Shown here piece by piece: positions 1-64,000 of a DNA stretch of 64,000 nt (its first letter is position 1; each line of letters starts with the position of its first letter). The DNA is from Salinigranum marinum. Lineage in GTDB: Archaea; Halobacteriota; Halobacteria; Halobacteriales; Haloferacaceae. The notes below the pieces were generated by a model. That model did no database searches. It saw only the letters and a program-made list of their open reading frames with translations, and had not been told where the DNA came from. A program made the translations under genes and the position numbers. The DNA lies in the NCBI RefSeq assembly GCF_024228675.1, contig NZ_CP100461.1:372001-436000 (forward strand). Reading direction: 5' to 3'.

Positions 1-286
1 GCCGGAGCACGCCGTTGGGGTGGGAGTGGATCGAACCCACCGACTTGAGGTCGTTCGGCTTCATGTTCGTCTTCACTGTCGCGCTCACCGGGCTCGACTC
101 CGTTCCCGGCACCACGAGCACGTCCGTGATCACCTGGCCCGAGCGGTCGAGTCCGAGCTTCGCCGCGTCCTCGGCCCGGAGGAAGCCCATGTACTCGTTC
201 GGGTGGGTCTCCTCGCACGCCCCCAGCACGAACTCCATCGTCTCGCGGGCGATGCCGAGGAGTTCGCTCGATCGAAACAGGCGCAT
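1..286 (-). CDS. JAMM/MPN-domain metalloprotease-like protein, partial (C-terminus off the window)
   Basis: The first 95 residues of a Mov34/MPN/PAD-1 (JAMM) protein are visible; the rest lies beyond the left edge. The conserved Glu occurs in EYMGFLR, and the zinc-binding HxHP appears as SIHSHPNG at the window edge. The downstream Ser/Asp of the JAMM motif is not visible. Haloarchaeal proteins of this family include HvJAMM1, which removes SAMP modifiers, and HvJAMM2; this sequence looks more like the second group because EYMGFLRAED precedes a long insert. The start is the ATG at 286 giving MRLFRSSEL. It is divergent from the dehydrogenase gene at 489. Family assignment is firm; the substrate is unknown. 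Confidence 0.8.
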   Translation of the reverse strand, partial: MRLFRSSELLGIARETMEFVLGACEETHPNEYMGFLRAEDAAKLGLDRSGQVITDVLVVPGTESSPVSATVKTNMKPNDLKSVGSIHSHPNGVLR

Positions 287-488
287 TCGTCTCTTCGTAC
301 CCGTCCGCCCCACGCGCGCCTAAGCGTTCCGGACGGACGGACGGACGAGTCGATCCCGGTCGGAGGGACGAGCCGAGCAGCCAGCACGGGTCGGTCGGTG
401 TTCAGGCGAACCGCGACGGTTCGGGACGCGACGCGCCGCGACGAGCCTCCGGCGGAGTTATTGTCGGCGGCGGCGATGCCCAGGCCGC

Positions 489-1580
489 ATGGTGCCACAC
501 CTGCGCGACTACTTCGACGCGTTCACCCGCCGCGACTGGCAGACGCTCGACCCGGCCGCCGTCGACGACCCCGTCCGAGTGGCGCTGGTCGGCCTCGGCT
601 GGTTCACCCGCGAGTGGGCCCTGCCGGGCGTCCAGCGGTCGGCGTTCACCGAGGCGACGGTCGTGACGGACGTCGACGCCGAGGCGGTCGCCACGGTCGC
701 GGCCGAACACGATCTCGTCGGGCTCTCTACCGAGGAGTTCCGGGACGGTGTGGCCGCCGACCAGTACGACGCGGTGTACGTCGCGACGCCGAACGCCGCT
801 CATCTCGAGTACGTCGAACGCGCGGCCGACCGGGGGAAGGCCGTCCTGTGCGAGAAACCGCTCGAAGCGACGGTCGATCGGGCCGAGCGGGCGGTCGCCG
901 CCTGCGAGGCGGCGGGCGTCCCGCTGATGGTCGGCTACCGGATGCAGACGGAACCCGCAGTGCGCCGCGTCAAAGCGCTCCTCGACGAGGGGTTCGTCGG
1001 CGACGTCGTCCACGTCCACGCGACCATGTCGCAGACGATGCTCGGCGAGCTCACCGACGCGACCGACCAGTGGCGACTGGACGCCGACCAGTCGGGCGGC
1101 TGTGCGCTCATGGACCTCGGGGTGTACCCGATCAACACCACGCGGTTCCTGCTCGACGCCGACCCCACCCGCGTGTTCGGCCACACCCGCTCGGAGCACG
1201 TGGCCTTCGACGCTGTCGACGAACACGCCGCCTTCCAGCTCGCCTTCCCCGAGGACGTCCACGCGCTCTGTACGGTGAGTCAGAACGCACAGCACGCGAG
1301 CCGCCTGGAGATCACCGGCACCGAGGGGCGACTCGTCCTCGACCCGGCGTTCTACGAGCGCGAGGAGCGCGCCGCCCGCATCGTCCGCGGGGGCGTGGCG
1401 GCCGACCTCGAGTTCGAACCGGTCCACCAGCTCGAAGAGGAAGCCGCCTACTTCGGTCACCACCTGCTCACCGACACCGCGTTCCACCCCGACGGGCGAC
1501 ACGCCCTGACCGACATGCGGGTTCTGGACGCTATCTACGAGTCCGCGGCGACCGGCAGTCCGGTGTCCTTGTCGTTGTGA
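489..1580 (+). CDS. gfo6: Gfo/Idh/MocA oxidoreductase, probable NADP-dependent D-xylose 1-dehydrogenase Gfo6
   Basis: A 363-residue cytosolic oxidoreductase. A Rossmann fold begins near residue 34 (VALVGLGWFTRE) and is followed by the family signature with the catalytic lysine, CEKPLEATVDRA (about residue 121). The C-terminal part has the Gfo/Idh/MocA alpha/beta substrate domain. The short N-terminal extension (YFDAFTRRDWQTL) is typical of the haloarchaeal Gfo6 group, whose Haloarcula member oxidises D-xylose as the first step of pentose oxidation. The ATG at 489 fits this extension. No other pentose genes are nearby, so a different aldose substrate is possible. Confidence 0.75.
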   Translation: MVPHLRDYFDAFTRRDWQTLDPAAVDDPVRVALVGLGWFTREWALPGVQRSAFTEATVVTDVDAEAVATVAAEHDLVGLSTEEFRDGVAADQYDAVYVATPNAAHLEYVERAADRGKAVLCEKPLEATVDRAERAVAACEAAGVPLMVGYRMQTEPAVRRVKALLDEGFVGDVVHVHATMSQTMLGELTDATDQWRLDADQSGGCALMDLGVYPINTTRFLLDADPTRVFGHTRSEHVAFDAVDEHAAFQLAFPEDVHALCTVSQNAQHASRLEITGTEGRLVLDPAFYEREERAARIVRGGVAADLEFEPVHQLEEEAAYFGHHLLTDTAFHPDGRHALTDMRVLDAIYESAATGSPVSLSL

Positions 1581-1658
1581 GGAGTCACGGCGTGCGTCCG
1601 AGCCGCTGACTTCACCTGCCGCCGCCCACGCGAACTGGGTCGCGCTCGGCCCGCTCGC

Positions 1659-2495
1659 CTACCCGTTGATCCCGTACACGTCACCGGACCAGTCGCGCGC
1701 GGGCGTGTCGTACACCGGGCGGTCGCGGTCGCGGTCGTCGAGGCGGCGGAGGTCGGCGTCGTCCAGCGCCCAGTCCAGGTCGGCGTTCGCCCGGACGTGT
1801 GCGGGCGACGAGGACTTGGGGAGGACGACGATGTCGCGTTCGAGCGCCCAGTTGAGCACGACCTGTGCGGGCGAGCGCTCGTAGCGGTCGGCCAGTTCCT
1901 GGACGACCTCGTCGGCGAACACTTCGGCACGGGCCAGCGGCGCGGCGGCCTCGACGACGGTGTCGGTGTCTCGACAGTAGTCGACGAGGTCGGGCCGCTG
2001 GAACCACGGGTGGAACTCGATCTGGTTGACCGCGATTGGGACGTCGCTGACGTGGTGCGCACAGCTCAGCTGGTAGGCGCTGAAGTTCGAGACGCCGACG
2101 TTGCGGACGAGGCCGCGGTCGTGGAGCGTCGCCATCGCGTCCAGCGACTCGCGCAACGAGACCGCGGGGTTGGGCCAGTGGATGAGGTACAGGTCGAGGT
2201 ACTCCGTTCCCAGCCGGTCCAGTGAGGCCTCACAGGCCTCGATCAACGAGTCGTACGTGAGGTGTTTCGGGAGCACCTTCGAGGTGAGAAAGAGCTCGTC
2301 GCGGTCGTAGCCGGCGAGCACCTCACCGATCTCGCGTTCGTTGCGATACCCCTCGGCGGTGTCGACGTGGGTGTAGCCGGCGTCGAGCGCCGTCCGAACG
2401 CTCTCTTCGACCGTCTCGCCGTCGAGTCGCCAGGTCCCGAGGCCGAGCGCGGGGAGCTCGTCGCCGCTCGGGAGCGTGTGTGTGGCACCGATCAT
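1659..2495 (-). CDS. Aldo/keto reductase
   Basis: A 278-residue NADPH-dependent aldo/keto reductase of the 2,5-diketogluconate reductase type. It has the TIM-barrel start LGLGTWRLDG, the catalytic Asp/Tyr in DTAEGYRNE (residues about 45-53), Lys in TSKVLPKH and His in LYLIHWPNP. The NADP-binding end carries LPKSSSPAHVRANADL. It is of usual length for the family and complete. It is convergent with gfo6, separated by about 80 bases, and divergent from the membrane protein at 2663. The natural substrate cannot be told from sequence; short aldehydes and sugars are usual for the family. Confidence 0.88.
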   Translation of the reverse strand: MIGATHTLPSGDELPALGLGTWRLDGETVEESVRTALDAGYTHVDTAEGYRNEREIGEVLAGYDRDELFLTSKVLPKHLTYDSLIEACEASLDRLGTEYLDLYLIHWPNPAVSLRESLDAMATLHDRGLVRNVGVSNFSAYQLSCAHHVSDVPIAVNQIEFHPWFQRPDLVDYCRDTDTVVEAAAPLARAEVFADEVVQELADRYERSPAQVVLNWALERDIVVLPKSSSPAHVRANADLDWALDDADLRRLDDRDRDRPVYDTPARDWSGDVYGING

Positions 2496-2662
2496 GTGTG
2501 TGTCCGTCCGTTGTGTCGACCGCTGAGTTGAAGATACTGGTCGGAGTTGGCGTTCGCCTCCGGGGGCGTTTTCGACCCCCGCGTGTGGCGGCTCGGCGGG
2601 GTCGTTCCGACCACAGGGCCGGTTCCAAGCTTTAAGCCACCGCTCGCCTAAGGCCGGACACC

Positions 2663-4315
2663 GTGGACACCACTCAGGCCGTCGACCGGCTTCGGCTGTC
2701 GCGACCGGAACTGGCCGTCGCCGTCTCCGGCGTCGCCAGCATGGGGCTGGAAATCCTCGCCGGGCGGATGATCGCTCCGCAGTTCGGGAGCAGCATCTAC
2801 ACCTGGGGTGGCATCATCGGGGTATTCCTCGCCGCGCTCAGCTACGGCTACTGGCGGGGCGGGCAGGAGGCGGCCGCCCACGCCTCGAACGAGCGGATGG
2901 CGCGCTTTTTTCTCCTGACGGCGGTGTACGTCGCGCTCGTCGTCTTCGCGGGCGACATCATGCTGCGGCTCACTTCGGGGTTCCCGCTCCCCAGCCGATT
3001 CGCGTCGCTCCCGGCTATTACGCTCCTGTTCGGCCCGCCGACGTACTTCCTGGGCTTCATCAGTCCGTACGCGGCCGAACTCTCGCGCAAGGAGGGGCTC
3101 GGCGCGGCCTCGGGCCACGTCTACGCGCTCGGGACGATCGGGAGCATCGTCGGCGCGTTCGCGACGACGTACCTCCTCATCCCCTCGCTGGGGATCGAGG
3201 AGATCGGCCTCGTCTTCGGGCTGTTGTCGGTCGGGACGGCGGTCGCGCTCTCACGGCCCGGCATCGACCTCGAACAGGCGCTCTCGTTCGTCGCCGTCAC
3301 CCTCCTGCTCGTCGCCGCGGTCGCAAGCGGCGCGGCCGGCGTGGCCGCCGAGGGGCAGGTCGTCTACCAGACCCAGACCGCCTACCAGGAACTCGAAGTC
3401 ATCGACATCGGCGACAGGCGGACGCTGTATCTCGACGGCCAGCCCCACAGCGCGATGGATCTCGACGCCCCCACCAGACACGTCTTCGACTACACGCCGT
3501 ACTTCCATCTCCCCTTCCTCTTCGCCGACGACGAGGCGGAGATCGACCGCGTGCTGTTCATCGGCGGCGGCGGCTTCACCGGGCCGAAACGGTTCGTCGA
3601 GGAGTACGACGTCACCGTCGACGTCGCCGAGATCGACCCGGAAGTCATCGACGTCGCGAAGGAGTACTTCGCCGTCGAGGAGTCCCCTCGGTTGAACATC
3701 CACAACACGGGCGGACGGCAGTTCCTCCGCGAGACCGACCACGAGTACGACCTCATCGTCCTCGACGCCTACCGGAAGGACAAGGTGCCGTTCGAGCTCA
3801 CGACGGTCGAGTTCATGCGACTGGCGAACGACCGGCTCTCGGACGAAGGAATACTGTTCGCCAACGTGATCTCCGCGCCGAGCGGGCCGGCCTCGAAGTT
3901 CTACCGCGCCGAGTACAAGACGATGCGCGCGGCGTTCCCGCAGGTGTACAGTTTTCCGACCGACGCGGGCGTCGGGATCCAGAACATCGAACTCGTCGCG
4001 ACGAAAAGCGAGACGGTCGTCACCCAGGCGCAACTGCGGGCGCGTAACGACCGCCGTGACATCGGGATCGACCTCTCGACGGAGCTCCGAACCTATCGTC
4101 GAACCGAAGCGACCGGCGACGTCCCGCTCCTGCGGGACGACAAGGCACCGATCGACAGCCTCCTCGATCCGATGGTCGGCCAGCGGTACGTCGTCGACGA
4201 CGCCGACGAGGCGAACGGGACGGACGGCACGGACGGCGCAGGGACGACCCCGACCGAGCCGAGTCCGGGGACGACGGCCGCCGCGCCGACCGCGACGGCG
4301 GCCGGACGCGGCTGA
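2663..4315 (+). CDS. Membrane protein fused to a spermidine-synthase-like domain
   Basis: A 550-residue protein. Residues about 15-230 are hydrophobic, with roughly seven membrane segments, including GMASMGLEIL-like and FLGFISPYAAELSRK motifs. Residues about 240-470 resemble spermidine synthase: the SAM/dcSAM-binding loop VLFIGGGGFTGPKRF, then the acidic motif VDVAEIDPEVIDVAKEYF and LIVLDAY. The C-terminus is a low-complexity Gly/Thr/Ala/Asp tail. Fusions of this kind are widespread and their products are uncertain; aminopropyltransferase activity is possible but not shown. The start is a GTG at 2663, in line with the haloarchaeal habit; no good ATG precedes the first membrane segment. Confidence 0.8.
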   Translation: MDTTQAVDRLRLSRPELAVAVSGVASMGLEILAGRMIAPQFGSSIYTWGGIIGVFLAALSYGYWRGGQEAAAHASNERMARFFLLTAVYVALVVFAGDIMLRLTSGFPLPSRFASLPAITLLFGPPTYFLGFISPYAAELSRKEGLGAASGHVYALGTIGSIVGAFATTYLLIPSLGIEEIGLVFGLLSVGTAVALSRPGIDLEQALSFVAVTLLLVAAVASGAAGVAAEGQVVYQTQTAYQELEVIDIGDRRTLYLDGQPHSAMDLDAPTRHVFDYTPYFHLPFLFADDEAEIDRVLFIGGGGFTGPKRFVEEYDVTVDVAEIDPEVIDVAKEYFAVEESPRLNIHNTGGRQFLRETDHEYDLIVLDAYRKDKVPFELTTVEFMRLANDRLSDEGILFANVISAPSGPASKFYRAEYKTMRAAFPQVYSFPTDAGVGIQNIELVATKSETVVTQAQLRARNDRRDIGIDLSTELRTYRRTEATGDVPLLRDDKAPIDSLLDPMVGQRYVVDDADEANGTDGTDGAGTTPTEPSPGTTAAAPTATAAGRG

Positions 4316-4393
4316 GCCCGGGCGCCCCTTGGAAACGCGGACGGCGACTTGGTCCCCGTCGCGTGCGCACGATCCCGCGGCTCCCGTCGCCAG

Positions 4394-4681
4394 TCAGCGG
4401 TTCGTCCAGCGACACTCGACGCAGTTACCGATCCCGTGGACGTTGGTCGTCGAGGCGGCGCACTCGGGGCAGGCGGCGACGACGCCACCGTCGGTCACGG
4501 CGGTTCCGGACGGCTCCTCGGCGTCGGCATCGGCGTCCGACGCGGATGGGCGTCGCGTCGGAGCCTCCGGGTGACAGTCGCGACACAGCCATCTGGTCAC
4601 CCGGTGGGTGACGGTAACCCCGTACTCCCGGTATCTCAGGACGCGTTCGACGTCCGCTCCGCAGCGTTCACACTCCATCAT
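4394..4681 (-). CDS. Small double zinc-ribbon protein, function unknown
   Basis: A 95-residue protein with two cysteine pairs near the N-terminus (MECERCG and LCRDC) and two near the C-terminus (CPECAAS and NCVECRW), with an acidic Ala/Asp linker between. This suggests two treble-clef or ribbon zinc sites. Such proteins are common in haloarchaea and often bind nucleic acid or partner proteins. Two adjacent ATG codons (4681 and 4678) are possible starts. It is convergent with the gene ending at 4315 and divergent from the MFS gene at 4964. Confidence 0.6.
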   Translation of the reverse strand: MMECERCGADVERVLRYREYGVTVTHRVTRWLCRDCHPEAPTRRPSASDADADAEEPSGTAVTDGGVVAACPECAASTTNVHGIGNCVECRWTNR

Positions 4682-4753
4682 ACTAACTGTAGATTCAGCA
4701 CGTACTGGCAAGTTTCTTTCCCCGTTCGCAACCCAAAAACTCCTCGCATTGGT

Positions 4754-4771
4754 CGAATATATTTATATTCG
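4754..4771. repeat. AT-rich inverted repeat in a divergent intergenic region
   Basis: A perfect dyad, CGAATAT-attt-ATATTCG, lies in the 282-base region between the small zinc protein (minus) and the MFS gene (plus). It could be an operator or promoter element; nothing else in the sequence decides which gene it serves. Confidence 0.4.
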
Positions 4772-4963
4772 GGACAATAGTCGTTTGCATGTGTAGTTTT
4801 GTTCTGCGTTCGGCGTGGCGGGGCATCGGCGTCGGACGAACACCGGACGCCAGGGCTCGGCACGGACCGGTCCGGGTCGGTGCGGGTGGCCGAACTGACA
4901 GCCGTCCGGATCGTCGAGCGCGGGACCGTGAGGCACAAATCCCCGTACCGAGAACGGCTCTCA

Positions 4964-6193
4964 ATGAGCGACCGTCCTCGACAGTCCCGCTCGCACCTCT
5001 TGACTCCTCGACGAGCCTGGGTGCTCGTGGCGGTCGCCGTCGGCTGGCTGTTCGTCGTCGGCGCACGCTTTCTCCTGCCCGCGGTGCTCCCGCAGGTGAA
5101 GACGACGTTCGGCGTCGGCAACGCGGGCGCGGGGCTCGCGGTGTCGGTGATCTGGGGCGCGTACGCGGTGATGCAGGCCCCCGGTGGCGTGCTCATCGAC
5201 CGCGTCGGCGAGCGGCTATTGCTCGCGGGGAGCCTCGTGCTCACCGGCGCGGCGGTCGTCGTGGTCGCGTTCGCGCCGACGTACGTCGTCTTCCTCGTCG
5301 GCTGTGCCGCCTTCGGCCTGACGACGGGGCTGTACGGGCCCGCCCGCGGCACGTCGATCTCGCGGTCGTTCCCGAACAACGACGGGGCGGCCATCGGCGC
5401 GACGCTCGCCGCTGGGAGCATCGGATCGGCCGTCCTCCCGTTCGTCGCGGGATCGCTCGTCGGCGAGGTCGGCTGGCGACTGCTGCTCGGCGTGCTCGTC
5501 GTGCCGTTCGTCGTCGTCGCCGGACTGGCGTGGGCAGCCGTCCCCGACCGTCGCGGGGACGAGGACGCGTCGCCGCCCGAGATGCGAGTGCTCGTCGGTG
5601 ACGTCGCCAGGGCCGTCAGGACGCCCGCGGTCGCCCGGGCCGTCGCCGCGGTGACGCTCCTGCTGTTCGCGTTTCAGGGGATCACGGCCTTTCTCCCGAC
5701 GTATCTCGTCGAGGTCAAGGGGTTCGATCAGGCGACGGCGACGGGGCTGTTCGCCCTCCTGTTCGTCGCCGGGGCGGGATCGCAACTCCTCGCCGGGACG
5801 GTCGCGGACCGTATCGGCGAGCGGTGGGTGCTCACCGCGACCGCGGCCGTCGCGACCGCCTCTGCCGCCGCGCTCCCGTTCGTCGACGGCCTCCTGATCG
5901 CGGCGGTCGTCGTCGCGGCCGTCGGGACCCGGCTCGCGATGGCGCCCGTCTCGAACGCGTACGTCATCGACATCCTCCCGCCGGGCGTGCAGGGGAGCGC
6001 CTGGGGGATGCTCCGTACCGGCTTCTTCCTCGTGAGCGCCGGCGGGTCGACGCTCGTCGGTGCCTTCGCCGACCGGGGGCTGTTCGACGAGGCCTTCTTC
6101 GTCCTCGCGGCGCTGGCCGCACTCGCGACCCTGTTGTACGCCCGGCTCCCGTCGCGAGCGACCGCCAAGCGGCAGGCGACCGCCGCCGACTGA
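4964..6193 (+). CDS. MFS transporter
   Basis: A 409-residue major facilitator superfamily carrier with about 12 membrane segments. The cytoplasmic loop motif after helix 2 reads GGVLIDRVGERLLLAG, and the matching motif in the second half is GTVADRIGERWVL. Longer in-frame extension upstream is Arg-rich and not membrane-like, so the start is placed at the ATG at 4964 (MSDRPRQS). The substrate is unknown; overall it resembles nitrate/nitrite-porter and OFA-like antiporter relatives. It stands alone, with a 280-base upstream region holding the AT-rich dyad. Confidence 0.82.
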   Translation: MSDRPRQSRSHLLTPRRAWVLVAVAVGWLFVVGARFLLPAVLPQVKTTFGVGNAGAGLAVSVIWGAYAVMQAPGGVLIDRVGERLLLAGSLVLTGAAVVVVAFAPTYVVFLVGCAAFGLTTGLYGPARGTSISRSFPNNDGAAIGATLAAGSIGSAVLPFVAGSLVGEVGWRLLLGVLVVPFVVVAGLAWAAVPDRRGDEDASPPEMRVLVGDVARAVRTPAVARAVAAVTLLLFAFQGITAFLPTYLVEVKGFDQATATGLFALLFVAGAGSQLLAGTVADRIGERWVLTATAAVATASAAALPFVDGLLIAAVVVAAVGTRLAMAPVSNAYVIDILPPGVQGSAWGMLRTGFFLVSAGGSTLVGAFADRGLFDEAFFVLAALAALATLLYARLPSRATAKRQATAAD

Positions 6194-6305
6194 CTCCTCG
6201 ACCGTCCGTCTGTCAGCCACCCACACACGCCGTCGGCCGTCGTCACACGGATCGCCGGGCTCACGCGACCGTGACCGTTAGGCCGGCGGCGGCCCGAGCG
6301 TGTGT

Positions 6306-6503
6306 ATGGCGACCGAAACGCTCCGGTGTCGGCGCTGCGGGGCGACGCTCCGGACGGGCCTGATCGCGAGCGGCCGGCGGGCGTGCTGTCTCAACGCGAC
6401 CCCGATCGTCGGGGCGTGTCCCACTCACGGCCCGCTGGGTCCACACCACGCGACCACCGATCCGGCGGACGCCGGCTCTGACCACAGCGAGGGTCGTCGC
6501 TGA
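6306..6503 (+). CDS. Small Cys-rich (zinc-finger-like) protein
   Basis: A 65-residue protein with a CRRCG pair at its N-terminus, then a C-C-L-N...C-x-T-H arrangement that could complete one zinc site. The C-terminus is His/Asp-rich. An upstream in-frame GTG at 6300 would add two residues. It follows the MFS gene by about 110 bases. I recognise no named family; haloarchaea carry many such small zinc proteins. The codon pattern is GC-rich at third positions, supporting coding. Confidence 0.5.
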   Translation: MATETLRCRRCGATLRTGLIASGRRACCLNATPIVGACPTHGPLGPHHATTDPADAGSDHSEGRR

Positions 6504-6628
6504 CACTCACGCGGTGACCCGCGCATCTTCGGCCTCCATTTCAATCAGTGATAACGCCATCCGCACATTCATATCTCCGTAGTCGAAGGGCCGGTTGTCA
6601 GCTGAGTTCCCCGTCTCTGCCAACTCTC

Positions 6629-8632
6629 ATGCCCTTGCAACACGTTCCGCCCGGCGACGACAGATCGGCCAGACAGGCGGTCTACGAGGCGTTCGCTGAC
6701 CGAAGCCGGTCGGTCGAGGACGCCACGGACCGAGCGCTCCGGGTCGGCACCGAACGGCTCGGGGTCGAACTCGGCGTGCTCACCGAAATCACGCCGGAGA
6801 GACAGACGATCGTCCAGGCCGTGGGAGACCACGAGACGATCGAGGCGGGCGAGACGTGCCCGCTCGACCGCGCGTACTGTCGGCGAACCGTCGAGCAAGA
6901 GAGCACGCTCTGCGTCCAGGACGCCGCCTCCTCCCGCGAGGTCTCCGAACTCGCGTACGAGACGTTCGGGCTGGACACGTACATCGGCGCGAAAGTCACC
7001 GTCGGCGACGGGGCGTACGGGACCGTCTGTTTCGCCGACCCGGAGCCGCGTGCGGAGCCGTTTTCCGAGGCGGATCAGCTGTTCGTCGAACTGCTCGCCC
7101 GACTGGTCGGGCAGGCGATCGAACGACGCCGGCACGAGGAGGCGTTCCGCGAGCAGAACGAGCGCCTCCGGACGGAGAAACGACGCATCCAGCGCATCGC
7201 CAACACGACGTTCGACCTCCTGTTCGAGCTCGACAGCGACGCGCAACTCACGTACGTCTCGACGGGGGTCGGAACGGTGTTGGGGTACGGGGCCGAAGAG
7301 GCGATGGGGAACTCCTTCACCGACTACATCGCCCCGTCGTCGTTGTCCGCGGCGTTCGAGGCGTTTGAGCAGGTATTCGACGGTGAGTCGGTCCGGAACC
7401 TCGAACTGACGGCGAACAGGGCCGACGGCGGGACGGCCACCATCGAGATCAACGCCACACCCGTCGAGGAGGACGACACGGTGGTGGCGCTCCAGGGTGT
7501 CGCCCGCGACGTGACAGCGCGGCGCGAGCGAGAGGCCGAACTCCGGCTCAAGACGCGGGCCATCGACGACGCCACCGTGGGCGTCACCATCGCCGACGCG
7601 ACCGAACCGGACAACCCGCTCGTCTACCTGAACCAGGCGTTCGAGACGCTGACGGGCTACTCGAGCGAGGAGGTGCTCGGGCGGAACTGCCGTCGCCTGC
7701 AGGGGCCGGCGACCGACGAGGAGACCGTCGAGACCCTCCGCGAAGGGATCGAGGCCGCCGAACCCGTCTCCGTCGACCTCGTCAACTACCGACGGAACGG
7801 CGCGCCCTTCTGGAACAACGTCCGGGTCGTGCCCGTCGACGACGACGCCGGGGAGCTCTCGTATTTCGTGGGCTTCCAGGAGGACGCCACGGACCGGGTC
7901 CGGACCGAGCGCCTCATCGAACTGCTCAACCGCGTCCTCCGGCACAACCTCCGGAACGAACTGAACGTCCTGCTCGGCTACGGCGAACTCCTCACCGACC
8001 CCGAGGCGGCCGCCCGGACCGACGTCGATGCCGGCCGCGTCATCCGTGACACCGTCGCGAAGCTGTCGTCCGTGAGCGAACAGGTCCGCGAACTCGAGGC
8101 CATCGCCCGACAGGACCACAAACCGACTCGGCTCGACGTTCGGGACCTGCTCGACTCCGTCGCCGGCGACGTCGGCGGGGAGTACCCCGACGCGACCGTC
8201 GACGTCGCCGTCGATGTCCCGCCGAGCCGGGGGATCTGTGCGGGGATGGAGCTGGGGCGGGCGATCGAGGAGCTCGTCGACAACGCACTGGCGCACGACG
8301 GTGACGATGGTGGTGTTTCGGCGGTGCAGGTCACCGCACGGGCCGCGGGGGACGACATTGAGCTCGTCGTCGCCGACGACGGACCGGGGATCCCTTCCAT
8401 CGAGGCGTCGGCGATCGAGAGCGGACGGGAGACGGCGGTCGAACACGGCAACGGGCTCGGGCTGTGGCTCGTGAACTGGATCGTCACCCGCTACGGCGGG
8501 AGTTTCCAGATCCGGCCCGCGACCGACGCGGACGACGCGTCGGGAACGGTCGCGACGATTCGGCTCCCGGCGATCGAGTCCGACGAGTCGGTCGACGAGG
8601 CGGTTCGGCCCCACACGACCCTGTTTCAGTAG
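6629..8632 (+). CDS. GAF-PAS-LOV sensor histidine kinase
   Basis: A 667-residue soluble kinase with no membrane segments. The order is a GAF-like domain (about 15-165), a coiled linker, a PAS domain (about 190-305), a second PAS of LOV type (about 310-430), a HisKA-like dimerisation helix with RHNLRNEL (about 440) and an HATPase_c domain with N-box ELVDNALAHD and G-boxes DDGPGIPS and GNGLGLWL. The LOV motif reads GRNCRRLQ with the flavin-adduct Cys at 354, plus NYRRNGAPFWN, both typical of FMN-binding LOV domains. An Arg replaces the usual Phe after NCR. The start is the ATG at 6629; the in-frame upstream extension is not PAS/GAF-like. The partner response regulator is not adjacent. Confidence 0.85.
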   Translation: MPLQHVPPGDDRSARQAVYEAFADRSRSVEDATDRALRVGTERLGVELGVLTEITPERQTIVQAVGDHETIEAGETCPLDRAYCRRTVEQESTLCVQDAASSREVSELAYETFGLDTYIGAKVTVGDGAYGTVCFADPEPRAEPFSEADQLFVELLARLVGQAIERRRHEEAFREQNERLRTEKRRIQRIANTTFDLLFELDSDAQLTYVSTGVGTVLGYGAEEAMGNSFTDYIAPSSLSAAFEAFEQVFDGESVRNLELTANRADGGTATIEINATPVEEDDTVVALQGVARDVTARREREAELRLKTRAIDDATVGVTIADATEPDNPLVYLNQAFETLTGYSSEEVLGRNCRRLQGPATDEETVETLREGIEAAEPVSVDLVNYRRNGAPFWNNVRVVPVDDDAGELSYFVGFQEDATDRVRTERLIELLNRVLRHNLRNELNVLLGYGELLTDPEAAARTDVDAGRVIRDTVAKLSSVSEQVRELEAIARQDHKPTRLDVRDLLDSVAGDVGGEYPDATVDVAVDVPPSRGICAGMELGRAIEELVDNALAHDGDDGGVSAVQVTARAAGDDIELVVADDGPGIPSIEASAIESGRETAVEHGNGLGLWLVNWIVTRYGGSFQIRPATDADDASGTVATIRLPAIESDESVDEAVRPHTTLFQ

Positions 8633-8677
8633 CGTCGCCGGGCGGCGCTCGCGGAACTCGACGGTCGGTCCCGCCCG

Positions 8678-10066
8678 CTACGGCTCGGTCGTGACCGCCG
8701 ACGCGAGCGCGAGCAGTCGGTCCCCGAGCGTCTCTGCGTCCCGCGCCAGCACCCGCGTCATCGGCTCCTTCCCGACGTCGCCGTCGTCGACCACCGCGAC
8801 GGGCGGCGTCTCGGCCCCCGCCGCGCCCGCGAACGCCTGCCGGGCCCCCCACCCCATCGTCGACGCCTCCTCGTCGGCGGTCGGCTCCGCGCTCCGGTCG
8901 AACGACGCGACCGGCCAGCCGAGGTCCGCCAGGGCGGCCTCGATACCGTCGTCGAACCGGCAGTTCGCGGCGAACCGGTACGCCGGAGCGGCCTCGCGCG
9001 CGGAGAGCAGGAAGCGCGCGACGTGGCTCGACGCGCCGAACCGGACCCCGCGGTTCGGCCGCACGCCCGACAGCGTCCGGGTGATCCGGCCCTCGACGGC
9101 CGCGACGTCGCCCGTCTCCTCGGCGTACGGCGTCGCGCCCACGACGTTCAACCCCACCTCGGGCACGATGGCTCGCGTCGCCTCCCCCGCGACCAGGCGG
9201 TCGACGACGCCCTCGACGGCCTCGCCGGTCGCGTGCCGCGCCGCGCGGTCTCGGATCGCGACGAGGTGGTGGACCGATCCAGGCCCCTGGCCGACGTCCA
9301 GCGGGTAGCGCACGGCCCGACGCATGAACTCGACGCCGGCCGCGACGGCGTCGGGGAGCGACTCCTCCCGGGCGAGGCCGGCCGCGATCGCACTCGACAG
9401 CGTACAGCCGGAGCCGTGGGTCGCGTCGGTGTCGACGCGCGGACTCTCGAACCGACGCACCGCGTCCCCGGTAACGAGGAGGTCGACCACGCGCTCGTCC
9501 CGGCCGGCGGCGTCGACGTGGCCGCCCTTCACGAGCGCGGCCGCCGCACCCGTCTCGACGAGCGCCTCGCCCGCGGCCCGCATCGTCTCCTCGTCGACGA
9601 CCTCGATCCCCGTCAGGACCGCGGCCTCGTCGGCGTTGGGCGTCACGAGCGTCGCCGACGCGACGAGGTCCTCGTACGCCGCCTCCGCCTCGGCCGCGAG
9701 CAGGCGGTCGCCCGAGGTGGCGACCATCACCGGATCGACGACGAACGGGACGCCCCACTCGCGCGCGTGCTCGGTCACGAGTTCGACGATCGGCGTCGTC
9801 GCCAACATCCCCGTCTTCACCGCCCCGACGTCGAAGTCACCGCGCACGGCTTCGATCTGTGCGTCGACCTCCTCGATCGGGAGGACGTGCGTCGACTCGA
9901 CGCCCCGGGTGTGTTGTGCCGTCGTGCTCGTGATCGCGCTCGTCGCGAAGACGCCGCCCGCCTCCATCGTCTTCAGGTCGGCCTGGATCCCCGCCCCGCC
10001 CCCCGAGTCGCTGCCGGCGATCGTCAGCGCCACGGGCCGACGGTCGGGGACTGGTCGTCGGCTCAC
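8678..10066 (-). CDS. thiD: Bifunctional HMP/HMP-P kinase and thiamine-phosphate synthase ThiDN
   Basis: A 462-residue fusion. Residues about 10-270 are ThiD, phosphorylating hydroxymethylpyrimidine twice: the ribokinase-type start TIAGSDSGGGAGIQADLK, VDPVMVATSGDRLL, and the ATP-site signature THGSGCTLSSAIAAGLA. Residues about 290-455 are ThiN, the archaeal thiamine-phosphate synthase that replaces ThiE (PEVGLNVVGATPYA, VRFGASSHVARFLLSA). The gene is divergent from tenA at 10176, and the 109-base gap carries the same AT-rich motif found upstream of thiR, so ThiR control is likely. It acts in the cytosol in thiamine biosynthesis and salvage. Confidence 0.92.
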   Translation of the reverse strand: MSRRPVPDRRPVALTIAGSDSGGGAGIQADLKTMEAGGVFATSAITSTTAQHTRGVESTHVLPIEEVDAQIEAVRGDFDVGAVKTGMLATTPIVELVTEHAREWGVPFVVDPVMVATSGDRLLAAEAEAAYEDLVASATLVTPNADEAAVLTGIEVVDEETMRAAGEALVETGAAAALVKGGHVDAAGRDERVVDLLVTGDAVRRFESPRVDTDATHGSGCTLSSAIAAGLAREESLPDAVAAGVEFMRRAVRYPLDVGQGPGSVHHLVAIRDRAARHATGEAVEGVVDRLVAGEATRAIVPEVGLNVVGATPYAEETGDVAAVEGRITRTLSGVRPNRGVRFGASSHVARFLLSAREAAPAYRFAANCRFDDGIEAALADLGWPVASFDRSAEPTADEEASTMGWGARQAFAGAAGAETPPVAVVDDGDVGKEPMTRVLARDAETLGDRLLALASAVTTEP

Positions 10067-10115
10067 AACTCCCTCCCGGTCTCGCTGATTGCGTCGTGTC
10101 TCTCTGTTCCACGCA

Positions 10116-10133
10116 TATAAGTTAGTTATACAA
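10116..10133. promoter_or_regulatory. Shared thi-locus motif between thiDN and tenA (candidate ThiR site/promoter)
   Basis: The 18-base element TATAAGTTAGTTATACAA lies in the divergent thiDN/tenA region. A near-identical element (TATAAGTTGGTTATATAA, two differences) lies between thiR and the SSS carrier at 13184. Conservation between two control regions of one pathway suggests a ThiR operator, possibly overlapping TATA elements. The binding itself is inference. Confidence 0.55.
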
Positions 10134-10175
10134 GCCCGTCATAACACTTTTGCGGTCGCCCCGAAATGGACGGAC

Positions 10176-10847
10176 ATGTCCTTCACCGACACGCTCGAAC
10201 CGGTCGCCGAGCCGCTGTGGGACGCCATCGTCGACCATCCGATGGTGTCGCAGTTGGGGGCGGGAACGCTCGACGAGTCGCCCTTCCGGTACTGGGTGCG
10301 GCAGGACTACGTCTACCTCGTCGAGTACAGCCGGCTGTTCGCCCTCGGAGCGGCGAAGGCACCGGATCTTCGGCGGCTGGGGACGTTCGCGGAGCTGCTC
10401 GAATCCACAGTCACCACCGAGATGGACCTCCACCGGTCGTACGCCGCGGAGTTCGGGATCGACGAGTCGGCGCTCGAAGCGACGGAGCCGTCGCCGACGA
10501 CGCGCGCCTACACGGACTTCCTCGTCCGGACGGCGGCGCTCGGCACCTTCGGCGACCTCGTCGCCGCGCTCTTGCCCTGTATGTGGGGCTTTAACGCGAC
10601 GGCCAACCGCTTGGCCGAGCGCGGCCGGCCCGCCCACGAGGGGTACGCCGCGTGGATCGACATGTACGCCGGCGACGAGTTCACCGAACTCACCGACTGG
10701 TGTCTCGATCTGATGGACGATGTCGCGGCCGGCGCGGACGAGGCGACGAGAGACCGCTACCGCGACCTGTTCGTCACCTCCGGGCGGTACGAGTACCGCT
10801 TCTGGGACGCCGCCTGGCGCGAGGAGGAGTGGGAGGTGTCGGTGTGA
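10176..10847 (+). CDS. tenA: TenA-family aminopyrimidine aminohydrolase (TenA_C class)
   Basis: A 223-residue all-helical TenA/thiaminase-2 protein. TenA hydrolyses 4-amino-5-aminomethyl-2-methylpyrimidine, a thiamine breakdown product, to HMP for ThiD. The active-site cysteine class is visible: LLPCMWGF places Cys at residue 135, the same number as in Bacillus subtilis TenA. Other family marks are FRYWVRQDYVYL and the C-terminal YEYRFWDAAW. The start at 10176 (MSFTDTL) was chosen because the upstream in-frame stretch lies within the control region. It overlaps the next tenA-like gene by four bases (GTGA), so the two are probably translated together. Confidence 0.9.
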   Translation: MSFTDTLEPVAEPLWDAIVDHPMVSQLGAGTLDESPFRYWVRQDYVYLVEYSRLFALGAAKAPDLRRLGTFAELLESTVTTEMDLHRSYAAEFGIDESALEATEPSPTTRAYTDFLVRTAALGTFGDLVAALLPCMWGFNATANRLAERGRPAHEGYAAWIDMYAGDEFTELTDWCLDLMDDVAAGADEATRDRYRDLFVTSGRYEYRFWDAAWREEEWEVSV

Positions 10848-11563
10848 CGCCACACTCGACCGACGCTGGCGAGGGGTTCGAGACGTACGCCGCGTACGCG
10901 GCCGCCCACGACGAGCCGCGCTTTTCCGACTGGCTCCGCGCCCGGTCGGAGCCGGCGTGGACCCGGGCCACCGAACACCGGTTCGTCGACGAACTGGCGG
11001 CCGGAACGATCGACGACGACGTCTTCGGTCGGTATCTCGTCCAGGACTATGCGTTCGTCACGACGCTCGCCGGCCTCGTGGGGTTCGCGGCGGGGCAGGC
11101 ACCGACGGTCGGCGCCACACGCGAACTCGCGGGCTTTCTCGACACGCTCACCGACGAGGAGGACGACTACTTCGAGCGGGCGTTCGACGCGCTCTCCGTC
11201 CCGGAGGCAGAGCGGGACGGACCGGAGAAGACGGCCACCACCGAGGCGTTCGAGGACCTCCTCATCAGGGCCGCCCACGAGGGCGGCTACGCCGAGTCGC
11301 TGTCGGTGCTCCTCGCCGTCGAGTGGGCCTACTGCACCTGGGGGGTGGCGAACGCCAACAGCGACGTCGAAGCGTTCTACCTCGCCGAGTGGATCGACCT
11401 CCACGCCGTCGACGCGTTCGAGTCGTTCGTCGCCTGGCTCCGGACGGAACTCGACCGGGAGGGTCCCGACCTCTCCCCCCGGCGGGAGGCACGCGTCGCC
11501 CGTCACTTCCGGCGGGCGGTCGACCTCGAAGTGGCCTTCTTCGACGCGGCCTACGAGTCGTAG
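10844..11563 (+). CDS. TenA-family protein (TenA_E class)
   Basis: A 239-residue TenA paralogue, starting at a GTG that overlaps the stop of tenA. The family core is present (FGRYLVQDYAFV, DDYFERAF, VEWAYCTWGVAN). At the position of the tenA active-site Cys it has Glu (E160 in VEWAYC), the hallmark of the TenA_E class, which is proposed to act on formylamino-HMP before TenA_C. A nearby Cys at 164 is not at the canonical position. Its coupling to a TenA_C gene in a ThiR locus supports a two-step pyrimidine salvage route. Family is sure; the exact substrate is inferred. Confidence 0.85.
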   Translation: MTPHSTDAGEGFETYAAYAAAHDEPRFSDWLRARSEPAWTRATEHRFVDELAAGTIDDDVFGRYLVQDYAFVTTLAGLVGFAAGQAPTVGATRELAGFLDTLTDEEDDYFERAFDALSVPEAERDGPEKTATTEAFEDLLIRAAHEGGYAESLSVLLAVEWAYCTWGVANANSDVEAFYLAEWIDLHAVDAFESFVAWLRTELDREGPDLSPRREARVARHFRRAVDLEVAFFDAAYES

Positions 11564-11794
11564 ACTGTCGTCGTCACGTGCCGTTACGACACCCCCCGTG
11601 ACCGGTCCTCGTGGCTGCGTCCGGCGACGTCCCGTCGTCACACCTCGGTGATCGGAGGTCGCCGCCCACAACTGTTTTGCGATGGCACACCATACCAATG
11701 GTCCGTAGATGTACCCGGACAGGAGGCCTCGAACCAACGACACGGACGCGTCTCACCGCTCGCAGCCACACGCCGGTCGGAGTCGGCGACGCCG

Positions 11795-12202
11795 ATGATC
11801 GAACACGTCGTCATCGTCGGTGGTGGGCGCGTCGGCCGTCACGTGGCCGAACAGCTCGGCGACGAACAGTACACCGTCACGATGGTCGAGCGCAATCCGG
11901 AGACGTGCGAGCGGCTGACCCCGACGGTCGGCCAGGTCGTCGAGGGCGACGGCACCGACCCCGACGTCTTCCGGGAGGCTGATCCCGGTGAAGCAAGCGT
12001 CGTCGCGGCGCTCACGGACGACACGGCGGTGAACCTCGCGATCTGTGAGATGGCGCGGGAGCTGGCTCCTGACGCTCGGACCATCCTTCGCGTCGCGGCC
12101 GACGGCGAGCAGGCGTACGGCTACCGGAGCTTCGTCGACGACGTCGTCTACCCCGCGGCTGCCGGCGCGACGGCCGCGGTCAACCGGATCAACCGGGTGT
12201 GA
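11795..12202 (+). CDS. Stand-alone TrkA-N (RCK-N) NAD-binding protein
   Basis: A 135-residue single Rossmann domain, HVVIVGGGRVGRHVAEQL, with the acidic NAD ribose-binding VERNPETCE and DGTDPDVFREA typical of TrkA/RCK-N regulatory subunits of potassium uptake and ligand-gated channels. The usual RCK-C ligand domain is absent, and no Trk channel gene is adjacent. It sits between the tenA pair and thiR but on the plus strand, separated from tenA_E by about 230 bases, so it may have its own promoter. Start at ATG 11795 (MIEHVVI) because the Rossmann strand follows at once. Confidence 0.82.
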   Translation: MIEHVVIVGGGRVGRHVAEQLGDEQYTVTMVERNPETCERLTPTVGQVVEGDGTDPDVFREADPGEASVVAALTDDTAVNLAICEMARELAPDARTILRVAADGEQAYGYRSFVDDVVYPAAAGATAAVNRINRV

Positions 12203-12221
12203 TCGCGGATCCGTAGAGCGG

Positions 12222-13139
12222 TCACTCCGTGGCGTCGCCCCCGACCAGCGCGACCACCCGGTCGGCGGCGTCGACCGCGCTCTCCCCGAACACGTAGGCG
12301 ACCGGCTCGACGCCGAACGCCCCGCGGTGGTACGCGACGTCCGGGACGCCGGCCTCGCCGAAGCGCTCGCGGAGGTGTTCACCGCGCTCCTCGTAGTCGG
12401 CGTCGAACGCCAGGGTCCGGAGCCCGCGGTCCCGGGCACGGCGCAGCAACGCGTCGTCGGTCGCGACGTTCACCGCACCCCTGACCGACGGATCGACCGC
12501 CGCGGCCGCGAGGACGGCCGTCGCGACGTGCTTCGAGGCACCGAACTCGGGGTTCGCCGGCACCTCCACGCGACCGGCCATCGTATAGATCCGGCCGGGG
12601 ATGGCCGCGACGTCCGTCGCGGCGGCCGCTCCGGGGAGCGCCTCGCCGACGTTCGTTCCCACGTTCGGGACGAGGCTCGCGACGTCGCCCGCCGCCAACC
12701 GTCGCGCCGCCGTCCGGACGCTCGCGAGGACGGCCCGCTCGCGCTCGGCCTCCGAGTCGACCCCGCGGACGCAGAGGTCACAGCCGAGACCGCGCAGCGC
12801 CGGCATCTCCCGTTCGTGGAGCTCGCAGACGGGGCCGCGGTCCTCGAGCGTCCTGACCAGGCCGATCAGTTCGGCGAGGGCGTCGTAGCCGTCGAGGTCG
12901 CCGTCGTCGAGCCCCCGCGCGATGCGGTCGACCGTCGCCTGCGCGTCGGGATGCTCGGCGACGAGCGGTTCTCCGTCGAACCCGCCGAGGTAGTTGCTCA
13001 CCGCCGCCTGTGAGACGCCCAGGTGGCCGGCGATCGCCTGCTGGGTCGCTCCGCGCTCGTGCAAGCGGCGGGCCAGCATCGCTCGGAGCGTCGGCACCAC
13101 CCGGTCGGCGACGAGTTCGCTCGGGAGGACGAGTGACAT
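12222..13139 (-). CDS. thiR: Thiamine-locus transcriptional regulator ThiR (HTH + ThiN domain)
   Basis: A 305-residue regulator. An N-terminal helix-turn-helix (RGATQQAIAGHLGVSQAAVSNYL, about residues 29-51) is joined through a Cys-containing middle (CELHEREMPALRGLGCDLC) to a ThiN-like effector domain (about 145-300; VPNVGTNVGEAL, EFGASKHVATAVL). ThiR proteins are described as archaeal regulators of thiamine genes in which the ThiN domain senses a thiamine phosphate. It is divergent from an SSS carrier, with the AT-rich motif between them. Its neighbours (thiDN, tenA, tenA) fit the role. Likely autoregulated. Confidence 0.88.
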   Translation of the reverse strand: MSLVLPSELVADRVVPTLRAMLARRLHERGATQQAIAGHLGVSQAAVSNYLGGFDGEPLVAEHPDAQATVDRIARGLDDGDLDGYDALAELIGLVRTLEDRGPVCELHEREMPALRGLGCDLCVRGVDSEAERERAVLASVRTAARRLAAGDVASLVPNVGTNVGEALPGAAAATDVAAIPGRIYTMAGRVEVPANPEFGASKHVATAVLAAAAVDPSVRGAVNVATDDALLRRARDRGLRTLAFDADYEERGEHLRERFGEAGVPDVAYHRGAFGVEPVAYVFGESAVDAADRVVALVGGDATE

Positions 13140-13183
13140 GATCCGACCTCGAGCCGCCGCGGAATAAAACCACCTTCCGGGCG

Positions 13184-13208
13184 TATAAGTTGGTTATATA
13201 ACTAAGTT
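13184..13208. promoter_or_regulatory. thiR/SSS-carrier control motif (candidate ThiR site)
   Basis: This contains TATAAGTTGGTTATATAA (13184-13201), nearly identical to the element at 10116. An imperfect 11+11 dyad spans 13187-13208 (AAGTTGGTTAT / ATAACTAAGTT, 9 of 11 pairs matching) around a perfect GTTATATAAC core. It lies in the 127-base divergent region between thiR and the SSS gene. Confidence 0.55.
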
Positions 13209-13266
13209 TTAACACAGTCGTCACCGTAGGCGGGGCCATGCAACCGACAGCGGGGAGGCGTTCGGG

Positions 13267-14814
13267 ATGGTGAGCACGACGACCACGCTCGCGGTGACGG
13301 TGCTCACGCTGGTGTGTTTCACCGGGCTTGGGCTCTGGTACGTCCGCCGTCGAGGTGGCGTCCGCGACGCCGAGGAGTTCGTCAGCGCGCGGAACTCCAC
13401 CGGGACGGGCGCGACCACGGCCACGCTGGTCGCGAGCGTCATGGGAGTGTGGATTCTCCTCGCGCCCGTCGAAGCCGGTGCGGCGTTCGGCGGCCTCTCG
13501 GCCGTGTTGGGCTACGCGGTCGGCGAGGCGCTCCCGATGCTCGCGTACGCTCGGCTCGGTCCCCGGATTCGGGAGCTGATCCCCGAGGGCCACTCGCTCA
13601 CCGAGTACGCCCTCGCACGGTACGGCCCCGCGATGTACGCGTTCGTCCTCCTCGTGAGCGTCTTCTACATGTTCGTCTTCCTCGCCGCCGAACTCACGGG
13701 GATCGCGAGCGCCTTCGAGCTCATCGCGGGCGTCCCGCGGTGGCAGACGGGCGTCCTCGTGGGGGGGTTCGTCCTCCTGTACACGAGCTACGGCGGGCTC
13801 CCGGCGAGCATCTTCACCGACTCCATCCAGACCGTCCTCGTCCTCCCACTCTTGCTCGTGAGCGCCGTCGGCGCGGTCCTCGTTCTCGGCGGGCCCGCGG
13901 CGACGTACGGCGCGGTCGTGGCGACCGACCCCACGCTCGTGGACCCCACCTTCTTCACCGGCCTCCGGTTCGGCGTCTGGGTCGCGATCGCCATCCTCGG
14001 CGCGGAGCTCATCAACCAGACCTGGTGGCAGCGCATCTACGCCGCCCGCGACACGGAGACCCTCCGACGTGGCTTCCGGACGGCCGCTCTCGTCAACTTC
14101 TGCGTCGTCCTCCTCGCCGGCCTCTTCGGCGTGGTCGCCCGTGGCGTCGCCGACGTCGTGGTCACGGGCGAGGAGTACAACGCCAGCATCGCCTTCTTCG
14201 TCCTCCTCTCGGAGGCGTTCCCCGAATCGCTCGTCCTCGGGGTCGTGTTGCTCGCGCTCCTGCTCGTGATGAGCACCGCCGACACGCTGTTCAACGCGCT
14301 GGCGAGCGTCGTCACCGCTGACCTCCCGCGGCTCCTCGACGACCCCGACGACCGGACGCTCACGTGGGGTGCCCGACTGCTGACCGTCGTCGTCGCGGTC
14401 GCCGCGATCCTCGTCAGCCTCCGCGCTCAGAGCGTCCTCCGGCTGTTCCTCCTCGCCGACCTGTTCGGCGCGGCCGTGATGGTGCCGTTGCTCTACGGGC
14501 TGTACTCCCGGCGTGCAACTGGGCCAGGAATGCTCGTCGCGAGCCTCTCGGGGCTCGTCGTTGGGCTGGCGTTCTTCCAGAGTCCGATCGTCCGTTCCGC
14601 GCTCGAAGCGCTCCCCGTCGTCGGCCCGCGACTCCCCCCGGCGGATTTCCTCTTCGCGTTCGTCGGCGCGGCTGGCGTCTCCGCCGTCGTGGCCGTCCTC
14701 GCGGCTCGGGTCGCGGACGCGACCTACGACTTCGATCGACTCGCGACCACGGTCCGGCGGTTCGACGACCACTCCGGGGAGCGGGTCGACGCCGTGGACG
14801 AGCCGGCGGACTGA
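13267..14814 (+). CDS. Sodium:solute symporter (SSS family), candidate thiamine/precursor carrier
   Basis: A 515-residue carrier with about 13 membrane segments and SSS-family features (ATLVASVMGVWILLAPVEAGAAFGG in the region of the first substrate helices; LYTSYGGLPASIFTDSIQTVLVL; the repeat unit DTLFNALASVVTADL). Sodium symport is the normal mechanism for the family. The substrate is not readable, but the gene is divergent from thiR across a motif shared with thiDN/tenA, so a thiamine, HMP or thiazole carrier is a reasonable inference. A purine-rich GGGGAGG lies about 10 bases before the ATG at 13267. Confidence 0.8.
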   Translation: MVSTTTTLAVTVLTLVCFTGLGLWYVRRRGGVRDAEEFVSARNSTGTGATTATLVASVMGVWILLAPVEAGAAFGGLSAVLGYAVGEALPMLAYARLGPRIRELIPEGHSLTEYALARYGPAMYAFVLLVSVFYMFVFLAAELTGIASAFELIAGVPRWQTGVLVGGFVLLYTSYGGLPASIFTDSIQTVLVLPLLLVSAVGAVLVLGGPAATYGAVVATDPTLVDPTFFTGLRFGVWVAIAILGAELINQTWWQRIYAARDTETLRRGFRTAALVNFCVVLLAGLFGVVARGVADVVVTGEEYNASIAFFVLLSEAFPESLVLGVVLLALLLVMSTADTLFNALASVVTADLPRLLDDPDDRTLTWGARLLTVVVAVAAILVSLRAQSVLRLFLLADLFGAAVMVPLLYGLYSRRATGPGMLVASLSGLVVGLAFFQSPIVRSALEALPVVGPRLPPADFLFAFVGAAGVSAVVAVLAARVADATYDFDRLATTVRRFDDHSGERVDAVDEPAD

Positions 14815-14981
14815 GCGGGTCGCCTCCGGGTTCGAACGAGGAAGCGTGCTCGTGTTCGGCCACCCGCCCGGCACGATCGACTCGGACGCCGCGACGCCGG
14901 CAACGGGCAGCCGCCTCCGCGGTACCATCGAGTAGTAACACTAGGTAAAGAACTTAGTACACGGACGGGAAACGGTCGGCT

Positions 14982-16331
14982 ATGACAAGCGAGCGATCGA
15001 CCGGGCGGATCCGGTCGCACCTCGGCGAGATGGGCCCCGCGTGGGTCGCGGGCGCGATCGCTGCGGGGCCGGCGACGATGGCCTCCGTGATCACCGCCGG
15101 CGCGACGTTCGGCTACGCGCTCCTCTGGGTCGTCGTCGCGAGCGCCGTCCTCGGGGCGGTCGCACAGTACCTCGCGATGCGGCTCGGCCTCCTGACCGAG
15201 CGCGGCATCGTCGGCGTCGTCGAGGACTTCTTAGGAGAGGGGTGGGCGTGGCTGCTCGTTGTCGACGTCGTCCTCGCGGCCGGCCTCGCCCAACTGGTGA
15301 TCATGAAGGGGCTCGCGGACGTCTCCGCGACCGTCACGGGCGTCGACGCCAGGGTGTGGGGCGTCGCGTGGGCGCTCGTCCTCGCGGTCGGCCTCGCGGG
15401 GCGGGGCTACCGCTTCGTCGAACTCGTCGCGAAGCTTCTCGTCTCGGGCGTCGTCGTCGCCTTCGTCGCCTCGTTGTTCGTCGTCCCGATCGACCCCGCG
15501 GCGGCCGTCTCCGGGCTCGTCCCGACGGTGCCCGCCGGCGTCGACGGCGCGCTCGTCGCCGCGGGCGTCCTCGGCGGCGCGGTCCACATCACGCTCGTGA
15601 CGATGCACTCGTACACGATGCGCGCGCGGGAGTGGACCCGCGACGACTACGATCTCGCCACCTTCGACATCGCGAGTTCGATGCTCGGCGCGTTCGGGCT
15701 GTACAGCCTCGCCATCTTCCTCGTCGCCGCGAGCGTCCTCCACGCGCCCGGGATCGCGGCCGGCGATCTCACCGCGGTGTCGGCCGCCCAGACGCTCGGC
15801 CCGCTCGTCGGCCCGGCCGCGAAGTGGCTCTTCCTCCTCGGCCTCTGGGGGGCGGCCGTCTCCACGCTCGGCGGCAACACCATCGTCCCGCCGTTTCTGG
15901 TGGCGGACAAACTCGGCTGGGAGACGGACGTCTCCGACGCGCGCTACCGCTGGCTTCTCGCCGGCTTCGCGCTCGTCTCCGCGGCGGGGCCGTTCGTCGG
16001 CGGGGCGTTCTTCCCGCTTCTCGTGCTCGTGCTCGCGTTCGGTCTCGTCGGCACGCCATTCGCGCTCGTCGTCGTGCTCGTGCTGCTCAACTCCGACGCG
16101 GTGGCGGAGCCGACCCCGTGGCTCGCGAACCTCGCCGGGGTCGTCCTCCTCGCCGTGACGGCGACGACGGCCGGGTCGTTCGTCCAGAGCCGTGTCACGG
16201 CGGGCCTGCGCGACCCCATGACGCTGTTCGTCCTCGGCTTCGCCGTCGTGCTCTCGCTCGCGACGGTCGGCCTCGTCGTCAAGTTCGTTCGAGACCGCAC
16301 GCGCCCACGCGGGAGCCCCGCGGGCGGATAA
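14982..16331 (+). CDS. NRAMP-family divalent metal transporter
   Basis: A 449-residue NRAMP/SLC11-like protein with about 11 membrane segments. The TM1 metal-site region reads AGAIAAGPATMASVITAGATFGYALLW. The canonical DPGN of bacterial MntH is not present (GPATMAS instead), as in more divergent archaeal and bacterial NRAMP-related proteins, so the ion is uncertain. The TM6 region (VHITLVTMHSYTMRAREW) likewise departs from MPH. It is followed two bases after its stop by a P-loop protein gene, suggesting one transcript. An AT-richer leader (14931-14970) precedes it. Confidence 0.75.
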   Translation: MTSERSTGRIRSHLGEMGPAWVAGAIAAGPATMASVITAGATFGYALLWVVVASAVLGAVAQYLAMRLGLLTERGIVGVVEDFLGEGWAWLLVVDVVLAAGLAQLVIMKGLADVSATVTGVDARVWGVAWALVLAVGLAGRGYRFVELVAKLLVSGVVVAFVASLFVVPIDPAAAVSGLVPTVPAGVDGALVAAGVLGGAVHITLVTMHSYTMRAREWTRDDYDLATFDIASSMLGAFGLYSLAIFLVAASVLHAPGIAAGDLTAVSAAQTLGPLVGPAAKWLFLLGLWGAAVSTLGGNTIVPPFLVADKLGWETDVSDARYRWLLAGFALVSAAGPFVGGAFFPLLVLVLAFGLVGTPFALVVVLVLLNSDAVAEPTPWLANLAGVVLLAVTATTAGSFVQSRVTAGLRDPMTLFVLGFAVVLSLATVGLVVKFVRDRTRPRGSPAGG

Positions 16332-16333
16332 CG

Positions 16334-17083
16334 GTGGGCGACGTGCCGACTGACGCGGATCAGGGCGATGAGCAGACCGGGACGGATCAGGGCGATGAGC
16401 AGACCGACGCGGATCAGGGCGACGAGCCGACCGGGACGGACCGGAGGGCCGAGCGGGGAGCACCGTGGCTCGACGACCCCGACGGCTCGATTCGCCCCGC
16501 GGGGACGACGCTCCTCGTCGGCCCCTCGAACGTCGGCAAGACGACGCGGACCGCCCGCGCGCTGGAGGCGTGGGTCGCCGCGCGCGGCGCGAGGGGCGTG
16601 GTCGTCTTCGACTTCGGCCCCGAACTCGAGCGCGACGGACGACTCCTCGGCGGTCGCCTCGGCCGGTTCACCGACCTCCTCGACGACGCCGAACCGATCA
16701 GCGTGGCGGGCCGCACGACCGTCCGGCGCTCGGCGGACGGGCTCTGGTACGGCGTGCTCGACGCGCACGCCCCCCGTACCGAGGGCGGGACCGCGACCGA
16801 GGCGGTCACACTCGCCCGCGAGAACGCCCGTGGCGCTGCGCGGCTGCTCGCCCGCGCGCCGTCGACGCCCCGGGCCGTTTTCGTGAACGATGCGACTATC
16901 GCGCTCCAACACCCCACGGGCGACCCCGACCGTCTCCTCTCGTACTGTGCCCGAGCGGACGCCGCGGTGGTGAACGCGTTCGAGAGCGACGAACTCGGGA
17001 CCGACGACCGCGTCTCGCGACAGGAACGGGGAGCGCTCGACGCGCTCGTGGCGGGGGCCGACCGGGTCGTCCGCCTCCCGTGA
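16334..17083 (+). CDS. P-loop NTPase-like protein with repetitive acidic N-terminus
   Basis: A 249-residue protein starting at GTG 16334, two bases after the NRAMP stop. Residues about 7-33 come from three copies of a 27-base DNA repeat (DADQGDEQT / GTDQGDEQT / DADQGDEPT) and should be disordered. From about residue 55 there is a nucleotide-binding-like fold: TTLLVGPSNVGKTTRTARAL (Walker A), VVVFDFGPELERDGR, then VFVNDATIALQHPTG. I recognise no named family. The tight linkage to a metal-type carrier hints at a linked role, but this is inference. It is complete and has typical codon use. Confidence 0.65.
   Translation: MGDVPTDADQGDEQTGTDQGDEQTDADQGDEPTGTDRRAERGAPWLDDPDGSIRPAGTTLLVGPSNVGKTTRTARALEAWVAARGARGVVVFDFGPELERDGRLLGGRLGRFTDLLDDAEPISVAGRTTVRRSADGLWYGVLDAHAPRTEGGTATEAVTLARENARGAARLLARAPSTPRAVFVNDATIALQHPTGDPDRLLSYCARADAAVVNAFESDELGTDDRVSRQERGALDALVAGADRVVRLP
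16352..16432 (+). repeat. Three tandem copies of a 27-bp repeat inside the P-loop gene
   Basis: The units at 16352-16378, 16379-16405 and 16406-16432 are near identical and in frame (9 codons each). Copies 1 and 3 begin GACGCGGAT; copy 2 begins GGGACGGAT. They encode the acidic N-terminal tail, and copy number could vary by slippage. Confidence 0.9.
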
Positions 17084-17351
17084 CCCGGTGGCGGCGGACA
17101 CCCACGGCTCGCGGGCGCTCGATGGCGGTGCGGCCACGTCCGAAGACCGGGACTCGGAAGGGGGGGAGAAGACGGGGGGTTGGGGAACGAGTCCCGGCGA
17201 CCGTCTACCGGGTTTCGTTCCAAATAAAATTATTGTTATAGTGACTGTTGCCGACAGACCGACGACGACTGCCGGGGAACACGGCGTCGACGCAGAGACC
17301 CGATCCAGCGACACCGGGGCCGACGTGGCAGTTCACTGCCGACGACGCCGA

Positions 17352-18272
17352 CTACGTGTACTGCTCGCAGATGCGACGTAGCCCCTCGCGGAACGTGATC
17401 TGCGGCTCCCAGCCGGTCGCCGCCCGCATCTTCGAGATGTCGGCCATCGTGTCGTGGACGTAGACGTACTCGGGGATCGGGTTCTCGACGTACGTCGGGT
17501 CGACATCCGTTCCCAGCTCCTCGTTCAGCAGCTCTACCACCGTGTCGAAGTCGTAGCTCTTGCCGGTGCCCAGGTTGTAGATCCCGTCGAGTTCGTGCTC
17601 CGCGGCGGCGACGAGTCCCCGGACGATGTCGTCGACGTGCGTGAAGTCGCGCGTCTGCGTCCCGTCGCCGTAGATCTCGGGGGAGCGCCCGTTGGCGATG
17701 TCGTCGGCGAACTGCGCGAGGATGTTCGCGTACTCGCCTTTGTGTCCCTCGTTGCCGCCGTACCCCTGATACACCGAGAAGAAGCGCATCCCCGCCATCG
17801 TCATGTCGTAGTGGTGTGAGAAGTACTCGGCGTAGCGCTCCCGCCCCAGCTTCGACGCCTCGTACCCCGTGCGCGTCTCGACGTCCATGTCCTCGGGCGA
17901 AGGCTCCGTCCGATCGCCGTAGATCGACGACGTCGACGCGTACACGACCGTGTCACAGCCGTCGTCGCGCGCCTGCACGACCGTGTTGACGAACCCCTCG
18001 ATGTTCACTCTGACCCCTTTCTGGGGGTTCTCCTCGTGCATCGCGTACGAGGAAAGCGCCGCGAGGTGGAACACCACGTCGATTCCCTCGGTGGGGAGGT
18101 CCTCGGCGAGGACGCTCGTGTCGACGAACTCCACGTCCGAGACGAGGTTCTCCGGCGTCCCGAGATACTCGTCGTCGACCGCGATGACCTCGTTGTCCGC
18201 GGCCAGCGTGTTCGCGAGGTTCGAGCCGATGAAGCCCGCGCCGCCCGTCACCAGAACCGTCTGTCCTTTCAT
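17352..18272 (-). CDS. NAD-dependent epimerase/dehydratase (UDP-glucose 4-epimerase type)
   Basis: A 306-residue extended short-chain dehydrogenase. The NAD-binding VTGGAGFIGSNLA is at residues 7-19, and the catalytic pair is YEASKLGRE (YxxxK, about residue 140), with STSSIYGD just before. Sugar-nucleotide binding and epimerase-type C-terminal features follow (FFSVYQGYG, DFTHVDDIVRGL). Such enzymes make nucleotide sugars for haloarchaeal glycoproteins and polysaccharides. The ORF runs back to 18452, but the true start is the ATG at 18272 (MKGQTVLVTGG), beside an AT-richer promoter stretch. Substrate unknown. Confidence 0.88.
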   Translation of the reverse strand: MKGQTVLVTGGAGFIGSNLANTLAADNEVIAVDDEYLGTPENLVSDVEFVDTSVLAEDLPTEGIDVVFHLAALSSYAMHEENPQKGVRVNIEGFVNTVVQARDDGCDTVVYASTSSIYGDRTEPSPEDMDVETRTGYEASKLGRERYAEYFSHHYDMTMAGMRFFSVYQGYGGNEGHKGEYANILAQFADDIANGRSPEIYGDGTQTRDFTHVDDIVRGLVAAAEHELDGIYNLGTGKSYDFDTVVELLNEELGTDVDPTYVENPIPEYVYVHDTMADISKMRAATGWEPQITFREGLRRICEQYT

Positions 18273-18694
18273 ACGCGTGGATGTCAGGCGAACCGATAAA
18301 AAAACGGCCGGATCCGTTCTCACACGGTAGAACGTGACGGGATGTTCATCAGATCGGGTGAGTCGGCCACGAACCGAACGGAAACCGGTGGACTGCGCTG
18401 CTGTCGACACGAGCGCGCCGCCCCCGTGCGGAACGATACCGTTCAGTGACATCCTCCTCGCCGTCTACCGCGAGGAGGATGTCACCCCGACGACCGCATC
18501 GCCGACCTGGTCGACGACGGCGTCGTCTGAGAGGGACCGTTGCGACTGTTTCTCGGTGCCTCGCAACTGTGCCGACGAGACACCGGTGATGACTCGCAAC
18601 TGTCCCGACGAGTCGCCGACTTCGGACGACGCCGTTTTCTGCCCCCTCCCTCTCGTGTGCGACACAGTGGAGGACGGACGCAGGTGAACGACGG
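18273..18694. other. 422-base intergenic region with an IS-like palindrome and repeats
   Basis: No convincing full gene. It holds the epimerase promoter (18285-18330), a perfect 16-base inverted repeat (18446-18485), and a possible remnant of a gene 3' end just after it (reading ...DDRIADLVDDGVV and a stop at 18526-18528). Two near-identical 20-base direct repeats follow at 18560-18579 and 18593-18612 (one mismatch). Confidence 0.6.
18446..18485. repeat. Perfect 16-bp inverted repeat resembling an IS200/IS605-type end
   Basis: The arms 18446-18461 (GTGACATCCTCCTCGC) and 18470-18485 are exact reverse complements around an 8-base loop. The first 19 bases match the right end of the tnpB element at 46381 with two differences, so this is probably a solo or degenerate element end, not a simple terminator. 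Confidence 0.7.
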
Positions 18695-19507
18695 ATGACC
18701 GACCCGGACCGGACGGTGCTCGTCACCGGGTCGTCGTCGGGGCTCGGCCGCGCAACCGCCCGTCGCTTCCGCGACGCGGGGTGGACCGTCTACGCGACCG
18801 CGCGCGATCCCGCCGACGCCGCCGGGCTCGCCGACCGCGGCTGCCACACGCCCGCGCTGGACGTCACCGACGACGCGGCCGTCTCGCGGGTCGTCGGCGA
18901 GGCGGCGGCCGACGGCCTCGACTGCCTGGTCAACAACGCCGGCTTCGGGCAGTACGGCCCCGTCGAGGACGTGCCGACGGACCGCCTCGCCCGACAGTTC
19001 GACGTCAACGTCGCCGGCCCCCACAGGCTCTGCCGGGCGGCGCTGTCACACCTGCGCGAACGCGAGGGCACGATCGTGACGCTGTCGAGCCTCGCGGCGC
19101 ACGCGTCCTTCCCCGGCGCGGGGGCGTACTGCGCGTCGAAGGCGGCCGTCGAGGCACACCACGACGCGCTCCGGGCCGAACTGTCGGCCGATGCGGGCGT
19201 CGACGTCGTCCTCGTCGAGCCGGGCCCGGTCGATACCGGCTTTCGGGCCCGACGCGAGCGGGAACTGGACGCGCTCGATCCCTCGCCGGCGTACGCCGCC
19301 GTCTACGACCGTCATCGCGGCGAGACGACTCGCGGTGCGCTGTTCGGCGCGACGACGCCTGTCGACGTCGCAGACTGCATCTTCGACGCGGCGACGCAGC
19401 CGGATCCACCGGCCCGCGTTCCGGTCGGCCGACGTGTGCGCGTCGCCTGCGCGCTGGCTCGATACGTCCCCGACGCGTGGCGCGAGCGGGTGTACGACTG
19501 GCTGTGA
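18695..19507 (+). CDS. Short-chain dehydrogenase/reductase (SDR)
   Basis: A 270-residue classical SDR. It has the cofactor motif VTGSSSGLGRATA (residues 9-21), LVNNAGFGQYG (NNAG, about residue 77), the catalytic Ser region LSSLAAHASFPG and YCASK (YxxxK, about 145). The C-terminal part after PGPVDTGF is longer than the minimal SDR and resembles retinol-dehydrogenase-like members. Arg in TARDPAD suggests NADP preference. It is convergent with the LOV kinase ending at 19529. Substrate unknown. Confidence 0.88.
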   Translation: MTDPDRTVLVTGSSSGLGRATARRFRDAGWTVYATARDPADAAGLADRGCHTPALDVTDDAAVSRVVGEAAADGLDCLVNNAGFGQYGPVEDVPTDRLARQFDVNVAGPHRLCRAALSHLREREGTIVTLSSLAAHASFPGAGAYCASKAAVEAHHDALRAELSADAGVDVVLVEPGPVDTGFRARRERELDALDPSPAYAAVYDRHRGETTRGALFGATTPVDVADCIFDAATQPDPPARVPVGRRVRVACALARYVPDAWRERVYDWL

Positions 19508-19528
19508 CCGGCGGCGTCGTGGCCGTGG

Positions 19529-21097
19529 TCAGGCTGCGGCGTCGTCTCCGGCGTCCGGCTCCGGCGGGTCACGCACCGGACACCGGACGTGCAGCCGACC
19601 GCCGTGCCCGTCGGAACGGATCAACTCGCCGCCGGCGGTCGTCGTCACCCACCGGAGCACCCAGAGACCGAGCCGGTCGGCGTGTCGGAGCGGCGTCTCG
19701 TGGCCCGCCTCGATCACCGCCCAGTCGGACTCGGCGAGCCCCGGGCCGTTGTCGGAGATGGCGATATCGACGACGTCCGCGGTCGCGTCGTGTGTCGCGA
19801 CGATCGACACCGACCGCTCCTCACGAGCGTTGTCGCTGAGGAGCATGGCGACGTAGTCGACACAGCCGAGCGACAGTGATTCGGCGCTGAGGTGGACGGG
19901 ATCGGCGGGAACGTCGATGCGGACCGTCACGTCGGGGTACTGCTCGTTGAGCTCCGCCCGGACCGATTCGAGGATCTCCGAGACCGTGCGGACGTCGGCG
20001 TCGGGCGAGTCGTCGCCGAACACGTGTTCGACGTGTCCGACCTCCTCGCTCAGGGAGACGAGCCGTTCGACCGCCCGACGGACGCGGTCGATCGCCTCCG
20101 TTCGCTCCGCCCCGTCGGTCTCCCCCAGCGCGGCCGTGTAGCCGTCGATGATGTTCAGCTCGTTGCGGAGGTTGTGCCGCAGGAGTCGGTTGAGCACGTT
20201 CACCCGTTGCTCGTGGAGCTTTCGGGGCGTGATGTCCGTCTGGAACCCGACGAAGTGTGTCACGTCGCCGTCGCCGTCGCGAACGGGGGCGATGTCGACC
20301 TTGTTCCAGAAGCGCTCGCCGTCGCGCGTGTAGTTCACCACGTCGACGCTCACCGGCTCGGCCGCTCCGATCGCCGCCCGCATCTCCCGGACGGTCGCCC
20401 CGTCGGTCCCCGCGCCCTGCAGGAACCGGCAGTTCCGCCCGACGACCGCCTCCCAGTCGTAGCCGGTGAGCGCGAGGAACGCGTCGTTGGCGTACACCAG
20501 CGGGTGGTCGTCCGCCGCGTCGGCGATGGTGATGCCGATGGGTGCCTCGGCGATCGCGCGGTCGCGCACGCGGAGCTCCATGAGCGCCGTTTCGAGTTCA
20601 GCCTCCCGATCGGCGAGCCGGCGGCTCTGCCGCCGCCTGACGAGGAGGTTCCGGAGGCGGGCGCGGAACGCGGCTTTCGACAGCGGCACCGGGATCACCT
20701 CGTCGACGGCCGTCCACGTCTCGGGTCTGGCGGCCGCGTCGCACGGGTCGACCAGCACCACCGGCAGGAAAGCCGGGTCGGCGGCGGCCCGACGAGCGAC
20801 GATCTCCCCGCGGTGGCGGTCGAGCGACTCCCGGTCGACGATGCAGAGGTCGACGTCATCCGAGAGCGCGTCGACGTCGGCGGTCGCCGTGACAGTCGCC
20901 TCGGCGTCGAGCGACTCCGCGAGCAGTCGGCGGTTCCGACACTCCCGCAGGAGCAACAGGACGGTCGGCGTCGATCCGTCCGCGAAGAGCCGTCCGAGCG
21001 GTCCGACGGACGTCCCGTTCGCCTCGGTCAGCCCCCCTGGCTGGTCGTAGCTGCCGTCGCTGTCGGGCGGTCGCGCGTCGCCAGGGTGGTCGGTCAT
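19529..21097 (-). CDS. LOV-domain sensor histidine kinase with receiver-like N-terminus
   Basis: A 522-residue soluble kinase. Residues about 45-155 resemble a response-regulator receiver fold (VLLLLRECRNRRLL, DLCIVDRESL, VIPVPLSKAAFRARL). A LOV domain spans about 175-295 with GRNCRFLQ (adduct Cys 223) and NYTRDGERFWNKV, the full FMN-binding signature. Then come a HisKA-like RHNLRNELNII and an HATPase_c domain (LLSDNARE, ISDNGPGL). Blue-light sensing through a flavin-cysteinyl adduct is the established LOV mechanism; photoactivity here is inferred. It lies 48 bases downstream of the KaiC-like gene on the same strand, so the two are likely co-transcribed. Confidence 0.88.
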   Translation of the reverse strand: MTDHPGDARPPDSDGSYDQPGGLTEANGTSVGPLGRLFADGSTPTVLLLLRECRNRRLLAESLDAEATVTATADVDALSDDVDLCIVDRESLDRHRGEIVARRAAADPAFLPVVLVDPCDAAARPETWTAVDEVIPVPLSKAAFRARLRNLLVRRRQSRRLADREAELETALMELRVRDRAIAEAPIGITIADAADDHPLVYANDAFLALTGYDWEAVVGRNCRFLQGAGTDGATVREMRAAIGAAEPVSVDVVNYTRDGERFWNKVDIAPVRDGDGDVTHFVGFQTDITPRKLHEQRVNVLNRLLRHNLRNELNIIDGYTAALGETDGAERTEAIDRVRRAVERLVSLSEEVGHVEHVFGDDSPDADVRTVSEILESVRAELNEQYPDVTVRIDVPADPVHLSAESLSLGCVDYVAMLLSDNAREERSVSIVATHDATADVVDIAISDNGPGLAESDWAVIEAGHETPLRHADRLGLWVLRWVTTTAGGELIRSDGHGGRLHVRCPVRDPPEPDAGDDAAA

Positions 21098-21145
21098 GGT
21101 TAGTCTCGCGTGGCCGTGAGGGCGGTGAGCAGCGTTCGGATCACG

Positions 21146-22621
<1,476 letters not shown>

Positions 22622-22948
22622 TACCTGGTCGACGACACCGGCCTGTATATTCTTTTGGGCGCTATACGGCGTCTTCACGCGGTCGTTTTCCGCCCTGGCC
22701 GGTCCGGTCGACACGCGTGTCGACGCCCGGAGCGAGCGGCGCGGCGTCGGGTGGGCCGTGCGGTTCGTTTCGCGGGCCGAGGGTCGGGGACGGTGACCGC
22801 GGCGGGACACCGACTCACGAACATACAAATACTGCCCAGCACATCGGCGTGTCATGGACGGGACGCTCGACGGAACGGCCGCGAGGATCACCGACGCGGG
22901 GACGGTTCCGACCGTGGCCCCGACGGCCGTTCGCCGTCCCCTGCCCGC
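22622..22948. other. 327-base divergent control region (kaiC-like / peptide permease)
   Basis: No credible gene. AT-rich elements lie near 22647-22665 (TATATTCTTTTGGGCGCTATA, read toward the kaiC-like gene on the minus strand) and near 22820-22835 (ACATACAAATACTG, toward the permease operon). Confidence 0.4.
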
Positions 22949-23899
22949 ATGAACCAGCTCAGATACATCGGCGTCCGGATCCTCCAGACGGTCCCCGTGT
23001 TGTTCGGCGTCTCGGTCGTCGTGTTCGCCATCATCCACTCGGCTCCGGGCGATCCGATCGTGAACCTTCTCGGCATCGAGGCCACCGAGGGGAACGTCGA
23101 CCGGCTCCGGCGGCAGTACGGCCTCGACCAGCCGATCTACGTCCAGTACCTCGAGTGGCTCGCCGGGGTGCTCCAGGGCGACCTCGGGCGCTCGATCACC
23201 CAGAGCCGACCCGTCGCGAGCCTCATCGCCAGCCGGCTCCCGGCGACGCTGTTTCTCGCCATCGCGTCGATGCTCGTCGCGGTCGCCATCGCGGTCCCGG
23301 CGGGGGTCGTCAGCGCGGTGAGGAACGGAACCCCCACTGACTACGCCGTGACGGCGGGCGCGCTCGCCGGGGTCTCCGTCCCGAACTTCTGGCTCGGGCT
23401 CGTGCTCGTCTTGGTGTTCGCCCGCACCCTCGGGATCGCCCCCCCGGGCAACTACGTCTCGCCGCTCGCCGACCCGGTCGCGGCGGTCAGACACGTCGCG
23501 ATGCCCGCGGTGACGGTGGGCACGGCCTTTGCCGCGCTGCTCGCCAGACAGACACGGTCGTCGATGCTCGACGCCCTCTCGACGGAGCACGTCCGGATGG
23601 CCAAGTCCAAGGGGCTTCCGTCGCGGACCGTCTTCGTCCGCCACGCGCTGAAGGGTGCGCTCCTCCCGGTCGTGACCGTCGCCGGCCTGCAGTTCGGCTA
23701 CCTCCTTTCGGCGACGGTCGTCGTCGAACAGGTGTTCGCGTGGCCCGGCATGGGCCGACTCATCTGGCTCGCCGTCCGCCAGCAGGACTACCCCACGCTC
23801 CAGGGCACCGTCCTCGTCGTCGCGACGCTGTTCGTGGCCGTGAACCTCGTCGTCGACCTCGCGTACGCGTATCTCGACCCACGGGTGGGATCCGCGTGA
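22949..23899 (+). CDS. ABC peptide-type permease, DppB-like
   Basis: A 316-residue inner component of a dipeptide/oligopeptide/nickel ABC importer with six membrane segments. The N-terminal RILQTVPVLFGVSVVVFAIIH and the GDPI...YGLDQPIYVQYL stretch are typical of DppB/OppB. The ATPase-coupling EAA-like loop is MAKSKGLPSRTVFVRHALKGALLPV. Start at ATG 22949 because the first membrane helix follows directly. Its stop overlaps the next permease start (GTGA). It works with the proteins encoded at 23896 and 24789 and probably with the binding protein at 27966. Confidence 0.9.
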   Translation: MNQLRYIGVRILQTVPVLFGVSVVVFAIIHSAPGDPIVNLLGIEATEGNVDRLRRQYGLDQPIYVQYLEWLAGVLQGDLGRSITQSRPVASLIASRLPATLFLAIASMLVAVAIAVPAGVVSAVRNGTPTDYAVTAGALAGVSVPNFWLGLVLVLVFARTLGIAPPGNYVSPLADPVAAVRHVAMPAVTVGTAFAALLARQTRSSMLDALSTEHVRMAKSKGLPSRTVFVRHALKGALLPVVTVAGLQFGYLLSATVVVEQVFAWPGMGRLIWLAVRQQDYPTLQGTVLVVATLFVAVNLVVDLAYAYLDPRVGSA

Positions 23900-24786
23900 C
23901 GCCCCGGCCGCGCCGCACGCGCGTCTGGCGGTCGTTCCGGAGCCACCCACCCGCTGTGGCCGGACTCGCCGTCGTCGCGGTCGTCACGGTCGTCGGCGTC
24001 GTCGCGTTCGTCGACGACGCCCTGCTGGGCAACGCGCTCGTCACGGCCGTCTGGCACAGCCCGTTCGATCCGGCGTTCGTCCCGCTCGCCCCGCCCTCTC
24101 CCGCCCACCCGTTCGGAACCGACAGCCTGGGGCGGGACGTCCTCGCGCGGACCGTCTACGGCGCGAAAGTGTCTGTCCAGGTCGCTCTTACTGCCGTCGT
24201 CGTCGCCGCCGTCGTCGGCTCCCCCCTCGGGATCGTCGCGGGCTACGCCGGCGGCACGGTCGAGACGGTGCTGATGCGCCTCGTGGACGTCCTCCTGGGC
24301 TTTCCGGCGCTCGTCCTCGCCATCGGGCTGGTCGCCGCGCTCGGCTTCAGCCTCACCAACGTCGTCATCGCCCTGGGGGTGGTGTACGTCCCGCAGTTCG
24401 CCCGCATTGCCCGGAGTTCGGCCCTGTCGGTGTCGGAGGAAGAGTACGTCGACGCCGCCCGCGTGCTGGGCTACTCGCGGACGCACATCGTCTTCCGCGA
24501 GGTGCTCCCCAACAGCGTCTCCCCCCTGCTGGTGCAGGCATCGTTGCTCATGGCCTTCGCCATCATCGCCGAGGCGTCGCTGTCGTTCCTCGGGCTCGGC
24601 GTCCAGCCGCCGACGCCGACGTGGGGAGCGATGGTGTCGGCCGGCAGCGGCTACCTCACCTCGGCCCCGTGGATCTCGCTGTTCCCCGGGGGCGCCATCT
24701 TCCTGTCGGTGCTCGGCTTCAACCTCGTCGGCGACGGCCTCAGAGATGCTCTCGACCCGCGCGACGTCTCCGAACGGAGGTTCTGA
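23896..24786 (+). CDS. ABC peptide-type permease, DppC-like
   Basis: A 296-residue second permease of the same importer. A short Arg-rich N-terminus and first helix (VAGLAVVAVVTVVGVVAFV) are followed by the DppC mark HPFGTDSLGRDVLARTVYGAK and by the coupling loop EEYVDAARVLGYSRTHIVFREVLPNSV. It starts at GTG 23896, inside the end of the upstream permease gene, indicating translational coupling. The product forms the membrane channel with the DppB-like protein. Confidence 0.9.
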   Translation: MTPRPRRTRVWRSFRSHPPAVAGLAVVAVVTVVGVVAFVDDALLGNALVTAVWHSPFDPAFVPLAPPSPAHPFGTDSLGRDVLARTVYGAKVSVQVALTAVVVAAVVGSPLGIVAGYAGGTVETVLMRLVDVLLGFPALVLAIGLVAALGFSLTNVVIALGVVYVPQFARIARSSALSVSEEEYVDAARVLGYSRTHIVFREVLPNSVSPLLVQASLLMAFAIIAEASLSFLGLGVQPPTPTWGAMVSAGSGYLTSAPWISLFPGGAIFLSVLGFNLVGDGLRDALDPRDVSERRF

Positions 24787-24788
24787 TC

Positions 24789-26927
24789 GTGACTCGCAGG
24801 GACACCTCGACACCGGCTCCACGGGGTGACACCGGTGCGGAGCCGGTGCTCGCCGTCGAGGGGTTGACGACCGAGTTCGCGACCGACGACGGCGTCGTCC
24901 GCGCGGTCGAGGACGTGAGTTTCGAGCTGTACCCCGGCGAGACCTTGGGAATCGTCGGCGAGTCCGGATCGGGAAAGAGCGTCACAGCGCGGTCGATCGT
25001 GGGCCTGCTCGACGACACCGGCCGGATCGCAGCCGGGTCCGTTCGGCTCAACGGGACGGAGCTCACGACCCTCTCCGAGCGCCGGCTCCAGCGCGTCCGC
25101 GGCACCGAAATCGCGATGGTGTTTCAGGACCCGACGGCGGCGCTGACGCCCGTGGTCACGGTCGGAACGCAGCTCGTCGAGACGATCCTGACCCACCAGG
25201 ACGTCACGAAACGCGAGGCACGCGCCCGCGCCGTCGACCTCCTCGAATCGGTCCGGATTGCCGACCCCGAGGCGGTCGTCGACGCGTACCCCCACCAGCT
25301 GTCGGGCGGCCAGCGCCAGCGCGTCCTCGTCGCCATCGCGGTCTCCTGTGACCCCGACGTGCTCATCGCCGACGAGCCGACGACGGCGCTCGACGTGACG
25401 ATCGAGGCGCAACTCCTCGACCTCCTCGACGAAGTCGCCCGGGAGCGCGATCTGAGCGTCGTCCACATCACCCACGACCTCGGCGTGATCGCGGCGGCGG
25501 CCGACCGCGTCGCCGTCATGTACGCGGGGCGGTTCGTCGAGACGGGCGCGACCGACGACGTGTTCGGCTCGCCGAGACATCCTTACACCGCGGGGCTGCT
25601 CCGGGCGACTCCCCGGCTCGAAGACGTCGAACCAGAACTCCTCGCGGGGAGCGTTCCCACGCCCGAGTCGCGGCCGCGTGGCTGTAACTTCGCCCCGCGG
25701 TGTCCGCACGCGACCGACGCCTGTCTCGCCGACGACCCGCCGTTGAGTGCGCTCGACGGGCACGACCTCGACGAACGTGACCTCGGCGCGGACGGGCTCG
25801 ACGGACGCGACGCCGGTGGACGCGGCGCACGCGCGGTCGCCTGCGTCCGAACGGAGGCGATCGGCGCGCTCGACCCGACGCCGCCGGCGACCCGCGACCG
25901 ACGAGCGGGAGCGAACCCGGGGGAGACGCTCGTCGAAGCACTCGGCCTCCGAAAGGAGTTCAGCGCCGCGTCCGGGCTCGTCGACCGGCTCCTCCCCGGC
26001 GGCGACCCCCCGGTGCAGGCCGTCGACGGCGTCGACCTCGCGCTGCGCGAACACGAGACGGTGGCGCTGGTCGGCGAGTCCGGCTCCGGCAAGACGACCC
26101 TCGGACGGCTGCTCGTCGCCCTCACCGACCCCACTCACGGGGCGGTCCGCTTCGCGGGACGCGACCTCACCGCAGTCCCCGACGCCGAACTCAGAGGCCG
26201 CGTTCAGTTCGTCTTTCAGGATCCCAGCTCGTCGCTCAACCCCCGGCAGACGGTCGGCCGAATCCTCCGGTACGCGGTCGAGAAACACGACGACAGCGAC
26301 GGAGACGCCGAAGCGCGCGTCGTCGAACTCCTCGAGGAGGTGGGGCTCGATCCGGCGACGCGGGACCAGTACCCCCACCAGCTGTCGGGCGGGCAGAAAC
26401 AGCGCGTCGCCGTCGCCCGGGCGCTGGCGGTGGACCCCGACGTGCTCATCGCCGACGAGCCCACGTCGGCGCTCGACGTGAGCGTCCAGGGACAGGTGCT
26501 CCACCTCCTCGACCGGATCCAGCGCGAGCGCGGCCTGGCGATGCTGTTCGTGAGCCATGATTTATCAGTAGTGAGACACGTGTCCGACCGCGTCGCCGTG
26601 ATGTATCTCGGGCGGATCGTCGAGGTCGGCGCGACCGAGGCGCTGTTCGAGACGCCGCTGCACCCCTACACCGAGGCGCTCATCAGCGCCGTCTCGTCGC
26701 CCGACCGCGGAGACGAGTCCGAGCGGATCGTCCTCGACGGGGAGATCCCCGACCCGAAAGCGCCACCCACGGGCTGTAACTTCGCCTCGCGCTGCCCGAA
26801 AGCGATGGACGAGTGCCACGGCCGCGACCCCGACCTGGTCCCGGTCGAAGACGACGGGGACCTCGACGGACGAGAGGTCGCCTGTCTGCTCCACAGCGAC
26901 GCGACGCGGTCGGAACCGTCACGCTGA
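24789..26927 (+). CDS. Fused double ATPase subunit of a peptide-type ABC importer (DppD-DppF)
   Basis: A 712-residue protein carrying two ABC cassettes that are separate DppD and DppF proteins in many bacteria. Cassette 1: Walker A GESGSGKSVTAR (about residue 57), signature LSGGQRQRV, Walker B VLIADEPTTALD. Cassette 2 (from about 380): GESGSGKTTLG, LSGGQKQRV, VLIADEPTSALD. Both end with the oligopeptide-type cysteine-containing region (GCNFAPRCPHATDACL and GCNFASRCPKAMDECH), known in related ATPases to bind an Fe-S cluster. GTG start two bases after the DppC stop. The linker (about 330-380) is acidic and Gly-rich. Confidence 0.9.
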   Translation: MTRRDTSTPAPRGDTGAEPVLAVEGLTTEFATDDGVVRAVEDVSFELYPGETLGIVGESGSGKSVTARSIVGLLDDTGRIAAGSVRLNGTELTTLSERRLQRVRGTEIAMVFQDPTAALTPVVTVGTQLVETILTHQDVTKREARARAVDLLESVRIADPEAVVDAYPHQLSGGQRQRVLVAIAVSCDPDVLIADEPTTALDVTIEAQLLDLLDEVARERDLSVVHITHDLGVIAAAADRVAVMYAGRFVETGATDDVFGSPRHPYTAGLLRATPRLEDVEPELLAGSVPTPESRPRGCNFAPRCPHATDACLADDPPLSALDGHDLDERDLGADGLDGRDAGGRGARAVACVRTEAIGALDPTPPATRDRRAGANPGETLVEALGLRKEFSAASGLVDRLLPGGDPPVQAVDGVDLALREHETVALVGESGSGKTTLGRLLVALTDPTHGAVRFAGRDLTAVPDAELRGRVQFVFQDPSSSLNPRQTVGRILRYAVEKHDDSDGDAEARVVELLEEVGLDPATRDQYPHQLSGGQKQRVAVARALAVDPDVLIADEPTSALDVSVQGQVLHLLDRIQRERGLAMLFVSHDLSVVRHVSDRVAVMYLGRIVEVGATEALFETPLHPYTEALISAVSSPDRGDESERIVLDGEIPDPKAPPTGCNFASRCPKAMDECHGRDPDLVPVEDDGDLDGREVACLLHSDATRSEPSR

Positions 26928-27032
26928 TCCGTTCGAGCCGGCGGCGTCGACAGAGCCCGGGACCGGCCTCGACTGCCCGCTTTCGCGACCCTCGACCGAC
27001 GGTTCCGACCGTCCGACAGGGGAGGAACACAT

Positions 27033-27923
27033 ATGTTACCACACCTCGAACAGTGTGGAACAGTAGACGAGAAGGCAGTTCAGATGGAGACCGTCACACA
27101 ACAGCGGACGGACCCCGCCGTCCGCGACGACCGCGTCCTTCCCGTGACCCGATGGGTCGCACGCCTCATCGTCCCGTTCCTCGCCGCCGCGTTCCTGGTT
27201 CTGTACGGCCTCCCGACCCGGACGACCGAGCTCTTCGCGTGGACGATCCGGCCCGAGATGACGCCCATCGTCATGGGTGCCGGCTACGGGGCGGGCGTCT
27301 ACTTCTTCTACCGGGTGTCGACCGCCGACGCGTGGCACACGGTCGCGCCCGTCTTCCTCGGTATCACGACGTTCACCTGGTTCATGGCCGTCGCCACCGT
27401 GCTCCACTGGGAGAACTTCAACCACGGGCACCACACGTTCGTCCTCTGGGTCGTGCTCTACGCCCTCACACCGGTGGTCGTGCCCGCCGTCTGGGCGCTC
27501 AACCGCCGGACCGATCCCGGCGCGTCCGGGGCGGAGACGGTGTCTCTCCCGCGATTCGTCCGTCTCCTCGGTGGCGGCCTGGGCGTCGTCCTCGCGATCA
27601 CCGCCGTCGTGCTCTTCGTCAGCCCCGGCGCGATGATCGACGCGTGGCCGTGGACGGTCTCACCGCTGACGGCGCGGATCCTCGCCGGGTGGTTCGCGCT
27701 GTTCGGTGTCGTCGACGCCGTCACCGTGCTCGATCCGCGTTGGAGCGGTGCCCGCATCCTGGTCCAGAGTCAACTGCTGGGGTTCACACTGGTGCTCGTC
27801 GGCGTTGCCCGCGTCCCGGACAACTTCGACCCGTCGAACCCCCTGACGTGGGCGGTCGTCGGCGGGATGGCGCTGTACCTCTGTGCGATCGCCGCCCTGT
27901 ACGCCTGGATGGAAACCCGGTGA
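27033..27923 (+). CDS. Integral membrane protein, function unknown
   Basis: A 296-residue protein with about eight hydrophobic segments (RLIVPFLAAAFLVLYG, IVMGAGYGAGVYFFY, VFLGITTFTWFMAVATVLHW, and others). A His-rich stretch WENFNHGHHTF lies in a loop. I recognise no named family. A good ribosome-binding-like GGAGG lies seven bases before the ATG at 27033, favouring that start over the internal ATG at 27084. It lies about 105 bases after the ATPase gene and may be read with it. It is convergent with the binding-protein gene. Confidence 0.6.
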   Translation: MLPHLEQCGTVDEKAVQMETVTQQRTDPAVRDDRVLPVTRWVARLIVPFLAAAFLVLYGLPTRTTELFAWTIRPEMTPIVMGAGYGAGVYFFYRVSTADAWHTVAPVFLGITTFTWFMAVATVLHWENFNHGHHTFVLWVVLYALTPVVVPAVWALNRRTDPGASGAETVSLPRFVRLLGGGLGVVLAITAVVLFVSPGAMIDAWPWTVSPLTARILAGWFALFGVVDAVTVLDPRWSGARILVQSQLLGFTLVLVGVARVPDNFDPSNPLTWAVVGGMALYLCAIAALYAWMETR

Positions 27924-27965
27924 AATCGCGGTGCCGCCTCGCGTTCCGGCCGCCCGATGGCCTCG

Positions 27966-29585
27966 TCACTCCACGCTCGCGGCGTCGAGCGACCGGAACG
28001 AGCCGTTGGGGTACTGCTCGAAGCCGGAGATCCGCGTCGAGATGCCCTGGATGCGCTGTGGGTAGTCGGTGTAGATCGAGTACGCCTCCTCGTACGTGAG
28101 CCGCTGGATGCGGTCGATCAGCGCCGCCCGCGCCTCGGGATCGACCGCGCGGCGCTGGTCGTCGAGCAGGGCGTCGAGCTCGTCGTTGGCGACGTTCCAG
28201 ACGTTCAGCCCCTCGCTGTGGTACAGATACAGGAGGGTGTCCGGGTCGCCGAACCAGGTAAAGTTCGAGATGGCGACCTCGAAGTCGCCGCTCGTCTCCT
28301 GCGACCAGAAGGTGTTGCCGTCGAGGGACTGGATCTCCGCGTCGACGCCGATCTCTCCCCACATCGCCTGGACGAGCGTCGCGGTGCGCCGGTGGCGCGA
28401 CTGCGTGGAGGTCTTGATCTCGAGCGAGAGGCCGTCGCCGTAGCCTGCATCCGCGAGCAACGCCCGGGCCCGTTCGGTGTCGCCCGTCGGGTGGTTGAAG
28501 TCCGAAACCGCGTCGTTGTACTGCGGGAACGAGTCGGGGAGGATCGACGTTCCCGGGGTCCCGAACCCCTGTAAGACCGTCTCGACGATGCGCTCCTTGT
28601 CGATGGCCCACGCGAGCGCGCGGCGCACCCGCCTGTCGCCGAGCGGTTCGACGTCGGTGTTGAAGTCGACGCGGCCGGCGCTCACGCCGGTCGTCGTGAT
28701 CACCCGCGCGTTCCCGGCGGCTTCGACGCGCTCCGTGAACTGTGGCGGCATCCGGTCGACGAGGTCGACGTCGCCCGTCTCCAACTGGGCGACCTTCGAG
28801 GAGTCCTCGGGGAGGATATGGAACTCGATCCGATCGATCGCGGGTCGGCCCCGCCAGTAGTCGTCGTACGCTTCGAGGACCGCCCGGTTGCCCGACTCCC
28901 ACTCGGTGAGTTCGAACGGGCCCGTCCCTACCGGATTCTGGTTGTACGCGTCGCCGTGTTCGTCGATCGCCGTCTTCGACAGCGGCCACATCACGGCGTG
29001 GATCTTGTACAGAAGCGGCGCGAACGGCTCGGAGAGGTCGAACCGGACGGTGCGGTCGTCCTCGACGACGACGTCCTCGACGGCCGCGAGGTCGCTCCGC
29101 CGCGGGTTCTCGTTGGTCTGGATCCAGTCGTAGGTGTACTTCACGTCCGCGGCGGCGAACGGCTCGCCGTTGTGGAACGTGACGCCCTCCTCGAGTTCGA
29201 AGACGTACTGGGTGTCGCTCTCGCGGCGCCAGTCGGTCGCGAGATCCGGAACCACCCCGGCGTCGGCGTCGAGATTGACGACGTTGTCGGACAGCAGCGT
29301 GTACACCTTGTTCGAGTCGAAGTCGGTATCGCGCGGCGGGAGGAGGTCCCAGCCGCCGTTGGCGATGCCGATCCTGACGACCGTCTCCTCGTCCGTCCCG
29401 GCGGCGGTGTCGGCCGATCCCGCCGTCCCGCCTCCCGAGCCACCGTCGTCACCGGCGTCGCCGCTCGCCCCGCCTCCCGAGCCACCGGCACAGCCCGCGA
29501 CCCCCGCGAGCCCGGTCACACCGACGCCAGCGAGGAACCGCCGACGACTCGGCGTCATCCACCCTCGTGTGTGGTCGCTTCCCAT
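27966..29585 (-). CDS. Peptide-type ABC substrate-binding lipoprotein (SBP family 5)
   Basis: A 539-residue extracellular solute-binding protein. The N-terminus has a Tat-like SRRRFLAGVGVTGLAGVAGC with a lipobox (VAGC), followed by the Gly/Ser/Asp-rich spacer typical of haloarchaeal lipoproteins. The mature part is family 5 (Dpp/Opp): EEGVTFHNGEPFAAADVKYTYDW, PVGTGPFEL, RRALAWAIDKE. The start may be ATG 29585 or 29558. It is convergent with the permease/ATPase operon and very likely supplies that importer. The ligand could be peptides, sugars or nickel; sequence does not decide. Confidence 0.88.
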   Translation of the reverse strand: MGSDHTRGWMTPSRRRFLAGVGVTGLAGVAGCAGGSGGGASGDAGDDGGSGGGTAGSADTAAGTDEETVVRIGIANGGWDLLPPRDTDFDSNKVYTLLSDNVVNLDADAGVVPDLATDWRRESDTQYVFELEEGVTFHNGEPFAAADVKYTYDWIQTNENPRRSDLAAVEDVVVEDDRTVRFDLSEPFAPLLYKIHAVMWPLSKTAIDEHGDAYNQNPVGTGPFELTEWESGNRAVLEAYDDYWRGRPAIDRIEFHILPEDSSKVAQLETGDVDLVDRMPPQFTERVEAAGNARVITTTGVSAGRVDFNTDVEPLGDRRVRRALAWAIDKERIVETVLQGFGTPGTSILPDSFPQYNDAVSDFNHPTGDTERARALLADAGYGDGLSLEIKTSTQSRHRRTATLVQAMWGEIGVDAEIQSLDGNTFWSQETSGDFEVAISNFTWFGDPDTLLYLYHSEGLNVWNVANDELDALLDDQRRAVDPEARAALIDRIQRLTYEEAYSIYTDYPQRIQGISTRISGFEQYPNGSFRSLDAASVE

Positions 29586-29733
29586 GGCAGTACACGGAGT
29601 ATCCGAACCGCGTTGATAAGTCTTCCCACCCGTGAACGGCCGAGTCGGCACCCGTACGGTCCGAACGGTTTTTGCCGCGGGACGGACTCCCCCCGAGCGT
29701 GGACTGGTCGCACGGGCCAGTCAGGGCCCACCC

Positions 29734-31035
29734 ATGATCACGAAAGCCGAACTCTACGACGCGGTCGACGAGCGCGAGGCGGAGCTCGTCGCGTTCATGC
29801 GCGACTTCCTCGCCATCGAGACCGAGAACCCCCCGGGGCGGAACTATGCCGAGGGGGCGGCGTTCCTGGCCGGGGCGATGGAGCGGCGCGGCTACGACGT
29901 CGAGGAGGTCCGCGTCCCGTCCGACGTGGTCGCCCGTCACTACCCCGACCGGACCGACCACGAGCGCGTGAACGTCATCGGGCGACAGACCGGCGGTGCG
30001 GAAGAAACGGGCCACGACACCGGGGATGACGCGAACGACGGGCCTCACGTTCACTTCACCGGCCACTTCGACGTGGTCCCCGCGGGCGAGGACTGGTCGA
30101 CCGATCCGTACGACCCGGTCGTCGACGAGGGCCGCATCTACGGCCGCGGCGCGTCGGACATGAAATCCGGCATCGCCGCGAGCCTCTTCGCCGTCGACGC
30201 GCTCCGCGCCGTCGGCCCTCCGCTCCCGGGGACGATCACCCAGAGCATGACCGTCGACGAGGAGACGGGCGGGTTCACCGGGCTTGGCTTCCTGGTGGCG
30301 GAGGGGTACGTCTCGCCCGACAACACGGACTTCTGTGTGTACACCGAGTGTTTCGACTCCTCGCGCGTCTGTCTCGGCCACCGTGGCGTCCTCAAGTTCC
30401 ACGTGACGGCGACGGGAACGAAGGCCCACGGCTGTATGGCGCACGACGGACACAACGCGATCACCGTCATGAACGACTTCCTCACCCGGATCGAAGCCTA
30501 CCGCGAGGAACTTCACGGGCGGACGACCGACCTGCCGGTGACGCCCGTCGAGTCGCGCCACGCGGACGTCTCGGCGACGATGCTCGACGCGGGCTACTCC
30601 GAGAACGTCGTCCCCGACCGGTGTCGGGCGACCTTTTACCGAGTCCTGGTCCCCGGCGAGACGGTCGAGGCCGCCCGCGAGGAGATCCGCGCGCTCATGG
30701 CCGAGACCGAGTCGGCCCTCGAGAGCGACCTCTCGTACGACGAGATCATGTACGCCGAACCGACCGCCGTCTCGGAGGAGTGCACCGTGGCACGGACGTA
30801 CGTCGACCACGTCCGCGACTTCCACGCCGATCCCGCGTTCGTCGTCTCGCCGGGCTCGGACGATCAGCGGTTCGTCGTCAACGACGCCGGCATCGAGGAG
30901 TGTATCGTCTACGGCCCCGGCCTCCTCGACCAGGCGCACGTCGTCGACGAGTACGTCCCGATCGAGGAGGTCCTCACCGCGGCGAAGGTGATGGCCGTCT
31001 CGACGGCGGACCTCATGGGGGTGCTCGCGAGGTGA
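29734..31035 (+). CDS. M20-family amidohydrolase/peptidase (ArgE/DapE-like)
   Basis: A 433-residue M20 metallohydrolase, cytosolic. Metal and catalytic residues are intact: HFTGHFDVVPAG (His, catalytic Asp), GASDMKSG (bridging Asp), VDEETGGFTG (catalytic Glu and metal Glu), and a C-terminal His in DQAHVVDEYV. The dimerisation domain begins at GHRGVLKFHVTATG (about residue 210). M20 enzymes cleave N-acyl amino acids, N-succinyl-diaminopimelate and peptides. Its stop overlaps the next gene's GTG, so the three genes 29734-32728 form a coupled operon that includes an LpxC-like protein, suggesting a deacylation pathway (inference). Confidence 0.88.
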   Translation: MITKAELYDAVDEREAELVAFMRDFLAIETENPPGRNYAEGAAFLAGAMERRGYDVEEVRVPSDVVARHYPDRTDHERVNVIGRQTGGAEETGHDTGDDANDGPHVHFTGHFDVVPAGEDWSTDPYDPVVDEGRIYGRGASDMKSGIAASLFAVDALRAVGPPLPGTITQSMTVDEETGGFTGLGFLVAEGYVSPDNTDFCVYTECFDSSRVCLGHRGVLKFHVTATGTKAHGCMAHDGHNAITVMNDFLTRIEAYREELHGRTTDLPVTPVESRHADVSATMLDAGYSENVVPDRCRATFYRVLVPGETVEAAREEIRALMAETESALESDLSYDEIMYAEPTAVSEECTVARTYVDHVRDFHADPAFVVSPGSDDQRFVVNDAGIEECIVYGPGLLDQAHVVDEYVPIEEVLTAAKVMAVSTADLMGVLAR

Positions 31036-31943
31036 GCGACGCGACCGGGCTCTGCCGCCCGCCGGACGCCGTCGTGGCCGCGGCCCGTGCGGCCGCCGAC
31101 GACCGGGACGGCGCGGCCGCACACGTCGTCGTCGCCGACCCCGCGGCCGACGGGGACGCGACGCTCGAAGACGGACGGTACGAGGGTCCCGACGCGGTCG
31201 CCTGTGGCCACCTCGCCGCGGCGCTGTCGGTCGCTGACGCGACCCCCGGAGTGAGGCTCCACCACGGCGACGTCGATCTGACGGCCGAGGGGGCGTGGCT
31301 CGTCCTCGCTCCGCTCGACGGGCTGATCGCGACGGTCGCGACCGGCACCGCGACGGCGACAGTGACGGTTCCGATCGACGAGCCGGCCCGGATCCGGCCG
31401 GTTCGCGCTCGCCTCGACGCCGTGCTCGCGGCCGCCCGTGCCCGGCACGACCACTACCCGGTCGCCGACGACGAGCGAGGCGTGTTCCGGACGGGGATGA
31501 CGACGTTCTCGTTCCGCGAGACGATTCGGGAGAGCGGGCTGCTTCGGGTCCGCTTCGACGTGTCGACGACGCCCGCGACGACGCGGAGCGAGGTCACGGA
31601 GCGATTCGCGTCGCTCGCCATCTCCGACCCCGGCGACGGCGACGAGACGAGTGCGTTCGAACCGAGCGGCGTCGACGTCACGTTCGAGGCCGGCGTCGAA
31701 CGCGCCGATCCGAGCGTCGACGTCCGCGATGCCGTCGAGACGGCCCACCGGGCGGTCGTCGGCGACGCGGGGTACGAGTGGCTCGCGCGGCCGACCGTCT
31801 TCTCGCGACTTCCCTCGGCCGAAAAGGTCGCGTTCGGCGGCGGGCGGCCCGGCGATCGGTTCGACGGCGACGACTTCGAGCGCACGCGCGCGCTCCTCGA
31901 ACGGGTCACAGAGCGCGTGTCGGGTCGGGAGGGGCGGGCGTGA
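31032..31943 (+). CDS. Uncharacterised protein, middle gene of the M20/LpxC-like operon
   Basis: A 303-residue soluble, acidic protein that I do not recognise. It starts at GTG 31032 (GTGA overlap with the M20 stop) and ends overlapping the next start (GTGA again). Visible features: an Ala/Asp-rich N-terminal part, TTFSFRETIRESGLLRVRFDV in the middle, and a conserved-looking C-terminus YEWLARPTVFSRLPSAEKVAF followed by a Gly-rich turn. The C-terminal part faintly recalls M20 dimerisation/closing segments, but no catalytic metal ligands are seen. Function unknown; probably acts with its coupled neighbours. Confidence 0.6.
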   Translation: MSDATGLCRPPDAVVAAARAAADDRDGAAAHVVVADPAADGDATLEDGRYEGPDAVACGHLAAALSVADATPGVRLHHGDVDLTAEGAWLVLAPLDGLIATVATGTATATVTVPIDEPARIRPVRARLDAVLAAARARHDHYPVADDERGVFRTGMTTFSFRETIRESGLLRVRFDVSTTPATTRSEVTERFASLAISDPGDGDETSAFEPSGVDVTFEAGVERADPSVDVRDAVETAHRAVVGDAGYEWLARPTVFSRLPSAEKVAFGGGRPGDRFDGDDFERTRALLERVTERVSGREGRA

Positions 31944-32728
31944 CGCCGAACGCCGACGTCCGGACGCTCGCCGAACCCGTCGCCGGCAGCGAGGTCCGGG
32001 TCGAACCGAAGGCGACGCCGGGGATCGAGATCAACGGGATCCCGGCCGACCTCGCCCACGTCGTCAAGGCCGACGTCCGGGTCGATCTCGCGGCGGCCGA
32101 CGGATCGAATCGGGGCACGAACCGGGCGTTCGTCGTCGAACACGTCCTCGGGCCGCTCGGCCTCCACGGGGTGACGGCCGCTCGCGTCGAGGGCCTGACC
32201 GAGACGTGGGCGTTCGCCCGCCCCGAACACCGCTTTTGTTACTCGACCGGGCTCCCCCCGTCGAGCGTCGTCGGCCACCCTGCGGGACTGCCGAATCCCG
32301 ACCTGGCGGCGGCGCTCGGGCGTATCGACCTCGTCGGGCAGCCGTCGACCCGGACGACCGTCTCCGAACCCGTGACTGCCGAGACCCGGGGCGGTCGGCT
32401 CACACTTCGCCCGCGAGAGTACGGTTCGGGGATCCGCTTCGAGGCGTCGTACGGCGAGGCGTCGCTGGTGGTCGAGGTCGACCCTCTCGAAGGAGCCGAC
32501 GACGCGCTCGTCGAGCGGGTGACGACGAGCACGACGCCGTACCTGTCGCCCGACGGCGGGGAGGGGGTCACACACGCCATCGCCGACCTCGTCTCGGACG
32601 TCGCCGTCCTGGGTGGGTTCGACGACCTCGTGGTCGAGGCCGATCTGGCCGAGGCGTACCACACGCTCACGGTCGGGGCGGTGCGGACGGCGCACGAGAC
32701 GGGCGTCGTCGTCGACCGCGACGGCTGA
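31940..32728 (+). CDS. LpxC-like deacetylase homologue (UDP-3-O-acyl-GlcNAc deacetylase superfamily)
   Basis: A 262-residue protein with a full LpxC-type catalytic pattern. VEHVLGPLGLHGV aligns with VEHLxAALAGLGIDN and gives E67/H68; VTHAIADLVSDV aligns with VRHKxLDAIGDL and gives H212/D216; AYHTLT aligns with the GHxLN histidine (H241). E. coli LpxC uses E78, H79, H238, D242 and H265 in the same order. TPGIEINGIPAD matches the first-domain start. It is about 40 residues shorter than bacterial LpxC and lacks the long second-domain insert. Archaea have no lipid A, so the substrate must differ; I infer a zinc amidase on an acylated or acetylated sugar. GTG start, coupled to the gene before. Confidence 0.7.
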   Translation: MTPNADVRTLAEPVAGSEVRVEPKATPGIEINGIPADLAHVVKADVRVDLAAADGSNRGTNRAFVVEHVLGPLGLHGVTAARVEGLTETWAFARPEHRFCYSTGLPPSSVVGHPAGLPNPDLAAALGRIDLVGQPSTRTTVSEPVTAETRGGRLTLRPREYGSGIRFEASYGEASLVVEVDPLEGADDALVERVTTSTTPYLSPDGGEGVTHAIADLVSDVAVLGGFDDLVVEADLAEAYHTLTVGAVRTAHETGVVVDRDG

Positions 32729-32788
32729 GACGAACTGCTGTCGGTCCCGACCGGATTTATGGGACTGTGCACGGAATCCAGTACGGTG

Positions 32789-33229
32789 ATGTCCTCCCTG
32801 TCCGTCCACGATCACCTCCGACCGGTCGACGCCGACCTCCCCGACGGCGCCTACCGCGTCGTCGGAACGGCCGACGCGACCGTCACGCTCCTCTTGATCG
32901 TGGACGCCGACGGCGAGCGGATCCACAGCGGCGAGATCTGGACGGTCGCCCGCGGCGATCTCGACGGGTTCGAGCGCGTCGACCGCCCCGACGGAACACG
33001 TCCCGTCGGACGGGTCGGCGTGTCACTGCTGGAGGCGGCCTACTGGTCGGTGCGGGCGTTCGTCCAGCAACTGGCCGCCCATCCGCTCCCGTCCGCCGCC
33101 GCAATCGCGCTCGTCCTGGCGGGTTCCGTCGGACAGCGGGCCGCTCCGCTCCCGGATCTCGCCTTCGGTGTGTCGATACTCGCCGGGAGCCTCGGGCTCG
33201 CGTACGTCGGCAGCGGCCGGCTGTCGTAG
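32789..33229 (+). CDS. Small membrane protein, function unknown
   Basis: A 146-residue protein. The N-terminal 80 residues look soluble (VVGTADATVTLLLIVDADGERIHSGEIWTVA), and the C-terminal third has two hydrophobic helices (LPSAAAIALVLAGSVG and FGVSILAGSLGLAYVG). I recognise no family. The start is uncertain; ATG 32789 (MSSLSVHD) is preferred over an upstream ATG at 32759. It lies 60 bases after the LpxC-like gene on the same strand but not overlapping, so co-transcription is possible, not certain. Confidence 0.55.
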   Translation: MSSLSVHDHLRPVDADLPDGAYRVVGTADATVTLLLIVDADGERIHSGEIWTVARGDLDGFERVDRPDGTRPVGRVGVSLLEAAYWSVRAFVQQLAAHPLPSAAAIALVLAGSVGQRAAPLPDLAFGVSILAGSLGLAYVGSGRLS

Positions 33230-33482
33230 CCGTTCCCATCGCGTCTCCCCGTCGGCGTCGCGCGGTGGCCCGTTGCTCGCCACCCGGTCGGGCCCGAACA
33301 CGGACGCAGCGCTTCACCGACCGGGAGTACCGGACGACTACGACCGTCGCCGTCGGAAAGGGCCGAACGTCTCGTCTAGACACGGTCTACTCCGGCGAAA
33401 AGTATCCGTAACCTGATACTCTGCCGTGTAGACTGGCTATAACTAAGTGAAACACTCTCGCTCTCGACAACGGGTTAACAAA

Positions 33483-34994
33483 ATGACAGAAGAACGAAGC
33501 GACCGCGATCGGCCGCTCAGCCTCGACAGACGGGACGTCCTCCGCACGATCGGTGGCGCGGCCGCCGCCGGCGCGCTCGCAACCCCGGTCGGGACGGGGC
33601 GGGCGGCCGCCGACTCCGGCGGTTACTCCGCCGTCCAGGGGGATCAGTGCGTCCCGATGACGCCGTTGTCGGGCGATCAACCGGTCGAAGAACTGTACGA
33701 CCTGCGGATCCCCGATCGGTTCACCGGGGACAACGGTGCGACGGATCCGGGGTCCGGACCCTACTACGGTTCGGTCGGCACCGAGGACCTCCAGCAGGAG
33801 GACACGACGATCACGTTCCTGTACGACGGCCCGGACGGGCTGAGCCTGGTCGTCGTCCACGGCGCGTTCGGCGGCGACGGCGGACGGGGCGTCTCCTGGA
33901 CGCTGCGCGGCGACAGCCTCGCGGACGGTGAGTGGACCGTGAAGGACGACTTCTACCTCGACCAGGACACCGGCGAGCCGGCGGGCTCGAACTACGACCG
34001 CTGGGACGTCTCGGGGAACACACACACTATCGACTGGACCTGGGGCAGCTCGGGAACCGACGGTGGTGCGCTCCGCCCGCTCGGCGACGGCTTCGACCTG
34101 ACGATCGACCCCGCGTACAACGAGGACGCTGCCCTCTGGGGAGACAACTACTACGACGGCGAAGTGACCGACTGGCAGGTCCTCTCGTTCCCCGACGGGC
34201 GAAGCAGTCCCGAGCGGACGTCGCTCGCGCTCGACGAGAGAGTGACGATCCGTTCACGAGCGTGCGACAGCACCGTCGAGGCCGAGATCGACGTCCGCTC
34301 GCGGATCAATCCGAAGAGCCGGGGCGTCGTCCCCGTCGCGCTCTTCGGCACCGACGAGCTCGACCCGGAGGACGTGGCAGTGGGCACACTCCGGTTCGGA
34401 CCTCCGGGCGTAGTCGGCGAGGGAGACGGTGCCCGAGCCGCACACGGCGGGCACCTCGAAGACGTCGACGGCACCGGCGGCGACGATCTCGTGCTCCACT
34501 TCCCCACGCCTGACACCGGCTTCGACGGCGGCGAGACGACGGCGAAACTCGTCGGAGAAACGACCGACGGGAGGCGCATCGTCGGAACGGACGGGGTGAC
34601 GGTACAGGCTCCCGAAGACGACGAGGGCGAACGCGGTGAGAGCGGTGAGGCCGACGAAGACGATCAGCCCGGTGAGAGAAACGACGAGGGCGAACGCGAC
34701 GAGGAGGACCGATCTACCGAGGAAGACGACGCGGAAGGCGAACGCGGTGCGGACGATCAGGGCGAGGAAGAAAACGATCGGGAGGGGGAAAGCGGCGAGC
34801 CAGAGGGGAAAGAGAACGGACGAGGTGAGGAGAACGGCAGGGGGCGGAACGACGAGAAGGGAGAGAACGGACGAGGTGACGAGAAGGGAGAGAACGGACG
34901 AGGTGACGAGAAGGGAGAGAACGGACGAGGTGACGAGAAGGGCAACGGGAAGAACGACCAGAACGGCGGAGGAGCGAACGGAGCGGGCGACTGA
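33483..34994 (+). CDS. Tat-exported protein with a repetitive acidic C-terminus
   Basis: A 503-residue secreted protein. The twin-arginine signal is DRRDVLRTIGGAAAAGALATPV (about residues 15-37). A conserved middle domain (about 260-375) has INPKSRGVVPVALFGTDELDPEDV and HLEDVDGTGGDDLVLHFP, a motif set seen in secreted proteins of archaea and bacteria without known activity. The last 120 residues are Glu/Asp/Gly/Asn-rich with tandem DEKGENGRG units and should be disordered. The start is the ATG at 33483. A TATA-like GGCTATAACT lies about 45 bases upstream. Possibly a surface or extracellular-matrix protein; function unknown. Confidence 0.7.
   Translation: MTEERSDRDRPLSLDRRDVLRTIGGAAAAGALATPVGTGRAAADSGGYSAVQGDQCVPMTPLSGDQPVEELYDLRIPDRFTGDNGATDPGSGPYYGSVGTEDLQQEDTTITFLYDGPDGLSLVVVHGAFGGDGGRGVSWTLRGDSLADGEWTVKDDFYLDQDTGEPAGSNYDRWDVSGNTHTIDWTWGSSGTDGGALRPLGDGFDLTIDPAYNEDAALWGDNYYDGEVTDWQVLSFPDGRSSPERTSLALDERVTIRSRACDSTVEAEIDVRSRINPKSRGVVPVALFGTDELDPEDVAVGTLRFGPPGVVGEGDGARAAHGGHLEDVDGTGGDDLVLHFPTPDTGFDGGETTAKLVGETTDGRRIVGTDGVTVQAPEDDEGERGESGEADEDDQPGERNDEGERDEEDRSTEEDDAEGERGADDQGEEENDREGESGEPEGKENGRGEENGRGRNDEKGENGRGDEKGENGRGDEKGENGRGDEKGNGKNDQNGGGANGAGD
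34851..34942 (+). repeat. 27-bp tandem repeat (3.4 copies) in the Tat-exported gene
   Basis: Identical 27-base units occupy 34851-34877, 34878-34904 and 34905-34931, with the first 11 bases of a fourth after them. Each encodes DEKGENGRG. Exact identity suggests recent slippage or unequal exchange. Confidence 0.92.
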
Positions 34995-35198
34995 CACGAC
35001 GCGCTGGTCGCCGAACTGGTTTCGCCCTTGAGGTTCGGGCCGCCGAGAGAGCGATACGGCAGTACACCCGATACCCTCCGGAGAGAGCACCATCGGGAGC
35101 GCCGCGTGAGCCGGCACCTGTGCTGCCTCGTGAGAACGGGCGGGGGGTACGCTGAGATACCCTGGCGGGCATCTCCCCGTCCCATTCTTCGCTGAAGC

Positions 35199-35223
35199 AG
35201 TGGGACCGCTGAGAATCGAACTC
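35199..35223 (-). repeat. Duplicated 3' end of tRNA-Pro (candidate attachment-site remnant)
   Basis: These 25 bases are identical to 35305-35329, which form the T-arm 3' half, acceptor 3' strand and discriminator base of the tRNA-Pro gene. Direct duplication of a tRNA 3' end is the usual scar of tRNA-targeted integrative elements. Only about 80 bases lie between the copies, so any element has been lost. Confidence 0.7.
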
Positions 35224-35306
35224 GGTTCGTCCGATTCTCACCGGTGGACTCGACACGCGGCGCACGCTCCTCACTTTGTTCGTCGGTGTTGCCGCGAGAA
35301 CTGAAG

Positions 35307-35377
35307 TGGGACCGCTGAGAATCGAACTCAGGTCCTGCGGACCCCATCCGCAGAGGATACCACTACCCCACGGTCCC
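35307..35377 (-). tRNA. tRNA-Pro (anticodon GGG)
   Basis: On the minus strand a 71-base cloverleaf can be drawn. The acceptor stem is GGGACCG/CGGTCCC with discriminator A; the D-arm contains AGTGGTA; the anticodon stem TGCGG/CCGCA encloses loop ATGGGGT (T33, anticodon GGG at 34-36, G37); the T-arm is CTGAG-TTCGATT-CTCAG. No encoded CCA is visible, as is usual in haloarchaea, and no intron. Its 3' end is duplicated about 105 bases downstream. Confidence 0.92.
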
Positions 35378-35549
35378 GCGTGGTGTATGTCGACGAAAGC
35401 CCGTCCCCGGGTTAAGCGCTTCGCTTCCCTACCGCCGTGCGACGCAGACGCACCCGGGGGTCAGTCGCTCGGCGATCCGATGTCGCGTTCGAGGAACCGG
35501 CCTTCTCGCCTCCCGAGCGTGCCGGGCGGAACGTAGACCGATCCACCCC

Positions 35550-36458
35550 TCAGACCAGCACGCGCTCCAGCGAGACCACCTCGCCGCGTTCGGCGTCGGG
35601 ATCGCCGACCAGGCGGCCGAGACAGACCACACTGCCGTCGGGTGTGTAGCAGGCGACCAGGTCGCCAGCCTCGATGTCGACGCCAGTCCCGGTCTCCGCG
35701 ACCGGTTCGCGCGCGGGGTCGACGCCGATGACGCCTGGCGCGTAGACGGGCGCGCCGGTCGCGACCTGCTCGGCGGCGGAGGGCGCGATCGTGACCCGTG
35801 GGAGGTGGACGAGTGCGCGCTCGGCGGGCGAGATGGCGTCGCGGAACGGTCCCTCGTCGCCCCCGTCGGCGAACGCGACCGCGTCGGCGAGGTCGTGCAT
35901 CGTCACGAGCGAGGTGTCGTCGAACGGCGTCGTCGTCGTTCGGCGGAGGTGGCCCATGTGCGCGCCCGTCCCGAGCGCGAGGCCGAGGTCGTGACAGAGC
36001 TTTCGAATATAGGTCCCCGACTCACACCGGAGCCGGAGGAGCACCTGTCTGTCCTTCGTGTCGAGCACCTCGATCGCGTACACCTCCCGAACCCGGAGCC
36101 GGCGGGTGACGGCGCTCTTCCGCGGGGGTTTCTGGTACAGCGGGCCCTCGAACTCTTTTATCACGCTTTCGAGATCGGTGGGGGCCGGCCCGTGGAGTTC
36201 GAGCACGGCGACGTACTCCTTGACGCCCTCGAGAAACACCTGTGCCATGCGTGTCGCGTCGCCCAGGAGGACGGGCAGACAGCCGGTCACCTTCGGGTCG
36301 AGCGTCCCCGCGTGGGCCGCGCGGTCGACCCCGACGAGGTCGCGGACCCACGCGGCGACTTGGTGTGCGGAGGGGCCCGGCGGCTTGTCGACGTTGACGA
36401 CGCCGAACGTCTCGACGTCCGACCGCGGGCGATCGGCGGGTGGGGCACGGAGAGACAC
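35550..36458 (-). CDS. cbf5: tRNA/rRNA pseudouridine synthase Cbf5 (TruB family)
   Basis: A 302-residue archaeal Cbf5, the catalytic subunit of H/ACA RNPs and also able to make pseudouridine 55 in tRNA. The catalytic motif HAGTLDPKVTGCLPV puts the nucleophilic Asp at 54. YQKPPRKSAVTRRLRVREVY and SGTYIRKLCHDLG are typical TruB motifs. A PUA domain occupies about 220-300 (APGVIGVD, GDLVACYTPDGSVVCLGRL). A GTG at 36458, five bases after the cmk stop, is the best start; the longer upstream reading overlaps cmk. It is part of the archaeal adk-DUF106-cmk-cbf5 cluster. Confidence 0.93.
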   Translation of the reverse strand: MSLRAPPADRPRSDVETFGVVNVDKPPGPSAHQVAAWVRDLVGVDRAAHAGTLDPKVTGCLPVLLGDATRMAQVFLEGVKEYVAVLELHGPAPTDLESVIKEFEGPLYQKPPRKSAVTRRLRVREVYAIEVLDTKDRQVLLRLRCESGTYIRKLCHDLGLALGTGAHMGHLRRTTTTPFDDTSLVTMHDLADAVAFADGGDEGPFRDAISPAERALVHLPRVTIAPSAAEQVATGAPVYAPGVIGVDPAREPVAETGTGVDIEAGDLVACYTPDGSVVCLGRLVGDPDAERGEVVSLERVLV

Positions 36459-36463
36459 GGGCG

Positions 36464-37042
36464 TTAAAACTCGTAGATGACGCCGTCGACCGGAGCCTTC
36501 CCTTCGTCCGAGTTCGGATCGTACGAGTCGACGGCGGTGGTGAGCATCCCCAACACTCCTTCGGGACTCCACCGCGCGGTGTTGTAGACGATGTCGTAGA
36601 TCGACCGGTCGTCGATGTCGATGTTGTAGTACTCCTGATAGCGCTTGGCCTCGCTCCGCTCGCGGCGGTGGGTCTCGTCGTACGCCGTCTCGAACGGCTT
36701 GTCCTCGCGGTCGGCGATGCGCTCGGCGCGGATGTTCAGCGGCGCGTCGAGCCAGATCTTGATGTCGGCCTCGTCGCCCGCGAGCCAGCCCGCGAGCCGG
36801 GATTCGAGCAGGACGCCGTCGCGCTCGCTCGCGATCTCGTACAGCCGTCGGTCGAGGTCGCGGTCGATCTGTTCGTCCTCCTCGGCGAGTTCGTTGAACT
36901 CGACGGGCGAGAGCCCGCGCTCCTCGGCGAGCGAACGGAAGATGTCCCCGCCCGAGATGTGCTCGAGATCGAACGCCTTCGCCAGGGCGGCGGCGGTGGT
37001 GCTCTTCCCGCTGCCGGGGGGCCCGGAGACGGTGAGTAACAT
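36464..37042 (-). CDS. cmk: Cytidylate kinase (archaeal type)
   Basis: A 192-residue CMP/dCMP kinase, phosphorylating CMP to CDP with ATP in the cytosol. Walker A is [16 protein letters not shown] (about residues 5-20). [17 protein letters not shown] is the archaeal Cmk NMP-binding region, and [22 protein letters not shown] the lid area. Size matches archaeal Cmk. It sits directly upstream of cbf5 in the same operon, an order shared by many archaea. ATG start at 37042. Confidence 0.94.
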
Positions 37043-37140
37043 ATCGATAGTCGGCCCGGCGTGCTAAAAGACACTGTCGGTACGCGGAGCCGCCGGCACG
37101 AGGGGCGAGCGTGTCGCCCCGTCGAACGCCGTGCGCCCGA

Positions 37141-38082
37141 TCAGGACGACGACGCGGTGGGCGTCATGTCGATGTTGAGCCCCTTGCGGATGATCTGGGT
37201 GAAGCCCATCGAGCAGAGGAAGTACCAGACGATCCACGCCTGGATCGGGCCGAGCACCTGGTCGGTCCAGGCGACCTCGCCCACGAGCGGGAGCACGAGG
37301 TTCTGCAGCGGGACGTGCGCCTCGGCGTTCGCGCCGATGCCGATGCCCCAGTACATCCAGAGGAACACCGGGATCGTGAAGAACATGATCCACACCATCG
37401 GGCGGAACTGCTCTTTGAACATGCCCATCTGGTCGCCCATCGCCTCCATCTGCTCTTCTTGGATGCGGTCGAGCTCCGCGTCGTTCCCCTCCTCTTTGGC
37501 CTTTTTCCGCCGGTTCTGGATGTCTTTCATCCGATCCTGATACTTGGACATCTTCTCCATGTCCATGAGGTTCGCCTGCAGGAGCGTCGAGTACAGTCCC
37601 GTCGCCAGCGCGAGGATCATCACCACGGCGTAAAACGGCATGAGCTCCGCCAGCGGCCCCAGCGCGACGTCCATGGCCGTGCCGATGAGGTTCCGCAGCG
37701 GGGCCCACGAGTAGCCCGCGAACAGGGCCACGGTCACCACGGCGGCACCCTTGTCGTACTTCGACCACGAGGAACTCTCGACCTCGTCGTCCCCCGAGGA
37801 GGTGGACGTGGTGGTCGACGCGGCCGCCGCGTCGGTCGAGCCGTTGAGGCCCGCGCGGACCTCCTCGGTGTCGGCGAGGCGGAAGCCGGCGTCACCCTCG
37901 ACGAGGATCCCGCGCTCGATGAGCCGGCCCCACTGCCCGCTCGTGAGGTCGCCTTTCACGTCGACCCACGTCACTTCGCCCTCGGCGTCGCCGTCGACGT
38001 GCGAGAGGACGGTCTCGACCGCCGCCCGCATGCCGTCGTCGTCGCCGACGAGGTCGCGCACCTTCTGCTCTGTCCGTGCCAT
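37141..38082 (-). CDS. DUF106 membrane insertase-like protein (EMC3/TMCO1, Oxa1 superfamily)
   Basis: A 313-residue membrane protein. An N-terminal soluble part (about 1-105) with a winged-helix-like stretch precedes a first helix (AAVVTVALFAGYSWAPL), a second (LMPFYAVVMILALATGLYSTLL), a charged coiled coil (MDMEKMSKYQDRMKDIQNRRKKAKEEGNDAELDRI, abbreviated DUF106 core) and two further C-terminal helices. DUF106 proteins are archaeal relatives of YidC/Oxa1/Get1/EMC3 and probably help insert membrane proteins. Its place between adk and cmk is the conserved archaeal arrangement, although here other genes separate it from adk. Confidence 0.9.
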   Translation of the reverse strand: MARTEQKVRDLVGDDDGMRAAVETVLSHVDGDAEGEVTWVDVKGDLTSGQWGRLIERGILVEGDAGFRLADTEEVRAGLNGSTDAAAASTTTSTSSGDDEVESSSWSKYDKGAAVVTVALFAGYSWAPLRNLIGTAMDVALGPLAELMPFYAVVMILALATGLYSTLLQANLMDMEKMSKYQDRMKDIQNRRKKAKEEGNDAELDRIQEEQMEAMGDQMGMFKEQFRPMVWIMFFTIPVFLWMYWGIGIGANAEAHVPLQNLVLPLVGEVAWTDQVLGPIQAWIVWYFLCSMGFTQIIRKGLNIDMTPTASSS

Positions 38083-38269
38083 TGCCCCGACGTAGGCAAC
38101 CAGCCGTTATGAAGCTTTTACTCTGGCGCGCGGCCGACGCACCCGTGACGACCCGTCGACGCCGGACGTCTCCCCGTTCGACCCCCGTCACCTGCCGCGG
38201 TATCCGAGCGTCGAGATCGGAGAGTTGGACGTGGTCTCAGGTGCGCCGCGTCCAGACAGCAGATCGTTT

Positions 38270-38806
38270 TTACGCGCGGTCGCGCGTCGCGTCGGTCACG
38301 TCGTCCACGTCCGACATCCTGTTCGGGTCGTCGCCGTCGATCCTGTCCCCGTGGGTTCTGTCTCCGTCGATCCGGTCGCCGTTCAGCGAATCGTCTCGTG
38401 TCGATCGCGTCCAAGTCGTCGCGTCGCCCACCGTCTCGGCCTCCAACAACCGTTCGACACGGCGCTCGAACGCCGCGTCCGTCAGCCGACCCTGGGCGTA
38501 CTGACGCCGGAGGGCATCCAGTGCCTCGTCGTCCGAATCTCTCTCCGGCCCCGTTCCGGCCGCTGCGGGACCGGCGTCTCGGTCACGGCGGGCGGTGTAG
38601 GCGACCACGACCGGCAACACCCCGCCGAAGCCGACGGGGAACGCGACCCAGAAGTACGGCACGCCGAGCGCCATCGCCCCGAACGCGACCGCGAGGATCG
38701 AAAGCGTCGTCAGTCCGGCGACGGCCGACGTCCGTTCCGAGAGCTCCGCTCGCTCGCCTCTCCGGGGAGAGTCGGCCGACGGGGGAGCGATCGATCGAGA
38801 TGACAT
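38270..38806 (-). CDS. Small membrane protein with a SHOCT domain
   Basis: A 178-residue protein. Two membrane segments (about 30-75; VAGLTTLSILAVAFGAMALG and FWVAFPVGFGGVLPVVVAY) are followed by a SHOCT motif (DALRRQYAQGRLTDAAFERRVERLLE, about residues 100-125) and an Asp/Gly-rich tail with repeated GDRIDGDR units. SHOCT domains are short C-terminal modules of unknown role. The ATG at 38806 lies close to a TetR-type operator, and the gene is divergent from the TetR gene, so repression by TetR is likely. Confidence 0.8.
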   Translation of the reverse strand: MSSRSIAPPSADSPRRGERAELSERTSAVAGLTTLSILAVAFGAMALGVPYFWVAFPVGFGGVLPVVVAYTARRDRDAGPAAAGTGPERDSDDEALDALRRQYAQGRLTDAAFERRVERLLEAETVGDATTWTRSTRDDSLNGDRIDGDRTHGDRIDGDDPNRMSDVDDVTDATRDRA

Positions 38807-38808
38807 CC

Positions 38809-38858
38809 TGAGTGAACGCTCAATCCGCGGCGTGATAAGCGTTTTGAGTGAACGCTCA
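38809..38858. promoter_or_regulatory. Two copies of a TetR-type operator between SHOCT and tetR genes
   Basis: The near-palindrome TGAGTGAACGCTCA occurs at 38809-38822 and again at 38845-38858, 36 bases apart, with a third half-site (GAGTGAAC) at 38873-38880. A TATA-like CTTATAAT at 38885-38892 lies about 25 bases before the tetR ATG. This suggests autorepression and control of the SHOCT gene by the TetR protein. Confidence 0.7.
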
Positions 38859-38914
38859 GTCAACACGTCGACGAGTGAACACGCACTTATAATCGCGAAC
38901 GCTGTACACGAGCG

Positions 38915-39532
38915 ATGAGTGATCGCCCCCCCTCGGCCGCCCGGGCGGAGGTCGTCCGGGCCGTCGAGCGCGCACTGTCGAAACACGGCTACGCCGGCCT
39001 GACGACGAAGAACGTCGCCGCGGAGTCCGCCAAGAGCGAGGCGTTCTTCTTCTACCACTACGACACGAAGGACGATCTGGTCGTCGCCTTCCTCGACTGG
39101 GCCATCGAGCGCAACCGCGAGCGACTCGCCGGCCTCGACGACGACCCCGTCGTGCGGCTGTACGACGCGCTCGACGTGCTGGTGGGCGACCCGACCGACG
39201 ACGTCGACCGCGGGATCAACGTCGCCATGATGGAACTGCTCTCGCACGCCCCGCACAACGACCGGTTCCGCGAGCGACTCACGGCGTACGAACAGTCCGT
39301 CATCGACCTGTTCGTCGAGATACTCCGCGAAGGGGCTGAAGAAGGCGTCTTCCGCGACGTCGCCCCCGAGGACGTCGCCGGCTACCTGCTCGTGACCGCC
39401 AACGGCACCGCGGGGGCAGCGATGGCGCTTCGGATGGACGCGGTCGACGCCGCGGTCCGGCGCGAACTCGACCGGTACCTCCGCACGACCGTTCTCCGCG
39501 AGGACGTCTCCCCACCGGCGGACGTGCTCTGA
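38915..39532 (+). CDS. TetR/AcrR-family transcriptional regulator
   Basis: A 205-residue regulator. The N-terminal TetR helix-turn-helix is HGYAGLTTKNVAAESAKSEAFFFYHYDTKDDLV (about residues 24-58). The variable C-terminal ligand/dimer domain has no recognisable ligand signature. Divergent from the SHOCT gene with two operator-like repeats between, so it probably controls itself and that gene. Its stop codon TGA is the first three bases of a 42-base repeat also found at 58966, so the 3' end of this gene adjoins an inserted element. Confidence 0.9.
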   Translation: MSDRPPSAARAEVVRAVERALSKHGYAGLTTKNVAAESAKSEAFFFYHYDTKDDLVVAFLDWAIERNRERLAGLDDDPVVRLYDALDVLVGDPTDDVDRGINVAMMELLSHAPHNDRFRERLTAYEQSVIDLFVEILREGAEEGVFRDVAPEDVAGYLLVTANGTAGAAMALRMDAVDAAVRRELDRYLRTTVLREDVSPPADVL

Positions 39533-39571
39533 TACATAGTGCGAGCGCATACCCGCGTCTTCAGGCGCGGG
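39530..39571 (+). repeat. 42-bp hairpin repeat, copy 1 (IS200/IS605-type end)
   Basis: Identical over 42 bases to 58966-59007. It contains the hairpin CCCGCG-TCTTCAGG-CGCGGG and is followed here by AGGAGGTCAAC, which resembles the GGGGAGGATGTCAC right end of the tnpB element at 46381. No transposase is beside it, so it appears to be a solo end or remnant. Confidence 0.75.
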
Positions 39572-39667
39572 AGGAGGTCAACCGCCCGATTCTCACTGCT
39601 CCGCGGCCGGTGGCTGGCGCCACTCCAAGCCGACCCGGCGGCGTAACGACCGTTCCGACGCGTCCGG

Positions 39668-40306
39668 TTACTCGTCGACGACCGCGCCGATCTCCTCGAA
39701 CACCTCGTCGGGGGTGCCCTCGCCGTCGATCTCGACGAGTTCGCCTCGCTCGCGGTAGTGTTCGACGACCGGTTCGGTGTTCTCGGAGTAGACCCGGAGC
39801 CGCTCGCGGACGGTCTCTTCGGTGTCGTCGTCCCGCTGGACGAGTTCGCCGCCACAGTCGTCACAGACGCCCTCCTCCTCGGGCGGCGCGAACTCGACGT
39901 GGTAGTTCGTCCCGCACTCCGTACAGACCCGGCGTCCGGTGAGCCGTTCGACGAGTTCCTCCTCGCTCACGTCGAGGAACACCGCCGCGTCGAGGTCGGT
40001 GATCTCCGAGAGGAACTCCGCCTGATCCAGGTTTCGTGGATAGCCGTCGAGGACGTAGCCGTCAGCGTCCGAAAGCGCCGTCTTCACGATCTCGTTGACG
40101 ACCGCGTCGGGAACGAGTTCACCCGCCTCCATGTACGCACGCGGCGTGTCGAACTCCGTGTCCATGTGGGAGATGTCCATGTCCTTGTTGGCGCGCAGGG
40201 CGTCGCCCGTCGTGACGTGTTCGAGGTCGAACTCGGTGGCCAGGCGCTTCGACTGCGTCCCCTTGCCGGCACCGGGAGCGCCGAGCAGCAGGATGTGCTT
40301 GCTCAT
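39668..40306 (-). CDS. adk: Adenylate kinase
   Basis: A 212-residue adenylate kinase (ATP + AMP to 2 ADP). Walker A is [12 protein letters not shown] (about residues 6-17), the AMP region [12 protein letters not shown], and the lid carries a zinc site with CTECG and CDDCG. It is of long-lid, bacterial-like type, common in haloarchaea. ATG 40306. In many archaea adk directly precedes DUF106, cmk and cbf5; here about 1.6 kb with the SHOCT and tetR genes intervenes. It is divergent from the MFS gene at 40492. Confidence 0.95.
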
Positions 40307-40491
40307 ATCTCCACCGAGCCACCCCGGGGTTAAAGAGTTGAAGAATCGGTTCGTCGCCGCACGCGCCGACGACGGAGCGAGTGTGGAGTCGTCGGGTCCG
40401 TTCGGCCGCCAGCCTCACCCCCCCAACGGGAGCCGATCGACGTGCAGCCGATCCGACACCGACTTGTCCCCGTTCGCTCTTGACCGGAACG

Positions 40492-41808
40492 ATGGCTCGG
40501 CCCTCCCGCCGCTGGCTCCTCGTCGGCGTCGCCGCCGTCCTCATGGGGACGGCGGGCTCGTACCAGTTCGTCTGGTCGTCGATCAGCGGCGCGGTCGGCG
40601 CTCGCTTCCCCGGCATCTCCGGCCCCGCGCTCGGTACCGTCTTCACGCTGTTCGTCGCCGCCCAGACGCTCGCCCAACTCCCCGCCGGCCGGATCCGCGA
40701 CCGCTACGGCCCGCGGAACGTCCTCCTGGTCGCCGCCGCCTGTCTGTTCGTCGGCTACGCCGGCGTCGGCGTCGCCACCTCGTTTCCCGTGGTCGCCGTC
40801 GCGTACACCCTCGGCGGCGTCGGTGCCGGCATCGCCTACACCGTCGCGGTGAACACGCCGGTCAAGTGGATCCCCGAGGACGGCCGCCGCGGGCTCGCGA
40901 CCGGTCTCGTGACGATGGCGTACAGCGGGACCAGCGTCCTCTTCATCCCGCTCCTCCGCGGCTCGATCGACGACGCCTTCACCACCACGCTCGTCGCTCT
41001 CGGCGGCGTGGTCGGCGTCGGCGGCCTGCTCGGCGCGTGGCTCGTCCGCGATCCCGACCGCGTGGGCCGCGACCGGCCGAGCGAGGACGGCGACCAAGCA
41101 GACGACAGTGACGCCCCGGCCGAGTCCGACGCCGTCGAGAGTACCGGCGACGGGGACGCGGAGACGCCGTTCGACGACGGCGTCGGCTGGCGCACGGCGA
41201 TCGGGACGTGGCAGTTCTGGGTGCTCTACGCCGTGTTGGTCGTGGTGAACGGCGTCGGGCTCATGCTCGTCGGGCAGTCTGTCAGCTTCGCCACCGGGCT
41301 CGGACTCTCGGCGACCGTGGCGACGACGGTCGCCTCGTCGATCGCCCTCGCCGACGGGGCCGGCGTGTTGATCGTGAGCGGCCTCTCCGATCGGTTCGGC
41401 GGCGAGCGGACCGCGGGCGTGTCGCTCGTCGTCTGTGGCTGTGCGCTCGCCGGGAGCGTCGTCGCCGGTGCCCGGGGGCTGGCCGTGCCGTTCGTCGCGC
41501 TCGTCGGTTGTGCGGCCTTCTTCCGCAGCCCCGTCTTCGGCATCTTCCCGACGCTCGTCGCCGACTACTACGGCGCGGCGCGCTCCTCGGAGAACTACGC
41601 CGCGGTGTACACGGCGAAGATCCCCGGCGGCGTCGTCGGCGGCACGGTCGCCGGCGCGCTCGTCGTCGCCCTCGGCTGGTCGCGTTCGTTCCTCCTCGGG
41701 GCGGCGCTCCTCGTGGCGGCCGGGGTCGCGGCGCTGCTCCTCCGCCCCGTCTCGCCCGACGACGACGACGCAGGCCCCAGCGCCCGCGAAGCCGTTGGCG
41801 ACGACTGA
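40492..41808 (+). CDS. MFS transporter, OFA (oxalate/formate antiporter-like) family
   Basis: A 438-residue carrier with 12 predicted membrane segments and a long acidic central loop (about 195-245) rich in Asp/Glu/Ser. The family motif after helix 2 is LPAGRIRDRYGPRNVLLVAA; the second half has VSGLSDRFGGERTAG. Features such as GTAGSYQFVWSSISGAV and FGIFPTLVADYYGA resemble the OFA group. The start at ATG 40492 (MARPSRRW) is chosen since earlier in-frame sequence is not membrane-like. Substrate unknown. Confidence 0.83.
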   Translation: MARPSRRWLLVGVAAVLMGTAGSYQFVWSSISGAVGARFPGISGPALGTVFTLFVAAQTLAQLPAGRIRDRYGPRNVLLVAAACLFVGYAGVGVATSFPVVAVAYTLGGVGAGIAYTVAVNTPVKWIPEDGRRGLATGLVTMAYSGTSVLFIPLLRGSIDDAFTTTLVALGGVVGVGGLLGAWLVRDPDRVGRDRPSEDGDQADDSDAPAESDAVESTGDGDAETPFDDGVGWRTAIGTWQFWVLYAVLVVVNGVGLMLVGQSVSFATGLGLSATVATTVASSIALADGAGVLIVSGLSDRFGGERTAGVSLVVCGCALAGSVVAGARGLAVPFVALVGCAAFFRSPVFGIFPTLVADYYGAARSSENYAAVYTAKIPGGVVGGTVAGALVVALGWSRSFLLGAALLVAAGVAALLLRPVSPDDDDAGPSAREAVGDD

Positions 41809-41875
41809 CGGACACCGAAGCGCCCGCCGGGCTCGGAACGCCACCGGTTTGTGCCCCCGCGACGAACCGGAGCGC

Positions 41876-42289
41876 ATGACTCGCTTCGACGCCGACACCC
41901 CGGCGGAACGCCGAAAACTGTTCGCCGAGGCCGTCACGGCCCACCGCAAGCGCGGGAGCCCGTTCCTCACGATCACCGTCGAGGCCGACCCCGACCTCGA
42001 CGGCACGGACGACGACGGCGACCCGCTCGCGGCACCGTGGCTCCAGTTCGCCGAGAAGACGTTCAACCTCGACGTCACGGAGGACGAACACGACCGGCTG
42101 AAGGCGCTCCTCGACGAGTTCCGCGAGTTCCGCATCGAGGAGGTGCACACGCCCGAGGAGAGCGAGGGGACGAACCTCCGGATCACCGCCCGGTCGGACG
42201 CCAACCGTCTCGCGGGCTTCGTCGACCGCGCCTTCACCGAGGTGTACGGCCGCGACGACGACTACCGCGCGTGGGTCACGCAGATCTGA
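41876..42289 (+). CDS. Conserved small halophile protein, function unknown
   Basis: A 137-residue acidic soluble protein (MTRFDADTPAERRKLF...). It has regular alternation of short strands and helices: FLTITVEADPDL, EDEHDRLKALLDEFREFRIEEVHTP, and GTNLRITARSDANRLAGFVDRAF. No cysteine pairs, signal peptide or membrane segment. I recognise it as a type common in haloarchaeal genomes but know no function. It follows the MFS gene by 67 bases on the same strand. Start at ATG 41876. Confidence 0.7.
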   Translation: MTRFDADTPAERRKLFAEAVTAHRKRGSPFLTITVEADPDLDGTDDDGDPLAAPWLQFAEKTFNLDVTEDEHDRLKALLDEFREFRIEEVHTPEESEGTNLRITARSDANRLAGFVDRAFTEVYGRDDDYRAWVTQI

Positions 42290-42505
42290 TCCGAGTCGTC
42301 GGCCGCCCGGGCGGTCATCGGACGGTGCGGCCCGTGCGGCCCGTGCGGGCTGGACACGACCGCCGACCCCGTGACAGCCCGGCACACTGTCGCCGGGAGG
42401 GGAACGACCTAAGACACCTGACCTCATAGCCGGCGTCAATGAGCCCACAGTCGAGAAACAGACCGCGAGCGTTCGTACGGACAGCCGACCCTGGGGGTCC
42501 CGGAC

Positions 42506-43018
42506 GTGGTTGAGGACGACACTCCCCCGTCGAACCTGCTCTCCAGACCGTTCGTTCCCGTCGCCAGCGTCGACGACGCCCGAATCACCGCCGACGCGGT
42601 GCTCGACCGGATCGCGGCCGCCGACGGGCGGATAACGGTCGCCCACGTCGTCGAGAAGGCGGGCGGTGCGCCCGACAAGGCGTCGGTGGAACAGCGCGAG
42701 GGGATCGCCGAGGAGGCGTTCGACCTCGTCCGCGACCGTGCCAGCGCGGCGGGCGTCGCGGTCGAGACCGAACTCCTGTACGGCACCGACGTCGCCGAGA
42801 CGCTGTTGAGGGCCGCTCACGACGTCGACGCGACCGCCATCGTGTTCACCCCCCGCGGGCACAGGTGGTGGTGGGACCTCTTCAGCGCCGACGTCGCCGA
42901 CGCGCTCGTCCACGAGAGCGACCTGCCGGTCGTCGTCCTGCCGAGCCCCGCGGAAGCGGCCGACGACGCCGACACCGACGCCGGCGACGCGACGGACACG
43001 GAGGACACCGATGAGTGA
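42506..43018 (+). CDS. Universal stress protein (UspA family)
   Basis: A 170-residue UspA-fold protein: FVPVASVDDARITADAVLDRI at the start, ITVAHVVEKAGG as the second strand, and DATAIVFTPRGHRWWWDLFSADVADALVHESDLPVVVLP in place of the usual G-x2-G-x9-G-S/T nucleotide motif, which is altered here, so ATP binding is doubtful. The C-terminus is an acidic tail. GTG start at 42506. It overlaps a 21-codon reading frame that in turn overlaps the APC carrier start, indicating coupling with the carrier. Confidence 0.8.
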   Translation: MVEDDTPPSNLLSRPFVPVASVDDARITADAVLDRIAAADGRITVAHVVEKAGGAPDKASVEQREGIAEEAFDLVRDRASAAGVAVETELLYGTDVAETLLRAAHDVDATAIVFTPRGHRWWWDLFSADVADALVHESDLPVVVLPSPAEAADDADTDAGDATDTEDTDE

Positions 43019-43076
43019 CGGCGACTCGGACGCCGCGCCGCTCACGATCGCGCGACACGGAGGTGCAGCGGCGTGA
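43011..43076 (+). CDS. Possible 21-residue leader-like ORF between usp and the APC carrier
   Basis: ATG at 43011 overlaps the usp stop, and the frame ends in a TGA at 43074-43076 that overlaps the carrier's GTG start. It encodes MSDGDSDAAPLTIARHGGAA-plus one residue. It may be translated only to couple the two genes, or may be chance; the carrier also has a GGAGGT about 9 bases before its GTG. Confidence 0.3.
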   Translation: MSDGDSDAAPLTIARHGGAAA

Positions 43077-45289
43077 GCGACGAGGAACTCGCGAAAGACC
43101 TCGGTCCCCTCGCCGCGCTGACGATCGGCGTGGGGACGATGATCGGGGCCGGCATCTTCGTGCTCCCCGGGGTCGCGGTCGCGGAGGCCGGCCCGCTCGC
43201 TGCCGGCGCGTTCGTCCTCGGCGGCGCGATCGCGCTGCTAACGGCGCTGTCTGCCTCCGAACTCGGGACGGCGATGCCGAAGTCCGGCGGGGCGTACTAC
43301 TACGTCAACCACGCGCTCGGGCCGCTGTTCGGCTCCATCGCCGGCTGGGCCAACTGGATGGGGCTCGCCTTCGCCTCCGCGTTCTACATGTTCGGCTTCG
43401 GCCAGTACGTCAACGAGTTCTTCACCTTCCCGGATCTCGTCTTGGGGCCGCTCACCCTGACGTCGGCGAAGATCATCGCGCTCGCGGGCGGGGCCTTCTT
43501 CGTCTTCGTCAACTACGTCGGCGCGAAGGAGACGGGGAAACTCCAGAACTACATCGTCGTCACGCTCGTCGGCATCCTGGCGGTGTTCACGGCGTTCGGC
43601 GCGCTCAACGCCGACCTCGCCACACTTCGCCCCTTCGCGCCGGACGGCTACACCGCGCTCCTTCCGGTGACGGGTATCATCTTCGTCTCCTACCTCGGCT
43701 TCGTCCAGATCACCTCCGTCGCCGAGGAGATCAAAGACCCCGGCAAGAACCTCCCGCGGGCCGTCATCGGGAGCGTCCTCATCGTAACGACCGTCTACGC
43801 GCTCGTCCTCCTCGTGGTGCTGGCGGCGGTCGACAACTCACTCGTGGCGAACAATCCGACTGCAGTCGTCGACGCCGCACAGTTCCTCCTGGGACCGATC
43901 GGCGCGGTCGCGTTGCTGTTCGGTGGGTTGCTCGCGACGGCGTCGTCGGCGAACGCCTCCATCCTCGCCTCCTCGCGGATCAACTTCGCGATGGGTCGCG
44001 ACCAGATCGTCACGAAGAAACTCAACAACATCCACCCCAGGTTCGGGACACCCTATCGATCGATCGCGCTCACGGGCGTGTTCATCCTACTGTTCATCCT
44101 CTTCGGCGACATCGAGACGCTGTCGACGATGGGCAGTACCCTGCACCTGGTCATCTACGGCCTGTTGAACATCGCGCTCATCGTGATGCGCGAGGCCGAC
44201 CCCGCGGAGTACGAACCCGCCTACACGGTCCCGTTCTATCCGGTCGTCCCCATCGTCGGCGCGATCATCTCCTTCGCGCTCATCGCCTTCATCAACCCGT
44301 TCGTCATCGGTCTCTCGATGGCGTTCGTCGTCTTCGCGGCGCTGTGGTATCTACTCTACGCTCGGTCGCGGGCGACGAAGCAGGGCATCCTCGGCCAGTA
44401 CATCCTCAGCCGCTCCGAGGAGATGCCCGAATCGGCCGTCTCCGCCGCCACGAGCGTCCAGCCCGACGGCGGCCAGTACCGCGTGATGGTGCCGATCGCA
44501 AACCCCGGCCACGAGAAAGACCTCATCACGCTCGCCTCCGCGATCGCCAAACAGCGCAACGGGACGGTCGTCGCGATGAACATCGTGCAGGTGCCCGACC
44601 AGACGGCCCTCGAATCCGCGCGGCAACAGGACGACTTCGACGCCGCCCGCGGCCTGCTCCAGCAGGCCCGCGAGGACGCCGAGACGTTCGGCGTCACCGT
44701 CGAGACCCACACCGTCCTCTCGCACCGCTCGTTCGAGGAGATCTTCGACGCCGCACGCACCTACGACGCGGACCTCACGATCATGGGCTGGGGGCCGGGC
44801 GCCCACGGCTCGCCCGGGCGTGCCGAGTCGGCCATCGACGAACTCGCCCACTCGCTCCCCTGTGACTTCCTCGTCCTGAAGGACCGCGGCTTCGATCCCT
44901 CCCGCATCCTCGTGCCGACGGCGGGTGGCCCCGACTCCGACCTCTCGGCGGGGGTCGCGCGGATGCTCCGCGACGAGTACGGCTCGGAGATCGACCTCCT
45001 GCACGTCGCCGACGACGTCACGGCGGGCGAGGCGTTCCTCACCGAGTGGGCCGAGGACCACGACATCGCCGACGCGAACCTCATCGTCGAGTCGGGCGAC
45101 GTCGAGGCGGCCATCGAACGCCACGCCGAAGCGGCGTCGCTGCTCATCATCGGGGCGACCGAGCGCGGCCTCCTCGGACGGCTGGTCCGCGGCTCGCTCG
45201 TCCTCGACGTCCTCTACGAGGTGGACTGTTCGGTCCTCCTGGCCGAACGCAAGCGCGACCGGAGCCTGCGCGAACGGCTGTTCGGCTGA
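43073..45289 (+). CDS. APC-family amino acid/polyamine permease with C-terminal USP domains
   Basis: A 738-residue protein. Residues about 10-430 form a 12-helix APC transporter, starting with the family signature IGVGTMIGAGIFVLPGVAVAEAG in helix 1. Residues about 465-735 hold two UspA-like domains (QYRVMVPIANPGHEKDLI... and SRILVPTAGGPDSDLS...), the second with GATERGLLGRLVRGSLV, a fairly normal nucleotide-binding loop. Such fusions occur in haloarchaea and suggest that transport is gated by a nucleotide. GTG start overlapping the mini-ORF. Substrate: amino acids or polyamines, not decided. Confidence 0.9.
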   Translation: MSDEELAKDLGPLAALTIGVGTMIGAGIFVLPGVAVAEAGPLAAGAFVLGGAIALLTALSASELGTAMPKSGGAYYYVNHALGPLFGSIAGWANWMGLAFASAFYMFGFGQYVNEFFTFPDLVLGPLTLTSAKIIALAGGAFFVFVNYVGAKETGKLQNYIVVTLVGILAVFTAFGALNADLATLRPFAPDGYTALLPVTGIIFVSYLGFVQITSVAEEIKDPGKNLPRAVIGSVLIVTTVYALVLLVVLAAVDNSLVANNPTAVVDAAQFLLGPIGAVALLFGGLLATASSANASILASSRINFAMGRDQIVTKKLNNIHPRFGTPYRSIALTGVFILLFILFGDIETLSTMGSTLHLVIYGLLNIALIVMREADPAEYEPAYTVPFYPVVPIVGAIISFALIAFINPFVIGLSMAFVVFAALWYLLYARSRATKQGILGQYILSRSEEMPESAVSAATSVQPDGGQYRVMVPIANPGHEKDLITLASAIAKQRNGTVVAMNIVQVPDQTALESARQQDDFDAARGLLQQAREDAETFGVTVETHTVLSHRSFEEIFDAARTYDADLTIMGWGPGAHGSPGRAESAIDELAHSLPCDFLVLKDRGFDPSRILVPTAGGPDSDLSAGVARMLRDEYGSEIDLLHVADDVTAGEAFLTEWAEDHDIADANLIVESGDVEAAIERHAEAASLLIIGATERGLLGRLVRGSLVLDVLYEVDCSVLLAERKRDRSLRERLFG

Positions 45290-45454
45290 AACGCGACGCC
45301 CGGTCTCCGTCCGCCCTCCGTCTGCTCTCCGTTCGCCTCTCTGTTCCCCCGCCGTCGCGGCTCCCGCACGGCCCGACCGTCCCCACCGAGTGCCGGTTGG
45401 CGGTCGTGCCCCGTGAGCCGACAGTATATCCGTCGTGGCTCCTCACACTCGCGT

Positions 45455-46384
45455 ATGAGCCAGTCGCGATCCTCGCGGTCCGCCCCACCCGGTCTCACCG
45501 CCGACTCGGTCGCCGAACTCGACGCCGAGAGCGCCTACGTCGACGTCGGCGACGTCACGCTTCACACGGTCGTCGCCGGCCCCGAAGACGGTCCGCCCGT
45601 GGTCCTCCTACACGGCTTCCCCGAGTGTTGGTACGGCTGGCACCGGCAGATCCGGCCGCTCGCCGACGCGGGCTTCCGCGTGCTCGTGCCCGACCAGCGC
45701 GGCTACAACCTCAGCGCGAAACCCGGCGGCGTCGACGCCTACGGCATCGACTACCTCGCGGGCGACGTCGTCGGTCTGCTCTCCGAACTCGGGTACGACG
45801 AGGTCGCCCTCGTGGGCCACGACTGGGGGGCCGCCGTCGCGTGGTGGACGGCGCTGCACCACCCCGACCGACTCGGCCGGGTCGTGGCGCTGAACGTCCC
45901 ACACCCGACGGTGTTCGAGCGAACCCTCCGCCGGAACCCGCGCCAACAACTGAAGTCGTGGTACGTGCTCTTCTTCCAGCTTCCCTCCCTGCCGGAACGG
46001 ATCGCCCGCCTGAACGACTGGGCGATCCCCACCCGAGCGCTCCGCGACTCGGCCCGCCCGGGGACGTTCTCGGCGACGGATCTCGACCGCTACCGGACGG
46101 CGTGGTCTCAGTCCGGCGCGTACGCGGCGATGGTGAACTGGTACCGCGCGATCGTCCGCGAGCGCCCGACGCCGCGGGAGGAGCGGGTCCGCGTTCCAAC
46201 CCGGATCCTGTGGGGCGCACGGGACCAGTTCCTCGAACGGTCGATGGCCCGCGAGAGCCTCGACTTCTGCGACGAGGGCTCGCTCCGCTACTTCGAGGAG
46301 GCCACCCACTGGGTCCAACACGAGGAGGCGACGGCGGTCGCCGAGGAACTGATCGACTTCTGTGGGACGGACACCGAGAGGTGA
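45455..46384 (+). CDS. Alpha/beta hydrolase, epoxide hydrolase-like
   Basis: A 309-residue enzyme of the epoxide hydrolase/haloalkane dehalogenase branch. The oxyanion region is VVLLHGFPECWYGW, the nucleophile elbow VGHDWGAAV (Asp123), and the catalytic His is in ATHWVQHE (His285). Acid and cap residues lie between (RILWGARDQFL). Length is normal for the family. Its stop TGA (46382-46384) falls within the first bases of the tnpB element's right end, so the last few codons may have been altered by the insertion. ATG 45455; an upstream in-frame ATG exists at 45413. Substrate unknown. Confidence 0.85.
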   Translation: MSQSRSSRSAPPGLTADSVAELDAESAYVDVGDVTLHTVVAGPEDGPPVVLLHGFPECWYGWHRQIRPLADAGFRVLVPDQRGYNLSAKPGGVDAYGIDYLAGDVVGLLSELGYDEVALVGHDWGAAVAWWTALHHPDRLGRVVALNVPHPTVFERTLRRNPRQQLKSWYVLFFQLPSLPERIARLNDWAIPTRALRDSARPGTFSATDLDRYRTAWSQSGAYAAMVNWYRAIVRERPTPREERVRVPTRILWGARDQFLERSMARESLDFCDEGSLRYFEEATHWVQHEEATAVAEELIDFCGTDTER

Positions 46385-46443
46385 CATCCTCCCCGGCGTG
46401 AACGCCGGGGCTTCCCGTACCGCACGTTGGGATATTTGCCGGT
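46381..46443 (-). ncRNA. Candidate omega RNA (reRNA) 3' scaffold at the element right end
   Basis: In IS605-type TnpB systems the guide RNA spans the 3' end of tnpB and the right end, with the guide taken from flanking DNA. Here the structured segment after the tnpB stop ends with a strong hairpin and AGGATGTCAC. The guide, if made, would copy flanking hydrolase-gene sequence below 46381 (minus strand CTCTCGGTGTCCGTCC). Existence of the RNA is inferred from family knowledge. Confidence 0.4.
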
Positions 46444-47694
46444 CTACGACACGACCTGTTCTCTCGTGCGAAACGTCCCGCTCTCGCGGTCGAACAAGTA
46501 TGTCGATGGCTGTGCCACACAGCCGTTACTCCTCTCCTCACCGTGAGGACTCGGAGTTATCTTCTGGCGCATGTTCTCCGCCCCGTTGCAATCCGCATTC
46601 CCGACCAACCCACACGACGAGCAGACGTACAACCCACGGTGCTTACGATTCGACTTCGTGTCATCACCACACTTCGAGCAGGTCTTCGATGTATCCCACT
46701 CGTTCTCCTTCAGCACCTCAACGCCACGAATCTCGCCCTTGTATTCGAGGTACTGGTAGATGCGATCGAACGCGCATGTATGCAATTTCTTGTTCCCGGT
46801 CTTGCCCCAGTCAGACTCTCGCACCTTCTCAGGCCAACTCACCGCGAGCGTTCCAACCCCGCGTTCGACACACTCTGTGATGATGGTGTCCGTCAGCGTG
46901 TGGTAGAAATGGGTTTCGCGCTCTGTGAGTTTCTGACGTGCCCACATCGATGTTTCGGACGGGCCGTTCTCCCCCTCAGTCTCGTACTCAGCACGTTTGA
47001 AGTAGTGCTTGTCTTCTTTGAGCGAGTTGCCGGGGTAAAGAACGTATTCCTCGGGGAATGCTACCGTGGCGATGTTCTTGATGCCAAGGTCGATGCCTGC
47101 CACTCCCTCGCCTGCCGAGTCATTCGTTTCAAGTTCGACTTTGCAGACGAAGTGCAGTTCCCACTCGTCGCCGTTCCAGACGGCGCGAACGTTCTGCACC
47201 TTGTTGACTTTCGAGAGGTCAACGTCGGGTCGAGTCTGGTACTCACAGAGCAGGAAGTCCGACCAGTGTGCTTTCAGGTTCTTCCCTTTCGAGAGTCGGA
47301 CGCGGTCGTTCTCGGGGTCGTGTTTGAACCCGTCTGCTTTGAACGTGACCGTGCTTCGTGGCCGTTTGTCGCCGTGTTTGCGGTAGCTGGGCGGATTTGC
47401 CTCGTCAAACTTGTGTCGCAGGTCAAACCATGACTGGAAAGCGTCAGAAAGTTCTTCGATGACTTTCTGACTAGATTGTGCGTTCAAGTCTTTCCAGCAC
47501 GACTGGTTCTTCATATACGATTTCAGCACGCCCTCGCCTGGGATTTCGCCTGTCACATCCCAGATGCGGGCGGCTGTCCATCGTGCGACGTTCCAGATTT
47601 TCGAGGCGGAATCGCCGAGCGAATCAAGCCCATCGCAGACCTGCCGGTGGTTCTGGATGGAACCATCGTAGGTGCGAGTGACCTGAATCGCCAC
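46444..47694 (-). CDS. tnpB: TnpB (IS1341-type RNA-guided nuclease homologue) with an altered RuvC site
   Basis: A 416-residue TnpB. The RuvC-I Asp is in GVAGIDLGIKNIA (D202), the RuvC-III Asp in NADCNGAENM (D368), and the zinc ribbon is C339-x2-C342...C358-x2-C361. At the place of the RuvC-II glutamate (the IEN/IED motif about 30 residues before LEYK), this protein has LAVSWPEK, i.e. Ser286, so the usual catalytic triad is not complete. Length is complete. A GTG start at 47694; an ATG at 47698 is out of frame. Codon use is less GC-biased than its neighbours, consistent with a mobile gene. Confidence 0.88.
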   Translation of the reverse strand: MAIQVTRTYDGSIQNHRQVCDGLDSLGDSASKIWNVARWTAARIWDVTGEIPGEGVLKSYMKNQSCWKDLNAQSSQKVIEELSDAFQSWFDLRHKFDEANPPSYRKHGDKRPRSTVTFKADGFKHDPENDRVRLSKGKNLKAHWSDFLLCEYQTRPDVDLSKVNKVQNVRAVWNGDEWELHFVCKVELETNDSAGEGVAGIDLGIKNIATVAFPEEYVLYPGNSLKEDKHYFKRAEYETEGENGPSETSMWARQKLTERETHFYHTLTDTIITECVERGVGTLAVSWPEKVRESDWGKTGNKKLHTCAFDRIYQYLEYKGEIRGVEVLKENEWDTSKTCSKCGDDTKSNRKHRGLYVCSSCGLVGNADCNGAENMRQKITPSPHGEERSNGCVAQPSTYLFDRESGTFRTREQVVS

Positions 47695-47868
47695 ACATAG
47701 CCTATGTAGACAATTCTAGTTAATGATGTGGATTAGCGTGGAATATCCGGCCTGCAATCGACAGTGGTCTGTGCAGGAGTTGTCGGATTCACTCCCGCCC
47801 TGAAAGGTGGGGTTCTCTCCTCAAAGAAAGATAGCAAGGCTCAATTCCACCCTCGGACAACGTCGGCC

Positions 47869-49104
47869 GTGTTCGAGCGCCTCGCCGGCGACGACGCCTC
47901 CGTCATCGACGACCGCAGCTTCCAGGTCCTCCTGCTCGCGAGCGTCGCCTCCCCGCTCGGTGCGAGCGTCATCTCGCCCATCCTCGACTCGCTCACGACC
48001 CCACTCGGCGTCGGCGAAGCGCGAATCGGCCTCCTCATGGCCGTCTTCACCGCCCCCGCGGTGGTGCTCATCCCTGTCGTCGGCGTCGTCTCCGACCGCT
48101 ACGGCCGCAAGCCCGTCCTCGCCTCGGGACTGGCGCTGTTCGGGACCGCCGGCGTCGCGATCGGGGCGACGACCGACTTCACGGTCGTGCTCGCCCTCCG
48201 GCTCCTCCAGGGGGTCGGCTACGCGGGCGTCGCCCCGGTGCTCATCGCCAGCGTCGGCGACCTCTACGAGGGGGCCCGCGAGGCCACCGCCCAGGGGCTC
48301 CGGTTTACCACCGTCGGCGTCTCGCTGACGGTGTTCCCCCTCGTCTCGGGCGTGCTGATCGGCGTCGCGTGGCAGGCCCCGTTCGTCCTCTACGCCGTCG
48401 CGCTCGTCGCCGCCGGCGTCGTCCTCGTCGCCTTCGAGGAACCGACCCGCGGCGTCGACACCGACCCCGAGGTCGCGGCCGACGGCGGTCGGGCGTCGTG
48501 GAACGTCCGGGCGCTCGCCGCGCTCGCCCGTCGCCCGGACGTCGCGGCGACGCTCGTCGGCCGGACCATGCCCTCGTTCCTCTGGTTCGTCTTCCTCACC
48601 CACAACTCGCTGCTCGTCGTTCGGGTGCTCGGCGGGACGCCCGGGCACGCCGGTGCGGTCGTCGCGCTCGCGAGCGTCGCCTCCTCGCTCGGGTCGACGC
48701 AGGTCGGCCGGCTCACCGCCCGCTTCGACTCCCGCCGGATACCGCTTCTCGTCTCGCTCGTCGCGCTGTCGGGCGGCGTCGCGCTCGTCGGCGTCGCGCC
48801 GTCGATCGTCGTCGTGGGCGCGGCGAGCGTCGTCGCCGGTGCCGGCTTCGGCGTCGTCCTCACGCTCTACCGGAGCACGCTCACCGCGGTCGCCACCGAC
48901 GACGTCCGCGGCGGCCTCGTGAGCGCCGGCGAGTCGGTCGGCCGACTCGGAAGCACCGCCGCCCCGGTCGTCCTCGGGGCCGCCGTCGCCGCGACGCGGG
49001 TCGACCTGGGCTTTGCGGACGCCGTCCGGCTCTCGACGGTCGCGACCGCGGTCGCCGCCGCCGCCGTGGGCACGGTCGCCGTCGTCGTCGCCACCCGGGG
49101 TTGA
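47869..49104 (+). CDS. MFS transporter
   Basis: A 411-residue 12-helix carrier of the drug:H+ antiporter type: VLIPVVGVVSDRYGRKPVLASG after helix 2, and LRLLQGVGYAGVAPV after helix 4. The start is a GTG at 47869 (FERLAGDDAS follows); the reading frame extends back to 47764 through the left end of the IS element, which is not protein-like. The insertion thus lies some 50 bases upstream and may have replaced the native promoter. Substrate unknown. Confidence 0.82.
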   Translation: MFERLAGDDASVIDDRSFQVLLLASVASPLGASVISPILDSLTTPLGVGEARIGLLMAVFTAPAVVLIPVVGVVSDRYGRKPVLASGLALFGTAGVAIGATTDFTVVLALRLLQGVGYAGVAPVLIASVGDLYEGAREATAQGLRFTTVGVSLTVFPLVSGVLIGVAWQAPFVLYAVALVAAGVVLVAFEEPTRGVDTDPEVAADGGRASWNVRALAALARRPDVAATLVGRTMPSFLWFVFLTHNSLLVVRVLGGTPGHAGAVVALASVASSLGSTQVGRLTARFDSRRIPLLVSLVALSGGVALVGVAPSIVVVGAASVVAGAGFGVVLTLYRSTLTAVATDDVRGGLVSAGESVGRLGSTAAPVVLGAAVAATRVDLGFADAVRLSTVATAVAAAAVGTVAVVVATRG

Positions 49105-49190
49105 GAACTCCGGACCTGTCACCGGATCTATTGTCCGCTCCCCTCCGCTCACCCGAGATACCGAGCGAACTTAGTGAGATTCATATCCCC

Positions 49191-49208
49191 GGCGTGACGA
49201 GTCACGCC
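49191..49208. repeat. Hairpin resembling an IS605-type end
   Basis: The perfect dyad GGCGTGAC-GA-GTCACGCC is preceded by CCCC, giving CCCCGGCGTGA, which is identical to 11 bases in the right end of the tnpB element at 46381. It lies in the 263-base gap after the MFS gene, where no gene is seen. Confidence 0.5.
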
Positions 49209-49367
49209 TGGCGTAGGGAAGGGAACCCACGCACGGATCACGGGATGCCTGGAGGCCTGCGCCCTTCATGAGCGAAGTCGGCCGCACGCCAGCCACCCGT
49301 CGCGGCCACCTCCTTTGATCTCGTCTCGGAGCGCCACGGCTTTGAGCGTCGCCGCCCCAGCGGGGGC

Positions 49368-50396
49368 ATGGAGACGGAACTCGGCAAAGTCGACCGCGAG
49401 TTCTTCACCGAGTACCTTTACCCGAACCTCGGGGCCGACCGCGACGACGTCCGTCTGGGGCCGACCCACGGCGTCGACTTCGGCGTCCTCGACGTCGGCG
49501 GGCGGGCGCTCGTCGTCGCCACCGACCCCGTCTCGGTGCTCCCTCGGCTCGGCTTCGACCGCGCCGCCCGCTTCGCGCTCGACATCGTCCTCGCCGACGT
49601 CGCGGTGTCGGGGCTCGCGCCGACGCACCTCACGGTGTCGCTGTCGCTCCCGCCCGACTTCGGCGACGACGAGTTCGCCACCTTCTGGGAGGCGTGGAGC
49701 GACGAGGCCCGGGAGTTGGGAGTCTCGATCGCCGCCGGCCACACCGCCCGCTACGCCGACTGTTCGTTCCCCTGGGTCGGTGCCGCGACCGCCCTCGCCG
49801 TGGGCGACCACGACGACGTGATCCGGCCGGACGGTGCCCGCCCCGGCGACGACCTGCTCGTCACGAAGGGGCCCGCGGTCGAGGCGACCGGCCTCCTCAC
49901 CTCGCTGTTCCCCGACGCGGCCCCGCTGTCGGGCGACGACCTCGCGACGGCCCAGGCCCGGCTCGACGAGGCCGGTGCCGTCCGCGACGCCCGGGTCGTG
50001 AGCGAGGCCGGCCGCGGCGGCGTCCGCGCGATGCACGACGCCACCGAAGGCGGCCTGCTGGGGGCCTTTTTCGAGATGGCCGGCGCGGCCGGAGTCCGAT
50101 TCGACGTCGACACCTCGGCGGTGCCGTGGCGGCCGATGGTGCGCGAGGCGGCCGACGCGCTCGGCTTCGACCCCTGGACCGCGACCACGGCCGGGACGCT
50201 CGTCGTCGCGACTGACCCCGCGGTGACCGGCGACGTCGTCGGGGCGCTCGGGGAGGCAGGAATCCCCGCCGGCGTCGTCGGGCGCGTGGCCGACGGCGAC
50301 GGCGTCACGCTCGACGGCGACGCCGTCGACCCGCCGGTGGGTGACTCCTCGTGGCCAGTGTACGCCGCGCTCGCGGAGGCGTCGGCGACCGACTGA
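49368..50396 (+). CDS. AIR-synthase-related protein (HypE/ThiL/SelD-like fold)
   Basis: A 342-residue protein of the PurM/ThiL/HypE superfamily. An N-terminal AIRS domain contains LVVATDPVSVLPRLGF and ALDIVLADVAVSGLAPTHL; the C-terminal domain has the Gly-rich DATEGGLLGAFFEMA. Members bind ATP and phosphorylate or dehydrate small substrates. This sequence is closer to the HypE-like/AIR synthase-related group than to ThiL. No hydrogenase genes are present, so a hydrogenase role is unlikely. The gene stands alone. ATG 49368. Function unresolved. Confidence 0.8.
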   Translation: METELGKVDREFFTEYLYPNLGADRDDVRLGPTHGVDFGVLDVGGRALVVATDPVSVLPRLGFDRAARFALDIVLADVAVSGLAPTHLTVSLSLPPDFGDDEFATFWEAWSDEARELGVSIAAGHTARYADCSFPWVGAATALAVGDHDDVIRPDGARPGDDLLVTKGPAVEATGLLTSLFPDAAPLSGDDLATAQARLDEAGAVRDARVVSEAGRGGVRAMHDATEGGLLGAFFEMAGAAGVRFDVDTSAVPWRPMVREAADALGFDPWTATTAGTLVVATDPAVTGDVVGALGEAGIPAGVVGRVADGDGVTLDGDAVDPPVGDSSWPVYAALAEASATD

Positions 50397-50433
50397 GCGC
50401 GACCACTGGTGCGCTCTCGGTGACGCTGGCGGA

Positions 50434-51378
50434 TCAGACCGCGAACCCGCTCTCTAAGACATCGACGACCCGGTCGAGCGCCGCGTCCGCGGCGTCGACC
50501 TCCGCGGCGAGGCTCAGAAAGCCGTGTGGCATCGCTGGCTCGTGGTCGTGTCGGGTCGGAACGCCGGCGTCGGCGAGCGCGTCGGCGTAGGCCGCCCCCT
50601 CGTCGCGCAGCGGGTCGAACCCCGCCGTGACGACGAGCGCCGGCGGTAACGAGTCGAGCGAGTCGGCGCGGATCGGCGCCGCGAACGGGTTGTACCGGTC
50701 GACCGGCGAGCGGAGGTATGTCTCGTGCGCCCACGCCACGTCGCGGCGGGTGAGCAGCGGCCCGTCCGCCTGCTCGTCGTACGAGGGGTAGTCGAGCGAG
50801 CAGTCGACCATCGGATAGAGGAGGAGTTGGCCCTCGATCCCGGGGCCGCCGAACTCGCGGGTGAAGAGGCAGGTCGCCGCGGCGAGGTTGCCGCCGGCGC
50901 TCGTTCCGCCCACCGCGAGCCGACCCCCGTCCGCGCCGAGCGACGCGGCGTGCTCGGCGACCCACTCGACCGCAGTCACGCAGTCTTCGAGCCCGGCCGG
51001 AAACGGCTGTTCGGGCGCGAGCCGGTAGTCGACGGAGACGACGATCCGACCGGCGCGGCGGGCGAGCCGCCGGCAGACGCCGTCGATCGAATCGAGCGTT
51101 CCCAGTGCCCAGAGCCCGCCGTGGAAGAAGCAGAGCGCCGGCAGCCGGGTTCCGGGATCGGGGTGGTAGACCCTGAGCGGCAGCTCCCCGCCGGGCCCGT
51201 CGATCGCCAGATCGGTCACGCGCGCGAACGCGAGTGGGCCGCTGGCTGCGAACAGTTCGTCTTCGAGTCGACGGGCGCTCTCGACGGAGAGCGCGGACCA
51301 CTCGGGCACGCCCCGTTCGGAGACGTCGTCGACCACTGCCTGTGCCTGTGCGTCGAGTTCGTCCGCGGCGTCGGCCAT
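50434..51378 (-). CDS. Alpha/beta hydrolase, hormone-sensitive-lipase-type esterase
   Basis: A 314-residue cytosolic esterase. HSL-family marks: CFFHGGLWALG (oxyanion HGG), VGGTSAGGNLAAA (nucleophile Ser in GTSAGG), an Asp in VTAGFDPLRDEG and His in PHGF. RIVVSVDYRLAPEQPFPAGLEDC is typical of the family. Length is normal. The ATG at 51378 (MADAADEL) was chosen because the upstream reading runs into the kynU promoter. It is divergent from kynU at 51460, 81 bases away. The substrate is probably short-chain acyl esters (family knowledge). Confidence 0.9.
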   Translation of the reverse strand: MADAADELDAQAQAVVDDVSERGVPEWSALSVESARRLEDELFAASGPLAFARVTDLAIDGPGGELPLRVYHPDPGTRLPALCFFHGGLWALGTLDSIDGVCRRLARRAGRIVVSVDYRLAPEQPFPAGLEDCVTAVEWVAEHAASLGADGGRLAVGGTSAGGNLAAATCLFTREFGGPGIEGQLLLYPMVDCSLDYPSYDEQADGPLLTRRDVAWAHETYLRSPVDRYNPFAAPIRADSLDSLPPALVVTAGFDPLRDEGAAYADALADAGVPTRHDHEPAMPHGFLSLAAEVDAADAALDRVVDVLESGFAV

Positions 51379-51459
51379 ACGCACGGAGGGACGAGCGAGG
51401 GTAAAACAGCCACGACGGGGGCGGAAAGCTACTTGCGCCGTCCACCCCTGAGTCGGCGC

Positions 51460-52722
51460 ATGGACACCTCCCTCGACGCCGCCCGCCGCATGGACGCGGC
51501 GGACCCGCTCTCGGACCTCCGAGAGCGGTTCCACCTCCCCGCGGACGACCTGTACATGGACGGCAACTCGCTCGGGCTCCTCTCGGCGGACGCCGAGGCC
51601 GCGCTGGAGCGCGCCGTCGACCAGTGGCGCGACCTCGCCATCCGCGGGTGGACCGACGCCGACCCCGACTGGTTCTCCTACGGCGAGCGCCTCGGCGCGC
51701 GACTCGCGCCGCTCGTCGGCGCTCGGCGGGAGGAGGTCGTCGTCGCCAACTCCACGACGGTGAACATCCACACGCTCGTCGGGACGTTCTACGACCGCGA
51801 CCGGGGCTCGAAAGTCGTCGTCGACGCGCTCGACTTCCCGACCGACCACTACGCGATCCGCGCCCAGCTTCGGTCCAGAGGAGTCGACCCCGACGAGGCG
51901 CTCCGCGTGGTCGACAGCCGCGACGGCCGCACCGTCGCCACCGAGGACGTCCTCGCCGCCATCGACGACGACGTGGGGATGGTGTTCCTGCCCTCGGTGC
52001 TGTACCGTTCGGGACAGCTGTTCGACGTCGAGACCATCACGGAGGCGGCTCACGACGCGGGCGCACTCGCGGGCTTCGATCTCGCACACTCCGTGGGGGT
52101 CGTCCCCCACGCGCTCTCCGACTCGGACGTGGACTTCGCCGTCTGGTGTCACTACAAGTATCTCAACGCCGGCCCGGGTGCCGTCGCGGGCCTGTACGTC
52201 AACGACCGCCACTTCGGCGCGACGCCCGCGCTCGCGGGCTGGTGGGGCAACGACAAGCAGACGCAGTTCGACATGGCGATGACGTACGACCCTGCTCCCC
52301 ACGCCGGCGCGTTCCAGATCGGCACCGTGCCCGTCCTCGCGGCCGCGCCGCTCGACGGCGCGCTCGACGTCCTCGCCGACGCGGGCGGCGTCGAGGCGGC
52401 CAGGGAGAAGTCGCTCGCGCTGACCGACTACCTCATCGACCTCGTGGACGAGCGCCTGCCCGAGTGTTCGGTCGGAACCCCGCGCACACACGAGGAACGC
52501 GGCGGCCACGTCGCCGTCGAACACCCCGAGGCCGACCGCGTGTCGGCGGCGCTCCGCGACGCGGGTGTCGTCGTCGACTACCGCCCGCCGAACGTCGTCC
52601 GCGTCTGCCCCGCACCGCTGTACACTCGGTTCGTGGACGTCTGGGAGGTCGTCTTTCGGCTGCAAGAGATCCTCGACGAGCGCCGCTACGAGGCGTATCC
52701 GGCGTCGAGCGGCGTCACGTGA
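51460..52722 (+). CDS. kynU: Kynureninase
   Basis: A 420-residue PLP enzyme that cleaves kynurenine to anthranilate and alanine. LYMDGNSLGLLS and DWFSYGERLG match kynureninase substrate regions; CHYKYLNAGPG holds the PLP Lys (about K233), with DLAHSVGVVPH just before. The gene ends RYEAYPASSGVT. Full length. No tryptophan dioxygenase or kynurenine formamidase lies nearby; the adjacent divergent esterase could conceivably act as a formamidase, but that is inference. Start at ATG 51460. Confidence 0.9.
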   Translation: MDTSLDAARRMDAADPLSDLRERFHLPADDLYMDGNSLGLLSADAEAALERAVDQWRDLAIRGWTDADPDWFSYGERLGARLAPLVGARREEVVVANSTTVNIHTLVGTFYDRDRGSKVVVDALDFPTDHYAIRAQLRSRGVDPDEALRVVDSRDGRTVATEDVLAAIDDDVGMVFLPSVLYRSGQLFDVETITEAAHDAGALAGFDLAHSVGVVPHALSDSDVDFAVWCHYKYLNAGPGAVAGLYVNDRHFGATPALAGWWGNDKQTQFDMAMTYDPAPHAGAFQIGTVPVLAAAPLDGALDVLADAGGVEAAREKSLALTDYLIDLVDERLPECSVGTPRTHEERGGHVAVEHPEADRVSAALRDAGVVVDYRPPNVVRVCPAPLYTRFVDVWEVVFRLQEILDERRYEAYPASSGVT

Positions 52723-52737
52723 CCCCCCGACCGTGGC

Positions 52738-53454
52738 TCACCAGTCGACGACGCGTCGGTTCCGCCAGAAGCGACCCGACGGCGCGCCCGGCCGGAACCG
52801 ACAGAGCCACACCGGGGTTTCGGCACCCTCCTCGACCGACTTCGCGGCGTCCTCGCCGCCCATCTCCGTTCGGACCCAGCCGGGACAGACCGAATTAGCG
52901 AGCAGGCCGTCGTCGCCGTACTCGCCGTCGAGGTAGACGGTGAGGCCGTTCAGCCCCGTCTTCGAGACCCGGTAGGCTGCCGACCCGCCGCTCTGCCCTT
53001 CGCCGAGCGCGCCCATCCCCGACGAGACGTTGACGACGCGGCCGCCGTCGCCCTGGAGCAAGAGCGGAACGGCGTGCTTGCAGAGGAGCATCGGCCCGCG
53101 GAGGTTGACCGCCAGCGTCCGGTCCGTCTCGACCGTGGGCGCGGCGACGACGTCGCCGTCGGGTCCGATGATCCCCGCGTTGTTCACCAGGACGTCGAGC
53201 CGCCCAACCTCGTTGAAGATCCCATCGACGGCCGCCTCGATGTCGCCCTCCTGGGTCACGTCGAGCAGGACGCGCTCGGTGCCGTCGGGGGTCTCGTTCG
53301 CCATGCTCCGACTGCCGGCGTAGACGGTCGCGCCGAGGTCGCGGAGTCGACGGGCGATCTCCGCGCCGATTCCCCTGTTCGCGCCGGTCACGAGCGCTAC
53401 CTGCCCGTCGAGCGAGTCGTGCAGTTCGACGTCACGTTCGTCGGTGGTCGTCAC
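52738..53454 (-). CDS. Short-chain dehydrogenase/reductase (SDR)
   Basis: A 238-residue classical SDR: ALVTGANRGIGAEIARRL (cofactor), LVNNAGIIGPDG (NNAG), Ser in VVNVSSGMGALG and YRVSK (YxxxK). The start is uncertain: GTG at 53454 gives a normal short N-terminus, whereas an ATG at 53526 would add 24 Arg-rich residues. C-terminal FRPGAPSGRFWRNRRVVDW resembles haloarchaeal SDR members related to carbonyl reductases. It is convergent with kynU, and divergent from the gene at 53601. Substrate unknown. Confidence 0.88.
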   Translation of the reverse strand: MTTTDERDVELHDSLDGQVALVTGANRGIGAEIARRLRDLGATVYAGSRSMANETPDGTERVLLDVTQEGDIEAAVDGIFNEVGRLDVLVNNAGIIGPDGDVVAAPTVETDRTLAVNLRGPMLLCKHAVPLLLQGDGGRVVNVSSGMGALGEGQSGGSAAYRVSKTGLNGLTVYLDGEYGDDGLLANSVCPGWVRTEMGGEDAAKSVEEGAETPVWLCRFRPGAPSGRFWRNRRVVDW

Positions 53455-53600
53455 GTCCGGGGGTCGGATCCGGCGACACAAGACGTTCCCGTTCGGTCGG
53501 CGCTGGCCGCCGCTTGCGTCCGCCACCGAGGGCCCTGAGCGCCACTCGACGCTCGACCCAGCCCCGGGATTTAGGCCAAAAGGTCACGTATTCCGACACG

Positions 53601-54068
53601 ATGGCGTGGAAGATCGCGAAGCGAAAGTACGACCGCGCGACGACGGTCGGCAAACTCAGCGTACCGGGGCTGATCGTCTCCGTCGCCGTGGCGTCGCTCA
53701 CCAGTGGAGCCGTCTCCCTCGCCGGGTCGCTAGGCGGGTTGCTCAGCCTCTTCGGCCTCGCGTTCGGCGCGTTCGGCTGGCTCTTGGGGACGGTCTTCGG
53801 GACGGAGCGAACCCGGCGCTTCGACGCCTCGTCACAGCCGGGTGCGCGGTCGACCCGCGGCGACGTTCAGCCGACCCGCGGGGGCGACGTCGGCTACCTG
53901 GAGTATCAGTGCGAGCGGTGCGGGACCGTGCTGAACGACTGGAACATCAACGAGTTCGGCTCGGAGTACACGTGCGGTGAGTGCGGCTACGCCCTTGACG
54001 ACCAGCGGGCCGCGCGCGAGAAGGTCGACGAGGGCTGGGCGTGGGACGAGGAGGAGGGACTCGCCTGA
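53601..54068 (+). CDS. Small membrane protein with a C-terminal zinc ribbon
   Basis: A 155-residue protein. After a basic N-terminus there are hydrophobic segments at about 20-65 (GLIVSVAVASLTSGAVSLAG and LLSLFGLAFGAFGWLLGTVFG). A zinc ribbon follows with CERCG (about residue 113) and CGECG (about 131). The tail is acidic. I recognise no named family. The start is ATG 53601; the ORF extends back but without similarity to protein. It is convergent with the JAMM gene at 54072. Confidence 0.65.
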   Translation: MAWKIAKRKYDRATTVGKLSVPGLIVSVAVASLTSGAVSLAGSLGGLLSLFGLAFGAFGWLLGTVFGTERTRRFDASSQPGARSTRGDVQPTRGGDVGYLEYQCERCGTVLNDWNINEFGSEYTCGECGYALDDQRAAREKVDEGWAWDEEEGLA

Positions 54069-54071
54069 CCG

Positions 54072-54485
54072 TCACCGTGGCGTTTCGACCGCGACGGCGA
54101 GTCGCTCGAACGCCTCGCCCGTCCACCGCCACGCGCGCACGGTGGACTGGGGTACCGAGACGATGCAGTAGACGTAGCCCGGCCACGTCGCCTCGGCCTC
54201 GTCGATCGCGCTCGGTTCAGGCGGTCCCCGGGGATGGGAGTGGTAGAAGCCGAGGTGTTCGCTCGCGTCCGTCTCGAGCCGATCGATCGACTCGACCGTC
54301 GCGGCCGGAGCGAGTTCGTACCGCGTCTCGGGGGTCGACGCGACGTTCGGGACGCGCTCGGCGTGCGTTACGCTCCCCGCCCGCCCGCCGAGAACGCCAC
54401 AGATCTCCTCGGGTGCGCCCTCACGCGCGTGCTCGAGGAGGCGATCGTGGACCGCCCGCTCGAAGCGGAGTTCAGGCGAAGTCAC
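54072..54485 (-). CDS. JAMM metalloprotease, HvJAMM1-like desampylase
   Basis: A 137-residue MPN/JAMM protein with a complete active-site pattern: Glu in PEEICGVLGG (about residue 26), then GFYHSHPRGPPEPSAIDEAEA giving H-x-H-P-x(7)-S-x2-D. Haloferax HvJAMM1 cleaves SAMP ubiquitin-like modifiers from proteins and small molecules, and this matches its size. The start overlaps the end of the idi gene by 14 bases, so the two are co-transcribed. A second JAMM protein lies at the left window edge. Confidence 0.88.
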   Translation of the reverse strand: MTSPELRFERAVHDRLLEHAREGAPEEICGVLGGRAGSVTHAERVPNVASTPETRYELAPAATVESIDRLETDASEHLGFYHSHPRGPPEPSAIDEAEATWPGYVYCIVSVPQSTVRAWRWTGEAFERLAVAVETPR

Positions 54486-55101
54486 GCCGCATCGCGATCT
54501 CGAACCACGGGCACAGTCGGAGCTGGCGGTACCACTGCGGGTGGTCGTGGAGGTGGTCGTAGTCGACCCAGAGCATGCCCGCGATCTCCTCCTCGTCGGG
54601 GTCCAGCGCCGTGTCGTCCAGCGTCACCTTCAGGACGGCACACACCTCCCACTCCAGTCCCGCGTTCTCGTAGTAGCGCTTGTACTCGAACCGGTCGGTC
54701 ACGCGCAGGTCGTTGTACTGCTCGGGCGTGATGCCGAGTTCCTCCTCGAGCCGCTGTCTGGTCGCTTCCTTCTGGCTCTGGCCCTCGACCGGGTGGGAGG
54801 CGACGGTCCCGTCCCAGTGGGTGTCCCAGAGTCGCTTGGTCGGCGCGCGCTGGGCGAGAAGGATGCGTCCTTCGCCGTCGAAGACGAGACAGGTGAACGC
54901 GCGGTGGCGGACGCCGTCGCCCGTGTGGGCGTCGAGGCGGTTGACGAGTCCCTGTGGTTCGTCGTCGGCGTCGACGGCGATGACGTCCTGTCTGGCGTTC
55001 TTGTGAGGTGTCTCTGCCTGGGCTGCGGCCCCGGACTCCGCGGCCGACTCGGTTTCGGGGTCCGACTCGGTGGAGGCGGACCGACCCTCCGCTGTACTCA
55101 T
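54472..55101 (-). CDS. idi: Isopentenyl-diphosphate delta-isomerase, type 1
   Basis: A 209-residue Nudix-fold isomerase converting IPP to DMAPP for isoprenoid lipid synthesis. The Nudix-like region is WDGTVASHPVEGQSQKEATRQRLEEELGI; the active-site Cys is probably in FTCLVFDG-type sequence, and the metal-binding Glu cluster is EWEVCAVL and DPDEEEIAG. An acidic, disordered N-terminus of about 40 residues precedes the domain, as in other haloarchaeal Idi. ATG 55101. Downstream partner: the JAMM gene. Confidence 0.93.
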   Translation of the reverse strand: MSTAEGRSASTESDPETESAAESGAAAQAETPHKNARQDVIAVDADDEPQGLVNRLDAHTGDGVRHRAFTCLVFDGEGRILLAQRAPTKRLWDTHWDGTVASHPVEGQSQKEATRQRLEEELGITPEQYNDLRVTDRFEYKRYYENAGLEWEVCAVLKVTLDDTALDPDEEEIAGMLWVDYDHLHDHPQWYRQLRLCPWFEIAMRRDFA

Positions 55102-55293
55102 ATACGTGTCAATGCGGGGAGGGGGGTGAAGTCCTCTTCGGTGCGTGCCGGTCCACCTCCCCCCGTCGGACCGAACGGACCCCGCCCGACCCGGTCCGAC
55201 GGCGCGTCGCTCCGCGTTCGCGACCCACCCGAAAATATCTATACTGATATCTTGGGGCGAGGGTTTATTTAGGTGGCGGCGAAGGGAGCGAAC

Positions 55294-55542
55294 ATGGCAC
55301 TCCGGAATCAACTCGTGTACCGGGTCACTGGCCTCTTCGTCCGCTGGGGGATGGTCAAGCACCCGTACGGGAGAGAGTACGCCAGGGAACGGTACACGAT
55401 CACTGGCCGGCGCACCCCGGACATCGAATCGACGCGGACCTCGGGACGGTTGAGTCCGCGGACCGGGGCGGCGCTCGTCGGCGTCGCACTCTTGCTCATG
55501 AGCCTCCTCGCGACGGGCATCCTGTTCGCGTCGGGCGGGTGA
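55294..55542 (+). CDS. Small membrane protein, paralogue A
   Basis: An 82-residue protein. A conserved N-terminal part (VTGLFVRWGMVKHPYGREYARERYT, about 11-35) is followed by RTP/Ser/Arg-rich linker and one C-terminal membrane helix (GAALVGVALLLMSLLATGILFA). It is a clear paralogue of the next gene. The ATG at 55294 is preferred over a GTG at 55273. An AT-rich promoter with TTTATTT lies at 55262-55270, and an oligo-T follows the gene. Function unknown. Confidence 0.7.
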   Translation: MALRNQLVYRVTGLFVRWGMVKHPYGREYARERYTITGRRTPDIESTRTSGRLSPRTGAALVGVALLLMSLLATGILFASGG

Positions 55543-55621
55543 TTGGGCGACGCCCCGCCCGTCCCGACCGTCCTGTCTGACCCGCCAATCGGGCGTGTGA
55601 TGTCCCCCTGACCGGCCCTCA

Positions 55622-55632
55622 TTCTCTTTTTT
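55622..55632 (+). terminator. Oligo-T terminator-like tract after paralogue A
   Basis: TTCTCTTTTTT lies about 80 bases after the paralogue A stop. Archaeal terminators are often simple T-runs, so this is a plausible end of transcription; it also lies in the promoter area of paralogue B. Confidence 0.35.
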
Positions 55633-55679
55633 GATATCTAGCTGCGGGAATTTATGTGGTTATAACAGAACGTCTGCAT

Positions 55680-55931
55680 ATGCGACTATACCGCCGGATC
55701 GTTCAGCGGATCACCGGTCTCTTCGTTCGCTGGGGGGTAATCAGCCACCCGTACGGAAGGGAGTACGCCAGGGAGCGGTACACGCTCTCGGGCCGCCGGG
55801 TGCCGGAGTCCGAGTCGAGGCCCGAGGGCGCGGGGTTCGTGGAGTCGCGGCCGGGGGCGACGCTGGTCGTGGCCGCGCTGTTGCTCCTCGTGAGCCTCCT
55901 CGCGACGGGCGTCCTCCTCGCCGTCGCGTAG
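55680..55931 (+). CDS. Small membrane protein, paralogue B
   Basis: An 83-residue protein nearly colinear with paralogue A: ITGLFVRWGVISHPYGREYARERYTLSGRR, then a short variable linker and a C-terminal helix (GATLVVAALLLLVSLLATGVLLAV). A TATA-like GGTTATAACA lies about 22 bases before the ATG at 55680, suggesting a leaderless transcript of its own. The conserved HPYGREYARERYT motif points to a common function, unknown. It is convergent with the Lrp gene, four bases away. Confidence 0.72.
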   Translation: MRLYRRIVQRITGLFVRWGVISHPYGREYARERYTLSGRRVPESESRPEGAGFVESRPGATLVVAALLLLVSLLATGVLLAVA

Positions 55932-55934
55932 GAC

Positions 55935-56348
55935 TCACCCGAGCCGTTCGTCGAGTATCAACCGCGTCTTCGTACTCTTCACCTCGTCCAGTTCTCGAGC
56001 CCGGGTGATCAGGTCGTTCACCGCGGCCGTGTCCGCAGCGTCGACGATGAGCACGACGTCCTGTTCGCCCGAGACCTGCCAGACGAAGTCGACGTCGCCC
56101 CAGTCGGCCATCCGCTCGGAGACCTCGCTCGTGTTCACGTCCACCGCGACCGACACCTCCACCATCGCCTTGATGTTCCCGGTTCGGGTGGCCACGGTGA
56201 ACCGTTCGATGATTCCCTCGTCGGTCATCCGCTCGACGCGGTTCCTGACGGTCCCCTCCGACGTCCCGACGCGCTCTGCGATCTCGGTGTACGCCGTCCG
56301 TGCGTCCCGCCGGAGGATGGTGAGGATCTGGTGATCGAGGTCGTCCAT
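55935..56348 (-). CDS. Lrp/AsnC-family transcriptional regulator
   Basis: A 137-residue Lrp. The N-terminal winged HTH is MDDLDHQILTILRRDARTAYTEIAERVGTSEGTVRNRVERM; the C-terminal RAM effector domain is AMVEVSVAVDVNTSEVSERM...QDVVLIVDAAD. ATG 56348, divergent from carA at 56447 across a 98-base region with a perfect 7-base dyad. Lrp proteins commonly respond to amino acids; control of carA and itself is likely by position but not proven. Confidence 0.9.
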   Translation of the reverse strand: MDDLDHQILTILRRDARTAYTEIAERVGTSEGTVRNRVERMTDEGIIERFTVATRTGNIKAMVEVSVAVDVNTSEVSERMADWGDVDFVWQVSGEQDVVLIVDAADTAAVNDLITRARELDEVKSTKTRLILDERLG

Positions 56349-56380
56349 ACCGGGAGGGAGCGTGCGTGGTGACTTACCGA

Positions 56381-56395
56381 TTACGAAATTCGTAA
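56381..56395. promoter_or_regulatory. Palindromic operator candidate between lrp-like gene and carA
   Basis: TTACGAA-A-TTCGTAA is a perfect dyad. A related half-site, CTCGTAATG, overlaps the carA start at 56441. Its position between the divergent Lrp gene and carA makes it a likely Lrp site. Confidence 0.6.
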
Positions 56396-56446
56396 CTCGG
56401 CTTCGAAAGCAAGGCTTATTACCCTCTCCTACATGTGATTCTCGTA

Positions 56447-57520
56447 ATGTCGGACGCCTACCTGGCGCTGGAAGACGGCCGCGTGATCGAAGCGCGTGGT
56501 CGTGTTCCGGGGCACACACGTGGCGAACTGGTGTTCACGACCGCATACACCGGCTACGAAGAGAGTTTGACCGACCCCTCCTACGAGGAACAGGTCCTCA
56601 CCTTCTCGTACCCGCTCATCGGCAACTATGGCGTCCGAGACGAACGATTCGAGTCGTCCCGCGTCCATCCGCGTGCCGCCATCGCCCGCGAGTTCACCGA
56701 CGAGGTCGTCGACTGGCTCGCGTCGGAGTCCGTCCCCGCGATCGACCACCTCGATACGCGCGAGATCGTCACCAGCGTCCGCGACCAGGGCGCGATGAAG
56801 TGCGGTATCGCCGTCGGCGACGACGCGACTCCGGCGGACGCGAAAGCGGAGCTGAAAAAGTGCAAGGGCATGTCCGAGCACGTCGACATTGGCACGCAGG
56901 TCAGCACGGCCGAACCCCAGTTCTTCCCGGGTGACGACGGCGGCTCCGAGGCCACGGTCGCCCTGATCGACTGCGGCGCGAAGGGTTCGATCACCGACTC
57001 GCTCGTCGCCCGCGGGGCGAACGTCCACCTGCTCCCGTACGACGCGTCGGCCGCGGACGTCGAGGCCACGGACGCCGACGTCCTGTTCATCTCGAACGGG
57101 CCCGGCGACCCAGAGAACTTCACTCAGGCGCAGGTGCTCGTCGAGCAGTTCGTCGGCGAACTCCCCATCGCGGGGATCTGTCTCGGCCAGCAGGTCGTCG
57201 CCAACGCGCTCGGCGGAGCCACGGAGAAGATGACGTTCGGCCACCGCGGCGTCAACCAGCCCGTTCGCGACCTCGAGACGAATCGGGTCGTCATGACAAC
57301 CCAGAATCACGGCTACACCGTCGCCGACCCCGGCGACCTCGACGTGACGCAGGTGAACGTCAACGACGACACCGCCGAAGGGCTCGAGAGCGACGAACTG
57401 AACGTCATCACGCGTCAGTACCACCCCGAGGCGAACCCCGGGCCGCACGACTCGCTCGGCTTCTTCGACGACGTGCTGGCGATGGTCGACGCCGAGACGA
57501 AAGTGGCGCTGGCGGACTGA
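56447..57520 (+). CDS. carA: Carbamoyl-phosphate synthase small subunit
   Basis: A 357-residue glutamine amidotransferase subunit supplying ammonia to CarB for arginine and pyrimidine synthesis. The N-terminal CPSase domain shows MSDAYLALEDGRV and YPLIGNYGV. The class I GATase domain has the nucleophile Cys in GICLGQQ (C245), with His/Glu in YHPEANPGP. Full length. ATG 56447. carB is not beside it. Probably controlled by the divergent Lrp-like regulator. Confidence 0.95.
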   Translation: MSDAYLALEDGRVIEARGRVPGHTRGELVFTTAYTGYEESLTDPSYEEQVLTFSYPLIGNYGVRDERFESSRVHPRAAIAREFTDEVVDWLASESVPAIDHLDTREIVTSVRDQGAMKCGIAVGDDATPADAKAELKKCKGMSEHVDIGTQVSTAEPQFFPGDDGGSEATVALIDCGAKGSITDSLVARGANVHLLPYDASAADVEATDADVLFISNGPGDPENFTQAQVLVEQFVGELPIAGICLGQQVVANALGGATEKMTFGHRGVNQPVRDLETNRVVMTTQNHGYTVADPGDLDVTQVNVNDDTAEGLESDELNVITRQYHPEANPGPHDSLGFFDDVLAMVDAETKVALAD

Positions 57521-57616
57521 GCCACGACCACGACCGCGCCGTTTCGACCCCGTTTCTTCGGCCGTCCGCCGTCCCAGCGACGGTGCTCCGTGTCGGCCTC
57601 GACCCGCGCCGGAACG

Positions 57617-58555
57617 CTACAGCCGTGCGGCGAGCACGAACGCCGGCTCGTCCGCGATGTCCGCGCGCGCGACCGACGCGTCCGACGCCCACGTCACACC
57701 TTCGGGGATCATCACTCGGGTTCGGTCGGCGTCCACGGACGCGGCGTCGCGTGCGACGCCCGCGAGCACCGCGGCCGCGGCGTCGGCGTCGGTCTCCGGC
57801 CACGCGCCCACGGCGTACTCCGCGTACACGTCCGTCCCCCGTCCGTCGTCGGCGTCACGCTCGAACGTCCGGACGCGCTCGGCGAACCCCGCCCGACCAC
57901 CGGCGACCGTCACCAGTCGTCCTTCGTCGGCGGCCGCGTGGAGCCGGTCGCGCGTGAGCGCCGACAGCGCCCACGACTCCGACTCGTCCATCACGAGCCC
58001 GCGGAGTCGCTCGCGGGCGGCGCTCTCGGCCCAGAACGCCCACGCACCGTCCGGAGCCGGGTCACCGTCGACTTCGTCGGACGGGGCGTCGGCGTCCGGC
58101 GTCGGATGTGCCCACCGTAACTCGGTACACGGCTCGAACCCGACCCGACGGGACGAGCCGAGCGCGGGCCCGTTCCAGGAGAACGTCATGTTGCGACAGA
58201 CGACGCAGCCGCGGTCGCGCGCCCAGTCGAAGACGGCGTCGGTCAGCGCGGCCGACAGTCCGCTCCCTTGGTAGTCGGGCGCGACCCGCATCCCCGAAGC
58301 CCACGCCTCCCACGACGAGAGCCGGTGACCCTGAGCGATCGCCACGACGTCCCCCGGCTCCGCCCGTGGCTCCGTGTCGTCGCGCACGTCGACGACGAAC
58401 GTCCGCTGCGCCTCGCCGTCGCGTTCGATCCAGTCGGCGTACACGTCGGGGACGTAGTCGGTGACGTCGCGGTCGGCCCAGGTGTCGCGCGTGAACGAGA
58501 CGACCGCCGCCTCGTCGGTGTCGCGAGCGTGCCTGATCGTCGGTGTCGAATTCAT
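57617..58555 (-). CDS. GNAT-family N-acetyltransferase
   Basis: A 312-residue protein. The first half is a GNAT domain: TIRHARDTDEAAVVSF at the start, then the acetyl-CoA loop MRVAPDYQGSGLSAALTDAVFDWA (Q/R-x-x-G-x-G/A region, about residues 93-116). The second half (about 165-312) is less clear and may be a second, degenerate GNAT domain (AYEYAVGAWPETDADAAAAVLAGVA region), a layout seen in several haloarchaeal acetyltransferases. Start at ATG 58555. Convergent with carA. Substrate unknown. Confidence 0.8.
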   Translation of the reverse strand: MNSTPTIRHARDTDEAAVVSFTRDTWADRDVTDYVPDVYADWIERDGEAQRTFVVDVRDDTEPRAEPGDVVAIAQGHRLSSWEAWASGMRVAPDYQGSGLSAALTDAVFDWARDRGCVVCRNMTFSWNGPALGSSRRVGFEPCTELRWAHPTPDADAPSDEVDGDPAPDGAWAFWAESAARERLRGLVMDESESWALSALTRDRLHAAADEGRLVTVAGGRAGFAERVRTFERDADDGRGTDVYAEYAVGAWPETDADAAAAVLAGVARDAASVDADRTRVMIPEGVTWASDASVARADIADEPAFVLAARL

Positions 58556-59121
58556 CGGAAGTAGTTGCTCGATATATTCGAGGACGGTCGCGACCATCCG
58601 GGCGCTGTCTCGCCGACCTCGACCGCTCGGTCGTGGGTGCGCGGCGACCGCGCGGCCGGTGTGGCCGCACGGCCCGGCGCATCTCGGGGTCGTTGGCGGG
58701 CGTAACACCACCGCTGTCGACGGGTTCGGAGGGCGGAGTCGGCGCGTGACGACATCGTTCGTGCGTTCGTCCGGGTGCCTATACGGTTGTCGTCTCCGTC
58801 CCGGCCGCACACGGACGGGGACCGGATGCGACGAAAGAGACGTACTGCTCCGGACACGGCGGACTCCTCACGGTCCGACTCCGTGGCGTCGACCGGGCCG
58901 TCTCTGACTCCCGCCCACTTCTGACCGCCAGACTGTCCGATAAAAATTTGGGAAGATATTTCTAATGATACATAGTGCGAGCGCATACCCGCGTCTTCAG
59001 GCGCGGGTCAAGCGGACAATAGCGTACACCTCCACCGACGATGGCACGGCTGGATTTTGTCCCACGCCCGCCTCCAGTCCGCGCTGGGGTGTCGGAGACG
59101 AAATCCGCTGGAGGGACGAAC
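58556..59121. other. 566-base gene-free region with a 42-bp hairpin repeat
   Basis: Reading frames here are Arg-rich and unlike real genes. The left half is GC-rich; an AT-rich stretch (58939-58975, TCCGATAAAAATTTGGG and TATTTCTAATGATACATAG) leads into the second copy of the 42-base repeat (58966-59007). After it, a short GC-rich stretch runs to the HTH_10 gene end. Confidence 0.6.
58966..59007 (+). repeat. 42-bp hairpin repeat, copy 2 (IS200/IS605-type end)
   Basis: Identical to 39530-39571 for 42 bases, containing the same CCCGCG/CGCGGG hairpin. After it the copies diverge: copy 1 continues AGGAGGTCAAC, here TCAAGC, as if AGGAGG were lost. No tnpA/tnpB lies nearby. Confidence 0.75.
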
Positions 59122-59772
59122 TCACTCCGGGTCGCCGCCGAACAACGACCCGAACAGCGAGGACTGCGCGCGGCGGAGTCGTTCGAGGAACGCCGACTTG
59201 CTGATCCCCAGCTCCGCCGCGACGTCCGACGCCGTCACGGCGCGGGGGAGGTCGAAGTAGCCCAGTCCCCAGGCGACGCGGACGGCCTCCTCCTGCGCGT
59301 CGGTGAGATCCCACCGCCGTGCGATCGGTTCGCGGTCGTCGCTGCGGAGCGGGTAGACCCGGCGGAGCGTGACGCCGACGGTCCGGCCCGCCGCCTCCAT
59401 CACCCCCCGAAGGACGTCGTAGCCGACGACGGCCCCGCGCATCGTCGCGCCGCCCCGTCGGTACCGCATCGACTCGACGAGAAAGCCCGCATCGACCAGT
59501 TCGTGCACCACGCACGGATGTTTCGAGAGACAGCGGTAGTTGGTCGTCCCGTCGCTTTGGGTCACGTGGAGATACCGGAGGTCGTCGTCCTCGTCCAGCG
59601 CCGCGGTCAGCGCGTCGGTCGCGGGGGCCGAAAAGCGCAGGAGGACGTAGCCGTCGCCCCGCAACTGCGGCGGCTCGGCGTCGATCGCGACGTCGACCTC
59701 GGCGGTGGCTCGCGCGAGCGGGCAGTCGTCGCCCTCGACGTCGAACTCCGCGACGAGACACTCCGTGATCAC
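59122..59772 (-). CDS. HTH_10 (bacterio-opsin activator-type) transcriptional regulator
   Basis: A 216-residue regulator. The C-terminal HTH_10 domain (about 160-205) has LTDAQEEAVRVAWGLGYFDLPRAVTASDVAAELGISKSAFLERLRRAQ (listed in segments in the family). The N-terminal part has no recognised sensor. It is divergent from paaABCD, separated by 71 bases with an operator-like dyad, so it probably controls the phenylacetate genes. ATG 59772. A ligand such as phenylacetyl-CoA is possible but not shown. Confidence 0.85.
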   Translation of the reverse strand: MITECLVAEFDVEGDDCPLARATAEVDVAIDAEPPQLRGDGYVLLRFSAPATDALTAALDEDDDLRYLHVTQSDGTTNYRCLSKHPCVVHELVDAGFLVESMRYRRGGATMRGAVVGYDVLRGVMEAAGRTVGVTLRRVYPLRSDDREPIARRWDLTDAQEEAVRVAWGLGYFDLPRAVTASDVAAELGISKSAFLERLRRAQSSLFGSLFGGDPE

Positions 59773-59795
59773 GGCTCGACTTCTCGTCTCGAGCG

Positions 59796-59818
59796 TATAA
59801 AACCCGCCTATAGACGGG
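59796..59818. promoter_or_regulatory. paa promoter: TATA element and dyad
   Basis: A TATA-like TATAAAA at 59796-59802 is followed by the near-perfect dyad CCCGCCTATAGACGGG at 59803-59818 (one mismatched pair). It lies between the HTH_10 gene and paaA, in a position to act as an operator just downstream of the TATA box. Confidence 0.55.
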
Positions 59819-59843
59819 ACAACTGGTATGAGGAAAAATCGTG

Positions 59844-60794
59844 ATGATTGAAGTAGAAATGGATCTCGACACAGTCAAACAGCGGGCGGGGCCGCGGGAG
59901 TTCTCGCCGAAGGACGACATGCCCGAGGAGTACCGGAAGGCGGCGACCCGGATGATCCAGTTCCACGCGAACAGCGAGATCATGGGGGCGTACCTCGAGA
60001 AACCGTTCATCCGGCAGGCACCCTCCCTGGACCGCAAACTCGCCTTCTCGGCGAAGGTCCAAGACGAGATCGGCCACGGCCAACTGCTGTATCGGGCCGC
60101 GGAGAACCTCGGCGTGAAGACGCGCGAGGAGATGCTGGACGAACTCGCCGACGGACGGGGGAAGTTCCTCAACTGTTTCCACTACCCGATGGAGTCGTGG
60201 GAGGAGGTGCCGATGATCGGCTTCTTCGTCGACGGCGCGGCGATGCGGCGGCAGGCCACGCTGAAGAACACCTCCTGGGAGCCGTACGCGCACGCGATGG
60301 ACAAGATCTGCTTCGAGGAGGGCTTTCACATCAAACACGGCGAGTCCATCCTGGCGGAGCTCGCCACGGGGTCGAAGGCTCAGCAGGAGCGCCTCCAGGC
60401 GGCGTTCGACGAGTGGTGGCCGCGCATCCTCCAGTTCTTCGGCCCGACGAACGACTCGAGCACGCACCACGACTTCGCTTCCTCGGTGGGACTGAAGACG
60501 ATGACGAACGACGAACTCCGCCAGCAGTTCCTCAACGCCTACCTCCCGAAGGCCGAACGCTACGGGCTGGAGATCCCCGACACCCCGCGCATCGTCCACC
60601 ACGAAGACGAGGGGCGGTACGAGGTGGTCGAAGAGGACCTCGACTGGGACGAGTTCTGGACCGTCGCGAAGAACGAGTACGAGCCCGGAATCGGGCAGAT
60701 CGACGCCCGCGAGGCCGCCCAGGAGGCCGTCGAGTGGGTCCGCGAGTCGATGGAGACGCCGGCCGGCGGCCCCGCGCCGGCGGCCGCGGACTGA
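59844..60794 (+). CDS. paaA: Phenylacetyl-CoA monooxygenase, catalytic subunit PaaA
   Basis: A 316-residue ferritin-like diiron oxygenase subunit that, with PaaB, C and D, epoxidises phenylacetyl-CoA. HANSEIMGAYLEKPFIRQAPSLDRKLAF and KVQDEIGHGQLLYRAAE carry diiron ligands; EEGFHIKHGESIL gives the second Glu/His set. First gene of an operon paaABCD. ATG 59844 (a GTG lies at 59841). Under probable control of the divergent HTH_10 protein. Confidence 0.93.
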   Translation: MIEVEMDLDTVKQRAGPREFSPKDDMPEEYRKAATRMIQFHANSEIMGAYLEKPFIRQAPSLDRKLAFSAKVQDEIGHGQLLYRAAENLGVKTREEMLDELADGRGKFLNCFHYPMESWEEVPMIGFFVDGAAMRRQATLKNTSWEPYAHAMDKICFEEGFHIKHGESILAELATGSKAQQERLQAAFDEWWPRILQFFGPTNDSSTHHDFASSVGLKTMTNDELRQQFLNAYLPKAERYGLEIPDTPRIVHHEDEGRYEVVEEDLDWDEFWTVAKNEYEPGIGQIDAREAAQEAVEWVRESMETPAGGPAPAAAD

Positions 60795-60800
60795 GTAATC

Positions 60801-61130
60801 ATGATCTGGGAAGTGTTCCGACAGGAGAAGAAGGGCGGCTACCACACCCACTGCGGGAACGTCCACGCGCCGGACCGGGAGATGGCGCTCATGTTCGCGC
60901 AGATCCAGCACGCCCGACGCAAGCCGACGCACTCGCTGTGGGTCGTCCCCAAGGAGGAGATCGGCGAGGTCGACCACGAGGAGGCGACGTTCGGCGGCAC
61001 GACCGACAAGGCGTACCGCTGGGCGATGACGTTCAACACCGACATCGAGTTCGCCCAGGAGATCGCCGACTCACAGCGCGAACAGGAACAGGCCGACCGC
61101 GCCCGCGCAGAAGCGGAGGGTGACGACTGA
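60801..61130 (+). CDS. paaB: Phenylacetyl-CoA monooxygenase subunit PaaB
   Basis: A 109-residue PaaB (MIWEVFRQEKKGGYHTHCGNVHAPD), which bridges PaaA/PaaC dimers in the oxygenase. The body ALMFAQIQHARRKPTHSLWVVP is diagnostic, and the C-terminus is a charged tail longer than in bacteria. It begins six bases after paaA and its stop overlaps the paaC start by one base. Confidence 0.93.
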   Translation: MIWEVFRQEKKGGYHTHCGNVHAPDREMALMFAQIQHARRKPTHSLWVVPKEEIGEVDHEEATFGGTTDKAYRWAMTFNTDIEFAQEIADSQREQEQADRARAEAEGDD

Positions 61131-61972
61131 TGTCGACGACGATGGACGCCCCGGGGGATCTCGACGAGCGCGAACGGGCCGCCGTCGAGGCGCTGCTTCG
61201 CTCGATGGCCGACGACGAGTTCGTCCTCGCCGAGCGGTACATCGAGTGGCAGGTCGAGAGCCCGACCCTCGAGTCGGACCTCGCTATCGCCAACATCGCC
61301 CAGGACGAGTACGGCCACGCCCGGCTGTGGTACGACCTCCTCGAGGACTTCGGTTCCAGCGAGGAGGAGCTCATCTGGGAGGCCGAGCCGTCGGAGTTCA
61401 GACACGCGACCCTGGTCGAACTCCCCTTCGCGGAGGGCGACTGGGCCGACGCCGTCCTCCGGGGGTACCTGTTCGACGTCCACGAGTCCCACCTCTTGGA
61501 GGCGCTCGCGGACTCGCGGTATCCCCGCATCGCCGACCGGGTCGAGAAGATCCGCCGCGAGGAGTCGTACCACCTCGAACACGGGCGGAGTTGGCTCGAA
61601 CACCTCGCTGACGACGCGCCGGGCCGCGAGCAGGTCCAGGCGGCGCTCGACCGGCTGTTCCCGTACGCGCTGACGCTGTTCGAGCCGATGGCCGAAGAGA
61701 ACGACATCGTCGATCTGGGCCTCAGAGACGCCTCCGTCGACGACCTCCGCGAGGGGTGGCTCGACGAGGTCGTCCCGTACCTCGACTCGCTCGGCCTGCG
61801 CGTGCCGGTCGACGACGGCGAGGTGCTCGTCGACCCGCCCGCCCACCGCGGCCGCGACGGCGACCACACCGAGCACTGGCCGGCCCTGTTCGAGGAGTTC
61901 ACCTTCACGTACCACGATCTCGACTACGCCGAGGCGCCACACCTCATGGAGGATCCCGACGATGTCGAGTGA
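61130..61972 (+). CDS. paaC: Phenylacetyl-CoA monooxygenase structural subunit PaaC
   Basis: A 280-residue ferritin-like partner of PaaA. SMADDEFVLAERYIEWQVESPTLESDLAIANIAQDEYGHARLW and VEKIRREESYHLEHGRSWL are PaaC-type four-helix motifs. It contributes structure and CoA binding; catalytic iron is in PaaA. ATG 61130, overlapping the paaB stop by one base; it overlaps paaD by 11 bases. Confidence 0.92.
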   Translation: MSTTMDAPGDLDERERAAVEALLRSMADDEFVLAERYIEWQVESPTLESDLAIANIAQDEYGHARLWYDLLEDFGSSEEELIWEAEPSEFRHATLVELPFAEGDWADAVLRGYLFDVHESHLLEALADSRYPRIADRVEKIRREESYHLEHGRSWLEHLADDAPGREQVQAALDRLFPYALTLFEPMAEENDIVDLGLRDASVDDLREGWLDEVVPYLDSLGLRVPVDDGEVLVDPPAHRGRDGDHTEHWPALFEEFTFTYHDLDYAEAPHLMEDPDDVE

Positions 61973-62375
61973 GCACGCCGAGGAGCCGCAGTACTGCGGC
62001 TACACCGAGTATCGCGACGGCGAGCGCGTCCCCGACCTCCCCGCGACGGGCGAGGGGACGGAGGGTCTCGAACGCGACGTGTGGGACGCCCTCTACGGCG
62101 TGGAGGACCCGGAGATGCCGATCAGTATCGTCGACCTCGGGCTGATCTACGGCGTCGACGTCGATCCCGCGGGACGCGTCGTCGTCGAGATGACGCTTAC
62201 CTACACGGGCTGTCCCGCCCGCGATATGCTACAGGACGACCTCCGCGAGGCCGTCTCCTCGGTCGAGGGAGTCGACGACGTCGACCTCCGACTGGTGTGG
62301 AACCCGCCGTGGTCGGTCGGGATGGTCACCGAACAGGGGAAAGAAGACCTCCGCGAGTTCGGGTTGAGCATCTGA
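61962..62375 (+). CDS. paaD: PaaD, MIP18-like (SufT) domain only
   Basis: A 137-residue MIP18/DUF59 protein: VWDALYGVEDPEMPISIVDLGLIYGVD, then MTLTYTGCPARDMLQDDLREAV with the conserved Cys and LVWNPPWSVGMVTEQGKEDL. PaaD is thought to aid Fe or Fe-S assembly for the Paa oxygenase. The bacterial protein also carries a C-terminal zinc-binding part; here that part is a separate gene at 62377. Confidence 0.9.
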   Translation: MSSEHAEEPQYCGYTEYRDGERVPDLPATGEGTEGLERDVWDALYGVEDPEMPISIVDLGLIYGVDVDPAGRVVVEMTLTYTGCPARDMLQDDLREAVSSVEGVDDVDLRLVWNPPWSVGMVTEQGKEDLREFGLSI

Positions 62376-62376
62376 T

Positions 62377-62547
62377 ATGCGCCGGAACCGCGACCCGAGC
62401 GTCACCACGTCCGGGGACGACGACCGCGCCGAGTGTCCCTACTGCGGGGGGACGAACACGACGCGCGATCATCCGAAAGGTCCCTCGCTCTGCCGGTCGA
62501 TGCACTTCTGCGAGGACTGCCAGGAGCCGTTCGAGAAGTTTGGTTGA
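62377..62547 (+). CDS. PaaD zinc-ribbon part encoded as a separate small gene
   Basis: A 56-residue protein beginning one base after the paaD stop. It has CPYCGGTNTTRDHPKGPSLCR and SMHFCEDCQEPFEKFG, i.e. Cys pairs matching the C-terminal CPxCGS..T..S.fGsT.CraLyrC..C.EPF part of bacterial PaaD. It is too short for usual ORF calling but fits by content and position. It must complement the MIP18 protein as a two-piece PaaD. Confidence 0.75.
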   Translation: MRRNRDPSVTTSGDDDRAECPYCGGTNTTRDHPKGPSLCRSMHFCEDCQEPFEKFG

Positions 62548-62571
62548 GGTGACGCGCGACCTGCGGCGTGC

Positions 62572-62961
62572 TCACCCCGTCTTGTAGACTCCGCGCGCCG
62601 TGGCGACGTGTTCGCTCCCGTCGTCCGCAGCGTACACGTCGACGTCCACCGTCCCCACGTCGCCGCCGATCCGGACGACGTCAGCTTCGGCTTCGAGATC
62701 GCCCGTCCCCGCGCTCAGGTAGTCGATCCGCATGTCGATTGTGGGGACGGGCTGGTTCACCTCCGAGACGAGCGCCGCGCCGCCGACGGTGTCGGCGAGG
62801 GTGAACGTGACGCCGCCGTGGGCCATCACCTGGTCGGCGTTCCACGACAGTTCCTCGCGCATCTCGATCCTCCCCTCGGCGTGGCCCTCGCCGACGTCGG
62901 TGAGTTCGACTCCCAACAGTCGGGCGAACGGCATCGACTCGAAGAACGTCTCGATGTCCAT
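62572..62961 (-). CDS. PaaI-family hotdog thioesterase
   Basis: A 129-residue hotdog-fold acyl-CoA thioesterase: MPFARLLGVELTDVGEGHAEGRIEM, WNADQVMAHGGVTFTLADTVGGAAL (substrate region with HGG), and VPTIDMRIDYLSAG. In phenylacetate clusters PaaI rescues CoA from dead-end thioesters. It is convergent with the paa operon, with the minus-strand start at 62961. Assignment to PaaI rests on neighbourhood plus fold. Confidence 0.85.
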   Translation of the reverse strand: MDIETFFESMPFARLLGVELTDVGEGHAEGRIEMREELSWNADQVMAHGGVTFTLADTVGGAALVSEVNQPVPTIDMRIDYLSAGTGDLEAEADVVRIGGDVGTVDVDVYAADDGSEHVATARGVYKTG

Positions 62962-63284
62962 ATCCCTCGCTCGTGGCGGTGGGTCTTCGTCGTTTCCCCC
63001 GCTCGTCGCGCAGGTGGGTTACTCCGGTCGCCCCGTCGCGCGAGGGATGAGCGAGTGACCGGCGGGAACGAGCGAGTCGGCTGGGGAGGCCCGTGGTACA
63101 ACTGCCCTGGCGACCGCGTGACCTCCACACCCACGTTCTCGCCTCTCTGCTTCCACCCCCCGGGTCCCCGCTTCTCGCTCGTCGGCCTTCGGAGCGGCTT
63201 CTGCGGACTCGTACCACTGCCACACGTCGCACGACACGTCGCATCGCCGTCACGAGCCAACTTCTCACAGGGCGACTTCACCGA
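62962..63284. other. 323-base gene-free stretch
   Basis: No convincing gene or repeat is seen. It holds the upstream region of the thioesterase gene and the downstream region of the livF-like gene. Pro/Arg-rich readings here look like shadows. Confidence 0.5.
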
Positions 63285-64000
63285 TCACTCCACCGTCGAC
63301 ACGCCCAGATACCGGTCTAACACCGCGTCGTTCTCGGCCACGCTCGCGGCGGTTCCCTCGTGGACGACCCGCCCCTTGGCGAGGATGTAGACGTAGTCGG
63401 CGACGTCGAGCGCGACGCCGACGTTCTGTTCGACCAGGAGCACCGTCGAACCCTCCCGGTTCAGTTCCGCGATCTTCCGCCGGACCTGCTGGACGATCGT
63501 CGGTGCCAGCCCCTCCGTGGGCTCGTCCAGCATGAGCAGTTCGGGCGCGGCGACGAGCGCGCGGGCGATGGCGAGCATCTGCTGCTCGCCGCCCGACAGC
63601 GACGAGCCGCGGCTGTCGCGGTGCCGCCGGAGGTTCTCGAACTCGTCGACGACGTCGTCGACGGTCGGCTTGTCGGCGTCGCGTCGCCCGCCGAGGCGGC
63701 CGATCCGGACGTTCTCCCTGACGGTGAGCCCGGGGAAGATCCGCCGCTCTTCGGGCACGAGCGCGATACCGGCCTGGGCGGTCCGCTCCGCCGACAGGGT
63801 CGTGACGTCCTGGCCGTCGAACGTGACCGACCCCGACGTGGGGGTGACGGTGCCGAGGATCGTCCGGAGCGTGGTCGTCTTCCCGACGCCGTTGCGGCCG
63901 ATGAGCGCGACGACGGCTCCCTGGTGGACGTCGAGGTCGATCCCCTGGAGGACGCGCGTCGCCCCGTAGCCGGAGACGAGGTCGCGGACCGACAGGAGGG
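63285..64000 (-). CDS. livF: Branched-chain amino acid-type ABC ATPase LivF, partial (5' end off the window)
   Basis: 238 codons are visible; the start lies past the right edge. Walker A is ALIGRNGVGKTTTLR, the LivF mark IALVPEERRIFPGLTVREN follows, then signature LSGGEQQML, Walker B LLMLDEPTEGLAP and the H-loop region. It ends VSTVE. LivF works with LivG and LivHM to import branched-chain amino acids, or related ligands. The other Liv genes would lie to the right of the window. The family is certain; the ligand could instead be aromatic or urea-type, given the paa neighbours. Confidence 0.9.
   Translation of the reverse strand, partial: LLSVRDLVSGYGATRVLQGIDLDVHQGAVVALIGRNGVGKTTTLRTILGTVTPTSGSVTFDGQDVTTLSAERTAQAGIALVPEERRIFPGLTVRENVRIGRLGGRRDADKPTVDDVVDEFENLRRHRDSRGSSLSGGEQQMLAIARALVAAPELLMLDEPTEGLAPTIVQQVRRKIAELNREGSTVLLVEQNVGVALDVADYVYILAKGRVVHEGTAASVAENDAVLDRYLGVSTVE

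What the first reader, a model, noticed from the sequence alone, without database searches (positions are those of the whole stretch)
31940..32728. Archaeal LpxC-like protein with the full catalytic residue pattern
The reading aligns to LpxC by eye across both domains: VEH...GLGIxN-type (E67/H68), VxHxxxDxxxD (H212/D216) and a late His (H241). LpxC is a lipid A enzyme and archaea lack lipid A, so either this is a repurposed zinc amidase on an archaeal acyl-sugar or nucleotide sugar, or a distant homologue. It is short (262 residues), missing the bacterial insert that shapes the acyl tunnel, suggesting a different acyl group.
Basis: partly seen in the sequence, partly recalled or inferred. Interest (0 to 1): 0.85.

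Follow-up and report, generated by a model that had tools for sequence, protein, structure and literature searches.

The report
LpxC-like amidase in haloarchaeal catabolism
A salt-loving archaeon carries a distant relative of LpxC, the bacterial enzyme and antibiotic target that starts lipid A (endotoxin) synthesis, but here it keeps only the zinc chemistry and sits in what looks like a nutrient-degradation gene cluster beside a dead peptidase-like partner.

Summary
Window 31940-32728 (+) encodes 262 aa. E67, H68, H212, D216 and H241 are present, and so are T199 and D220, giving the complete LpxC catalytic set. All seven are invariant in 12 homologous loci from 11 haloarchaeal genomes. Homology to LpxC is distant: Pfam and PDB profile searches give LpxC as the only family with in-register matches, all below Pfam's cut-off. 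A low-confidence model still ranks 49 LpxC chains first in Foldseek and scores Z 12.3 over domain II. Insert II (the acyl tunnel) and the sugar/UDP-contact residues are missing, so it is not an LpxC orthologue. The context argues against a sugar substrate. All 12 loci have a partner gene of M20-like fold without conserved zinc ligands directly upstream. In nine of eleven readable loci an intact M20 amidohydrolase precedes it, mostly with SDR, aldehyde dehydrogenase, Opp importer and beta-alanine-type genes. Related clusters lacking the LpxC-like gene carry another M20 hydrolase plus an SSS symporter instead (14 of 14 distinct loci; 0 of 9 with it). Best reading: an LpxC-fold zinc amidase recruited as front-end hydrolase of a small-molecule catabolic pathway. 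Substrate and activity are unproven.

The parts
31940..32728 (+). LpxC-like protein, 262 aa
   Evidence: ORF; homologues; LpxC matches
32138..32143 (+). E67-H68: predicted general base and Zn ligand (= E. coli LpxC E78-H79)
   Evidence: invariant in 12 loci; profile alignment
32534..32536 (+). T199: predicted oxyanion stabiliser (= T191)
   Evidence: invariant; hhalign column
32573..32575 (+). H212: predicted Zn ligand (= H238)
   Evidence: invariant; hhalign column
32585..32587 (+). D216: predicted Zn ligand (= D242)
   Evidence: invariant; hhalign column
32597..32599 (+). D220: predicted partner of the general-acid His (= D246)
   Evidence: invariant; hhalign column
32660..32662 (+). H241: predicted general acid (= H265)
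   Evidence: invariant; hhalign column
31032..31943 (+). Partner protein, 303 aa, M20-like fold without conserved Zn ligands; overlaps the LpxC-like gene by 4 bases (GTGA)
   Evidence: present at 12/12 loci, partial at one contig edge; Foldseek top hits M20; no family match; no conserved ligand set
29734..31035 (+). M20 ArgE/DapE-type amidohydrolase (core), overlaps the partner gene by 4 bases
   Evidence: PF01546 9e-29, TIGR01910 1.7e-73
27966..29651 (-). SBP_bac_5 solute-binding protein of an Opp/Dpp-type ABC importer
   Evidence: PF00496 3.6e-94; linked in homologous loci
22949..23899 (+). OppB-like permease
   Evidence: 69% to the OppB of a homologous locus; ORF
23896..24786 (+). OppC-like permease
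   Evidence: PF00528; about 75% to OppC of a homologous locus
24846..26927 (+). OppDF-like fused ATPase
   Evidence: two ABC_tran and two oligo_HPY domains

Best explanation
A zinc-dependent amidohydrolase of LpxC fold that has left lipid A chemistry. H68, H212 and D216 bind zinc, E67 activates water, T199 stabilises the tetrahedral intermediate, and H241, tuned by D220, protonates the leaving amine. With insert II gone and the UDP/glucosamine contacts lost, the pocket is open to a small polar N-acyl compound. Together with the co-translated M20-fold partner, which lacks a zinc site and probably supplies substrate binding or dimerisation, it performs the entry amide cleavage on a compound brought in by the Opp-type importer. 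The product goes to the M20 amidohydrolase and the SDR/aldehyde dehydrogenase, and in many hosts to a beta-alanine-type aminotransferase and semialdehyde dehydrogenase. In related clusters the same step is done by an ordinary M20 hydrolase (M20b) fed by an SSS symporter. Shown here: homology, conserved residues, missing insert, gene linkage, replacement pattern. Inferred: zinc binding, hydrolysis, complex with the partner, substrate class.
For: Seven catalytic residues invariant in 12 loci, roles from PMC6286764 and PMC13342928. LpxC is the only PDB family matched by the 10-sequence profile apart from one enolase fragment at E 0.5. PF03331 is the best Pfam match for 7 members of the family, E 0.0012 to 0.23, hitting the N-terminal, middle and C-terminal parts of the model in the right order. 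hhalign to eight bacterial LpxC E 0.0022, score 29.8 against at most 20.4 in 30 column shuffles. Foldseek: 49 LpxC chains first, best E 4.8e-5. VIA-align Z 12.3, rmsd 3.5, 110 residues, against about 8 for the next fold. Partner at 12/12 loci, alone with the LpxC-like gene at two. M20 core in all tested LpxC-like genomes, including one where it lies on another contig. M20b and SSS in all clusters without the pair, in none of nine with it.
Against: No activity is known. Both structure models have low confidence (pLDDT 38 and 45), and domain I with H68 is not tested in three dimensions. With 12 sequences the hhalign score falls to 23.7 (E 0.019, 1 of 200 shuffles as high). The partner's M20 assignment rests on a low-confidence model only; hhalign to M20 fails. 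The window's own genome lacks the close aminotransferase orthologue, so the beta-alanine link is not universal. One genome (G754) holds both the pair and an M20b/SSS cluster, so the replacement is not strict.
Confidence: 0.6

Rival explanations
1. It deacetylates an archaeal acyl-sugar or nucleotide sugar.
For: Complete LpxC catalytic set.
Against: K239 is A/S/W here and F192 is P200, the tunnel insert is missing, and linked genes are catabolic and transport genes.
Confidence: 0.08
2. The LpxC-like protein is the catalyst on its own; the partner is a regulator or chaperone of the neighbouring M20 enzyme and not part of the same complex.
For: The partner shares its fold class with the M20 enzyme and overlaps that gene too.
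Against: Two loci keep partner plus LpxC-like gene without the M20 gene, so the constant pair is partner with LpxC-like.
Confidence: 0.25
3. The pathway is pantothenate (or a close N-acyl-beta-alanine) catabolism: amide cleavage to pantoate plus beta-alanine, pantoate oxidised by SDR and aldehyde dehydrogenase, beta-alanine by aminotransferase and MMSDH. A more specific form of the best explanation.
For: SDR, ALDH, class-III aminotransferase, MMSDH linked; one genome has a second LeuB-like dehydrogenase directly after the ALDH, apart from its leu operon copy.
Against: The LeuB-like paralogue is in one genome only; own genome lacks the close aminotransferase orthologue; no literature support found; nearest solved aminotransferase is taurine:2-oxoglutarate.
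Confidence: 0.12
4. The protein has lost or changed catalysis and is a binding or structural protein.
For: Unusual invariant block RPEHR...VVxHPxGLPNP not found in LpxC.
Against: Every catalytic residue is invariant across loci at 52-78% identity to the window protein.
Confidence: 0.07

Closest known systems
LpxC, UDP-3-O-acyl-N-acetylglucosamine deacetylase (PF03331; structures 1p42, 4mdt, 6mae)
   Same: E78/H79, T191, H238/D242/D246, H265 equivalents in order; domain II fold in a low-confidence model
   Different: below Pfam cut-off; no insert II; K239 and F192 not kept; DGSA motif replaced by RPEHR; catabolic context; no canonical LpxC in 393 genomes of the phylum
M20 ArgE/DapE amidohydrolases (TIGR01910), including the M20b of related clusters
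   Same: fold class of the partner protein by Foldseek; apparent same place in the pathway
   Different: partner lacks conserved metal ligands and any sequence match
Beta-alanine-type catabolic modules (class-III aminotransferase, MMSDH, Lrp regulator)
   Same: linked in most larger clusters
   Different: coupled here to an SDR-ALDH-M20 core and an LpxC-fold protein, an association I found in no paper

Membership tests
LpxC (PF03331) | Catalytic set E78, H79, T191, H238, D242, D246, H265 | tested here: met
   all seven aligned and invariant
LpxC (PF03331) | Sequence score above the curated Pfam cut-off (27 bits) | tested here: not met
   best 18.8 bits
LpxC (PF03331) | Two-domain LpxC fold | tested here: inconclusive
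   domain II Z 12.3; domain I not covered by the alignment, model pLDDT 38
LpxC (PF03331) | Insert II forming the acyl-chain tunnel | tested here: not met
   12 residues between T199 and H212 against 46 in E. coli
LpxC (PF03331) | Substrate contacts K239 and F192 | tested here: not met
   A/S/W and P at those columns
LpxC (PF03331) | Zinc-dependent deacetylation of UDP-3-O-acyl-GlcNAc | not testable with these tools
   needs enzyme assay
M20 peptidase (PF01546), for the partner protein 31032-31943 | M20 fold | tested here: inconclusive
   Foldseek top 37 M20 family, but model pLDDT 45; hhalign negative
M20 peptidase (PF01546), for the partner protein 31032-31943 | Conserved zinc ligands (HxD, D, EE, H) | tested here: not met
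   no such conserved set in 11 sequences; the one invariant His/Asp/Glu/Cys is H139

The most novel reading that the evidence does not exclude
A two-subunit amidohydrolase in which an M20-fold subunit has lost its own zinc site and catalysis has been taken over by an LpxC-fold subunit, so that lipid A deacetylase chemistry was recruited into archaeal small-molecule catabolism.
Probability: 0.35. Interest if true: 0.85.

Novelty: new variant of a known kind. Interest (0 to 1): 0.68.

Why it matters
As far as I know LpxC is described only as the lipid A enzyme. A lineage with all catalytic residues but no acyl tunnel or UDP contacts, in archaea that make no lipid A, would show that the fold is a general zinc amidase scaffold. 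It would show which parts of LpxC serve chemistry and which serve substrate, bear on the origin of the fold, and give a function to a patchily distributed haloarchaeal gene pair without annotation. The cluster gives a directly testable substrate question.

Tried and rejected
Single-sequence Pfam, NCBIfam and PDB searches gave nothing. Relatives were sought in plasmids and viral contigs: none. Weak whole-genome hits that I opened were other or antisense frames; the remaining weak ones (L013-L017, L041, L042, L050-L053) were not opened and were left out of the family because of their low scores. By eye I first called the partner a degenerate M20; sequence methods did not support it, only the fold search did. 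The LeuB-like gene as a general pathway member was rejected: the window genome's only close match is the leucine-operon copy, and a second close copy appears in one genome only. SSS symporters as pantothenate transporters: panF score below cut-off and below putP. VIA-align gave no alignment for domain I; that is no evidence of a different fold. No paper on archaeal LpxC was found. Searching beyond the phylum with the final profile was not possible with the remaining caps.

Full report
WHAT IS THERE. The window lies in a 4.9 Mb haloarchaeal genome; the nearest named relative is Salinigranum salinum. The frame 31940-32728 (+) encodes 262 aa from a GTG start. It is the last of three genes joined by 4-base GTGA overlaps: an M20 ArgE/DapE amidohydrolase (29734-31035), a 303-aa partner (31032-31943) and the LpxC-like protein. 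An Opp/Dpp-type importer lies upstream (permeases 22949-24786, ATPase 24846-26927, binding protein 27966-29651 on the minus strand).

HOMOLOGUES. Searches of whole genomes found the family in 11 haloarchaeal genomes, 12 loci: 8 of 391 class genomes, two more in an order sample and a congener. It is patchy: two of the four genomes sampled in the genus lack it. Family PF03331 finds no protein above its cut-off in 393 genomes of the phylum while ringing in E. coli and other bacterial controls. The window protein is 52-78% identical to the other eleven.

IS IT AN LPXC RELATIVE. The single protein matches nothing. The 10-sequence profile against the PDB finds LpxC entries at E 0.01 with the VEH and H...D motifs in register; the only other row is an enolase fragment at E 0.5. 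Scanned one by one, 7 of 10 members have LpxC as their best Pfam match (E 0.0012 to 0.23), different members matching the N-terminal, middle and C-terminal parts of the model in the right order; three give nothing (L026, L027, L029), and the window protein gives nothing either. hhalign against eight bacterial LpxC gives E 0.0022 and score 29.8; 30 column shuffles reach 20.4 at most. Adding two loci lowers it to 23.7 (E 0.019; 1 of 200 shuffles as high), with the same placing of the motifs. The AlphaFold model from three sequences is poor (pLDDT 38), yet Foldseek ranks 49 LpxC chains first, and VIA-align gives Z 12.3, rmsd 3.5 over 110 residues of domain II, against about 8 for EF-G domain IV, the next fold. 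Together these make homology to LpxC very likely (about 0.95), though each line alone is modest.

CATALYTIC SET AND LOST PARTS. In the profile alignment E67/H68 fall on E78/H79, T199 on T191, H212/D216/D220 on H238/D242/D246 and H241 on H265. In E. coli LpxC these are general base, zinc ligand, oxyanion stabiliser, zinc ligands, the Asp that tunes the general acid, and the general acid (PMC6286764; PMC13342928). All seven are invariant in 12 loci. By contrast K239, which holds the UDP pyrophosphate and sugar, is A, S or W here, F192 is proline, and insert II, which forms the acyl tunnel, is gone: 12 residues against 46. The family has its own invariant block, RPEHR...HPxGLPNP. So the chemistry is kept and the known substrate recognition is not.

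THE PARTNER. All 12 loci have the partner gene directly upstream (at one contig edge only its end is seen), and two loci have only partner and LpxC-like gene. It has no match in Pfam, NCBIfam or the PDB by sequence. A three-sequence model (pLDDT 45) has M20 enzymes as its first 37 Foldseek matches. No M20 metal ligand set is conserved among its 11 sequences. I read it as an M20-fold protein without a zinc site; that is likely, not proven.

THE CLUSTER. Around the trio, homologous loci carry an SDR, a betaine-aldehyde-type dehydrogenase, the Opp importer, an Lrp regulator, a class-III aminotransferase and a methylmalonate-semialdehyde dehydrogenase. In the window's genome the SDR and aldehyde dehydrogenase lie elsewhere, beside genes that look like a branched-chain-type ABC importer by eye, and the close aminotransferase orthologue is missing. 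The M20 core gene occurs in 15 of 332 class genomes; the five LpxC-like genomes in that sample all have it (hypergeometric 9e-8, phylogeny ignored, and adjacency explains most of it). In G754 the core is on another contig than the pair.

REPLACEMENT. Fifteen core clusters without the adjacent pair were read (five annotated plasmids; nine genomes and G754). All carry a second M20 hydrolase (M20b) and an SSS symporter, some also a C45 hydrolase, a carbamoylase-family hydrolase or amidohydrolases; two of them (L070, L117) are the same locus, so 14 are distinct. None of the nine core clusters with the pair has any of these. This is the main reason to think that partner plus LpxC-like protein do the entry hydrolysis that M20b does elsewhere. 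The comparison ignores phylogeny, and G754 has both systems.

WHAT IT DOES. I commit to a zinc amidohydrolase of LpxC fold at the entry of a catabolic pathway for a small N-acyl compound, confidence 0.6. Pantothenate or another N-acyl-beta-alanine is an attractive substrate because it would use every linked enzyme, and one genome has an extra LeuB-like dehydrogenase after the aldehyde dehydrogenase, but I give it 0.12.

LIMITS. Domain I and H68 are untested in three dimensions. Bacterial genomes could not be searched with the final profile. The papers held have no report of an archaeal LpxC relative, which does not show that none exists.

Noticed in passing
L068 9904-11013, L069 14521-15612, L072 9988-11076: Haloarchaeal plasmid clusters with the same SDR-M20 core carry a C45-family (penicillin acyltransferase-like) hydrolase beside M20b and an SSS symporter.
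   Followed up: partly
L059 9837-10814 (G086): Second LeuB-like dehydrogenase directly downstream of the cluster's aldehyde dehydrogenase, separate from the leu-operon copy.
   Followed up: partly
window 33483-34994: Protein with a Tat-type signal start and a C-terminal stretch of repeated DEKGENGRG-like units.
   Followed up: no
L020 9103-10167: In S. salinum an integrase-like gene lies just downstream of the trio, and a TruB-like gene lies further downstream in both species.
   Followed up: no
window 21146-23950 (-): 934-aa frame whose later part looks KaiC-like by eye; its first part runs antisense to the OppB gene, so the true start is probably internal.
   Followed up: no
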